IMG/VR virus record: IMGVR_UViG_3300043119_000108
Coordinates: 1 to 40,762 of that record
Strand: one strand, 5' to 3'
Origin: a virus
Length of the DNA: 40,762 bases
The notes under the pieces: generated by a model
Told to the model about the DNA's origin: nothing
The model's database searches: none
The model's input: only the letters and a program-made list of their open reading frames with translations
Position numbers and translations under genes: made by a program
Shown here: positions 1 through 40,762 of the stretch, in pieces
Position numbering within the stretch: the first letter of the stretch is position 1
How the letters are laid out: each line of letters opens with the position of its first letter

Positions 1-131
1 TACTATCTCGTACTTTTCTCCCCTACCTATATTAGGCGCAATATTTATACCCATTTTGCGTTTTTCTAATGTGATGTCGCACACAGTATAACTGATCGCG
101 GCGAAACCGCAGGTCAAGCCGTAGATTGGGT
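1..131. repeat. Left copy of 131-bp terminal direct repeat
   Basis: These 131 bases recur in the same orientation at 40632-40762. I see one difference: T at 127 against C at 40758. The repeat is non-coding and AT-rich in its first half. It means either short direct terminal repeats of a linear virion genome or the overlap left when a circular contig was cut. The single mismatch argues against a pure assembler k-mer overlap, which would be exact. Confidence 0.9.
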
Positions 132-207
132 GCTTCGACTTTATCAAAAATATTTTTCTGGGGAGTATATAGACGGACCGCGTCGCCGTTAACAACCGCG
201 GGTCCCG

Positions 208-269
208 TTTTCCACAGGTTGGGGATAACGCTGTGGATAACTTTGGCCTGTGGATAAGGTTGTGGATAA
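208..269 (+). other. Putative replication origin: cluster of DnaA-box-like sites
   Basis: Three exact TGTGGATAA 9-mers lie at 232-240, 249-257 and 261-269. A one-mismatch copy (TGGGGATAA) lies at 220-228, and an opposite-strand one-mismatch copy (TTTTCCACA) at 208-216. TTATCCACA is the classical DnaA box, so this is five boxes in 62 bp, with starts 12, 17 and 12 bp apart for the four same-strand copies. A tandem repeat (356-384) and an AT-rich stretch (about 435-490) follow, which resembles a bacterial origin with an unwinding element. It sits in the main non-coding region between the late and rightward operons. Origin function is inferred. Confidence 0.65.
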
Positions 270-355
270 GTTTTAAAGAAAGTTGGAGGGCTTTCTAGTT
301 CCTCGGCACCCTAAACCTTTTTAATATCTGCCAACCATCGGCCCAAGACTGGCGA

Positions 356-384
356 CCCCTGACCCTTTGGCCCCTGACCCTTGG
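356..384. repeat. Tandem 15/14-bp repeat beside the origin
   Basis: CCCCTGACCCTTTGG (356-370) is followed directly by CCCCTGACCCTTGG (371-384), which is the same unit less one T. The repeat lies between the DnaA-box cluster and the AT-rich segment. It could be an iteron-like protein-binding array, but two copies are few and no Rep protein is recognised. Confidence 0.6.
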
Positions 385-387
385 CCC

Positions 388-400
388 TTTAATGATCTTG
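388..400. repeat. 13-bp dispersed repeat, copy 1
   Basis: TTTAATGATCTTG occurs here and again at 542-554, in the same orientation, both inside the non-coding leader before the first rightward gene. The two copies flank the AT-rich putative promoter segment. Their role is unknown; paired binding sites are one option. Confidence 0.5.
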
Positions 401-435
401 AAGCCTCGACCCTTCAGCTCGAACAGTTGTTCGCT

Positions 436-482
436 TTACATAATGTAAGAGCTTTTACATTTGATAATTACTGGAATTAAAT
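436..482 (+). promoter_or_regulatory. Putative rightward promoter with palindromic operator-like site
   Basis: A perfect palindrome TTACAT-A-ATGTAA lies at 436-448. Just after it TTTACA (454-459), a 17-bp spacer and TTAAAT (477-482) form a plausible but weak -35/-10 pair. This is the most AT-rich part of the leader and lies 150 bp upstream of the first rightward gene, so it could drive the 632-4829 operon, serve as an unwinding element, or both. Nothing else coding is visible between 1 and 631. Confidence 0.35.
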
Positions 483-541
483 CCTGGTAACTTACTCGCT
501 AGTAACATCTCACCTCTTGCCCTGCCCTGCCGCAACGAGCT

Positions 542-554
542 TTTAATGATCTTG
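542..554. repeat. 13-bp dispersed repeat, copy 2
   Basis: Second copy of TTTAATGATCTTG (first at 388-400). It lies about 78 bp before the first rightward start codon. A small hairpin (GTAGG 600-604 with CCTAC 613-617) follows between it and that start. Confidence 0.5.
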
Positions 555-631
555 GAGAAGTTCCCCATAAGTATGCGCTAGTCGTGTATCCTTTTCCTTG
601 TAGGTTCGACCCCCTACCGAAAGAGAACACA

Positions 632-1018
632 ATGAAGCGTTACAAGATGGAAGTAGTTTCACAAACTCTCTACATAATCGCAGAGGATGAAGACCAAGCA
701 GAAGAAAAGTACAACGCTTTCTGGTCTGGCTCTTGTCCTTGCGGTGCTAAGCAATGTGCTTGCGTTACCGAAGAAGAAGACGTCTTTCACACTACAACAG
801 AAGATGACGGTCTTGAAGGTTGCGGTGTTTGTGGTGAAATAAAAGACACAGAAGGCGGAGATTTTTCTTTTGCTCACTCTCTTTATGTTGTCTTTACTTG
901 CAAAGATTGCAACGAACCAGACGAATTAAACTGCGGTGCTTGCGGTCTATTCCATAACGGTTTGAGTGAAGAACATTGGCCAAATTGCGACCTTAACCCA
1001 AACAAGGAGAACAAATAA
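632..1018 (+). CDS. Cysteine-rich zinc-ribbon-like protein of unknown function
   Basis: This is the first gene of the rightward operon. I place the start at ATG 632, because the reading frame upstream of it (from 584) runs through the leader hairpin. The product is 128 residues, acidic, with several CxC/CxxC pairs: CPCGAKQCAC near the N-terminus, CGVCG in the middle, then CKDCN and CGACG near the C-terminus. These suggest two bound metal ions. The stop overlaps the next start (TAATG at 1016-1020), which indicates translational coupling. I do not recognise the family; a small early host-interaction or nucleic-acid-binding protein is a guess from position only. Confidence 0.75.
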   Translation: MKRYKMEVVSQTLYIIAEDEDQAEEKYNAFWSGSCPCGAKQCACVTEEEDVFHTTTEDDGLEGCGVCGEIKDTEGGDFSFAHSLYVVFTCKDCNEPDELNCGACGLFHNGLSEEHWPNCDLNPNKENK

Positions 1019-1380
1019 TGAACGCACTACCTACAACCTGCGCCGATTTCGTTTCACATCCGCACATTGTTAATGGTCGCGGTTGTTACCGTTGCCAAGA
1101 AGCATTAGCATCAGAAGAACAAGGAACCACACAAATCGCGCAGAGTCTCCAAGATCTCGGGATTGACGCCAGCGTGTGGCAGTCTGGAGGTTTCACGATG
1201 TGCGTTTATCTCAACACAGGCGGAGACTCTTACCTATTGGCAAACGATGAAGGTTTTTCTTTCTACAAGGATGAAGACTGTGAAGGATGGGCGCACTACA
1301 CATTCCACGAATCAGAGAACACACCAGAGAAGAGAGCCGAATCAATTCGCCAGACTCTGGCCGTCGTTCTGACCAAGTAA
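1018..1380 (+). CDS. Hypothetical early protein
   Basis: The 120-residue product starts at ATG 1018, coupled to the preceding stop and preceded by AAGGAG at 1003-1008. It has an N-terminal CxxC (CYRCQ) and a compact C-terminal half rich in aromatic and acidic residues (TMCVYLNTGGDSY, then GFSFYKDEDCEGW), which looks like a small beta-sheet domain. The neighbour at 1459-1806 has a similar plan, with a central beta-like core ending in a helix, so they may be distant relatives. I do not recognise a family. Confidence 0.75.
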   Translation: MNALPTTCADFVSHPHIVNGRGCYRCQEALASEEQGTTQIAQSLQDLGIDASVWQSGGFTMCVYLNTGGDSYLLANDEGFSFYKDEDCEGWAHYTFHESENTPEKRAESIRQTLAVVLTK

Positions 1381-1387
1381 GGCCGAA

Positions 1388-1401
1388 ACCCCTTCGGGGG
1401 T
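1388..1401 (+). other. UUCG-tetraloop hairpin in the rightward transcript
   Basis: ACCCC (1388-1392), TTCG (1393-1396) and GGGGT (1397-1401) form a hairpin closed by the very stable C(UUCG)G tetraloop, eight bases after the previous stop codon. No T-run follows, so it is not a standard intrinsic terminator. A second short inverted repeat (ACCG/CGGT) lies just after it. It may protect or process the mRNA, or attenuate the downstream genes. Confidence 0.55.
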
Positions 1402-1458
1402 CGTACCGTGAGGCGGTGCCTGATGATGGCCATCAGTAACAAACAGAAAGAGGAAAAG

Positions 1459-1806
1459 ATGAACGCGATTGAAAAAGTGGAAGAAGCGAAGTGCGCTAAC
1501 CGTATCCGCCAAGCAATGGCGGACCGTGAAGCAGACGCAAAGACCTACCTAGAAGACCCAACAGCAGACGAGGCGCAAGACTTCGCCCTCTCTATCGAGA
1601 CCGACAAACTAACTACCGTCTGTCTTTCTTGGGGTGGCCCTTCTGATTACCTTGAAATTCTTTGGTTTGGTAATGATTTCAACTGGGAGATTAAGCGCGT
1701 TACCTATCGTTTTTCCGATTGGTTTGATACCGCGACCGAAGCCGTCGAAGAAGGTTCGGCCCTTTGGCAATACGCAGAACACGTAATTGAATGCGGAGCC
1801 ATTTAA
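1459..1806 (+). CDS. Hypothetical early protein
   Basis: I choose ATG 1459 because AGAGGAAAAG lies directly before it; the frame is open from 1408, but that earlier part overlaps the structured spacer. The product is 115 residues: an N-terminal helical, charged segment, a central beta-like stretch (LTTVCLSWGGPSDYLEIL) and a C-terminal helix rich in Trp/Tyr. It ends TAATG, overlapping the next tiny gene. The family is not recognised; weak resemblance in plan to the 1018-1380 product is noted there. Confidence 0.7.
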   Translation: MNAIEKVEEAKCANRIRQAMADREADAKTYLEDPTADEAQDFALSIETDKLTTVCLSWGGPSDYLEILWFGNDFNWEIKRVTYRFSDWFDTATEAVEEGSALWQYAEHVIECGAI

Positions 1807-1928
1807 TGATCCGCGCTATCGAGCTTTGGGGCGGTTTGGTTTCCTTGACTCTGCAAGCGGTCGCGCTTTGGGTCTTGGTTGAAGTTGTTTGGTTTGTTTT
1901 CGCTAAGGCTACGGGTCGAAAGTACTAG
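1806..1928 (+). CDS. Tiny membrane protein (40 aa)
   Basis: ATG 1806 overlaps the preceding stop by one base (TAATG). The 40-residue product is nearly all hydrophobic from about residue 6 to 33 (for example ALWVLVEVVWFVFA) and ends in a basic tail (KATGRKY). This fits a single-span membrane peptide with a cytoplasmic C-terminus. It could be an early membrane effector or a holin-like or superinfection-exclusion peptide; the sequence does not decide. Evidence that it is a gene is the coupled start plus the coherent membrane-protein composition. Confidence 0.6.
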   Translation: MIRAIELWGGLVSLTLQAVALWVLVEVVWFVFAKATGRKY

Positions 1929-1939
1929 AGGCGAACTAT

Positions 1940-2004
1940 CGCCCATCGGCAACGGTGGGCGGTGGCCTGTCTCTAGGGCGGGGATCTCTCACACCGGTGA
2001 GAGA
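1940..2004 (+). other. Two hairpins in a 111-bp spacer
   Basis: CGCCCATCG (1940-1948) pairs with CGGTGGGCG (1953-1961) with one G-T wobble and a 4-base loop. TCTCTCAC (1985-1992) pairs perfectly with GTGAGAGA (1997-2004). Neither is followed by a T-run. The second stem ends inside the GA repeat that precedes the next start, so folding could control access to that ribosome-binding tract. Confidence 0.5.
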
Positions 2005-2040
2005 AAGAGAGAGAAAAAGAGAGAAAGAGAGAGAAAGAGA
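2001..2040 (+). repeat. Four tandem 10-bp GAGAAAGAGA units abutting a start codon
   Basis: The units at 2001-2010, 2011-2020 (one G-to-A change), 2021-2030 and 2031-2040 form a 40-base purine-only tract. Its last A is the first base of the ATG of the next gene. It replaces a normal Shine-Dalgarno sequence with repeated GAGA cores, and its left end pairs with the hairpin at 1985-2004. Copy-number change would alter the ribosome-binding region without touching the reading frame. Confidence 0.8.
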
Positions 2041-2216
2041 TGATCTATACAGTAACCGTAAAGTTCGAGGCCAGTAGAAAACTCGACCCTGAAGAAGTTG
2101 AGGCGCTGCTAGGTTCTATCGAGCTACAAATCCAGGAACCTTGGAACATACAAGGGGAAGAGGAAGAGTATGATACAGTACTACAGGAAATTACTATCGA
2201 GGGAGTAGGCGAATGA
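2040..2216 (+). CDS. Small acidic hypothetical protein (58 aa)
   Basis: The start ATG 2040 directly follows the GA repeat. The 58-residue product begins with a beta-strand-like MIYTVTVKFEASRKL, then a helix (DPEEVEALLGSIELQIQ), then an acidic linker and a final strand. This is a plausible small alpha/beta fold. The stop TGA (2214-2216) overlaps the next ATG (2213) as ATGA. No family is recognised. Confidence 0.65.
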   Translation: MIYTVTVKFEASRKLDPEEVEALLGSIELQIQEPWNIQGEEEEYDTVLQEITIEGVGE

Positions 2217-2395
2217 ATAACACAATTAGTTGGAAAGAACTATCAGAATTAACACACGCGACACAAGTAGAACAGTTTAATTTCTGTACTTGTGAAGAGC
2301 AGGAATATTTTCCATACTCAGACTGCCCACGCCCTGAAGCTTTGTGCGGAGATCATATTCGCCCCGTTTCAGAATGTGGGTGCCTCAATGGCTGA
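2213..2395 (+). CDS. Cysteine-rich microprotein (60 aa)
   Basis: Starts within the previous stop (ATGA). The 60-residue product has six cysteines, including CTC near residue 25, then C-x(5)-C around DCPRPEALC and CGC at the C-terminal end, plus one His. This pattern suggests metal binding. It overlaps the next gene by 8 bases. Function unknown. Confidence 0.6.
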   Translation: MNNTISWKELSELTHATQVEQFNFCTCEEQEYFPYSDCPRPEALCGDHIRPVSECGCLNG

Positions 2396-2510
2396 GACAA
2401 TGCAGCAGATGATGGCGAGAGAACAAGCGGAGGCTATTGCCAGCCTAAAGAAAGCAAACCGCGCCTTAGAGAGAATCTTTGGCATACAAGAGGAAGAGGA
2501 CGAAGAATGA
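2388..2510 (+). CDS. Short helical, acidic protein (40 aa)
   Basis: ATG 2388 lies 8 bases before the end of the upstream gene. The frame is open from further upstream, but that part would be fully overlapped. The 40-residue product looks like one long amphipathic helix (AREQAEAIASLKKANRALE) followed by an acidic tail EEEDEE, so it may form a coiled coil. The stop overlaps the next ATG at 2507 as ATGA. Function unknown. Confidence 0.55.
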   Translation: MAETMQQMMAREQAEAIASLKKANRALERIFGIQEEEDEE

Positions 2511-2746
2511 GCTACTTTCCAAAGTCGGCACTAATGATCCGATACGACGTAGTCAATGAAGAGGGAGAGGGTATATGGGAGGGAGGCAACCCTGCACGTG
2601 CAGTTGAGGCTTACAGAAGTGCCCCTGCTGGCTGCCGTGTCTTGGTTTCAGGATGGGATACAGACGGGATCGAAACCATTCCTACTGGTCAGCCCGTTGA
2701 TGTGACTGCCCTTATTGGGGCCGTGAGAGGGGGATGGGTATGGTAA
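2507..2746 (+). CDS. Hypothetical protein (79 aa)
   Basis: Coupled to the previous gene by ATGA. The product has a beta-alpha-beta look: LMIRYDVVNEEGEGIW, a helix (NPARAVEAYRSAP), then CRVLVSGWD. It is one of the better-folded candidates among the early small proteins. The next tiny gene starts at 2740, overlapping its end by 7 bases. No family is recognised. Confidence 0.65.
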   Translation: MSYFPKSALMIRYDVVNEEGEGIWEGGNPARAVEAYRSAPAGCRVLVSGWDTDGIETIPTGQPVDVTALIGAVRGGWVW

Positions 2747-2889
2747 GCGAGGCCTATTCCTATCGTAATGGGACTGACTCCTTCTTCTATGACGAGTCAG
2801 ACATCATCGAATGCGATAAATGTGGGGCAAAGTTCGACTACAACGAGTACAAGTCCTTTGTCTGCTCAGAGTGCGAGAGCTTGAAATGA
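2740..2889 (+). CDS. Zinc-ribbon microprotein (49 aa)
   Basis: Starts at ATG 2740 inside the end of the previous gene, with GAGGGGG upstream as ribosome-binding site. The 49-residue product carries two CxxC knuckles, CDKCG and CSEC, separated by about 14 residues, a minimal zinc ribbon. The stop TGA (2887-2889) overlaps the next ATG (2886). It resembles rubredoxin-like or zinc-ribbon appendages but is complete by itself; nucleic-acid or protein binding is inferred. Confidence 0.65.
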   Translation: MVSEAYSYRNGTDSFFYDESDIIECDKCGAKFDYNEYKSFVCSECESLK

Positions 2890-2954
2890 TCTGGATATTT
2901 CTTGCTTTAATCACGGTATACTTTTCCCTATGGATGGAGAACAATAAATGGTAA
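2886..2954 (+). CDS. Membrane micropeptide (22 aa)
   Basis: The ORF starts with ATGA overlap at 2886 and encodes MIWIFLALITVYFSLWMENN plus two residues: one hydrophobic span with a polar tail. Its stop lies inside the start of the next gene (2948). Support is only the unbroken chain of overlapping start/stop codons and the membrane-like composition. It may instead be a translational relay that delivers ribosomes to the next start. Confidence 0.4.
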   Translation: MIWIFLALITVYFSLWMENNKW

Positions 2955-3232
2955 ATGAAAGAGCAAGTGTAGCCCAGGTGCTACATCACCGTAACTACCA
3001 GAGAGCCAGAGCGAGGGCGTTAGTCCGCCTCTCTCGGATCTTCAAAGATGAGTACAAACAATTCCTAGAGGAAGAGAGAGCAGTTGATGAATCGTTGGGT
3101 AAAACTTGGGTCGGTATTGATCCTGCTACTGGTAGTCCTATCACTATTGAATCACACAAAGATACCGTCGAAGGTGGTACACCTACCAGTAATGGAAGCA
3201 CGAACAAAGGCAACGATGGAGGAGAAGAGTGA
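2948..3232 (+). CDS. Actinophage-type small helical protein (94 aa)
   Basis: The core RNYQRARARALVRLSRIF followed by a KDEYKQFLEEE helix and GKTWVGID resembles a short helical protein that I recall as common in actinobacteriophage genomes, of unknown function. The C-terminal 35 residues are low-complexity (Gly, Thr, Ser, Asn). From 3216 onward the gene overlaps the SLT-domain gene, and its TGA (3230-3232) overlaps a GTG start at 3229. Basic N-terminal helices suggest nucleic-acid binding, but that is inference. Confidence 0.7.
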   Translation: MVNERASVAQVLHHRNYQRARARALVRLSRIFKDEYKQFLEEERAVDESLGKTWVGIDPATGSPITIESHKDTVEGGTPTSNGSTNKGNDGGEE

Positions 3233-3521
3233 AAACAAACGAATCGCAAGAGAATATAGTCGCGCTCTCGGATATACGAAGAGAGAGACAGAGTGCCTCA
3301 TCACCCTTTGGACCGCTGAATCCCGCTTCGACCACCTTGCTCGCCCAAGAAACGCACAGGGCGTACCAGTTAGCTCAGCTTTCGGAATTGCTCAACTCCT
3401 TAGAGAGCGAAGTGGAGAGCCTGAACTACAAGTCCTTCACGGCTTACGATACCTTAGCAAGCGCTACCGAGAATCTGCGTGCCGTGCTCTTGCCCATCAT
3501 AGAACAAGAGGGTGGTACTGA
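3216..3521 (+). CDS. Small SLT/lysozyme-like muralytic protein
   Basis: The 101-residue product reads as a lysozyme-like (soluble lytic transglycosylase) domain of the short actinobacterial type. It has ECLITLWTAESRFD with the catalytic-position Glu, the SAFGIAQ motif, a helix LQVLHGLRYLSKRY and the terminal ALAHHRTRGWY. The start ATG 3216 has AAAGG five bases upstream. The frame is open from 3084, and a start there would add a hydrophobic segment (GSVLILLLVVLSLL) that could be a signal anchor, but it lies wholly inside the 2948-3232 gene. Its stop TGA overlaps the methyltransferase start (TGATG). It should cleave peptidoglycan glycan strands. Confidence 0.65.
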   Translation: MEEKSENKRIAREYSRALGYTKRETECLITLWTAESRFDHLARPRNAQGVPVSSAFGIAQLLRERSGEPELQVLHGLRYLSKRYRESACRALAHHRTRGWY

Positions 3522-3528
3522 TGAGTAA
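3229..3528 (+). CDS. Alternative-frame protein nested over the SLT gene (99 aa)
   Basis: GTG 3229 overlaps the previous TGA and has a strong GGAGG at 3218-3222. This frame is +1 relative to the SLT gene and covers nearly all of it. The product has a helical, acidic second half (LAQLSELLNSLESEVESLNY) and ends EQEGGTDE, which looks protein-like. Either both frames are used or this one is an over-print shadow. The SLT frame has the recognisable domain, so I rate this one lower. Confidence 0.4.
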   Translation: MKTNESQENIVALSDIRRERQSASSPFGPLNPASTTLLAQETHRAYQLAQLSELLNSLESEVESLNYKSFTAYDTLASATENLRAVLLPIIEQEGGTDE

Positions 3529-4366
3529 TCTAACAGGCGTATCCCTATTCGCTGGAGTAGGTGGGTTCGATCTCGCTATGGAACGACAGGGAGTTAAGGT
3601 CGTAGCGTCAGTAGAGATAGATAAGAAATGCCAAGAGATATTGGCCAAGCAGTTTCCTAATACAACAATCTTCAACGACATAACAGAAGTGAAAGGTAGT
3701 GATCTAATTGGAGCAGGATTTGAACCAAGCAGAGGTATTATTACAGGAGGATTTCCCTGCCAAGACGTCAGCGTTGCTGGCAAAAGAGCTGGTCTTGCTG
3801 GCAACCGAAGCGGGCTTTTCTGGGAGGCTGCAAGAGTTGTGGAAGAAGCGCAAGCCGAGTATTTCGTCATCGAAAACGTCCCTGGTTTGCTATCCAGTAA
3901 CGACGGAAAAGATTTTGGAGTCGTCATCGGGACGATGGCCGACCTCGGGTATTCTGTCAGCTGGCGTTTGCTTGATGCTCAATACTTCGGCGTACCCCAG
4001 CGAAGGAAACGTATCTTCATCGCTGGACGACGTGCTGCTAACGGAAGCGCCGGAGAAATACTCTTTAAGTCCAAAGGCTTGCGAGGGAATTCTACGCAGA
4101 TCAGCGGGCAGGGGGAAGAAACTACCGGACGAACTGCACGAAGCTTTGGTCAATCAAGTTTCGCAGGGTACACAGAAGGACCAGCAACCATAACTGCTAC
4201 TAGTTACAAGCGACCTGAAGATAATGTAGTAGTACATAGTGGCTTCACTCCATCATCGTTTGCCCAATACTCAGAAGGTATTGGAACCCTTCGTGCTAGT
4301 GGAGGTGATTTAGGTGGAGGTAGTGAAACCCTTGTGGTTCGTCAAGGCAAGGAGAGCACAGAATGA
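3521..4366 (+). CDS. C5-cytosine DNA methyltransferase, N-terminal part (motifs I-VIII)
   Basis: This part transfers methyl from SAM to cytosine C5 in DNA. Seen motifs, numbered from ATG 3521: I, SLFAGVGGFDLA (8-19); IV, GGFPCQDVS with catalytic Cys80; VI, IENVPG (118-122); VIII, QRRKRIFIAG (160-169). The following roughly 100 residues are Gly/Ser/Thr-rich, as expected for a variable target-recognition region. The frame stops at 4366 before motifs IX and X, which continue in a +1-shifted frame from 4314. No restriction endonuclease gene is recognised nearby, so a solitary phage methyltransferase shielding its DNA from host restriction is the likely role. Confidence 0.85.
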   Translation: MSNLTGVSLFAGVGGFDLAMERQGVKVVASVEIDKKCQEILAKQFPNTTIFNDITEVKGSDLIGAGFEPSRGIITGGFPCQDVSVAGKRAGLAGNRSGLFWEAARVVEEAQAEYFVIENVPGLLSSNDGKDFGVVIGTMADLGYSVSWRLLDAQYFGVPQRRKRIFIAGRRAANGSAGEILFKSKGLRGNSTQISGQGEETTGRTARSFGQSSFAGYTEGPATITATSYKRPEDNVVVHSGFTPSSFAQYSEGIGTLRASGGDLGGGSETLVVRQGKESTE

Positions 4367-4829
4367 GAACGATTACGAAACTTGGATCGAGGGAGGGGTG
4401 GTTCCTACCTTGAACACATTCGATAACGGTGATGTGCGAGCAACTACTATTGTCTTTCACCCTCACTATCACGATGGAGCAAGACCACAAGGAGACACTA
4501 TTAACACCCTTACTGCACGTATGGGCACAGGAGGGAACAACGTTTCAATGGTAGCTTCAACAGTACGTTTCAGAGGAGGCAAGCCAGGTGGAGGCAAAGG
4601 TCCACTCGTAGCAGATGGGATTTCGCAAGTGCTTACTACACCTAATGACCAGTTACTATTCGCTAGTGATGTCAGGCGCCTCACGCCTGTCGAATGCGAA
4701 AGGTTACAGGGATTCCCTGATAACTGGACTGAAGGTCAAGCAGACTCACATAGATATAAGCAGATGGGAAACGCCGTAGCCGTTCCTGTGGTTGAATGGA
4801 TCATTCAGAACATCTGTGATACTCTTTGA
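4314..4829 (+). CDS. C5-cytosine DNA methyltransferase, C-terminal part (motifs IX-X)
   Basis: Contains the C-terminal motifs of the enzyme above: RRLTPVECERLQGFPDNWT (IX and flank) and QMGNAVAVPV (X). It lies in the +1 frame and overlaps the upstream ORF by 53 bases. A GTG at 4314 is preceded by GGAGGTGAT (4301-4309), a near-perfect Shine-Dalgarno; a second GTG at 4323 has its own GGAGG. So it could be a separate beta subunit, as in split enzymes of the M.AquI type, or the product of a frameshift mutation or a sequencing error. The rightward terminator follows. Confidence 0.75.
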   Translation: MEVVKPLWFVKARRAQNENDYETWIEGGVVPTLNTFDNGDVRATTIVFHPHYHDGARPQGDTINTLTARMGTGGNNVSMVASTVRFRGGKPGGGKGPLVADGISQVLTTPNDQLLFASDVRRLTPVECERLQGFPDNWTEGQADSHRYKQMGNAVAVPVVEWIIQNICDTL

Positions 4830-4854
4830 GAGCATTGCCCTCCTAATAGAACAG

Positions 4855-4901
4855 CCTCACCGGAGTTTCTACCTCTTTCGCCGGTGAGGTTGTTTTTATT
4901 T
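4855..4901 (+). terminator. Rho-independent terminator of the rightward operon
   Basis: CCTCACCGG (4855-4863) pairs with CCGGTGAGG (4881-4889), a perfect 9-bp stem with a 17-base loop, followed by TTGTTTTTATTT. It lies between convergent operons: the rightward one ends at 4829, and the last leftward gene ends at 4896 inside the T-run. Confidence 0.85.
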
Positions 4902-5483
4902 CTTACGCAGCCAGTATTGCTGGTTAACAATGAGAGTATCGAACTCTCCCTCGTGCCGGTCTAAGAACATATGAATGCCAATCTTGGGTGCGTGGATCTC
5001 CACGCCATCAGGGTGTTGCCATTCATAGTCATCAATAGCCATCAACCCACCGGATTTGAGCAGTGGCCACGATAGTTCGGAGTCCAGGAAAGCAGACGCA
5101 CTTGTATGGTGTGCGTCCACATAAATAAAGTCATAGGCAGAGGCACGCATAAATGCGTTATCGTGATCTAGTAAATAGTCAGAGGTACTGCAACGATGAA
5201 CCATAATAGACATATCTTCAGTCTTGGCTTTGTATGTGGCATAGACATCTTCAAAGTCCATCTGTGTTTGGATCGGTTCGTTAGGTGCACCGGCCCACGT
5301 ATCAACATCATCAAGCCAACTGTGTCTGCCAGTCAGTACGTTGTTGCATAGCCATACGCTAGCGTCACCAGTAAAGCAACCAAGCTGTAAGAAACGTAGC
5401 CACTCTTTGCCTGCTAGTGGCAACAGGAACTGCTCGAAGTTGTGCTGGGCTATCTGCTTAAACCAATTAGGATACTCTGTCAT
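4896..5483 (-). CDS. SAM-dependent class I methyltransferase (Methyltransf_24-like)
   Basis: ATG 5483 has GGAGG five bases upstream; the longer open frame (to 5651) would overlap two neighbouring genes. The 195-residue product shows FLQLGCFTGDASVWL (SAM-binding loop), YDFIYVDAHH and GGLMAIDDYEW, the usual order for small Rossmann methyltransferases of this type. The substrate (protein, sugar or small molecule) cannot be read. It is the last gene of the leftward early operon. It is unrelated to the C5 methyltransferase on the other strand. Confidence 0.75.
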   Translation of the reverse strand: MTEYPNWFKQIAQHNFEQFLLPLAGKEWLRFLQLGCFTGDASVWLCNNVLTGRHSWLDDVDTWAGAPNEPIQTQMDFEDVYATYKAKTEDMSIMVHRCSTSDYLLDHDNAFMRASAYDFIYVDAHHTSASAFLDSELSWPLLKSGGLMAIDDYEWQHPDGVEIHAPKIGIHMFLDRHEGEFDTLIVNQQYWLRKK

Positions 5484-5484
5484 A

Positions 5485-5658
5485 TCAACCTCCAGTTGAA
5501 TAAAAACCTTTTGCATTAAAGACCACAGTAGGGGCAGACCACTTGCGTTGGAACTGGGTGTGGCAGTTGTCGCAGATATAAGTTTCTTCTGGATCATTGA
5601 TACCACGTGAGATGGTGCGTACATCACCGCACCCTGGGCACTCGTAGTCATAGGTCAT
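5485..5658 (-). CDS. FmdB-like zinc-ribbon protein (57 aa)
   Basis: The start MTYDYECPGCG (ATG 5658) has AAGGAG upstream. Two knuckles, CPGC and CDNC, about 20 residues apart, and the phrase TYDYECPGCG, match the FmdB/CxxC_CxxC_SSSS family of putative regulatory zinc ribbons. The C-terminus WSAPTVVFNAKGFYSTGG is also typical of that family, with the conserved KGFY..D/G. Role unknown. It overlaps the upstream gene by 11 bases and is followed directly by the methyltransferase gene. Confidence 0.75.
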   Translation of the reverse strand: MTYDYECPGCGDVRTISRGINDPEETYICDNCHTQFQRKWSAPTVVFNAKGFYSTGG

Positions 5659-5890
5659 TAGGAAACTCCTTTTCAATAGCCTGAATAGTGGGGCACGGAT
5701 AGTATTCAGACCCTTGACCACACTCCGAACACCTTAAGTCTGACCCATCTATGTCGTTTGAATTGTCATATGGTTTATGCAATTCCACTACTGCACGTAC
5801 AGCGTTAGAAAACTTTGGTTTGACATCACGAAAACCTACTTGCCATTCAGTCTCTAATTCAATTTCTTCAACCAATTCATCATAGGTCAT
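5648..5890 (-). CDS. Hypothetical protein with C-terminal CxxC (80 aa)
   Basis: ATG 5890 has GGGAG upstream and overlaps the previous stop (ATGA at 5887-5890). The product has an acidic N-terminal helix, a central segment (NAVRAVVELHKPYD) and a C-terminal CSECG with a later Cys (YPCPT). Proteins with a VRAVVELHKP stretch followed by CxxC are frequent in actinophages as I recall, but no function is established. Confidence 0.65.
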   Translation of the reverse strand: MTYDELVEEIELETEWQVGFRDVKPKFSNAVRAVVELHKPYDNSNDIDGSDLRCSECGQGSEYYPCPTIQAIEKEFPNDL

Positions 5891-6276
5891 AGCTTTACTC
5901 CCTCGCTGATGTCGAGATAACCTACTAACTTATTAACCTTGTATCGGTTGGAAAACTCTGATGTTGCTGGCATACGTTGTGTCACCCAGTTAGGTTCGGG
6001 TACATCCATAAGATCGAATGAGTAGATACCTTCGGGCGTGCTGTTGATGTAGTACGGAGTCAGGTCACGCTCAGCGGCCTGAGTGATGAGCTTCTTGTAC
6101 TTCATCTCTTCTATAAGTAGCGTAGAATAATGGGTATAGCGACACTTGAGTTCGATGTAGTGACCAGCCTTGAGACTGATACAGTCAAAGGCATCATAGA
6201 TACCAGGTGACTTCTCTAAATCAGGGTATAAAGTTTCTTTAAGTTTGTCGAAGAGATCTTGTTCTTTCAATTCCAA
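5887..6276 (-). CDS. Putative PD-(D/E)XK nuclease
   Basis: The 129-residue product has an acidic N-terminal helix followed by YDAFDCISLKAGHYIELKCR. The Asp and the later E-L-K fit the D-(E/D)xK active site of restriction-like nucleases, on the expected beta-hairpin with a following helix (LIEEMKYKKLI). Size and context (replication/recombination operon) fit a small phage endonuclease. The call rests on the motif only. It overlaps the upstream sigma-like gene by 10 bases. Confidence 0.55.
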   Translation of the reverse strand: MELKEQDLFDKLKETLYPDLEKSPGIYDAFDCISLKAGHYIELKCRYTHYSTLLIEEMKYKKLITQAAERDLTPYYINSTPEGIYSFDLMDVPEPNWVTQRMPATSEFSNRYKVNKLVGYLDISEGVKL

Positions 6277-6899
6277 GGACTCCCGCCACCCAACAAATCA
6301 ATCAACGCACGTAGTGCGTGAGTTGTCCTGCGATCAGCGGTAGTCGGGTGACACTTGAGTACCCCACCAATTTGAGCAAGGGTCATCTGTTCGTGGTAAC
6401 GCAGAGTAAGTATCTGCTTATCTTCTGCGTTTAACTTTTCAAACTTATTCTTAATATCCATAAGGGTAGCAAGCAAGGCTCCGCCTTCTGCTGGGCTACT
6501 AGCACCCTTGGGTTGACCATCCAAGATCATCTCTTGTGCTGGTTCTAGTACAGTCCCATCTAAGATAGATGCAATAACAAACGGCAACAACTTAGCAAGT
6601 GTTGCACTCTGGTAAAACATCTCGTCATTAGTCTGGTACCCACTGCGTGCTGCCTTCTCCTTGCGTGCATATCGTTCAGCGTGACGCATCATCTGCCACG
6701 CCAACTTCTGTTCGTTATGCTTACGCTGTTCTAGGTCTGGCTCACCGAGTTGTTCTTCAACCCACTTCTGTCTAGTCATAGCCCAGATCAAACACTCTTG
6801 CTTCACATCATCTCTATCAACCCACTTACCAAAGCGGTTGACAATAGACCTAGCAACTGATGGTGCTAAGTCTATGATGAATGGATTAATATCAGTCAT
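6267..6899 (-). CDS. Sigma-70-like RNA polymerase sigma factor
   Basis: The 210-residue product has a region-2-like N-terminal part (RFGKWVDRDDVKQECLIWAM) and a clear region-4 helix-turn-helix at the C-terminus (LNAEDKQILTLRYHEQMT, then LAQIGGVLKCHPTTADRR). The spacing is like that of ECF or phage sigma factors. It would bind host core RNA polymerase and redirect it to phage promoters. No phage RNA polymerase is recognised, so this and the WhiB-like protein are the visible transcription factors. The start ATG 6899 has no strong Shine-Dalgarno but overlaps the upstream gene by 8 bases. Confidence 0.7.
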   Translation of the reverse strand: MTDINPFIIDLAPSVARSIVNRFGKWVDRDDVKQECLIWAMTRQKWVEEQLGEPDLEQRKHNEQKLAWQMMRHAERYARKEKAARSGYQTNDEMFYQSATLAKLLPFVIASILDGTVLEPAQEMILDGQPKGASSPAEGGALLATLMDIKNKFEKLNAEDKQILTLRYHEQMTLAQIGGVLKCHPTTADRRTTHALRALIDLLGGGSPWN

Positions 6900-7191
6900 T
6901 AGGCCATTTATTATCTAACACCATCAGAGCAATAGCTGAATAGTTAAGTAGGTCTAGGAAAGAATCACGAAGGCTTTCGTTCTCAGGTGTAGCACCGCTA
7001 TCAATAAGGTGATTGATGCGTGCTGTCTTGTCGTGCATACGTACACGCAGTCCGTTGAGTGGACCACCAGGTGATCGAGAGATATTAGTTGGGCCGTAGT
7101 CTCTATGCTTACTTAACAGTACGTTACCTGCTGAGTCGAAGACTTCCCACATATCAGCAGCGAACTGGTTTACCTTGTTCTCGTTGGACAT
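6892..7191 (-). CDS. DUF1599-type protein (nucleotide-modification-associated domain)
   Basis: From ATG 7191 the product is 99 residues with the family hallmarks SKHRDYGPTNI, VRMHDKTARINHL and ESLRDSFLDLLNYSAIALM. This is the DUF1599 pattern (named nucleotide modification associated domain 1), related in plan to all-alpha MazG-like proteins. AAGGAG lies upstream of 7191. The frame is open to ATG 7272, and the extra 27 residues look reasonable, so the longer start cannot be excluded. A role in nucleotide metabolism or base modification is inferred from the family name only. Confidence 0.7.
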   Translation of the reverse strand: MSNENKVNQFAADMWEVFDSAGNVLLSKHRDYGPTNISRSPGGPLNGLRVRMHDKTARINHLIDSGATPENESLRDSFLDLLNYSAIALMVLDNKWPND

Positions 7192-7278
7192 ATTAGTAAC
7201 GTCTCCTTTTCGTAGTCGATCTGCAAGATGTGAAAGCCCATAGTGTGCAAAATCTGTACCATCTGCGACCATTCGCTT

Positions 7279-7929
7279 CTATCCAACCTGCTCACCTACT
7301 AGCAAGGCTTTGGTTGCATCTGCACCGTGAGCCAAGTAGTAGTCGTTAATGTCCATCCCTGGTGGTAATTGTACTATTTGACTGTTTAATACCTCGGTGG
7401 CGACACGCTTAGCAAACTCAGCACCTGGGTTACTGCCGTCATCTTTGACATCGTTATCACCTACCACGTAGACAGTGTCATAACCATTAAAGAGCTTGGC
7501 AAAGTGTGGCTTCCAAGCCTGTACCCCAGGTACACCAACGGCTGGTATACCTAGGACACCGCTTGTAACAACAGTATCTAACTCACCTTCACACACCACG
7601 ATATGTGGTGATTGAACAAGCACATCAGTTACGTTATACAGGTGTGCCTTCTGACCTAATGGACTGCCATACTTAGGCTTACCATCATCTAATCTGCGGA
7701 ACTTAAAGCCTACGCAATGGTTCATCGCCGTGATGTACGGGATACTTATCCATCCCTCGTACATCTCGTGACCGTTAATCGGATCAGTGATAGTACCGAG
7801 CTGAAACCTAGCGGCTACGGACTCAGAGATCCCACGTTCGGCTAGCGCGACGAGTGCCTCTGGACTTATTTCCTGGGCGTATCGCTGCGCCGCTTCCATT
7901 AGCAATTTCGATTGCGCGTTTGAGGCCAT
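7279..7929 (-). CDS. DNA primase, Toprim part
   Basis: The 216-residue product has the DnaG-type middle (VALAERGISESVAARFQLG) and a Toprim domain with IVVCEGELDTVV (Glu114) and VYVVGDNDV (157-160), the metal-binding acidic residues. It overlaps the zinc-finger ORF by 107 bases in a +1-shifted frame. Its own ATG 7929 has GGAG seven bases upstream, so it can be made as a separate polypeptide. It lacks the CHC2 zinc finger, which is in the upstream gene. Together they would synthesise RNA primers next to the phage helicase. Confidence 0.8.
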   Translation of the reverse strand: MASNAQSKLLMEAAQRYAQEISPEALVALAERGISESVAARFQLGTITDPINGHEMYEGWISIPYITAMNHCVGFKFRRLDDGKPKYGSPLGQKAHLYNVTDVLVQSPHIVVCEGELDTVVTSGVLGIPAVGVPGVQAWKPHFAKLFNGYDTVYVVGDNDVKDDGSNPGAEFAKRVATEVLNSQIVQLPPGMDINDYYLAHGADATKALLVGEQVG

Positions 7930-8200
7930 CGTTAAACTCCAAGTTCTCTAATATGCAGACAAGGTTGGCCGCATTACCACCCTTACCGCAGGTGTGGCAG
8001 TAGTACAAGTTATCGTACGTATTAATGACAGCTGACCTACGGCTGTCACTGTGTAAGCAACACCTTACTGATGCTGACTTACCTTCTCTTACTTCACCGC
8101 CAAAGAATCTGACGATGGCATCTATTGGGATGTCGTTTGCGTCTACTTTCCCTTTAAACTTTCCCGTCTTACGTATCCTGGACCAGTCTTGTGCTGGCAT
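7823..8200 (-). CDS. DNA primase, CHC2 zinc-finger part
   Basis: From ATG 8200 the 125-residue product carries the CHC2 primase zinc finger: CCLHSD (Cys47, His50) and YYCHTCGKGGNAANL (Cys68, Cys71), then FNDGLKRAIEIA. GAGGGG precedes this start. A further ATG at 8215 is possible but has no ribosome-binding site. The last 30 residues overlap the Toprim ORF and turn basic and low-complexity (NKSRGTRRASR), which may mean the authentic protein shifts into the Toprim frame. Primase activity would need both parts. Confidence 0.7.
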   Translation of the reverse strand: MPAQDWSRIRKTGKFKGKVDANDIPIDAIVRFFGGEVREGKSASVRCCLHSDSRRSAVINTYDNLYYCHTCGKGGNAANLVCILENLEFNDGLKRAIEIANGSGAAIRPGNKSRGTRRASRTWDL

Positions 8201-8295
8201 ACGCACCCCTCGCATTGTTCGTGATGTGCTTCGCTGAGCTTAATTTGATTCAAGCGATTGTATTCGCCTGCATCTATACAAGGTTGACAGATCAT
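8143..8295 (-). CDS. Zinc-binding microprotein (50 aa)
   Basis: ATG 8295 overlaps the preceding stop (ATGA at 8292-8295). The product has CQPC near the N-terminus and HHEQCEGCVCQH in the middle, a likely zinc site, and ends KGK. It fills the gap between the 8292-8519 gene and the primase and overlaps the primase start by 58 bases in another frame. I recall similar CxxC...CxGCxCQH small proteins beside primase genes in actinophages. Function unknown. Confidence 0.6.
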   Translation of the reverse strand: MICQPCIDAGEYNRLNQIKLSEAHHEQCEGCVCQHKTGPGYVRRESLKGK

Positions 8296-8519
8296 CCTTC
8301 GTACCACTGCTCTTCTTCCATAGCGTAAACAATCGCTTTGGCAGCCTTGATTCGTTCATCTATTTCAGCTCTGTGCTTAGGGCTGATGTAGTAAAAGCTA
8401 ATATCAAAGAAGATAAGTGACAACTGAAAGCCACGTCTGTGTAGCGTAAAGCCTACTGATACTGCTGTGAAGTACGAGTCAATATCAATATCAATCCTCT
8501 TGAATAGTGTCAGGCTCAC
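8292..8519 (-). CDS. Hypothetical protein (75 aa)
   Basis: The start is GTG 8519 with GAGGAG upstream. The product has two beta-strand-like stretches (DSYFTAVSVGFTLHRRGF and QLSLIFFDISFYYISP) and a C-terminal helix KHRAEIDERIKAAKAIVYAM. It overlaps the upstream gene by 29 bases. It is a small alpha/beta protein of unknown function in the replication operon. Confidence 0.6.
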   Translation of the reverse strand: MSLTLFKRIDIDIDSYFTAVSVGFTLHRRGFQLSLIFFDISFYYISPKHRAEIDERIKAAKAIVYAMEEEQWYEG

Positions 8520-8655
8520 CTGGTAACTCCTCTTCGATAATCTCTACTAAGCGCTCATCGTCTTCAACTGTAGACAACGCTTCAGCAAGTTCTACTGATT
8601 CTAATGGATCTACTGGACCCTCCGATGTACTGATTACTCCGTGTGGTACTGGCAT
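8491..8655 (-). CDS. Small acidic protein (54 aa)
   Basis: ATG 8655 has AAGGAG upstream and overlaps the previous stop as TAATG. The 54-residue product is strongly acidic (VEDDERLVEIIEEELPGEPD), without cysteines or membrane segments. Acidic small phage proteins can mimic DNA, but nothing specific shows that here. Confidence 0.6.
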   Translation of the reverse strand: MPVPHGVISTSEGPVDPLESVELAEALSTVEDDERLVEIIEEELPGEPDTIQED

Positions 8656-9011
8656 TATTCTTTCTCCTTTATCCATTGTTCGAGTGAGCAGATTACCCAC
8701 GCTTTTCCTATGCTGGAGTTGCGACGCTTAACTATGACATAAGCAGGTGGCACTTCTCCTATACCACGAGCCTTAGCATAGTTATGCGCCTCAACCTCAG
8801 CCTCAGCCCAGAACTCTGGTAAGTTCAAGGACTTTCTGTTTTTTAACTCTAGTATGTAGGTCTTCCCCGCGACCATTACAACTAGGTCCCCTTCATCCTT
8901 GCTTCCGGCTTTAGTCAGGCGTTCCGCCAGGACACCTGGTATGCCTCGCAAGAATTTCATTACGTCAGTCTCAAAGACTGCGCCCTTTACTCGATCATAC
9001 TTACTTGCCAT
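8655..9011 (-). CDS. Hjc-like Holliday-junction resolvase / PD-(D/E)XK nuclease
   Basis: From ATG 9011 the product has 118 residues with the archaeal-type resolvase pattern: Glu14 in GAVFETDVMKFL, Asp42 in KDEGDLVVM and E55-x-K57 in YILELKN, followed by a helix and a closing strand (AYVIVKRR). It would resolve branched replication intermediates before packaging. A longer start at 9047 would overlap the upstream gene by 47 bases and has no ribosome-binding site; 9011 overlaps it by 11. Confidence 0.75.
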   Translation of the reverse strand: MASKYDRVKGAVFETDVMKFLRGIPGVLAERLTKAGSKDEGDLVVMVAGKTYILELKNRKSLNLPEFWAEAEVEAHNYAKARGIGEVPPAYVIVKRRNSSIGKAWVICSLEQWIKEKE

Positions 9012-9159
9012 CTTTACCTGTATCGTAGACGGCGTTGCCATCTTCATCTACGGTAATCTTAAATACTTTAAGTTCAATCAAGGCCATCACCATATTACGC
9101 ATATCGTTCTCTAGCTGATTGACACGTTTCTTTAGGTATTGGATCTCTGTGTTAGCCAT
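9001..9159 (-). CDS. Small coiled-coil protein (52 aa)
   Basis: ATG 9159 has GGAGG six bases upstream. The product starts with a heptad-like helix (NTEIQYLKKRVNQLENDM) and ends with a beta-hairpin-like VFKITVDEDGNAVYDTGKDG. It overlaps both neighbours by 8-11 bases, typical of this operon. Function unknown. Confidence 0.6.
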   Translation of the reverse strand: MANTEIQYLKKRVNQLENDMRNMVMALIELKVFKITVDEDGNAVYDTGKDGK

Positions 9160-9337
9160 TGTCATCCTCCATTAAGTACTGGGCATACTGTCTAAATAGT
9201 TCGCACGCTGTAATGCCACGGTTACGTGCCTCTTGATGGATAGCATCACGCTCTGCTTTAGATAGACGTACCTGAAAGGTAGTGCGCTTATCTTCTTTGT
9301 AACGTGCAGTCCACTTGTTTACTGTTTCTGTGCTCAC
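9152..9337 (-). CDS. Ribbon-helix-helix-like small protein (61 aa)
   Basis: GTG 9337 with GAGGTAG upstream; the start overlaps the helicase stop (GTGA). The core TTFQVRLSKAERDAIHQEAR followed by RGITACELFRQYAQYL is a strand-helix-helix arrangement like CopG/Arc or mobilisation-type ribbon-helix-helix proteins. A DNA-binding repressor or accessory role in replication is inferred. Confidence 0.65.
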   Translation of the reverse strand: MSTETVNKWTARYKEDKRTTFQVRLSKAERDAIHQEARNRGITACELFRQYAQYLMEDDNG

Positions 9338-10209
9338 GCATCTACCTCATTTCCGTATTCGTCTACCACATAGTTGCCTGTGTACCCATACCTTGCATCC
9401 CTCTGAAGCATTGCACCAAAGGCATTGCGGTCAGTGATCTGACACGCACCATAGTTTACATTCAACGCTGCATAATCTGAAGCATCTGCTGTGTGTGGAC
9501 CAAAGCGGTTCTTAACAGCGGCTATATTCAGTTCTGCATTGTTTGGATCGTAACCCAGTGTAAGGATCAGTGCTGGTAGCTGGCTGACCTTACCGTGGAT
9601 AGCACGTCTGGCTGGTGGTCTAGTAGGTGACCCATACTCTGACTGCTCAGAGACGTGGTGTAGTACTAGTACGCACGCTTCAGTCTTACGTGCCATATCG
9701 TGAAGTTCCATCATAATCGCACGCAGGCCTGCCCATTCGTTATCAGTCTCTGCTGCTACGTTCATTAAGTTATCTATTACAATTAACTCAGGTGCCTCAC
9801 CGTAAAGTTCTACGTAGGCTTTGATCTCTAGTTCAATATCATCTAGTGATGGCGATGAATCAAAGACCCATTTGATGTGCTTCAGTTTGTCAAAGTGCTT
9901 GTCGTAATAGTGACTATCGGCAGATAGGTTCTGTTCAACTGTTAACTGATTATGACCAGATGAATGTGCTGCTGCACGCATCATCACAGTTGTAGTATCA
10001 GTATCAGCTGAGAAGAATAAAGTCGGTACATTTGCCTTGATTGAATAGATCAATGCAAACATAGACTTACCAGCGTTAGGTGCGGCCGCAACCATACAGA
10101 CCTGTCCCCTTCGGAACTTAATCTGCTTGGCTGCTAGCCCTTCCCAAACATCAGGTAGAGGTGTGGCCTTGGTGAGGACTGTGCCCCACGCCCGTTGCAA
10201 AGTTAACAA
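9334..10209 (-). CDS. DnaB/RecA-fold replicative helicase-like ATPase
   Basis: The 291-residue product is a RecA-fold ATPase without the DnaB N-terminal domain. Walker A is AAAPNAGKS (about 41-49), Walker B is ELIVIDN (141-147), then VLHHVSEQS and a basic PTRPPARRAIHGK stretch as in DnaB/RepA-type helicases. The start is TTG 10209, chosen because GGAGG sits six bases upstream; it overlaps the WhiB gene by 59 bases. It most likely unwinds DNA together with the split primase. Loading by a host factor or a hexamer that self-loads cannot be told apart here. Confidence 0.8.
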   Translation of the reverse strand: MLTLQRAWGTVLTKATPLPDVWEGLAAKQIKFRRGQVCMVAAAPNAGKSMFALIYSIKANVPTLFFSADTDTTTVMMRAAAHSSGHNQLTVEQNLSADSHYYDKHFDKLKHIKWVFDSSPSLDDIELEIKAYVELYGEAPELIVIDNLMNVAAETDNEWAGLRAIMMELHDMARKTEACVLVLHHVSEQSEYGSPTRPPARRAIHGKVSQLPALILTLGYDPNNAELNIAAVKNRFGPHTADASDYAALNVNYGACQITDRNAFGAMLQRDARYGYTGNYVVDEYGNEVDA

Positions 10210-10489
10210 TGCCCACCTCCTCTACTATTATGTTGAGTCTTCTACGGATAGGGCGTCGTGCAGCTTCGGTTAAGCCTCCCCATATTCCGTGATGCTCGTG
10301 CTTTAACCCCCACTGTTGACATTCAATCTTATGAATGCAACTACCACATACACTTACAGCTATCTTGACTTCCTCAGATTGACCATTAAAGGTTCTTGCA
10401 GAACCTCTACCGCTTTCTCTGTCAGGAAACCAAAAGTCTCCGCCTACTGAAGCGCAGCTTGGGTCTTCATACTCCCAAGGACCGCGCAC
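10151..10489 (-). CDS. whiB: WhiB-family transcriptional regulator
   Basis: The 112-residue product has the four Fe-S cluster cysteines of WhiB proteins: Cys12 (DPSCA), Cys48 and Cys51 (VCGSC), Cys57 (IECQQW), then GIWGGLTEAARR, the G(I/V)WGG turn and basic region. WhiB proteins bind a 4Fe-4S cluster, contact the principal sigma factor and are confined to Actinobacteria and their phages, so this gene identifies the host group. Start GTG 10489 follows the previous stop closely; no clear ribosome-binding site is seen. The C-terminal 30 residues overlap the helicase and are low in character. Confidence 0.9.
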   Translation of the reverse strand: MRGPWEYEDPSCASVGGDFWFPDRESGRGSARTFNGQSEEVKIAVSVCGSCIHKIECQQWGLKHEHHGIWGGLTEAARRPIRRRLNIIVEEVGIVNFATGVGHSPHQGHTST

Positions 10490-10493
10490 TTAA

Positions 10494-10871
10494 TTAACGG
10501 ATCCAGATAGGTTCGCACTTATCAGCAGCACCCTTTGGTGCTGGACACATCCAAGCCTTCCAAGGCTTACCCTGTGCGTTGGTTCCATCCTTGTAGACCA
10601 TTGCACCGTGACGGCAAGCATTGCCACCCTGTGCTGGCGCTGACTCTGCTACTGGTGTAGCACCAGGAAATGCGTTAGTGATAGCAGCGCTTGCAGATGC
10701 TAACGCTGATCCACCAAGGTCTACCCCTGTTGACTTGATAAGGCTTGCGACCATACCAAGATCTACAAGGCCAGTCTCTAGTTCCTTGACATCTGTTGCA
10801 TAAAGATTGATGAGTGTTCCATCAGCTAACTTGTAGTTAATCTGAAACTTTGTTGTATCCGGTGCAGCCAT
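10494..10871 (-). CDS. Protein with C-terminal zinc-ribbon-like domain
   Basis: The 125-residue product begins with a small domain (FQINYKLADGTLINLYATDV), has an Ala/Ser-rich linker and ends in NACRHGAMVYKDGTN, then GKPWKAWMCPAPKGAADKC: C-x-H ... C-x(8)-C, a likely zinc site. This C-terminal module is one I associate with phage single-strand-DNA-handling proteins, but I cannot name it. It starts directly beside the nuclease stop, so the two probably work together in recombination or replication. Confidence 0.65.
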   Translation of the reverse strand: MAAPDTTKFQINYKLADGTLINLYATDVKELETGLVDLGMVASLIKSTGVDLGGSALASASAAITNAFPGATPVAESAPAQGGNACRHGAMVYKDGTNAQGKPWKAWMCPAPKGAADKCEPIWIR

Positions 10872-11831
10872 TTACTTTCCTCCATTAGTTTTTATTGTGA
10901 GTCTTACTGATTCGTTACCGACAACCTTCGGTATAAACCCTAGAAGTTTCTCAACTTCTTTACTGTCTACTGTCTCACGACCTTTAACAGTTGTCCAACT
11001 GATTTCAATACCGCTACGAGTAGTACCAGTATTGCCTTCTAGCGAAGCCTTGAAGGAATCCCGTTCCTTCTCCAGCTCTTTAATCTTTGCATCTAACTGT
11101 AGATAGTGCAACGCATTCTTGTCAACTTCTTCGTCCTCAATCACTACTTCACTAAGGACGATACGTTCTTTTTTTAAGCCACCGCAACCCATCATCTCAC
11201 TAGCATCGTAGTATTGGCAATAGTCTTTACAGAATGACTGATCCTTTTCAGGTTCAGGCAACGTCGCTGATGTCTTGACTTCATTCAACCAAGCAAATGC
11301 TTCTAGTGCAATAGCTTCATCGTATGCCTCGGTATGTACCTTGACATCTTTCTCAGATCCATCACGAGCAATGGCTACCAGGTTAACTGTCTTAACTTCA
11401 TAACCATTCTTAGATAGCAGATAGCCATAGACCTGCACCTGCCAACGCTGTTGCTTTGATGGGAAGTAAGAAAGGTTCTTCACCTTGCTTGTCTTCCAGT
11501 CAATGACAGCGCCAGTACTAGGTACGAACAAGTCAACGTGTGCTTTCATATCACCGAAGGCAACCTCGGTTTCAACCAAGTACTCCTTACCTTCAGGATC
11601 AACGTGGCCAATAGCATCTTCGATTGCTGCGTGGATAGCGGTACCCATAATGGCTGCAAGCTTGGACTGATTCTCATTAGTCTCAGGTTGTGCATTCAAG
11701 CGGTACCAAACCTTGCGACGGCAACCACCAATCTCTGATGGTCCTACCTGTGTTTGTTTACTACGGTCACGACTTGCATCTTTGTTATGCAGTACGTGCA
11801 GTAGTAATTCTTTCGGATCTTCTATCGCCAC
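10872..11831 (-). CDS. RecB/Cas4-like PD-(D/E)XK exonuclease with putative Fe-S cluster
   Basis: RecB-family nuclease motifs are seen in order: MGTAIHAAIE (His67), AHVDLF (Asp100), VIDWKTSK (D111-x-K113) and QVQVYGYLL (Gln131, Tyr135). An N-terminal Cys37 (GGCRRKVWY) and a C-terminal C-x3-C-x10-C (FCKDYCQYY...GC) resemble the Fe-S ligands of Cas4/AddB nucleases. The C-terminal part adds a coiled coil (LDAKIKELEKERD) and a domain as in phage recombination exonucleases. Expected role: 5' or 3' end processing for recombination. The start is GTG 11831, overlapping the upstream gene by 10 bases. Confidence 0.85.
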   Translation of the reverse strand: MAIEDPKELLLHVLHNKDASRDRSKQTQVGPSEIGGCRRKVWYRLNAQPETNENQSKLAAIMGTAIHAAIEDAIGHVDPEGKEYLVETEVAFGDMKAHVDLFVPSTGAVIDWKTSKVKNLSYFPSKQQRWQVQVYGYLLSKNGYEVKTVNLVAIARDGSEKDVKVHTEAYDEAIALEAFAWLNEVKTSATLPEPEKDQSFCKDYCQYYDASEMMGCGGLKKERIVLSEVVIEDEEVDKNALHYLQLDAKIKELEKERDSFKASLEGNTGTTRSGIEISWTTVKGRETVDSKEVEKLLGFIPKVVGNESVRLTIKTNGGK

Positions 11832-11926
11832 TTGCGTTCATCTTTCCACTGTAGGAATGTATCAAAAGCGTAAGCTCCGACGAATCCAAAGGTAAAACTA
11901 ATCCCAATAATAAGCAACTCTTTCAT
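11822..11926 (-). CDS. Single-span membrane micropeptide (34 aa)
   Basis: ATG 11926 has GGAGGAAGA directly upstream and overlaps the previous stop (ATGA). The 34-residue product has one hydrophobic span (LLIIGISFTFGFVGAYAF) and a basic tail (WKDERKWR), so it is probably an N-out/C-in membrane peptide. It overlaps the exonuclease start by 10 bases. Function unknown. Confidence 0.6.
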   Translation of the reverse strand: MKELLIIGISFTFGFVGAYAFDTFLQWKDERKWR

Positions 11927-12249
11927 TCTTCCTCCGTAGTTTTCTTAATGCCGAACACCCATTCTAATAAAGCTGGGTTGTCTTGTAAAGTATCTACGAT
12001 GTGGTATCCCACTAGATCGCAGACTTCTTCCACATCGAAGCGCTTGCGTGTAGCAAGCAAAGACTCGTGGATAACAGCGTGCGTTACCTCGTGCATCAGC
12101 ACGTGGATCATCTTGTCTTCAGGTAAGTTGTGACGCAAACTGATTCGATTTATCTGAGAATCAGTCAGGCCGTAACTGTCTTCATCGTGGTGCTTGTAGT
12201 CAATCTTGTAGCGTTGACCAAAGATCTTGACCGAATAGATTCTAGGCAT
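11923..12249 (-). CDS. HEXXH zinc-metallopeptidase-like protein
   Basis: First gene of the leftward early operon. From ATG 12249 the product has 108 residues with VLMHEVTHAVIHE (HEVTH at 53-57), a gluzincin/SprT-type zinc motif, with the upstream KMIHVL helix and downstream helices but no obvious third ligand. GTG 12264 is an alternative start. Similar small HEXXH proteins are common in phages and of unproven activity. Being expressed first, it could act on a host protein; that is inference. Confidence 0.65.
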   Translation of the reverse strand: MPRIYSVKIFGQRYKIDYKHHDEDSYGLTDSQINRISLRHNLPEDKMIHVLMHEVTHAVIHESLLATRKRFDVEEVCDLVGYHIVDTLQDNPALLEWVFGIKKTTEEE

Positions 12250-12264
12250 AGCCAAGGATAGCAC

Positions 12265-12367
12265 GGCGTGTCTCGTTCCTTATACTGGGTTGAGTATGTT
12301 TATACTATGAGCCGTAAGGCGAATTAAACAGACGGCCCTTGGAGGGCCGAGTAAGGGAGGCCCGACT
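12265..12367. promoter_or_regulatory. Divergent promoter region between the early operon and a plus-strand gene
   Basis: About 100 bp separate the divergent starts at 12249 (minus) and 12368 (plus). TATACT occurs at 12281-12286 and 12301-12306 on the plus strand, and TATAAG/TATAAA read on the minus strand from the same places. AGTAT-GTTT-ATACT (12294-12307) is an inverted repeat that could be an operator. No convincing -35 elements are visible, so the exact promoters are uncertain. Confidence 0.4.
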
Positions 12368-12622
12368 GTGCGTCTCCGTCTACCAACCCTGCGAAAATTC
12401 AGGTCCAGTAAGGACCCATTCTATGGCCTTCCTGAGCCTTTTGGGGCCGATTTAAGGACCTTTGGTCCTATCCACGTGTGTACGTGTGGGTCTATGGTCT
12501 TCAACGTCGCAGCGTCCTTTGAGAATTACGAGTTGGTTTGGTATGCCCTTGACGCTACCTGCTTCTCCTGTGGTGCACTGGTCGTAGTACCGTGCCCAGT
12601 AGATGATCCAGAATACTTTTAG
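12368..12622 (+). CDS. Zinc-ribbon protein, lone plus-strand gene (84 aa)
   Basis: GTG 12368 has AGGGAGG seven bases upstream. The product has a basic N-terminus (RLRLPTLRKFRSS), a loop FYGLPEPFG, and two knuckles, VCTCGSMVFNV and CFSCGALVVVPC, giving a four-cysteine zinc ribbon. I recall this protein type as widespread in actinophages of aquatic origin, without known function. It is transcribed towards the end of the late operon, whose terminator lies immediately behind its stop. Confidence 0.8.
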   Translation: MRLRLPTLRKFRSSKDPFYGLPEPFGADLRTFGPIHVCTCGSMVFNVAASFENYELVWYALDATCFSCGALVVVPCPVDDPEYF

Positions 12623-12623
12623 G

Positions 12624-12665
12624 CAAAAGAAAAAAGGCCCCCACTCTCCGAAGAGAGCAGGGGCC
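12624..12665 (-). terminator. Rho-independent terminator of the late operon
   Basis: Read on the minus strand, GGCCCCTGCTCTC, a TTCG loop and GAGAGTGGGGGCC form a long GC-rich stem, followed by TTTTTTCTTTTG. It lies just after the holin gene, the last late gene. On the plus strand no T-run follows, so it acts on leftward transcription. Confidence 0.9.
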
Positions 12666-12684
12666 ATAGCCTCGCAGTCAAACT

Positions 12685-12879
12685 TTACTTAGTTGAGTTC
12701 TTACCAAACTCTGTAGAGTTAGGATCGAGTGCCTTGAGCAATGGACCTGCAATAGCAGCGAGTCCTGCTGATAGCAAAGCCTTTGGGTCAGTGACTCCAG
12801 CAAGGTAGAGCGCAATTACGGAAGCGATTGCTGCACGAAGGTATGTTGAAACGATTGCTTCTAGTTTCTTGTTCTTCAT
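12685..12879 (-). CDS. Holin-like membrane protein (64 aa)
   Basis: Short N-terminal basic segment, then two hydrophobic spans (AAIASVIALYLAGV and LLSAGLAAIAGPLLKAL) separated by a turn with Asp/Lys, and a polar tail. This is the class II holin plan common in actinophages. It is directly coupled (ATGA) to the M15-type endolysin. It would make the membrane lesions that release the endolysin. Confidence 0.75.
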   Translation of the reverse strand: MKNKKLEAIVSTYLRAAIASVIALYLAGVTDPKALLSAGLAAIAGPLLKALDPNSTEFGKNSTK

Positions 12880-13328
12880 TTGTTCTCTTTCTTCTTAGGT
12901 AAAGGCTTAACTGCTGCCTTAACTTTGTTTACTGTTGTAATGTCACCAAGCCAAGGGAACCAAGGTGAGGTGTCATTCCCGCACGTCTCCTTGATGGAGA
13001 TGTGAAGATGTTTGTTGTGCTTATTAGGTCCGGTGTAATCGCGGTTGCCCTTCTCGGCTGACCAGATCTTGCCACTGAAGATTAGGTACTTCACACGTGG
13101 GTCTGCCTGCAGCTTAATGAAAGCAAAGGCGCAGTCAATACCAAATGCTGGGTCGTGTGTTACATCTACTGCAAAGCCTGAGTTGTGATCAGAGTTTGGG
13201 TTCTGCTTGACGTGAGCCGCTGATGGTAGTAACCCATCGCTAGCTTTCTTGCGCTTAGGCTTAAGGGCTGTAGCCTGACGTAGTACTGCCTTAGCAGCAG
13301 GGCTTGCACTCTTTGCTAATGGGATCAT
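12876..13328 (-). CDS. Endolysin: M15-type (VanY-like) peptidoglycan peptidase
   Basis: The 150-residue product shows the zinc ligands of M15/D-Ala peptidase-fold lysins: SDHNSGFAVDVTHD (His48, Asp55) and KHLHIS (His107-x-His109). There is no signal peptide, and the C-terminus is Lys-rich. It should cut peptide cross-links in host peptidoglycan, complementing the glycan-cutting SLT-like protein encoded far away at 3216. It lies between two membrane-protein genes, the normal place in a lysis cassette. Confidence 0.85.
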   Translation of the reverse strand: MIPLAKSASPAAKAVLRQATALKPKRKKASDGLLPSAAHVKQNPNSDHNSGFAVDVTHDPAFGIDCAFAFIKLQADPRVKYLIFSGKIWSAEKGNRDYTGPNKHNKHLHISIKETCGNDTSPWFPWLGDITTVNKVKAAVKPLPKKKENK

Positions 13329-13525
13329 TGCTTATCCTTTGTAATGAGGTCGTAGATAATTTCTAGTTTTGTTTCAACTCTCAAGAGTCTGTCATTCATA
13401 CTGCTGCCACTATTGGGTTTAAGTTCACTAAGGTAGTGCTTGATAACCCAGCGGATAGATGCACCTGCTGCAATAGTTACAGCAAGTACTCCTGATATGG
13501 TCGTAGACCAGTCGGCAATAGACAA
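13325..13525 (-). CDS. Membrane protein of the lysis cassette (66 aa)
   Basis: The start is TTG 13525, with AGGAGAGAACG before it. One hydrophobic span (ISGVLAVTIAAGASIRWVI) is followed by a helical charged tail (MNDRLLRVETKLEIIYDLI). This single-span plan with a cytoplasmic coiled tail is typical of the second holin-like or antiholin-like protein in actinophages. Coupled to the endolysin by ATGA. Confidence 0.7.
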   Translation of the reverse strand: MSIADWSTTISGVLAVTIAAGASIRWVIKHYLSELKPNSGSSMNDRLLRVETKLEIIYDLITKDKQ

Positions 13526-13534
13526 CGTTCTCTC

Positions 13535-15712
13535 CTATGCGGTACGGATAGTGATTAGAAGCAAGCCACCGAAACCGGAGTATCGCTTGTCGGTAGGGGT
13601 CTTATTGATGAAGTCCATCTCCTCGATAAGTCCAAGGAATGTCTCACCTGTTCTGAAGTCTTCGACCTTAATCAAGTCTCCGACATCTTCGATGTTCTGC
13701 ATTGTGTTCAAGCGGTCATAGGTGTAACCCTCATAACCTGTCTGGTTACCAAACTTATCTGACTCGTAGTCATACAAAGACACAGGGAACTGAATCAAAC
13801 GCTGACGTGGAATAGATGGAAGTGTATTGACCTGGTATCCAGTAAAGATAGGACCCTTAGTGTCATCGCTACCAGAACGTGAGAACACAAAGTCAAAGCC
13901 AATGTATTGCTGAGCACCGTTAGGGTATGAGATACCTACCTGCCCGATGTCAGAACCTTGGCTGAATACACCAAGGCTGTATGACTTGTTGTTCTGATCA
14001 ATGGAATAGATGGTGATACCACCATTGATAGTGTTAAAGCGTGGTGTGAGAAGCTTGAAGATCTTGTTCTCAAGTGTGTTGTAACGGATGTAACCAGTAC
14101 GCAGTTCACCTGTTGGTACTAGAACTGAGGCTGATTCGATATAGATAGTTCCATCATCTACACCGTTGTTCGCTGTACAAAATGCTAGACGATTTGTGTT
14201 ACCCATAAAGGAACACGAGGTAGTAGTGAAGCCAGTCAAACTTGGATCATACAAGTCCCAAGCATAGGCAAATACTAGGTTGGCGCCAATCTGTGTAGAT
14301 AGGTCCACACGCGTGACACCAGGGTTGCCATCCACGTTAGTGGTGCACCACAGATACTTGTCGTAACCTGCTACGTCGTAGACTGGTTGCTCTGACTCAA
14401 AGAGTAATGGGCCGTAGGCAATAGATCCATCAGTGTTTGATACCTCAGCAATACGTAGGCCAAGGCTTGTACCGATAGCCATATAGCCAAGGTAGTAATA
14501 GATTCTAAATGCAACTTCACCTACTGGAAGTTCAGCTGCAGTGATAGCACTGGTCAGTGTAGGCATAGCACCTGCTGTAGTCAGCGTAAACTTGTAGATG
14601 TTTGACTGGATACCGCCGTAACCTGCAATGTAGATTGCAGCACCGCTTGAGGTAATGCTGGTAAAGATATGATCTGGGTCGTTGTGTGAATAGACCGCAG
14701 TAGGTAAAACAGTTGCAGTTGTAGAGAACTCGTACACCTTGTCATTGACTGCCATAATGATACGCTCTTTGGTGTATTCCATAACAGCGTTAGCCACTGT
14801 AATACCAGGCTTATCAAACATAAGCACATCACCAGCACCAGCAACTCCTGTGAGTAACTTCTTCCAAACTTGTAACTTGCCACCGACTGCGTCGTTGGTT
14901 ACCCAGTATGCGTAGGTTCCATCATCGCAGATGGCATAGACAGGGTCTTCTGTACCAGCGTTATAGTCAATAAAGTGGGTCAACTCTCCACCAATATCAA
15001 TCTTATCTACGTCATACTGATCCCACAAAAGAATAGAGTCTTGGGTTACTGAGCCAGTCGATGCAACAGACGCTACGTTGTCGGCTGTCTTTGCATAACT
15101 GATAGTGGTTGAAGCAACGGCAGTAAGGACGTAGGTACCATTAAAGGTTGAATCAACGTTGTTGATGTTGACTGTAGCGCCAACAGTAAGCACGTGTGAA
15201 CCAATGGTAAGTGTTGCTACGTTAGATGTCAGAGCCTTGTTGGTCACTGTCCAGCTTGGACGGATAGAACGCTCAATCTGGAATGGACGCTTGTTAGCCT
15301 GTAAGTCACCAGTAGTGATGTGTGTTGTGTCCACATCGTGAAGCAGTGTTACCTGTCCTTTGTCCCATACATTACAGCCCTTGCTGTATGTGTACTGAAA
15401 GCGAAGTGATTCATCCTGTGCTGGCTCAAAGAACTTGATGCCTTGACCGAAGTGGAATGTAGACTGGGATCTTAGCCACCAACCGGTAAGAGTCTGCTCA
15501 CCAGGTTCACGTGACATATCAACTTGATTCTTGCGGTACTGCGCTGTGACACGACGGTAAGGTGTTTCATCTGAGTTGTTAATAAAGAACGGTTGACCAG
15601 CAAAGGCTAGATCATAAGAGATACCATTGGCAGCGTAAGACTGGTTGCCTGATGGGTTTGACAAGGGCATTGGTATGCCTTCGGTAATGTCACTTCCGTA
15701 TGGTATTCCCAT
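13535..15712 (-). CDS. Large tail protein (nozzle/tail-tube-B-like candidate)
   Basis: The 725-residue product is beta-rich, with repeated segments of the kind seen in beta-propellers (VYAICDDGTYAYWVTND, AAIYIAGYGGIQSNIYKF, YDKYLWCTTNVDGNPG). An Ig-like insert lies around residues 160-220 (LTIGSHVLTVGATVNI). In short-tailed phages the long propeller-bearing tail protein forms the nozzle below the adaptor ring. That role is inferred from size, beta content and the lack of other tail genes. ATG 15712 has AAGGAG upstream. Confidence 0.55.
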   Translation of the reverse strand: MGIPYGSDITEGIPMPLSNPSGNQSYAANGISYDLAFAGQPFFINNSDETPYRRVTAQYRKNQVDMSREPGEQTLTGWWLRSQSTFHFGQGIKFFEPAQDESLRFQYTYSKGCNVWDKGQVTLLHDVDTTHITTGDLQANKRPFQIERSIRPSWTVTNKALTSNVATLTIGSHVLTVGATVNINNVDSTFNGTYVLTAVASTTISYAKTADNVASVASTGSVTQDSILLWDQYDVDKIDIGGELTHFIDYNAGTEDPVYAICDDGTYAYWVTNDAVGGKLQVWKKLLTGVAGAGDVLMFDKPGITVANAVMEYTKERIIMAVNDKVYEFSTTATVLPTAVYSHNDPDHIFTSITSSGAAIYIAGYGGIQSNIYKFTLTTAGAMPTLTSAITAAELPVGEVAFRIYYYLGYMAIGTSLGLRIAEVSNTDGSIAYGPLLFESEQPVYDVAGYDKYLWCTTNVDGNPGVTRVDLSTQIGANLVFAYAWDLYDPSLTGFTTTSCSFMGNTNRLAFCTANNGVDDGTIYIESASVLVPTGELRTGYIRYNTLENKIFKLLTPRFNTINGGITIYSIDQNNKSYSLGVFSQGSDIGQVGISYPNGAQQYIGFDFVFSRSGSDDTKGPIFTGYQVNTLPSIPRQRLIQFPVSLYDYESDKFGNQTGYEGYTYDRLNTMQNIEDVGDLIKVEDFRTGETFLGLIEEMDFINKTPTDKRYSGFGGLLLITIRTA

Positions 15713-15784
15713 TATTGCTCCTTAATGTAGGCATAAAAATAAGAACAGTTTAGCCTCGTGTTCAGGAGGTAATACTGGGTGTTG

Positions 15785-16012
15785 CTATTCAGTAAGAGCG
15801 GCTACTTCTTCGCCTGTTAGACCAAGGGCTGCAAGCTTTGCCTGAGCAGATAGCTTGGCATCTGCCTTAGCTTGCTCTGCAGCATCACGCTCAGCCTTCT
15901 CAATGGCTGCAGCCTGTGCATCTACTGCACGCTGTTCAATCTCTTCTGGCGTTAGGTCCACATAAGTCTGTGTTCCCTTAGCAAGATCTACGATTAGTTT
16001 CTTATCTGCCAT
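15785..16012 (-). CDS. Small helical tail-region protein (75 aa)
   Basis: ATG 16012 overlaps the preceding stop (TAATG) and has AGGAGAAG upstream. After LIVDLAKGTQTYVDLTPEE comes one long Ala/Glu/Lys/Gln-rich helix (AEQAKADAKLSAQAKLAALG). Proteins with this LTPEEIEQR-helix plan accompany phage tail fibres. Structural or assembly role inferred. Confidence 0.65.
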   Translation of the reverse strand: MADKKLIVDLAKGTQTYVDLTPEEIEQRAVDAQAAAIEKAERDAAEQAKADAKLSAQAKLAALGLTGEEVAALTE

Positions 16013-16320
16013 TATTCTTCTCCTATGATGATTACGTGTGAAGCATCTGGACAAGACCAAATGCAAGTCTCTTCGTCGAATGTCACGGTGTCGTGGCACT
16101 CTGGTTTAGGTGCAATGAAAGCATCGCGTCCTGCATCGTATGTGTAACCGATACCCGCATAGTTCTTACGGATACGTGCGTTGTAACTGGTCTGTACCCA
16201 AGTACCACCAAGTCCCAACTCGTTAGCCAAGAAGTCCTGACCACGATGTTCTTGCTCGTCGGGTACTACAAGTACACGAGTCACAATGTTGTTGCTATCT
16301 ACTTCTGCAAAATGTGCCAT
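16012..16320 (-). CDS. Phage tail-associated protein of the MAHFAEV type (102 aa)
   Basis: Begins MAHFAEVDSNNIVTRVLVV and contains GTWVQTSYNARIRKNYAG and IGYTYDAGRDAFIAPKP, a pattern I recognise from a protein very common in marine and freshwater phages next to tail fibres. Its biochemical role is not established. A C-terminal Cys pair (ETCIWSC) is present. Confidence 0.75.
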   Translation of the reverse strand: MAHFAEVDSNNIVTRVLVVPDEQEHRGQDFLANELGLGGTWVQTSYNARIRKNYAGIGYTYDAGRDAFIAPKPECHDTVTFDEETCIWSCPDASHVIIIGEE

Positions 16321-16331
16321 TGTATTTTCCT

Positions 16332-17735
16332 TTACGCTACTAGATATCTTACGATTACGATTCCTGAACCACCAGCTCCACCATTAAGGGTGTTTGTATC
16401 GTTTTGTGAGTTGGCACCTGCGCCACCACCACCTGTGTTTGTTGTGCCAGCGTTACCTGAACCGTATGGTGCTACCGCTGAACCGCCTCCACCATAACCA
16501 CCTGCTGTTGCAGGAGCAGAAGCAATACCACCGAAAGCTCCACCTGCACCACCGCCTGCATAATAATAGGTTCCGCTTACATTCTGACCTGTTGAAGTTG
16601 CTGAACCCCAAGCAGAATAAGAAGAAGAACCAACTCCACCTACGCCGCCGCCGACAGAGCTGTTTCCATTAGCGCCTGCTGCACCTGCTCCACCGCCACC
16701 ACCTGCGGCATAAAAGTTAGGTCCAAAAGAACCGCCAGTACCACCAGCGTAACCTTGTCCAGAGGTAGCTGAGCCGCCAGCGCCAGGTGTAGAAGGGTCT
16801 GCAACTCCACCACCGCCAGAACCACCAGTCTTACCATTGATTGCAGTAGTAGCACCAGCACCACCACCACCCTTTACAAGGGTTAAAGATCCAAATTGTG
16901 AGTCGTTACCAGTTGTTCCAGCTGGCGCAGTTCCTGTTGCTCCAGTGCTACCAGCACCACCTGCTCCAACAGTTACTGTGTAACCAGTTGCTGTAAGTGA
17001 TTGAGATGTGAAACCAAGAAGGCCACCTGCTCCTCCACCACCTCCACGATAGCCAGCGCCACCACCGCCTCCTGCAACAACTAATGCGTCGCAAGACAGT
17101 GATTGGCTAGGAGTAAACGTACCCGTTGAAAGGAATGTGTGGTACCAGTAAGTGCCATCAGTAGTGATGTTTCCACCGCTAGCCTTTGGAGCAATAACAG
17201 GTTCAGTGCCTACTGCTGCTAGGCCGTATAGCGAGAAGGTGCTGTACTGGACGAAGTTTGCAGAGTTTTGTGAACGTAGTTCAATACTGGTAATAGCTGC
17301 AGTATTTGACCACAGCCCAGCTTGAAACATATCTGCTGCTAGCGTTGCATTGTTTTCTGCAACTGCATCAGATGAGACTGATTTATAGTTAGAACTTGTG
17401 TAATTTGGGATATAGATTTCTGCGTTACCAAATGTATTAGATGTTGCTGATACACCATTTCCGTATCCAGCAAAGTTTAGGATTGAGTTTCCGCTAGCGC
17501 TATCTGCTGTTGGTGTTCCAGAGCCAGTTCCAATAAGTCGGTTGCGACTATAACCTGATGAGCTTCCATTAAATTTCAATGTTATAGCGTCAAGGACTTC
17601 GCCTGCAATGTCACTTCTTGCAGACATCACAATCTTCAAATCGGTATAGCCCGATTGTGGGATGTTGCTGAATGTGACTGATGCCGCTGATGCGTTAAGT
17701 TCGATGCGTTCCAAAAGAACGTAGTTAGCTGCCAT
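16332..17735 (-). CDS. Tail fibre / receptor-binding protein with Gly-rich domain (paralogue A)
   Basis: The 467-residue product has an N-terminal beta domain (about 1-180; SVTFSNIPQSGYTDLKIV, ITSIELRSQNSANFVQYSTF), a short strap (WYHTFLSTGTFTPSQSLSCD) and a C-terminal half of poly-Gly runs that ends GGSGIVIVRYLVA. Glycine-rich C-terminal domains of this sort are found on receptor-binding tips of tailed phages. It shares its whole plan with the next gene upstream, at 17749. The Gly-rich DNA is compositionally repetitive. Confidence 0.7.
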   Translation of the reverse strand: MAANYVLLERIELNASAASVTFSNIPQSGYTDLKIVMSARSDIAGEVLDAITLKFNGSSSGYSRNRLIGTGSGTPTADSASGNSILNFAGYGNGVSATSNTFGNAEIYIPNYTSSNYKSVSSDAVAENNATLAADMFQAGLWSNTAAITSIELRSQNSANFVQYSTFSLYGLAAVGTEPVIAPKASGGNITTDGTYWYHTFLSTGTFTPSQSLSCDALVVAGGGGGAGYRGGGGGAGGLLGFTSQSLTATGYTVTVGAGGAGSTGATGTAPAGTTGNDSQFGSLTLVKGGGGAGATTAINGKTGGSGGGGVADPSTPGAGGSATSGQGYAGGTGGSFGPNFYAAGGGGGAGAAGANGNSSVGGGVGGVGSSSYSAWGSATSTGQNVSGTYYYAGGGAGGAFGGIASAPATAGGYGGGGSAVAPYGSGNAGTTNTGGGGAGANSQNDTNTLNGGAGGSGIVIVRYLVA

Positions 17736-17748
17736 TTAATTGATCTCC

Positions 17749-19080
17749 CTATTTCGCATATCGAATAACGACTAAACCTGAACCGCCGTTGCCGCCAGTT
17801 GATGCGAGTGGCGCACCACCACCACCGCCTGTGTTAGCAGTTCCTGATGAACCTGTGATAGCAGAACCGCCACCACCTAAACCGCCTTGGCCATTTGGTG
17901 TGATTGTTCCGTTACCACCACCGCCACCTGCAAGATAGTCATATCCCCAAGTGCTCAATGCTGTGGATCCAATACCACCGTCGCCACCACGACCCAGACC
18001 ATTAGTGCTACCGCGCTGACCTACTCCACCAGCACCGCCACCACCGCCTGATGAGTAGTTGGTAAATGCTTGATCAATATAGGACGCTCCACCGTTATAG
18101 CCTTCAACGGGAGAATAAGAACCTATGTTTCCTAGACCACCTGCATAAGCTGTGTCATCGTCGTTACCTGCACCGCCACCTGAACCACCATTGTTAGCAG
18201 TTGCTTGTGACTGGCCTGCTTGTCCACCAGTTCCACCGCCACCGCCTGATGCGGTAATCGTTGTGAACCCTGAACCTGAGAAAGATGAATCTGCACCACG
18301 TGAAGCGATACTAGATGTAGCGTAAGCGTTAGCACCACCACCACCGATTGTCACTGTGTATGCCTGTGCTGTTACTGATTGAGAACTTAGGACGCGTAGA
18401 CCACCCGCACCACCACCTGCTCGGTTTCCTCCACCGCCACCTGCGATAACTGCAACATCGCAAGACAGTGATTGGCTAGGAGTGAATGTTCCTGTAGCAC
18501 CGAAAGCGTGGTACCAGTATGTTGCATCTGAATAGATTGTTCCACCAGTTGCTTTAGGGCTTGATGATGCAGCTGCTGCAATGCCATACAACGAGAATGT
18601 GGAGCCTGCTGCCCAAGTTGTTCCTAAAACTGGAACAATAGACATTGAAGTAATTGCAGCAGTAGATCTCCACAATGAAACTTGAGCGTTCGTATAGGAA
18701 CTAATTTCATTTAATCTAGATATAACAGTCTTGTTTACATTTGTATTTGCATAACTCATTACATCCAAAGTAATCATTCCAAAAACACCAGCGGTAGCAT
18801 TGCTGCCTGTTGCATATTCAAAAGCAATGCCCGTTTGGTTTGAACTTCTTGCAGAAGTTGCAGTTGAACCATTCCCATAAAGAATTGTTCGTGAATAATT
18901 TGTTGCAGTATCACCATTAAAGCGTAATACTGGAATTTCAAGAGTATCTGCAACTGAACCTCTAGCGGAAATGACAACTCTTAAATCGGTATAGCCTTGA
19001 TTTATAGATGTAAAATCAACGCTTGAAAGAGGAGTTGTTACAGTTACTTTATCAAGTGCGACGTATGTATTGGTAGCCAT
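17749..19080 (-). CDS. Tail fibre / receptor-binding protein with Gly-rich domain (paralogue B)
   Basis: The 443-residue product has the same order as paralogue A: N-terminal beta domain (SVDFTSINQGYTDLRVVISA), strap (WYHAFGATGTFTPSQSLSCD), Gly-rich half, end GLVVIRYAK. A 26-bp stretch is identical between the two genes (17089-17114 and 18458-18483), which marks recent duplication or gene conversion, while most of the N-terminal domain has diverged. It probably offers an alternative receptor-binding tip or a heteromeric fibre. Confidence 0.7.
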   Translation of the reverse strand: MATNTYVALDKVTVTTPLSSVDFTSINQGYTDLRVVISARGSVADTLEIPVLRFNGDTATNYSRTILYGNGSTATSARSSNQTGIAFEYATGSNATAGVFGMITLDVMSYANTNVNKTVISRLNEISSYTNAQVSLWRSTAAITSMSIVPVLGTTWAAGSTFSLYGIAAAASSSPKATGGTIYSDATYWYHAFGATGTFTPSQSLSCDVAVIAGGGGGNRAGGGAGGLRVLSSQSVTAQAYTVTIGGGGANAYATSSIASRGADSSFSGSGFTTITASGGGGGTGGQAGQSQATANNGGSGGGAGNDDDTAYAGGLGNIGSYSPVEGYNGGASYIDQAFTNYSSGGGGGAGGVGQRGSTNGLGRGGDGGIGSTALSTWGYDYLAGGGGGNGTITPNGQGGLGGGGSAITGSSGTANTGGGGGAPLASTGGNGGSGLVVIRYAK

Positions 19081-19082
19081 TA

Positions 19083-19673
19083 TTATTTTACTCCATAAAG
19101 TGAAATGATTGAACCAGCATTATATGTTGTCGTTGCTGCATCGCCGCCAGCTAAATTACAACGCACATTGATGCTAGTAATTGCAGATGTGTTAAGCCAC
19201 ACGCTTGAATCTAAATTTAGAATACCGCTTCCATTTGCATCTTGACCAGACAATGAACGAGTTGTTTTATACTTATTCACATTGGCATAATCCAAGATGT
19301 CAGCAATGGCCACGCTTGGGTAAGTTGTACTATATAAAGGAGTAGCAAGCATTGCTCCTCGTGTACTGCTATCAACATTTATCGCATTACCGCTTCCAGC
19401 GCTTGATCCAGTGCCATAAAGTGTATGTCGAGGGTAGCTTGCTTGTGCAGTATCGCCATTATAGACGGCAACATAATAAATACCAGCAGTATTATTTGCT
19501 GCTGAAATTCTTAGTTGTAGATGTTTATATCCTGTAGGAATGCCAGCAAATAATACTTCTGCGATAGAACCACTAGAAGGTATAGTTACAGAAGCCAAAG
19601 AATCGTAGGCTCCTACTGGGCCACCGCCACGGCCTTGTCGGTTAGATGAAGCGAGAATACCTAGAATTGGCAT
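19083..19673 (-). CDS. Fibre paralogue lacking the Gly-rich domain (196 aa)
   Basis: Shares the N-terminal beta domain of the two downstream fibres (GIPTGYKHLQLRISA, NGDTAQASYPRHTLYGTGSS, LNTSAITSINVR, SIISLYGVK) but stops where they continue into the strap and poly-Gly part. It has an extra Gly/Arg-rich N-terminus. So it is either a truncated duplicate or a partner subunit. Coupled to its upstream neighbour by TAATG. Confidence 0.65.
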   Translation of the reverse strand: MPILGILASSNRQGRGGGPVGAYDSLASVTIPSSGSIAEVLFAGIPTGYKHLQLRISAANNTAGIYYVAVYNGDTAQASYPRHTLYGTGSSAGSGNAINVDSSTRGAMLATPLYSTTYPSVAIADILDYANVNKYKTTRSLSGQDANGSGILNLDSSVWLNTSAITSINVRCNLAGGDAATTTYNAGSIISLYGVK

Positions 19674-20089
19674 TAGGCAATATCTCCCACCACTAGGAAC
19701 GTATTGCTAGCTGTGCAGACGATTGATGCTGATGACCACTGTGCTCTGAGTTTAGGAGCAGTTGCTGTAGCACCAGTTGAGTTAATGGTTACGCCAGCAC
19801 CCTGTGCCAAAGTTACTTGGCCTGCACCATACTGTGCAATGTTGATGACATCGTTTGCACTAAAGACTGATGGAGGTACTGTCAAAGTAATAGCAGATGC
19901 GTTGCTTAAGGTAACAAGATCATTGACGTCACCTGAAACTAATGTGTATGTTGTACCAGTCTGGGTATTGATAGCTGCAATGCCACCACCTGCTGCACCA
20001 GTAGGACCTGTTGGGCCAGTAGGCCCAGTAGCACCGGTTGGTCCTGTAGGACCTACGACGTTAGGGTTCGGGGTTATTGATACTGACAT
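19673..20089 (-). CDS. Fibre protein: collagen-like stub plus beta domain (138 aa)
   Basis: Residues about 13-33 are Gly-X-Y triplets ([19 protein letters not shown]). The rest (TGTTYTLVSGDVNDLVTLSN, then INIAQYGAGQVTLAQGAG, ending FLVVGDIA) is a beta-rich domain also found as the C-terminal domain of the 20418-21269 protein. It is probably a trimeric fibre or knob. Coupled by TAATG at both ends. Confidence 0.65.
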   Translation of the reverse strand: MSVSITPNPNVVGPTGPTGATGPTGPTGPTGAAGGGIAAINTQTGTTYTLVSGDVNDLVTLSNASAITLTVPPSVFSANDVINIAQYGAGQVTLAQGAGVTINSTGATATAPKLRAQWSSASIVCTASNTFLVVGDIA

Positions 20090-20418
20090 TATGCAAGCTC
20101 CGATCCGAATGCGTTAAACGAGCTAGTCCCTGTAGTTGAATAGACAGTGACCACATCTGTAGTTGCAAGCGTTACACCGCTTGTGTAGGTAAAGGTTGAA
20201 CCTGCGCTAAGGCTAAGTCCGTAGACGATGTAGTGTTCGTTAGCAAGTGTTGCACCTGCTGGACGGATAGCGATACGGACTGTATCTGTAGACCCGCCAA
20301 CGTTAACCACGTTGATACTAGATACCACAGTTGATGTGGCAGATGGGACTGTGTACAGCGTAGTTGCTGTAGTAGCGCTAGGCGCTGACTGCCCTAATAC
20401 TTTATATACGGTTGCCAT
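20089..20418 (-). CDS. Small beta-rich fibre/tail protein (109 aa)
   Basis: ATG 20418 overlaps the previous stop (TAATG). The product begins MATVYKVLGQSAPSATTATT and is Ser/Thr/Val-rich (YTVPSATSTVVSSINVVN, ANEHYIVYGLSLSAGST). This is the plan of small phage surface proteins found beside fibres. I infer a structural or decoration role. Confidence 0.6.
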   Translation of the reverse strand: MATVYKVLGQSAPSATTATTLYTVPSATSTVVSSINVVNVGGSTDTVRIAIRPAGATLANEHYIVYGLSLSAGSTFTYTSGVTLATTDVVTVYSTTGTSSFNAFGSELA

Positions 20419-21269
20419 TACTCGATGTCCCCAATCAAGGTGAAGTTGTTGCTTGATGTACAAACTAGGGTTGCCGCTGAGTACTGAGTACGGAGCTTGG
20501 TGCCTGTGCCAGTAAGAACTGTAGTTCCATCTGATGCAACTGTGACTTGCCCTGCTCCGATTTGCTGGATATTGATTTGCTGTCCAGTAGTAAAGACACC
20601 GTTAGGTACAGTCAAAATAATTGGTGATCCGTTGCTCAGCGTAACCAACTTGTTAACGTCAGTTGAAGCAATGGTGTATGTAGTATTAGTCTGAGCGTTC
20701 AACGTAAGGTTTAGCGTAGGTACTGCTACTTCCCACGATACCGCTGTTCCGTTAGTCTGAAGGTACTTACCACTATTGCCAGTCTGTGTTGGGTATGTAG
20801 ACGGTGTAGCCCACTTGACACCCTTAATCTGAGCAGAATCAGCTGTAAGAACCTGACCGTCTGTTCCTACCGCAAGTTCTGCTGGAGTATCAGAAGCAGT
20901 TGCTGTAATCAAAGAACCTTTGCCAGTTAATATGCTTGGCTGAATTGCAGTGTTAAAGTAATCAAGATCATCAGAAGTCAATACGTGGCGTACTGTCGCA
21001 CCTGCTGAGTGAGTAATAGCAGTTGAGCCAGCCTCACCACGACTGATAGTGAATGTGTCACCAGAGTTAGCGGTAGCAAATACGATTTCTTCGTTTGTCG
21101 TATCAGGATCAATAGCCAGCGTAAACTGGTACGTATCAGCAGGAGACAGTGTCACTCCACCAAGGAGGGCTGAACCTGTACCAGAGGCAACGTTCATCGT
21201 TGTCTGGATACTTGTCATCTGTGCAGATAGTGTCGTCTCTACAGAGATCGAACTGTATTCTCTTATCAT
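20418..21269 (-). CDS. Tail fibre protein (283 aa)
   Basis: The N-terminal part (IREYSSISVETTLSAQMTSI, ITHSAGATVRHVLTSDDLDY) resembles the attachment region of phage fibres. A middle segment (LAVGTDGQVLTADSAQIKGV, YLQTNGTAVSWEV) is of the GxxGQVLT(A/S)xxxxxGVxW type common in fibres. The last 90 residues (TNTTYTIASTDVNKLVTLSN, INIQQIGAGQVTV, FTLIGDIE) duplicate the domain of the 19673-20089 protein. Probably a trimeric fibre attached at the adaptor. Confidence 0.7.
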   Translation of the reverse strand: MIREYSSISVETTLSAQMTSIQTTMNVASGTGSALLGGVTLSPADTYQFTLAIDPDTTNEEIVFATANSGDTFTISRGEAGSTAITHSAGATVRHVLTSDDLDYFNTAIQPSILTGKGSLITATASDTPAELAVGTDGQVLTADSAQIKGVKWATPSTYPTQTGNSGKYLQTNGTAVSWEVAVPTLNLTLNAQTNTTYTIASTDVNKLVTLSNGSPIILTVPNGVFTTGQQINIQQIGAGQVTVASDGTTVLTGTGTKLRTQYSAATLVCTSSNNFTLIGDIE

Positions 21270-21284
21270 TATGCGGCCTCTTCT

Positions 21285-22187
21285 TTAGCGGGAGTAGTGA
21301 ACGCGGATCGGGAAACGATCCTGAAGTTTGGTTGATTCTTCTTGCAGGCGCTGTTGGAATAGCGCAAAGATGTACTTGGATGCAGTAGCGCCAGCAGTTG
21401 ATGGCAACTTAGTATCTGCGTTATCAGCTTCAGCTGACATCAAGTTGATACGTCCTGTATCAAGATATGAAAGGAGTCGGTATGCAGCACCAAGGGTAAT
21501 GACATCTCGGCAGGATTCTGGTAGACCCGTAACAACAGCAAAGTCATCATTGCTGTTACTGAGGTTACTTGGGATAACTGAATAGTAGACTTGTACTGTA
21601 CGACCAGGGACAATCGAGTCATAAAGATTGACCACCTTGTTAGTATCAAACGCTGCCACGTTAGCCATACGATCTAGGCCCCACTTGTTTACAGGGAGCC
21701 ATTCCTTGGAAGCACCAGGTGTCTGCCAAGAGATGTAGAGTACATCACGAGCATCATCTGGTAGTGGATATGCGATCTGCGCTGCGTTGAACGGAAAGGT
21801 AGTCTTTGATACACCAAACAACTTTGGATACAGGGAGTTGATAGTGTCGTTAATAGCCTGAGCAATAGTGATCTTAGGGAAGGTCGGAGTCAGAGTAACC
21901 TGTGCATTCTCTGCGTGCGGGCTTGGTGTTGTACCCATAAAGCCACGGCCAAAGCCTGGTATTACGTTGAGCGTTAGGTTCTGCTTATCAAAGCTTGATA
22001 CGAAGATCAGTTCATCATCAATCTGGACGATACCTTTAGCAAGGTTGTCGGCTTGACCAATCTTAAAGTTAAGGTCAGTAGCTGAGATGCCACCTGGTGT
22101 GGCTAAGTTCGTAATACGATCTTGACGAAGTGAGTAACCTTGAAGGTTAGTCTGTACCTCGTTGACCATCTGACTCAGTGTTGGCAT
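21285..22187 (-). CDS. Head-tail adaptor / tail-tube-A-like protein
   Basis: The 300-residue product has an N-terminal helix (SQMVNEVQTNLQGYSLRQDR), a central beta domain with PGFGRGFMGTTPSPHAENA, and a helical C-terminal half (ESCRDVITLGAAYRLLSYLD). It fits the ring adaptor that connects portal and tail in short-tailed phages by size and mixed fold. It overlaps the GT2 gene by 41 bases; ATG 22187 has AGGAG upstream. Confidence 0.6.
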   Translation of the reverse strand: MPTLSQMVNEVQTNLQGYSLRQDRITNLATPGGISATDLNFKIGQADNLAKGIVQIDDELIFVSSFDKQNLTLNVIPGFGRGFMGTTPSPHAENAQVTLTPTFPKITIAQAINDTINSLYPKLFGVSKTTFPFNAAQIAYPLPDDARDVLYISWQTPGASKEWLPVNKWGLDRMANVAAFDTNKVVNLYDSIVPGRTVQVYYSVIPSNLSNSNDDFAVVTGLPESCRDVITLGAAYRLLSYLDTGRINLMSAEADNADTKLPSTAGATASKYIFALFQQRLQEESTKLQDRFPIRVHYSR

Positions 22188-23238
22188 CTATTTTACTCCT
22201 ATAGAATTGGATGTTGCTTTGTAATCGTTCATCATCAGGTGAGATTCTTCCCGCCTTCAGACCGTGCTCTAGTGCGGTCTTGTAGTCACCAAGTTGCCAA
22301 CTAGATACTGCTATTAGGTCGTCAGCCATATGGCCCCACGCCCAGTTCTCAGATAAGAAACTCATCGGTCTTACCGAATACTCCAGTGCCTGCTTTGCTA
22401 CTAGCAAGCACTCATCCCATTGCTTGGTCTGGTAGTAATGGTTAGCCAAAGCCAGAATAGACTCCCTACTGGAGTGTTCTTCTATGCCCTTCATCAACCA
22501 TTCTTCAGCCATCTTAGGTTCGCACGCTGACAGCGTCCTGCACGCTGCGCTTCGTTCCTCTGGGAATACCGATATTGTCAAGTAAGACTTGAGCATCTTT
22601 GCTGCTTCGTCATAGCGCTTGTAGTAGTAATACTCTCTACCCAAGTAGTACGAGTTACGGGCATCAGGGTTTTCCCTGACTGCCAGTTCCAGCATCTCTA
22701 GGTACTGAGCACGAGACTTTGTCTTATCTTGTCTGTGATGAATCTCTAAACCCTCAACACGACCTTTAACCTCTTCCCGATCTTCGATGTACCACTGAGG
22801 TACTTCGTGTATCGGGTAGTGCCATCTAATACCTTTACGCTTGTGAATCTTGAATCCGTCAAACTCTAGGTTGGGGCTACCATCATCATTGAATGCTTCG
22901 ATACGTCGGTATGACGGACGATCAATGTTAATGTCAATCTTCTCTAGTGCTTCACGCCAGCCTGGAGATAACTCTTCATCCATATCCAAAGCAATGCAGT
23001 AATCCACATCAGCTGGTAGTAAAGCTAGCGACGCATTCCGAGCATCGTCGAATCTAAATGGCGAAATATAGATTTGGTTAACCGTAATACCAAGACTTCG
23101 TGCAATCTCAACGGTCCGATCTGTGGAACCCGTGTCGGTGATAACGAGGTAGTCTGCATCTTTGCAGGACTCGTACCAGCGTTCAACGTGTTTCTCCTCG
23201 TTTAGCGCGATGGTGTACACCGCAATCTTAAAAGTCAT
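22147..23238 (-). CDS. GT2 glycosyltransferase with C-terminal TPR repeats
   Basis: The N-terminal GT-A fold shows VYTIALNEEKHVERWYESC, ITDTGSTDRTVEIARSLG and the metal-binding CIALDMDEEL (D85-M-D87). From about residue 200 there are tetratricopeptide-like helix pairs (NSYYLGREYYYYKRYDEAAK, SILALANHYYQTKQWDECLL, LGDYKTALEHGLKAGR). GT2 plus TPR is the build of SunS-type transferases that glycosylate peptides, with TPRs holding the acceptor. Lying inside the fibre block, it may modify a virion protein. The alternative is modification of host surface sugars. Confidence 0.8.
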   Translation of the reverse strand: MTFKIAVYTIALNEEKHVERWYESCKDADYLVITDTGSTDRTVEIARSLGITVNQIYISPFRFDDARNASLALLPADVDYCIALDMDEELSPGWREALEKIDINIDRPSYRRIEAFNDDGSPNLEFDGFKIHKRKGIRWHYPIHEVPQWYIEDREEVKGRVEGLEIHHRQDKTKSRAQYLEMLELAVRENPDARNSYYLGREYYYYKRYDEAAKMLKSYLTISVFPEERSAACRTLSACEPKMAEEWLMKGIEEHSSRESILALANHYYQTKQWDECLLVAKQALEYSVRPMSFLSENWAWGHMADDLIAVSSWQLGDYKTALEHGLKAGRISPDDERLQSNIQFYRSKIDANTESDGQRGTD

Positions 23239-23812
23239 CTACATCTTCTCCTCTTAGGTCAGAGTATGAAGGGAACTGCGTAACCAAGTTAGGTTGTGTT
23301 ACGTAGCAGTGGTTGTCTACATTTTCTAGGCGTAGCCCAATATCTATGTACCACTCGTACCCATCCAACTTGCTGATGAAGTAATCCATCTTGCTTGGCT
23401 TCAAGCAATAAGCCTGTGTACCAGTACTCATCACCTGCTTGAACCAGTGCTTATTGTTGATTGAATCAACTCGACCTGTGTGCTTAGGAAGCAGTACTCC
23501 CAAATAGAATATGTCCCAGTCTTGGGGAAGTGTCTGCATTACCTCTGCAAACTTCTCATTGAAGTCATCACAGAATAAAGCGTCATCTTCTAGTACTAGA
23601 ACTTTCTGGCCTTTGTACTTCTTCCAGACTGCAACGTGGCTCATAGTTCCTGCCACGTATCCTTTGATGTCTAGATCATTGGCATCAATGGCGCTAAAGC
23701 GTTCATACTCGATACCTAGTTCATCTAACTGGGGACCAAGTTTGTCCATACGATCTGGTCTGCGGTCTAAGTTAATTACAACAACTCGGTCAAAATACTC
23801 ATTTACCTTCAT
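23228..23812 (-). CDS. GT25-family glycosyltransferase
   Basis: From ATG 23812 the 194-residue product has the GT25 pattern: VVVINLDRRPDRMDKL (about 10-25), RFSAIDAND, GTMSHVAVWKK and VLVLEDDALF (metal-binding acidic cluster at 74-78). GT25 includes LPS galactosyltransferases and the collagen galactosyltransferases of animals. The longer frame upstream of 23812 is only the collagen gene read out of frame. It begins 14 bases after the collagen-like fibre gene and overlaps the GT2 gene by 11 bases. Confidence 0.85.
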   Translation of the reverse strand: MKVNEYFDRVVVINLDRRPDRMDKLGPQLDELGIEYERFSAIDANDLDIKGYVAGTMSHVAVWKKYKGQKVLVLEDDALFCDDFNEKFAEVMQTLPQDWDIFYLGVLLPKHTGRVDSINNKHWFKQVMSTGTQAYCLKPSKMDYFISKLDGYEWYIDIGLRLENVDNHCYVTQPNLVTQFPSYSDLRGEDVDDF

Positions 23813-23814
23813 AG

Positions 23815-24942
<1,128 letters not shown>

Positions 24943-24943
<1 letters not shown>

Positions 24944-25233
24944 TAGCTTGCTACCTCACGCAACGCTGCTGCTGGTTCAAGTCCAGTAGTGTTAGCGATA
25001 GCGTTACAGACGCCTGCGATGTCTAGCATCTTGGCTCGGTCTGTCTGGCCGTTGATGAAGTTAAGTACACCAACTACGTCAGTTACCCCACCCAGTGTTA
25101 CTGAGTTAGTTGCAGCCCAAGCCTGCGCTGCTCCACCCTGATCTAAATAATCAGAGATAGCGGGGTAGGTGCCACCGTTTGCTAGACGATTTAACTCGTC
25201 GTTAAGTGTTGAACCTGCTTTTCCGTATGACAC
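24943..25233 (-). CDS. Small virion-region protein (96 aa)
   Basis: GTG 25233 with GGGGATTAG upstream. The product is helical and Ala/Asn-rich (GSTLNDELNRLANGGTYP, DRAKMLDIAGVCNAIANTTG). I recall similar proteins in phage structural regions but no established role. Coupled to the next gene by TAATG. Confidence 0.6.
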
Positions 25234-25248
25234 CTAATCCCCGTTTCT

Positions 25249-25365
25249 TTACTTCTGAACTTCTGTCTTTTCAGTTAATTCGTTCTTCCAGGTCATCTCG
25301 CCTTTGCCAGCGCCTGTTTCAAGATCATCATATGTTGCGTAGCCGCAACCACAGTTAGCGCACAT
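25249..25365 (-). CDS. Zinc-knuckle microprotein (38 aa)
   Basis: ATG 25365 overlaps the preceding stop (TAATG). The 38-residue product starts MCANCGCGYATYDDLETGAG and ends in a charged tail (KNELTEKTEVQK); the CxxCxC may bind metal alone or in a dimer. It fills the otherwise empty space between its neighbours. Function unknown. Confidence 0.55.
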   Translation of the reverse strand: MCANCGCGYATYDDLETGAGKGEMTWKNELTEKTEVQK

Positions 25366-25529
25366 TACTTGCTCACTGTCTTCTTGCCGTGAGAGAAATG
25401 CGCTTGATTTCCCTTTGTTGTCATTGACTGGCCGCCAGCTGGCATAGAAGCAGGGATGCCTGACTTAGATCCCATTCCATAGCCCTTGTCATTAGTTGAC
25501 TCGGCAGCGTTACCTTTGTCCATCTTCAT
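25365..25529 (-). CDS. Small polar protein (54 aa)
   Basis: ATG 25529 (MKMDKGNAAES) has AAAGGAG five bases before it. The product is Gly/Ser/Lys-rich with little hydrophobic core (GYGMGSKSGIPASMPAGG), so it is probably disordered. It could be a capsid-associated or cement peptide by position; no family is recognised. Confidence 0.55.
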   Translation of the reverse strand: MKMDKGNAAESTNDKGYGMGSKSGIPASMPAGGQSMTTKGNQAHFSHGKKTVSK

Positions 25530-25539
25530 ATCTGCTCCT

Positions 25540-25800
25540 TTATATTTTGTTTCCATCAAATGCCACACCAGTATCGTTAGATAAACGAACTGCTGCGTCA
25601 ATATCTCTTTGCTTTGTAGAGATTGGTTCTACTCCCTGACGAATAGCGTCGTAATAGGAACCCAACTCTTTGTCGTGTTGCTTAGCACTAGGTACTCCAT
25701 CGTGGCGTGCATCGCCTACCGATAACTGCAACCCACTGATCTTGCACCCGAAGCAACCATCTACTTCTTCTGGGTGTACTTCTCTGCGATGTTTACTCAT
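25540..25800 (-). CDS. Small protein with N-terminal CxxC (86 aa)
   Basis: Contains GCFGCKISGLQLSVGDARHD followed by a helical, charged middle (KELGSYYDAIRQGVEPISTK). I recall this GC.GCK..GLQ plan from other phages in the head-tail region, of unknown function. Coupled to the upstream gene by ATGA. Confidence 0.65.
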   Translation of the reverse strand: MSKHRREVHPEEVDGCFGCKISGLQLSVGDARHDGVPSAKQHDKELGSYYDAIRQGVEPISTKQRDIDAAVRLSNDTGVAFDGNKI

Positions 25801-26123
25801 ACGATTGGCTCCACATAGTCTCCATAGCCTGCTGCAATAAGAACCGCAGCCTGCTCATCTGTTATTTCCTGCTGATGCCCTCCTAGGACATACCAGTCAG
25901 CGTTTGCCAGATCATTCTGATATGGGTACATCGTTGTTGTCACTACTGCACCGTTGACAATAAATGTCACACCACGAGGGATGTCGGTCAACCAAGGGTT
26001 GATCTCACCTTCATATGTACCACCTGTAATGGGACGTCCTGCTAGACGGGTGTACTTATCTGGCCACGCTTTGTTAGCGTTCCAGGTTTGCCACTCCCAA
26101 GGTGTTGTTGCCATATATGCCAT
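25797..26123 (-). CDS. Hypothetical structural-region protein (108 aa)
   Basis: ATG 26123 has AAGGAGAACTA upstream. The product is rich in Trp/Tyr (MATTPWEWQTWNANKAWPD) with NPWLTDIPRGVTFIVNGAVV and a C-terminal helix ITDEQAAVLIAAGYGDYV. It is the first gene after the capsid gene, so a head-decoration or head-completion role is possible. No family is recognised. Confidence 0.6.
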   Translation of the reverse strand: MAYMATTPWEWQTWNANKAWPDKYTRLAGRPITGGTYEGEINPWLTDIPRGVTFIVNGAVVTTTMYPYQNDLANADWYVLGGHQQEITDEQAAVLIAAGYGDYVEPIV

Positions 26124-26151
26124 TAGTTCTCCTTAGTGAACTTACTGATGA

Positions 26152-26170
26152 GCAGGGGTTGCCCCCCTGC
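26152..26170 (-). other. Hairpin downstream of the capsid gene
   Basis: GCAGGGG (26152-26158) and CCCCTGC (26164-26170) form a perfect 7-bp stem with a 5-base loop in the 69-bp gap after the capsid gene. No T-run follows on either strand, so it is more likely an mRNA 3'-protecting stem or partial attenuator than a full terminator. Confidence 0.5.
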
Positions 26171-26192
26171 CCACCCGTTAATCAACTAGTGA

Positions 26193-27140
26193 TTATCCGT
26201 TTGTCGCTGCAGACTGGATCTGGTAAAGAGCCGCTGTACGAAGGATGTTGAAGCCACCGAAGTAGTACCAACCGATTGTGTGGTAACGACGGAGCGCATC
26301 GATCTGAGGACCGACAACTGTTGAGATGTCCTGTCCCTGAGCTTCTGCGAGTGCTTCACGTCCAGCAATAACTGCCTTGTAGACGTTAACTGCTGGTGAT
26401 GCTGTATTCGCTGCGTAAGGAACACGTGGTGTTTCTACGACGAATGCACCTTCGAGAACACCAACTGCACCAGCCACGAATGGTGTGCGATCTGTGTACG
26501 CTGTAAGTGCCTGGAATCCACCAGTACCTGTTTCAGCACGAAGGTCAGCTGTCTGACGTGGGTGTAGGTAAGCTGTGTAAAGCTCGCCAATACGTGGAAG
26601 AGCCTTGTTTGTACGAAGCTCTGTAACAGCCTCACGAATCGCAGCAACTGTCATTGTGTCAGCTGTTGAGATTGTGTTAGTTGTTGTTGCTGTTCCTGCG
26701 TAGATGATGTTTGTGTTTCCTGCGCCTGTAAGGACAGAAGCTACAACAGCATCAATAGAGTCAGCAGCGTTGTAAGCGATGATGTCAGCAAGTGCTGCGT
26801 CTACATCGTTGAAAGAAGTCATATTGAGCTTCTTTGTTGTTGTTACAGCTGAGCCGTATTCGTTAAGAGTTACGGTGATCTGGTTTGGGTTGCCAAGAGC
26901 AATAGAAGATACGTCAGATGTTTCTGTCAAAGTCGTTGTCGCCTGAGCGAGGTCTGAGTAGATTGAGAATACAACTGAAGAACCTGGCATTGCTTGCTGT
27001 ACTGGCTTGACATCTGCAAGTGCTCGCATCACTGGGATCGAACGAAGCGCCATACGAACGTATTGGTCATACGCTGTTTGGACGAGGTTGCTGATGGCAC
27101 TAGTTCCTGTTAAGGAACCATAAGGGACGTTTCCTGCCAT
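26193..27140 (-). CDS. Major capsid protein, N4-gp56-like HK97 fold
   Basis: The 315-residue product follows the N4-gp56-type capsid plan: an N-terminal SNLVQTAYDQYVRMALRSIP segment, SVVFSIYSDLAQATTTLTET, NEYGSAVTTTKKLN, GELYTAYLHPRQTADLRAET and a C-terminal GPQIDALRRYHTIGWYYFGG. The position right after the scaffold gene agrees. It builds the icosahedral shell. The neighbouring hairpin and inverted repeat may help its high expression. Confidence 0.85.
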   Translation of the reverse strand: MAGNVPYGSLTGTSAISNLVQTAYDQYVRMALRSIPVMRALADVKPVQQAMPGSSVVFSIYSDLAQATTTLTETSDVSSIALGNPNQITVTLNEYGSAVTTTKKLNMTSFNDVDAALADIIAYNAADSIDAVVASVLTGAGNTNIIYAGTATTTNTISTADTMTVAAIREAVTELRTNKALPRIGELYTAYLHPRQTADLRAETGTGGFQALTAYTDRTPFVAGAVGVLEGAFVVETPRVPYAANTASPAVNVYKAVIAGREALAEAQGQDISTVVGPQIDALRRYHTIGWYYFGGFNILRTAALYQIQSAATNG

Positions 27141-27166
27141 TTTGGTTTATGCCTTTCGGTTATTGG

Positions 27167-27640
27167 TTAGAGTCCAGATTGACGGAGAATGTCGCCAAGC
27201 TCGTCAGGTGTTGTTGCAGAAAGAATCTTCTGCATCAAGTCATCTGAAGAATCAGGTGTATTGGCCTGATCTGTTGTGCGGTTCATTCTCTGGTACGCAG
27301 CAATATCTGCTGGTTCCGTTGTAACCTGGTTAGTTGGAGTAGCTTGGAATCCGAAAACGTCACCGTTCTCATCAAGCCACTTAGACAATGACTCCTCAGT
27401 TGGGTCAATGTCCGTCGGAATGAACTTAGCAATTTTGCTGTTCACTCCACGAGATTCAAGGGCGTCTTTAACAGCGCGCTCACGTTGTGCTTTATTAAGG
27501 TTCTCGAACTGGGAACGTAGTTCCGCTAGTTCTTTATCCTTCTGCTTTGTTGCTTTACGCAACTGCTTGACTAGATCATTACTGTCATTAGACGGTGTAG
27601 TGAAATCGTCGTCTTCGTCCTCGTACTCGAAATTGGACAT
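27167..27640 (-). CDS. Scaffolding protein
   Basis: The 157-residue product is acidic at the N-terminus (EYEDEDDDF), has a coiled-coil centre (LVKQLRKATKQKDKELAELR, FENLNKAQRERAVKDALESR) and a helical C-terminus, and lies directly upstream of the capsid gene. This is the standard character of phage scaffolds, which guide capsid assembly and then leave. No protease gene is recognised, so it is probably released intact. Confidence 0.75.
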   Translation of the reverse strand: MSNFEYEDEDDDFTTPSNDSNDLVKQLRKATKQKDKELAELRSQFENLNKAQRERAVKDALESRGVNSKIAKFIPTDIDPTEESLSKWLDENGDVFGFQATPTNQVTTEPADIAAYQRMNRTTDQANTPDSSDDLMQKILSATTPDELGDILRQSGL

Positions 27641-27677
27641 AGTCCATCTCCCATTCAGTTAGTTGAATCGCAGACCT

Positions 27678-27703
27678 CATATAGATTTGGGGACCTCTAT
27701 ATG
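27678..27703. promoter_or_regulatory. Inverted repeat upstream of the scaffold-capsid genes
   Basis: CATATAGA (27678-27685) and TCTATATG (27696-27703) are perfect 8-bp inverted repeats ten bases apart, 38 bp upstream of the scaffold start. The flanks also form a direct GACCTC repeat. The 122-bp spacer (27641-27762) is the longest gap in the early-late part of the virion operon, so a secondary promoter or operator here is plausible. Confidence 0.4.
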
Positions 27704-27762
27704 GCTTCTACTCCCGGTATTGTTATCACTCCACTAGGCCGGTAGTTCTAGTGGCAGGCTTT

Positions 27763-29049
27763 TTAGTACTGGCCGAAACCAGATTGTGTTGTTCCGTAGT
27801 TGGTAGCACGGTCACGACCTAATGCTCCAACTCCAGATGAACCGCTAAACGATGCGGTTTCTTTTCCTGTAAGGCGCTTACGCTTTGCCTTTGCTTCCGC
27901 TGATCCTGCTGTCTTGAAGACTTCAGCCTCAGCTGTACCTTGTGTATAAGGTGATTCCTTGTAGATCTCAGCAAGCTGTGAGCCACGTGGAGTAAGATCA
28001 GATACTGTTTCAAATCCAGTAAGCGCTGCTTCCTTGTCAACACCTTGGCCAGCAAGTGCTGCTGCACGTGCTTCCAAAGCCTTGATTTGTTCTGGAGTTG
28101 ATTCTTTAGTAATTTGATTAAGACCAAATACGTTAGCCGCGCTTTGAATTTCAGCAGCAGTAACCTTCTTCTTAATATCTTGAATTGCTTTTGAAGGGTC
28201 AAGAGCATATGCAAGGATGTCTCCGTTAGTAACAGAATCACCGTAGAAATCTTTAATAGCCTTAAGTACTTCTGGGTTAGAATTTAGTACTCGCTGCTGT
28301 GCTGTGATAAGACGGTCTTCTAGCTCTACGTTGCTTACATCGCTTGCAAGTAACTTCTCAAAGCCTTCTTGCTTTCCGTACAAGCCAGTCTTATAGTAAG
28401 ACTCAGGTAGTCCGTATTGACGCATAACTTCTTGATACTTATCTTCCATATTGAGGTACGCTGCTGGGCTAAGTGCCTTTAGGCCAGCCTTGATACGAGC
28501 GTCATTTGCAGAGAAGCGATCTGTGTAGGCTTTAGTTCCACGCAAAGCATCTGGCATAGCTGAGATAGATGTTGCCCTCATAAGAAGATCTTTAGCATCT
28601 GATACTAATGCGCCTAATCCAATAGCATTGAACTCATCGTACAATTTCTGGTACGCATCTTGACGGCTTGTATCTTCTACAGGCTTACCAGTGTCATTAA
28701 TGTAGTTCCAACTTGGACCACCCATTGATTGGGAGATAAGACCAGCTTCTTGACCTGCTGTATTTACATCAGCGATCTGCTTGTCAATGTCAGAAATTGT
28801 TGTATCAATTTCTTTTATTGTAGTTGGAATACTAGCGACTGCAGCATTATAGTCAGCAACAATTTTTTCTGATGGAGAAACCTGTGGGACATACTTATAC
28901 CCAGCAGGAGCGCCACCAATAGTAACGGTTGGCTGATAAGTTCCAGCCGCTGCTTTGCCAGCATCAGCTTGTATCTTTGCCTGTTCTGCGCTATATGCTT
29001 TCTTTATAGCGTTAATTTCTTTTTGAGTTGGGATCTTCTCGGTTGCCAT
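27763..29049 (-). CDS. Putative internal virion protein (428 aa)
   Basis: Helical, Ala/Lys/Asp-rich protein with long coiled-coil-like stretches (EINAIKKAYSAEQAKIQADA, IPTTIKEIDTTISDIDKQIA) and a polar, Ser/Gly-rich C-terminus (TASFSGSSGVGALGRDRA). It is the third of three consecutive large genes between portal and scaffold. In T7-like phages that neighbourhood holds ejection proteins that form a DNA conduit. The call is by size, helicity and position; no sequence family is recognised. Confidence 0.5.
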   Translation of the reverse strand: MATEKIPTQKEINAIKKAYSAEQAKIQADAGKAAAGTYQPTVTIGGAPAGYKYVPQVSPSEKIVADYNAAVASIPTTIKEIDTTISDIDKQIADVNTAGQEAGLISQSMGGPSWNYINDTGKPVEDTSRQDAYQKLYDEFNAIGLGALVSDAKDLLMRATSISAMPDALRGTKAYTDRFSANDARIKAGLKALSPAAYLNMEDKYQEVMRQYGLPESYYKTGLYGKQEGFEKLLASDVSNVELEDRLITAQQRVLNSNPEVLKAIKDFYGDSVTNGDILAYALDPSKAIQDIKKKVTAAEIQSAANVFGLNQITKESTPEQIKALEARAAALAGQGVDKEAALTGFETVSDLTPRGSQLAEIYKESPYTQGTAEAEVFKTAGSAEAKAKRKRLTGKETASFSGSSGVGALGRDRATNYGTTQSGFGQY

Positions 29050-29052
29050 CAG

Positions 29053-30495
29053 TTACCCCATAAATCCAAAGTCGCGCTTGACCTGATTGATCATTTCGCT
29101 GACTTCATCGTTTGCTTCTTCTGAATACTTCCAACGGCTATCCTGACGAATAGCTTTCTTGTAATCGTACAAAGACATTTCTTTATCAGGACCAATAGCC
29201 ATACGTAGCGTTGGGTCATCTAAAGTAATTGTGTCTGGATTAATACCAAGGCTTGTTGCCAGTGTGCGCTTGTAAGGTGAATATATCGTGTCAAGGTTTG
29301 TACCAGCGGCTAGCATTCTCTTAATGGAATCTGGCTGACCCATTCCTGCTACTGTACGAATCTCATTCTCGATGACCTTAATATCTTCACCATTTTTAAC
29401 ACGGTCTGAATAACTCTTAAGTTCAGTTTGACCTAACTTAAGTCCATTAAGACGTGCTGTTTCTGCAAGATCTCTAGTCGTTAAATCTTCTTTGGCTAGT
29501 TTCTTTGTCTCGTACTCAGGCATAGCCTTGACAAGATCGGTAACAAACTGCTCTGCATTAAGACCGCCAACGGTCATTCCCTGAGCATTTTTCTTAAATG
29601 GGTTCTTAGCCTGAGCATCCATCAACTTAGATGCAATGCCAGAAATTTCTTTGGCTGTAGCATCACGGCCTAGTACGCTTGTAATGACATTGCTGATAAG
29701 AGACTTAGCCTGAGTCTTATCGTAGATTTGTCCCCAAGGCTTTTCAGCGCCAGATCCGCCAGCTGATTTAATAGCAGCAGTCTCAAGCTTCTTCTGGTTA
29801 AGGAAGCCCTCAAGAGTAGGAATATCCTTGAACTGGTCATAGCGTGCTTTAGCCGCAGCAATAGCGCCGTTGTAAGCCGCAAGGAGTGAACCAGGATCAA
29901 CCAATTCGCTGACTACTAAGCCAGCCCCTATTGCATCATTAAGTTGCTTGGCAAGTTGCTTGCGCTCTGGCCCTGACATATCCTTAATGAACTTAGTAGA
30001 AGTCTTAAGCATTCCTGCAAAGTCATCTGCCGTTTGTCCTGCTCCGCCGTTGCCTGCTCCGCCGTTAGTTTCTTCTTCAGCTTCTTGCGTTGACTTCTTC
30101 TTCTTATTTCGTGCAATATTTTCTATTGCGGAAGTGTCAAGACCGGCTTCTTTCATACGAGCAATTTGTGCATTAAGAGATTCTGTAGCAGCGGCTTCTG
30201 CAGCCGTTTCTTTTTCAGCAGCCTTAGCAAGGATAGCATCTTTGTTCTTATCGAAGTAATTCCTTGCCTTTGTTTCAACGGCTGTTACTTCTTCAGTTAC
30301 TGATTTAAGTTCTTCTTGTGCATCATCAATGCGCTTCTTTATCTGTGCTGCAAGTTGCTTATTGTTAGGTACGTTAGCAAGACCCTGTTCGGCTTTCTTA
30401 GCATCAGCCAATGCCGCTTTAGCTGCCGTCAGCTTTTTGCGTGCAGCCTTGACACTGGAACTATCATCAAGATAGCTCTGCTGTGTTATAGCCAT
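29053..30495 (-). CDS. Putative internal virion protein (480 aa)
   Basis: The N-terminal third is a long coiled coil (AKAALADAKKAEQGL, AQEELKSVTEEVTAVETKA) with an acidic Glu-rich linker (STQEAEEETNGGAGNGGAGQ); the rest is helical. It shares the phrase-level plan of the 428-residue neighbour (helical, with a ThrIle/Asn-rich middle), so the two may be distant relatives or partners in an ejectosome. It is only 3 bases from its neighbour. Confidence 0.5.
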   Translation of the reverse strand: MAITQQSYLDDSSSVKAARKKLTAAKAALADAKKAEQGLANVPNNKQLAAQIKKRIDDAQEELKSVTEEVTAVETKARNYFDKNKDAILAKAAEKETAAEAAATESLNAQIARMKEAGLDTSAIENIARNKKKKSTQEAEEETNGGAGNGGAGQTADDFAGMLKTSTKFIKDMSGPERKQLAKQLNDAIGAGLVVSELVDPGSLLAAYNGAIAAAKARYDQFKDIPTLEGFLNQKKLETAAIKSAGGSGAEKPWGQIYDKTQAKSLISNVITSVLGRDATAKEISGIASKLMDAQAKNPFKKNAQGMTVGGLNAEQFVTDLVKAMPEYETKKLAKEDLTTRDLAETARLNGLKLGQTELKSYSDRVKNGEDIKVIENEIRTVAGMGQPDSIKRMLAAGTNLDTIYSPYKRTLATSLGINPDTITLDDPTLRMAIGPDKEMSLYDYKKAIRQDSRWKYSEEANDEVSEMINQVKRDFGFMG

Positions 30496-30514
30496 AAGTT
30501 ACGGTCCTTCCGTC

Positions 30515-33500
30515 TTAACGAAATAGTGGTGCGAATAGAGAGTTGTACGCTGCAAGAGCGTTCGAGTTTGTTCCAGCAAGAGCCTCAAGTGTTGTTTGTG
30601 TACTAGCGCGTAGCATATCCTTGTAGTCTTGAGTATTGCCGTTTCCTGAGAATGTAGACAAGTCACGCTGTGATACGTAATTGTCGTAGGTTGTCAACAT
30701 CTCACCAAGAATCTTTTGAAGACTTGGGTTTGCCTTAACTGAACTATCCTTGAGCATATTGCGTAGGTCGTCTAGGGCACGTGTGCGCTGTACAGCCTTG
30801 GCGGATCCAGTACTAAGTTCTTCCTGAAGAGCAGGACGAGCAGCCTTAAACTGGTCTGACCAAGTCTGCCACTGATCACGAAGTTGACGCTTAAGATCGG
30901 TAGATGATACGTACATCATCTGTTGATCGTATTCGTCCTTCTTCTGATAATAGATCTGCTTGTCCTTAGCAGCAGATACTTCTGCTACAAAGTCAGTCAG
31001 AGTCTTATTAGTCTTAAGGCCAGACTTGAATAGCAACTTGTATGCGTTGAAGTCAAATGATCCAGCGTTAGGAATGAGGAACGCTCCTGCTTCCTTGTAC
31101 TTCTTAAGGATGTCACCGTTCTGGTCAATCCAATCCGCTGCATCTCCAACTGCGTTGACAGCCGCTACCACGGTTGACTCAGACTCTGAAATTGTGTATG
31201 GCATCTGGTCTGGGAATAGACGAATCCATTCCTTAGCCGCAGTGTTGATGTCTGGGTACTTAGAACGCAAGTTGTTGAATACAGACTTGTAGCTCACTTC
31301 ACCGTTGTTCTTTACCCAGTCTTCCATCTCAGACTTGATAGTCACTGATGGTGAGGCTGGTGCTACAAAACCGAACAAGAATCGAAGACCAAGAACTGTA
31401 AAGGTAGAAGCCTGTAACTTTGTCTGGAACTCAGCAAGTTCGCCTGGTGAAGGCGGAACTTCTTCTCCTGTTACTGGGTCAATGCTTGGCTTAAGACCGT
31501 GTCCTGTAGCTTCAAGGTATGTGGCAGCCTTACGTGAAGCTGACGCAGCCTGAGAGTTACGTTCGTCTTGGCTAAGCGCCTGATACAAACGATTGAAGTG
31601 TGCTGGTAGAACAGCAGAGATAAGCGGTTGATCTTCAGCATAAGCACCTGATAGGTACTTCTCAAGATCTGCTACTTGTGGAACTAGGTTGCCCATTACC
31701 TTAATAGGTACAGCAGCCAACGGTCCAGCAAAGGTTGGGAAGATTGAATCAGGGTTCAAAGACGGTGTGAGCATCTTTATGTTACCGCTGAAATCTACAG
31801 GCATTGGTGCCTTGAAAGCATCCTGCACGCCAAAGGCACGCATTATCTTATTCATTACCTTGTATACAGGTGTAAGGCCTGGGTATACAAAGTACTGCTC
31901 ACCAGTGTTAACGTCTGTGTGTACAAAGCCTGAGTGTGCAATACCTTCGTAAGTAAGGCTTGCACGTGTAATGGCTTCTGGGTTGTACTTAACAGTGCGG
32001 TAAACACGGCGATAGAAGTCTTCGGTAGCACGATAGAAACGTGCAAAGTTACGTGAAGACATAGCCAACTGGCTACGTACTTCTGGGTTATCTACGAACG
32101 CAAGTACACGGCTCTTAGCCATATCTTCTGCAATAGAAGTGATGTGCTGCATAGCAATGACGTGGGCTTTCTCCAAAGCCTTGCCTTCTTTGCCAGAAAT
32201 CATTTCCTTGTAGATACGCTGTGCTAAACCTGTCTCGTCCATCTGCTTGCGAATGTCAAGCATTGAGTCAAAGACCAAAGCTTCACGTGAGAAACGTGAG
32301 TTAGCCTCACCCATATAATCCCACAACTGGCTGACAAGGTCAGCAGTCATATTGCCTGAGTCACCGACCGGTACAAGTGTTGGACCAGATATAAACTTAG
32401 GATGAAGAGTTGGGTCTGTCTTCTTTGGAAGATCATCTACAGAAAGGTTCTTGCTTGATAGGCGGATCTCTCCGTCTGCACCTTCGTGACGAACCTTCTT
32501 CCATAGGTCAACGTTAAGAGTTCCGTCAGCCTTAGAGAATGTGTTAAGAGTATCTAGGTAGGCACGCTCTGCGTGCTCGTATTGGGTAGCAAGGCCACCA
32601 CGCATAGACTGGAAACGCTCAACTAGTCCTGGGTTCTCCTTGAAGTATTCAAGAAGGTCATTGATTGAACGCTCTTTGTCATCAAGATGCTTGAGCAATA
32701 CGCTGTCAATTTCATCGTTAGTGTGCAGAGCAAGTTTAACAAGCCAACCAAGGCGAGCTTGGTCAGATGCTACTGGGTTGAAGTCAGTGAATGACCCACC
32801 AGACTGCTTGTATGCCTTGCCATCGTACTCAAGCGCACGCAACTTGCCGTACTGCTTGGCATCGTTGCTAGCCTGAATTGAGTAATCTCCACCACGAAGG
32901 GTGTTCTTTGAACCTTCACCGACTCCGTCAAGAATTTCCTGAGTACGGCCAAACTGTGCAAACTCTCCAATATACTTCTTGTCAGTATCGGACAATGCAC
33001 GAGAGGTAAGCTTGTTACGAAGCATAGCCTCAGCCATAATCTTGCGAACTTCATTTACGTTGTCGCCAGCTTCAGCAATCTTTACCTGAAATTCTTTTAC
33101 GTCTGAACGACCTACAAGACGGTTAACAAAGCCAAGCTTTGATTCATAGAACTTAATCTTCTTGCCATCAAGTTCACGAAGTTGCTTCTGAAGGTCTGGT
33201 ACTTCATCTAACTTGCCAGCCTCTTTGAGATCTGCAATCTTTTGTCCAAGGTTACGCTGTTCTTTAGTAAGGCCAGCCTCTGCTTCTTTGAACTTACGAA
33301 GTTGTGTAGAAAGAAGACGACCCTTTACGATTCCCCAAGGAGAATCACCTACTGCTAGGTGGATCATAAGGTCTTCGCCAGCGTTACGTACTGGGAACTT
33401 AGGACCAGCAAGTGTTGCTACTACCCAGTTAGATGTAAGGCGTTCTGCCCACTTCTTATGTGAGATACCGACGATGCGGTTAATAATACCTGAGTGCGCT

Positions 33501-35365
33501 GAGAGGCGGTCTAGGTCAATAATAGATGGCACTGCCATAGATGTAGACAACTGGTATCCGTGCAACGCTAGTTGCTGACCATCAAAGTCTGCATAGTTAC
33601 GTAGTTCTGTAACCTCGTTACCGAGTTCATCGATAAGTGGCTTGCCGTCTGCGCCAAGCTTCTTGATAAGAACATCTGCGCCATAACGGTAATCAAGACC
33701 CTTACCAGAGAACTGATCTCTGAAAGCCTTACCTTCGGCGGTACGTGTTACTTGACGGATCTCTGAGATAGTATCCCAAAGACCTGTAAAGATTTGACGA
33801 CGCTGGCCTTCATCACCTGCAGCAAATGCTTCACGGATGATCTTAGAATGGTAGCGGGTGTTGCCAAGAGCGGCTAACTGATAGATCTTGTCTTCAGCAC
33901 CCTTACCCATTACGTCAAAGAAGCCGTTCTCGAAGAACGGAATAGTTGTGAACTTACGAGCAAAGCGATCAATGCGACCAGAAATCTGGTTATCTGTAAA
34001 GCGTACTACGCCACCAAGGTCTTTTCCTCTGCGACGGCCTACGTTTGCTTCAAGAGTTGCAATACGTTCTCTTGAGCCTTCGCCAGTTAACTTGCCAATA
34101 ATGTCCATCTCTGGACCTTCAGCACCATAGATAGCCTTAACAAGTGCCTGTCCTACCTTGTCAATATTAAAGACTTTGTTAGCGGTTGTAAAAGTTGCAA
34201 CACGAACACGACGTCCTGGAGACATAGTAGGAACGAGTGCTGTTCTACGAGCAGCTTGTCCTGTAAGGATAGACTTTACGTCGCTATGGTTAGCAAGGTA
34301 GTTCTTTGCTGTATCAGCATTACGAACACCAGCATCCATAAGAACATTTATTCCCTCATCGCTAAATTCAGGAATAAGGATCTTTGCTTGACGTACTGCT
34401 TCAGCACCAGCTACTGGGTTTCTAGCATCACGAGCAGCTTTGAGCTTGCCTAATACCTCACCGTACTGGTCAAATAACTTAACAGTTCCAGGGTTAGAAA
34501 AGACGCGCTCTACTTGTACTGGTACTCCAGATACGGCCATAAGGTTGCGACCATATGTGTTGCTTTCTTTTCCAAGCATTCTGAATAGAAAGAAATCTCC
34601 AGCATCATAGGCTTTCTTAGCCTTGCCAAGTGCAAGCGTTGGGTCAGCAAAGATACGATAGCCAGCATCTCCAATACCAGAGATGCCCTTGTAAAGAGCA
34701 CCTTTACCTTCCATAAATTCTGGAAGAATGAAGTTTGCAAGTTGACGACCTGGTGAATACTTAGCAGCTTCTGCTGCGGCTACTGCGTCATTAAGAAGGT
34801 AATCTTTATCCTTCTTCTGTACAGCAATAGAAGCAATCTGCTTTTCTTCTTCAGAGCCTGTAGCAATAATTTCAGAAAGAGTTGTTCCGCTAGCAACCTT
34901 CATTGCTACGGACATTACATCTTTGCCGTACTTCTTGTTTGCATCTTGAATACGGCCTGGGCTAAATACCTTGTTGCCGTTATCGTCTGCAATAGCAAAT
35001 GCTTTACCAAGGTCTACGCCTTGATCTACAGCAATAGCACCAGTACGGTAAACACGTGTCATAAAGTCAGAGACTTCATTAAGGGCTTGGAAAGGGAAAG
35101 CAATAGTCTGCTTTACTTTCTCACCCATATAGTGTGCTGCGTCACCGAGCCATCCGACAGGGCCTTTGCCTCCGCCGAACATTGCTGCGTGAGCGGCCTG
35201 CTGATCTGCTGGCTTTGCTTCAAACGCTGCCTTAGCCTGAGATTCAGGTAATGACAAAAGCGCTTTGTGAGAATCTAGTAACTTAGATAAACCATCTGCT
35301 TGTTCTTTTTTCTTACCAGTTAATCCTGCCTGAACTGCTGCTGCTTCTAGGTTTGGATTCGCCAT
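30515..35365 (-). CDS. Giant putative internal virion / ejection protein (1616 aa)
   Basis: The longest gene, 12 percent of the genome. It is mostly helical, with Ala/Lys-rich stretches, a moderately hydrophobic N-terminal segment (PVGWLGDAAHYMGEKVKQTI) and a C-terminal segment FTVLGLRFLFGFVAPASPSV that could touch membrane. Its size and position (after portal, before scaffold and capsid) parallel T7 gp16-type ejection proteins. I see no clear lytic transglycosylase or protease motif, so enzymatic activity cannot be claimed. Coupled to the upstream gene by TAATG. Confidence 0.55.
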   Translation of the reverse strand: MANPNLEAAAVQAGLTGKKKEQADGLSKLLDSHKALLSLPESQAKAAFEAKPADQQAAHAAMFGGGKGPVGWLGDAAHYMGEKVKQTIAFPFQALNEVSDFMTRVYRTGAIAVDQGVDLGKAFAIADDNGNKVFSPGRIQDANKKYGKDVMSVAMKVASGTTLSEIIATGSEEEKQIASIAVQKKDKDYLLNDAVAAAEAAKYSPGRQLANFILPEFMEGKGALYKGISGIGDAGYRIFADPTLALGKAKKAYDAGDFFLFRMLGKESNTYGRNLMAVSGVPVQVERVFSNPGTVKLFDQYGEVLGKLKAARDARNPVAGAEAVRQAKILIPEFSDEGINVLMDAGVRNADTAKNYLANHSDVKSILTGQAARRTALVPTMSPGRRVRVATFTTANKVFNIDKVGQALVKAIYGAEGPEMDIIGKLTGEGSRERIATLEANVGRRRGKDLGGVVRFTDNQISGRIDRFARKFTTIPFFENGFFDVMGKGAEDKIYQLAALGNTRYHSKIIREAFAAGDEGQRRQIFTGLWDTISEIRQVTRTAEGKAFRDQFSGKGLDYRYGADVLIKKLGADGKPLIDELGNEVTELRNYADFDGQQLALHGYQLSTSMAVPSIIDLDRLSAHSGIINRIVGISHKKWAERLTSNWVVATLAGPKFPVRNAGEDLMIHLAVGDSPWGIVKGRLLSTQLRKFKEAEAGLTKEQRNLGQKIADLKEAGKLDEVPDLQKQLRELDGKKIKFYESKLGFVNRLVGRSDVKEFQVKIAEAGDNVNEVRKIMAEAMLRNKLTSRALSDTDKKYIGEFAQFGRTQEILDGVGEGSKNTLRGGDYSIQASNDAKQYGKLRALEYDGKAYKQSGGSFTDFNPVASDQARLGWLVKLALHTNDEIDSVLLKHLDDKERSINDLLEYFKENPGLVERFQSMRGGLATQYEHAERAYLDTLNTFSKADGTLNVDLWKKVRHEGADGEIRLSSKNLSVDDLPKKTDPTLHPKFISGPTLVPVGDSGNMTADLVSQLWDYMGEANSRFSREALVFDSMLDIRKQMDETGLAQRIYKEMISGKEGKALEKAHVIAMQHITSIAEDMAKSRVLAFVDNPEVRSQLAMSSRNFARFYRATEDFYRRVYRTVKYNPEAITRASLTYEGIAHSGFVHTDVNTGEQYFVYPGLTPVYKVMNKIMRAFGVQDAFKAPMPVDFSGNIKMLTPSLNPDSIFPTFAGPLAAVPIKVMGNLVPQVADLEKYLSGAYAEDQPLISAVLPAHFNRLYQALSQDERNSQAASASRKAATYLEATGHGLKPSIDPVTGEEVPPSPGELAEFQTKLQASTFTVLGLRFLFGFVAPASPSVTIKSEMEDWVKNNGEVSYKSVFNNLRSKYPDINTAAKEWIRLFPDQMPYTISESESTVVAAVNAVGDAADWIDQNGDILKKYKEAGAFLIPNAGSFDFNAYKLLFKSGLKTNKTLTDFVAEVSAAKDKQIYYQKKDEYDQQMMYVSSTDLKRQLRDQWQTWSDQFKAARPALQEELSTGSAKAVQRTRALDDLRNMLKDSSVKANPSLQKILGEMLTTYDNYVSQRDLSTFSGNGNTQDYKDMLRASTQTTLEALAGTNSNALAAYNSLFAPLFR

Positions 35366-35781
35366 TACATACCTCGCGCAAGTGCCTGCTGGTACAAGAT
35401 TCCGATTTCACCAGTAGAGTCATATGGAAGCATTTCAGCTAAAGTGTCAGAGAGTTTTGTCTGTGCAAGTGGTGAGCGCATTACAAGCGCTTCAGATCCT
35501 GGGCCTGCACCCATATCAATACCAGATGTAATAGGTTCATCTGGACGTTGTGTCTTATCGTAAAGACCTACACCTGGACCCATTGCTGCAGTTGGAACCT
35601 GTGGTGCTTGTGAAAGAAGTGGTGATTTACGTGCTTCTGCAAGCGGAGCACCAGACTTGGCTGCGTCATACGCAACGCCATCGCCATAGGCATCTGACTG
35701 ATATGAAAGATCAGTACGCTTTGAGAATGTACCAGGACCTGATACACCCTGCATAGGGTTTGTCGCTTCATCAAGCGCCAT
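35365..35781 (-). CDS. Small virion-region protein (138 aa)
   Basis: The product is polar and Pro/Gly-rich (GVSGPGTFSKRTDLSYQSDA, APQVPTAAMGPGVGLYDKTQ) with a helical C-terminus ending YDSTGEIGILYQQALARGM. It looks like an extended minor structural protein. ATG 35781 lies 11 bases before the end of the upstream gene with AGGAG nearby. Function unknown. Confidence 0.6.
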   Translation of the reverse strand: MALDEATNPMQGVSGPGTFSKRTDLSYQSDAYGDGVAYDAAKSGAPLAEARKSPLLSQAPQVPTAAMGPGVGLYDKTQRPDEPITSGIDMGAGPGSEALVMRSPLAQTKLSDTLAEMLPYDSTGEIGILYQQALARGM

Positions 35782-35992
35782 CTGTATCCTCCTGAATTGT
35801 TTCTAAATCTTGTGCAAAATCGTCCCAGATCTTATTAATCTTAGTTTGACGATTTGAATGGTAAATTGATAGTTCCAGTAGCGATTCAAATAATGTTGCT
35901 ACCACTTGACTAATGTTGTATAGGAACTCAGTCAGTATTACTAAAGCATCAGTAGGGCGAACCGGACGTGGCACTTCGTTATTGTTGTGCAT
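35771..35992 (-). CDS. Small helical protein (73 aa)
   Basis: ATG 35992 or the adjacent GTG 35995 is the start; GGAG lies 7-10 bases upstream. After a polar N-terminus (HNNNEVPRPVRP) comes one long helix (ALVILTEFLYNISQVVATLF) and an acidic end (DLETIQEDTDGA). It may associate with membrane or with other virion helices. Function unknown. Confidence 0.55.
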   Translation of the reverse strand: MHNNNEVPRPVRPTDALVILTEFLYNISQVVATLFESLLELSIYHSNRQTKINKIWDDFAQDLETIQEDTDGA

Positions 35993-36019
35993 CACGTCCG
36001 GTCTCCCATCTAAAGTTGT

Positions 36020-36160
36020 TTACTTCTTAACCTTCTTGCCTGGCTTTGCTGCTCCAGCGAATGGTTGTTCGACCTTACCACCAGATACTCTAGTGATAGC
36101 TCCCATCGCGCCTTCAGTTGGCTTCGCCATTGTTCCTGGTGCGTGTGTTCCTTTTTTCAT
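36020..36160 (-). CDS. Small basic protein (46 aa)
   Basis: ATG 36160 has GGGGGTG upstream. The product MKKGTHAPGTMAKPTEGAMG... ends KPGKKVKK: basic, Gly/Pro/Ala-rich and without hydrophobic core. It fills the 183-bp interval after the portal gene. It could bind DNA or RNA in the capsid, or be a peptide cement; this is inference from charge alone. Confidence 0.55.
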   Translation of the reverse strand: MKKGTHAPGTMAKPTEGAMGAITRVSGGKVEQPFAGAAKPGKKVKK

Positions 36161-36178
36161 TTTTTCACCCCCTTTGAG

Positions 36179-37936
36179 TTATGCCGCGCCGCCGATTGAG
36201 GCGAGTAAAGATGCTATATCTGGCTTGCCTTGTGGGGCTTGTGGTCCACCAGCAGCAGGGGCTGCACCGCCAGGTTGTTCCATACTTGGCTGCGAGGCAG
36301 AGGCGGGAGCCATACCTGCTACTGGGGATTGAGGCTGCATCGCTGCGGTCTCAGGTTGTGGTTCAGGCGCAAAGGCCTTCTCTACAACCGATTCGATTTG
36401 TAAACCCTTTTGACGACCCTTAATCATTTCTGCGAATGAGTTAAGAATCTTGGATGGGTCTTGACCCTGTGCCACCATCTGTGGAATAGCAAGGGCAGTC
36501 TGAGAAATGGCTGCACGTAGTGCATCGCGCATCTCTTCAATATCAACTTTCTGTTCTTCCTGAGTTACATTGATCTCAATAGGAAGTTCACGGCGTACAT
36601 AGTCACGTGATACAAGCTTATCGCTACGCATCTGAAGCAAAGCAACGGTTGCGTTGTTTGGATTCATACCAGACATAATGCCGTAACGAACATCTACTGT
36701 GTAGTCACCGTTAATAGCCTTCGCTGGGTTGTACTTAAGGATGTATGGTGTGCCATCGTCAACGCCACGGATCTCTTTAAGAGTATTTCCGAATACCTTC
36801 TCGTCTACCTTAAAGCAGATAGCAATAAGTTCTACAAACAAGCGTGCAAACTGGGCCTGTGCGGCCTTAATCTGTGTATCAAACCCAGCCTGTAGAGCCT
36901 GAACTCCACGACCAGTAACAACAGATGCGTCTGTCTGACCAGAACGTGTCTCTGGGTAACGAGCACCCATACGAAGTTCACGTTCAAGTACGCTTGATTC
37001 ACCGAATACACCGTTAGGCAGTTCTAGTGGTACACGGCGGATAGCCTGTGGGTTAGCAGAACGCATAATAGAGTCTGGTCCAAGGGCCAATTCCTGTACA
37101 TCTTGCGGAATAGCGATAGGAGCCTGAATAGACTTCTCTGCTGCTTGAATCTGGAGTACTGCAAAGCGTGCTCTTGCAAGCTGAACGCCGAGTACATCGT
37201 CATATTGACCACGAGCCTGACCATCAATAGACGGACGCATTGCTACTCGTACCATACATTCACCGATTGGGTTCGGTGTACGTGCAAGAACTAGGTTCTT
37301 ACGGTCTGGTAGGTAGATAAGGTCCTGATCCTTGTCGTGATAACGGATCATTGAAAGATAAGGTGAGCCTGGTGTGTATGAGTTCTTGTTAAGAATCTGA
37401 TCTGCGTACTCTGGGTACATAGAAGCCAGTGTCTGTGCATCCATACCCACGATTTGGGTAAGTGAGATACAGCGACCAAAGCGATCTAGTTCAGGATATG
37501 CACCAAATGGGTTGATGGTCTGGATAATAGGGTTCTTATCCTCATAGTCCAGTTCCACACGTGCAATCAACTGACCGTATGTGTTATACCAATCAGCTGC
37601 GGTGTACATCTGTACGCCTAGTTCAGACTTATCAACGTAAAAATTAGCAACACGGCCACGTAGATCAGCGGCTTTACGGGCTGAATCAGAGACCATATTG
37701 GTTGCAGAGCAGTTAAATGATGGCAGTGGTGCCATTGCTTCTGCGAGGTCACGTGCAGAGACGTCAATAATATTGGCGACTAGAGGCTTTGAGTATTCCT
37801 CTGAGAACATAGAAGGATAAACCTTCGACATATCTCCCTGACGGATGGAAAGAACGTCGCGCATACGAGCATCACGCTGAGCGTAGACAGTCTGTAAGCG
37901 CGATACTTTCGCATTTACCTCTTTAACATTTAACAT
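36179..37936 (-). CDS. Portal protein
   Basis: The 585-residue product has the helical crown, wing and clip character of portals: KPLVANIIDVSARDLAEAMA, AADWYNTYGQLIARVELDY, IINPFGAYPELDRFGR-like central part, MRSANPQAIRRVPLELPNG and a long C-terminal helix (ALRAAISQTALAIPQMVAQG) followed by a Pro/Gln/Ala-rich tail. It lies just after terminase in transcription order. It forms the dodecameric DNA channel and packaging-motor dock. Confidence 0.8.
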   Translation of the reverse strand: MLNVKEVNAKVSRLQTVYAQRDARMRDVLSIRQGDMSKVYPSMFSEEYSKPLVANIIDVSARDLAEAMAPLPSFNCSATNMVSDSARKAADLRGRVANFYVDKSELGVQMYTAADWYNTYGQLIARVELDYEDKNPIIQTINPFGAYPELDRFGRCISLTQIVGMDAQTLASMYPEYADQILNKNSYTPGSPYLSMIRYHDKDQDLIYLPDRKNLVLARTPNPIGECMVRVAMRPSIDGQARGQYDDVLGVQLARARFAVLQIQAAEKSIQAPIAIPQDVQELALGPDSIMRSANPQAIRRVPLELPNGVFGESSVLERELRMGARYPETRSGQTDASVVTGRGVQALQAGFDTQIKAAQAQFARLFVELIAICFKVDEKVFGNTLKEIRGVDDGTPYILKYNPAKAINGDYTVDVRYGIMSGMNPNNATVALLQMRSDKLVSRDYVRRELPIEINVTQEEQKVDIEEMRDALRAAISQTALAIPQMVAQGQDPSKILNSFAEMIKGRQKGLQIESVVEKAFAPEPQPETAAMQPQSPVAGMAPASASQPSMEQPGGAAPAAGGPQAPQGKPDIASLLASIGGAA

Positions 37937-37948
37937 TGTAATCCTTAA

Positions 37949-38131
37949 TTAGTAAGTAAGGCCGTTAACCTTTGTTGGCCACTCGACCTTATCCGTAGCA
38001 AGAGCCTGTGCTTTGCCAGCTGCATACTTTGCATCTACTACTGGGTTGATCTGGGGTGTAGTTACTGCACCCTTATCAATGTATTCCTGCTCGCCTTCGG
38101 CGTTTGTCTTGTAGCTTGGTGTTAATGCCAT
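37949..38131 (-). CDS. Small hypothetical protein (60 aa)
   Basis: ATG 38131 with AAGGAACTA upstream. The polar product has a central helix (VVDAKYAAGKAQALATDKVE) and a conserved-looking C-terminus WPTKVNGLTY. It sits between a Lys/Ala-rich protein and the portal. Family not recognised; a minor head protein is possible. Confidence 0.55.
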   Translation of the reverse strand: MALTPSYKTNAEGEQEYIDKGAVTTPQINPVVDAKYAAGKAQALATDKVEWPTKVNGLTY

Positions 38132-38140
38132 ATTAGTTCC

Positions 38141-38533
38141 TTAGTTAGTTCCGTAGTTTGGACGTACGCCAGTCTTCTTTGCAACATCTGCACGCTTTTT
38201 CTGTAAAGCATCTAGAGCCTTAGCCTGCTTCTGTGCTTCTGTCATAGGCTTTGGCTTTGCAGTTGCTGTTGGCTTAGGCTTTGTAGTTGCTGTTGGCTTT
38301 GCTGATGGACTTGCTTTTGCCTTAGCTTTAGCTTTAACTTTTTCCATAAAAGCTTTATCCTTCTTCTGCTGCTCTATAAGTTTTGAAAGTCTCTTATCTT
38401 CACCTGAAGCCTTAATTGCAATTCCTGAACCTACTGCAGCAGGACCAAGAATCTTTGCTCCACTCTTTACAGAAGACTTAATAAGAGCGGCCCCGCCCCC
38501 ACCTGTAACACCAATTCTTGAATCTCTAGCCAT
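38141..38533 (-). CDS. Lys/Ala/Pro-rich basic protein (130 aa)
   Basis: ATG 38533 has AAGGAGACAAA upstream. The first part is Gly/Ala/Ser-rich (GVTGGGGAALIKSSVKSGAK); the second is low-complexity and very basic (KVKAKAKAKASPSAKPTATT, then KPKPTATAKPKPMTEAQKQ), like histone H1 tails. It may bind DNA during packaging or inside the head. Placement between terminase and portal supports a packaging or head role. Confidence 0.6.
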   Translation of the reverse strand: MARDSRIGVTGGGGAALIKSSVKSGAKILGPAAVGSGIAIKASGEDKRLSKLIEQQKKDKAFMEKVKAKAKAKASPSAKPTATTKPKPTATAKPKPMTEAQKQAKALDALQKKRADVAKKTGVRPNYGTN

Positions 38534-38542
38534 TTTGTCTCC

Positions 38543-40402
38543 TTAGACGAAGTGTTTATTTTGTTCTAGTAGCATTTCGTCAATGTTGACGACAATTCTT
38601 CTGCCCTGTTCTGCTCGTGAGAGGAACGGGTTCTTCATATGGTGGGTTGCATACTGGCCGTAGTTGAGCATTTCACGTGCTCGGATCTCACAGAACCAGA
38701 GAGCCATTACCATATCTGTCTTACCCTTGGTGGTCGGGGTCCACGTAATCAACTGCTCGATAAGAGCCTTGACCATCTCTGACTGATCACTAGGTAAATG
38801 TATTAAATTATCTCGGTGATGCTTTCCGTCTTGTTGCTTAGTCCCGAAAAGGGTAGACATAGATGCAACACCAAAGCCTGAGTCCCACTTGTTATTGCCA
38901 GTATGGTGTTCCTTAAGGATAATGCCACGGCTAGCAAGGTGTTGCTTGATGCCTTCGTCCTGAGTTAGGAACGCCTGAAAAGCATTCTTCTCAATGATCC
39001 ACTCGGCAGGACTATAAAGAGAAGTCCAGTTAATAATAATGTCACGAATCTGTTGCGGTGACGGGCGAGTAATCTTAATAGCGTCAAGGATGTATCTCTT
39101 ACTAGTAGAACGGTCAATGGCGTAAGCGACAGCGGCCGTATCTCCCACAATAGCTGGGTCCATACCACAGACAACTGTGAAGCCCTGTATGTTAGATGGA
39201 TGTCCTGGGTATCCTGGCTCTAATCGGCCAGCCTTACGCATTCCATCTATAGAACCTTTTACACAAACTGGGTCAAAGGCTGAGTTCTCAGATATATCCT
39301 GTTGCTGATATACCAAAGCCCACGTACTTGAATCCATCGCCTGACGTTCGTTGTACAAGTTGCGACCAGACCAGCGGGGATATAACCCATTCTCGTCTTG
39401 ATCGTCTTCACCTTGTCCATCAAAGGGCATATCTGACTTTGGCCAGAGAGTTACCCACTTATCAGGGTCTTCGTCTGCTTCCAGAAGGGCTGGCATAGCC
39501 AGATATGTCCAAGGTACTAAACCGCCAGGGTAGCGATCTTCGGAGCGTAGCTCACGATATAGGTCTACGGAAGCCACACGGGTTCCGATAACAATCAATT
39601 TACCAGTAGGGTTAAGACGGGATCGAACGTCCTGTGTCAACCAACGGATCTGCTTTTCAAACTCATTAGCGTTCTTCAAGGTAACGGCGTCGTCGACGAT
39701 AATCATATCTGCACGCTTACCGTAAATCTGACCGCCGATACCGACGGCTTCAATATTCGGATCCTTTTCAGATGACTCACGGAGTTCATCACCAAAGGTC
39801 ACACGAGTTGCTGCCCACGTAGCGGACTTACTATTAAAGCCGACACCGGCGGCGTAGGCCTGCTGGAATGTCTCGTACTGCGGATGGGTCAATCTTTGCT
39901 TAATAGCGTAAAGGAAATCTGCCGCTAGCTGCTGAGTCTGAGAAACAATCAGTACTCGGAAGTTCGGATTCTGAGCCACCTTCATAGTCACGTACTCGAC
40001 CGTGATCGACATCGACTTGGCGTGGTTCGGAGGAATATTGATCAGGATACGGTTTGAGTTCAAACCCTTTTCAAACTTCATATTGGGATGTAGCCAAGAC
40101 GGGTCGCGTCCCTCAATTACATCTACCAGATTCTGCTGGTGCGGAAAGACCTTGTGGTTCATATAGCGTTCGCAGAACTCGGCGTAACTAAGATCGTGGG
40201 CATCGGCCTCAGCAAAATTCTTAGTCTTTAATCCTAGGCGAGTTCTATCTGCCTTGTCAGCAAAAGCCTTATCTGATCGACGGTAGTACTCGTAAGTCTT
40301 ACCGGATTTGCCAGCCGCGGCACAAGCCGCTTCCACTGTCATACCTTCTGCCATAGCTCCGAGAATAATTCTCTTGGCTATATCGGCGGAATTCTCTGCC
40401 AT
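38543..40402 (-). CDS. terL: Terminase large subunit with N-terminal HTH-like segment
   Basis: First gene of the late operon; ATG 40402 has AGGAG upstream. It packages DNA: the ATPase shows a Walker A-like PPNHAKSM (124-131) and Walker B MIIVDDAV (233-240), and the nuclease has CGMDPAIVGDT (Asp415), WIIEKNAF (Glu471) and a later KTDMVMALWF Asp. The first 60 residues (GMTVEAACAAAGKSGKTYEY) look like a helix-turn-helix, as in small terminases, and no separate small subunit is recognised, so recognition may be fused in. Confidence 0.9.
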   Translation of the reverse strand: MAENSADIAKRIILGAMAEGMTVEAACAAAGKSGKTYEYYRRSDKAFADKADRTRLGLKTKNFAEADAHDLSYAEFCERYMNHKVFPHQQNLVDVIEGRDPSWLHPNMKFEKGLNSNRILINIPPNHAKSMSITVEYVTMKVAQNPNFRVLIVSQTQQLAADFLYAIKQRLTHPQYETFQQAYAAGVGFNSKSATWAATRVTFGDELRESSEKDPNIEAVGIGGQIYGKRADMIIVDDAVTLKNANEFEKQIRWLTQDVRSRLNPTGKLIVIGTRVASVDLYRELRSEDRYPGGLVPWTYLAMPALLEADEDPDKWVTLWPKSDMPFDGQGEDDQDENGLYPRWSGRNLYNERQAMDSSTWALVYQQQDISENSAFDPVCVKGSIDGMRKAGRLEPGYPGHPSNIQGFTVVCGMDPAIVGDTAAVAYAIDRSTSKRYILDAIKITRPSPQQIRDIIINWTSLYSPAEWIIEKNAFQAFLTQDEGIKQHLASRGIILKEHHTGNNKWDSGFGVASMSTLFGTKQQDGKHHRDNLIHLPSDQSEMVKALIEQLITWTPTTKGKTDMVMALWFCEIRAREMLNYGQYATHHMKNPFLSRAEQGRRIVVNIDEMLLEQNKHFV

Positions 40403-40631
40403 TACATCTCCTACTAGTATGCCGCGAAGCGGGCCGAAATCGATTTTTGATTTTTATACTAGGCGGAAGGGTATCTCATATAATGGGATTTAATGGTAAA
40501 TAGACCTATCCCACTTAATGGCACCGTAAGGTGCCTGTCGGGCTTAGCGCCCGATCGAGCTACAGCGAAGTGAGGGGTAAGTTGGTACTCGGCCTAGGGG
40601 GCCTCGTCAAGAGGCCAACCACGTCGAAAAC
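40403..40631. promoter_or_regulatory. Late promoter region and three-hairpin cluster
   Basis: Non-coding. On the minus strand TATAAA (40458-40453), about 50 bp before the terminase start, could be a -10 element; no good -35 is visible, which would suit a sigma or WhiB-activated promoter. Three perfect 6-bp hairpins follow: GGCACC/GGTGCC (40520-40535), TCGGGC/GCCCGA (40538-40554) and GGCCTC/GAGGCC (40600-40616). They lie between terminase and the terminal repeat and could mark a packaging or end-processing site. Confidence 0.45.
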
Positions 40632-40762
40632 TACTATCTCGTACTTTTCTCCCCTACCTATATTAGGCGCAATATTTATACCCATTTTGCGTTTTTCTAA
40701 TGTGATGTCGCACACAGTATAACTGATCGCGGCGAAACCGCAGGTCAAGCCGTAGATCGGGT
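40632..40762. repeat. Right copy of 131-bp terminal direct repeat
   Basis: Same orientation as 1-131, differing only at 40758 (C against T at 127). Removing one copy gives a unit length of 40,631 bp. Joining the ends puts the hairpin cluster directly before the origin-like region. Short ORFs crossing this repeat look like chance ones. Confidence 0.9.

Follow-up and report, generated by a model that had tools for sequence, protein, structure and literature searches.

The window, i.e., the whole stretch of 40,762 nucleotides of IMG/VR record IMGVR_UViG_3300043119_000108 that was analysed, is probably a complete phage genome of ~40.63 kb, since the 131 bases at its start are repeated, with one mismatch, at its end. 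Because the place of such contig-end repeats varies between genomes, they are taken as assembly overlap. The gene for the terminase large subunit (38543-40402, minus strand; profile match) and the early genes (plus strand, from 584) are divergent, with a cluster of DnaA boxes in between; the terminase gene lies downstream of the boxes on the minus strand, and the N-terminus of its product also has weak matches to terminase small subunits. Profile searches identified, all on the minus strand, a DnaB-like replicative helicase (9334-10209; the C-terminal ATPase part only), a split DnaG-type primase with a Toprim part (7279-7929) and a zinc-ribbon part (7823-8215), a RusA-like resolvase (8655-9047) and a Cas4/RecB-like PD-(D/E)XK nuclease (10872-11831), i.e., the primase, helicase and nucleases already recognised in an earlier note on this DNA. 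The phage also encodes WhiB-like and sigma-like genes, and a C-5 cytosine methylase is split across two overlapping ORFs (3512-4366 and 4314-4829). A near-identity search among phage records gave no match; among named phages, LanE43-AprF5 and E7 of Planktophila (terminase 46%) and the Streptomyces Beephvirinae (44-45%) come closest. The WhiB-like gene and the relatedness to these Planktophila and Streptomyces phages point to an actinobacterial host, and this small phage probably infects abundant freshwater actinobacteria.

The cluster occupies positions 208-269 and comprises five DnaA boxes within one mismatch of TTATCCACA, three of them exact, with starts spaced by 12, 12, 17 and 12 bp. The motif scan placed the first, TTTTCCACA (208-216, plus strand; one mismatch), in the opposite direction to the others and overlapping the inverted half-box of the cassette discussed below. 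It is followed on the minus strand by TTATCCCCA (220-228; one mismatch), an exact box (232-240) and a second tandem pair of exact boxes 12 bp apart, TGTGGATAAGGTTGTGGATAA (249-269, listed on the plus strand; boxes at 249-257 and 261-269, reading on the minus strand). The cluster described in the earlier note is real, and it recurs in relatives. The three exact boxes are the only ones in the whole window, whereas one-mismatch matches number 12 genome-wide against a shuffled mean of 9.3, with 12 or more in 21 of 100 shuffles. As this total is ordinary, overall box density was rejected as evidence, and the signal lies in the clustering. The tandem repeat (CCCTGACCC.TTGGCCC, at about 350-388) and the AT-rich palindromic segment (about 430-485) that had been reported next to the boxes are also present, and neither is a conserved part of the element in relatives. 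In a stability scan, 50-bp windows in the palindromic segment are among the least stable 0.1-2% (as around 445-485), and the AT-rich DNA around position 145 falls in the top 2.5%.

Several other elements of the junction are conserved. The AT-rich anchor AATATTTTTGATAAAGT (138-154, minus strand), conserved in the junction alignment of relatives, serves as zero point for the offsets given here, and the conserved AT-rich segment of the junction is present in boxless relatives too. Next to the cluster lies a family-wide conserved, promoter-like element, GACCC..GTTGTTAA..TATACTCCCC (159-206, minus strand), in a place that corresponds to where the terminal repeat of the Beephvirinae has its right boundary; we infer that it is a promoter, although a consensus promoter scan gave one promoter-like match, not above shuffles. 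Approximately 20-25 bp from the slot that holds the boxes is an element (286-312, minus strand) with the family consensus tGCCG..g.g.tA|GtcaGCCC on the terminase strand, inside which the contigs of several relatives start. It is possibly a genome terminus or the edge of a terminal repeat, and appears homologous to the Beephvirinae terminal-repeat start ACA|GTCCCC. A CRP/GlxR-like palindrome, TGTGATGTCGCACA (70-83; family consensus TGTGac..A.gTCACA), is conserved across the group and also in the Beephvirinae. The motif TTGACCTGCGGTT (105-117, minus strand) also occurs in intergenic DNA of hosts, in front of dnaN, a dnaB-like gene and a cell-wall-lysis-like gene. As an oriC-specific motif CTGACCTGCGGTT was rejected, since it also precedes the dnaB-like and cell-wall genes; it is instead a candidate site for a regulator of replication and cell-wall genes (the dnaB-like and lytic-transglycosylase-like genes being named by eye). 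Early-side promoters, AT-rich opening and the DnaA-trio were judged by eye or by simple scans.

Several hundred related IMG/VR contigs were gathered by terminase or helicase homology, i.e., not chosen for boxes, and were aligned on the conserved junction sequence as common reference point; all counts of relatives and host genomes are samples among the matches listed, not totals. Of the 111 distinct relatives in the terminase-homology set, 39 have exact boxes in the corresponding junction, against none of 5660 control windows, mostly coding, from the same contigs. Relative to the anchor, 37 of the 39 have their first box at -105 to -129, typically ~115 bp before it; most boxed relatives possess just two exact boxes, and a same-direction pair 12 bp apart is the commonest spacing in the family. 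The slot is filled in 26 other relatives by a dyad of the TAGACA-N13-TGTCTA type, mostly beginning at -110 to -117 and in most cases with a 13-bp spacer (12-14 bp between the arms were permitted in the search). Boxes and dyad occur together in a single relative where about nine would be expected (P = 2e-5). P values are guides only, because the dyad, like the cassette consensus and the contig-start point, emerged during the analysis and was then counted on mostly overlapping data. On the terminase tree, explaining which phages are boxed and which are not takes 21 changes, of which 14 or more fall on well-supported branches, and the closest opposed pair shares 98.4% terminase identity. In a comparison of 10 boxed with five boxless genomes, no gene was found that distinguishes the two kinds, and all 15 encode the helicase, primase, RusA and nuclease; a small ribbon-helix-helix-like protein (9152-9337), considered as the gene explaining the boxes, occurs in just two of the genomes compared. 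On this tree, box cluster and dyad have been exchanged repeatedly among relatives while the replication genes stayed unchanged. As a host site the dyad was rejected, since its frequency (one of 61 host genomes) did not exceed that of the control.

The Streptomyces Beephvirinae (Manuel, Immanuel3) and LanE43-AprE7/F5 have homologous terminase, capsid, portal, helicase and primase as well as the conserved junction elements, but no DnaA-box cluster was seen in them. A single host strain supports growth of both cultured Planktophila phages, E7 and F5 (PMC10202952); both lack the cluster at the junction (F5 was also scanned genome-wide), and E7 carries the TAGACA-N13-TGTCTA dyad at the corresponding place.

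The arrangement of the boxes resembles a site in the genomes of presumed hosts. Of 101 genomes belonging to one actinobacterial order, 89 carry a single copy, with at most three mismatches, of a cassette, CCACAGNCTGTGGATAANNNTGTGGATAA, composed of an inverted half-box and two tandem boxes 12 bp apart (reversed control 0). This cassette or a close variant lies directly upstream of dnaA in 10 of 11 inspected actinobacterial loci, so that its position is documented for these 11 loci. The order is taken as Nanopelagicales-like on the grounds of GC content and genome size, and it is presumably that of the phage's host. The window holds a copy, CCACAGGTTGGGGATAACGCTGTGGATAA (212-240, plus strand), with two mismatches in 25 specified bases, while the next best match in the window has nine and 30 mononucleotide shuffles gave 7-10. 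Among the phages, the cassette was found within three mismatches in 16 of the 39 boxed and within five in none of the 72 boxless relatives; 20 of the boxed phages have boxes but no full cassette (no match within five mismatches). A close exact box pair also occurs in 71 of 395 genomes sampled from one actinobacterial class. Small host-type genomes (about 1.2-1.5 Mb; GC 42-48% in the stretches read) have boxes on both sides of dnaA; the two boxes of a pair are 12 bp apart upstream of dnaA but mostly 10-11 bp on the dnaN side, where trio-like repeats follow in the loci read. The phage cluster shares with bacterial oriC (dnaA-dnaN) the clustered consensus boxes near AT-rich DNA, but its layout matches the host dnaA-upstream site better than the dnaN-side oriC. 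It differs from the former in its place at the early/terminase junction, in the extra tandem pair and in being exchangeable with a dyad in relatives. We conclude that the phage probably carries a mimic of the host dnaA-upstream site, although convergence towards optimal DnaA binding may account for the likeness.

What does this site do? The earlier note had regarded it as a replication origin at which host DnaA would bind the boxes and open AT-rich DNA, the phage DnaB-like helicase and primase would load, and the host replicase would copy the genome. This is consistent with the two to five tandem consensus boxes, with the AT-rich segments around 145 and 445-485, and with a phage that has helicase and primase but neither a polymerase nor a recognisable initiator. 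PHROGs and Pfam searches revealed no DNA polymerase in the larger and most of the small unassigned ORFs, the sole "DNA polymerase" label being a collagen-repeat match in a tail-fibre-like protein; the DNA_pol_A profile had no match in the phage genome or in 24 other records, PDB sequence searches with two large unknown proteins returned no polymerase, and the scanned ORFs yielded neither an initiator nor a DnaA-like protein. The claim that the phage lacks a polymerase is, therefore, confirmed for the ORFs scanned (PHROGs, Pfam, DNA_pol_A). The step from there to a DnaA origin is not supported, because boxless relatives also lack a DNA_pol_A match and have the same replication genes, and boxes and dyad swap between near-identical phages. 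These same relatives, together with E7 and F5, which manage on one host without the cluster at the junction, argue against an origin, as do the dnaA-upstream rather than dnaN-side layout and the fact that inspection of the junction by eye revealed no canonical DnaA-trio beside the boxes. The cumulative GC-skew minimum does lie near the junction in five of seven end-repeat genomes, but the skew tracks gene direction and its maximum is at 0.85-0.91, not opposite the minimum, so that this check, which had been suggested for locating an origin, is uninformative. Phage iterons as an alternative origin were rejected, as no junction 8-mer is as enriched as the box pieces (in a set that included pattern-fetched contigs). 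The reading in the earlier note is thus supported in part, by the recurrent host-type boxes, the failure to find a polymerase and the phage's own helicase and primase, but an origin of the plain oriC type is not the best-supported reading; it ranks second, and we consider it doubtful.

Alternatively, the boxes (or the dyad) could act at a genome end or terminal repeat in the control of DNA entry, end maturation or packaging. In several relatives the contig begins at one homologous point, 20-25 bp away from the slot; contigs that reach the junction from the terminase side tend to begin 128-162 bp before the anchor, several exactly four bases before the conserved GCCC; and the terminal repeats of the Beephvirinae (275-276 bp) have their right end at the equivalent GTTGTTAA..GTG|AGTCCCC element; together, the contig starts and this homology suggest that the slot may lie in or beside a terminal repeat. 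T5-like phages (Demerecviridae) also have DnaA boxes in terminal-repeat DNA, for which a box-bearing injection stop signal has been proposed (PMC13250531), although their genomes are unrelated and much larger (about 110 kb) and the role of the boxes there is proposed, not proven. However, contig breaks may stem from hypervariable sequence, most contigs start near but not exactly at the same base, and the Beephvirinae repeats have no box clusters; we consider a terminus function unlikely. It seems even less probable that the many phage copies act as a sink that titrates host DnaA and halts host initiation: multiple high-affinity consensus boxes can titrate DnaA (datA, plasmid examples; PMC5835720), but most boxed relatives have two exact boxes only, and their position and spacing are fixed, which titration does not need. 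A chance cluster, or host oriC DNA contaminating the assembly, might be suspected from the resemblance of the boxes to host sequence; this is refuted by the 39 distinct relatives, out of 111, in which boxes return at the corresponding place, surrounded by conserved phage-specific sequence, and its probability is negligible.

Our preferred reading, held tentatively but considered more likely than a plain oriC-type origin, is that the cluster is a docking site for host DnaA acting as a regulatory operator in the junction. Host DnaA would bind the boxes cooperatively and control transcription in the junction, much as it acts at dnaA promoters, and would thereby couple phage development to its own level in the host. 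The cluster lies at a fixed place beside the conserved promoter-like, possibly terminus-proximal element at the early-gene/terminase junction, and boxes and dyad are nearly exclusive in one slot, as would be expected of interchangeable operators. A fixed slot by a promoter-like element, with two alternative fillings and unchanged replication genes, is best accommodated by an exchangeable operator. Against it, the promoter-like element may be a packaging boundary instead. Boxes upstream of dnaA are in many bacteria part of the origin too, so that likeness to this site is also compatible with origin function. The operator, origin, terminus and sink readings are not mutually exclusive and could hold together. 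For Streptomyces lividans and slow-growing mycobacteria it is established that DnaA regulates its own gene by binding directly to the dnaA promoter (PMC8203912).

Use of host DnaA by phages has precedents. Phage lambda and P1 oriR use it, with different sites and with phage initiators. The view in the earlier note that clustered boxes are uncommon in lytic-looking phages is partly right, but the T5-like phages form an exception. When the exact box dimer was searched for separately, 48 viral contigs were retrieved among the matches listed, most of them of the present group with the dimer at the junction, and some from unrelated phages. Other occurrences observed are six exact boxes in about 90 bp of a phage-like contig in an actinobacterial genome bin (L273, 8732-8823), nine in about 240 bp near terminase/portal genes of an unrelated phage contig (L249, 6679-6919; G022:26679-26919), and a near-match to the dimer close to the right genome end of Arthrobacter phage Seahorse (NC_070836.1, 56411-56433).

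The sequence comparisons suggest that the phage is plugged into the replication-control circuit of its host. It is possible, though we say so with some reserve, that widespread freshwater actinophages have a fixed regulatory slot, perhaps beside a genome end, that takes exchanged sites. One of these would copy the site through which the host's dnaA gene is autoregulated, and phage transcription or replication would then read the host's DnaA cell-cycle signal. If true, the phage would have copied the operator of the host replication initiator rather than its gene, and this would concern phages of bacteria that are probably very abundant in freshwater. The natural swaps among near-identical phages, which carry boxes, the dyad or neither, constitute a ready-made experiment on the use of DnaA to the phage, and cultured relatives, E7 and F5 on "Ca. 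Planktophila," exist (PMC10202952).
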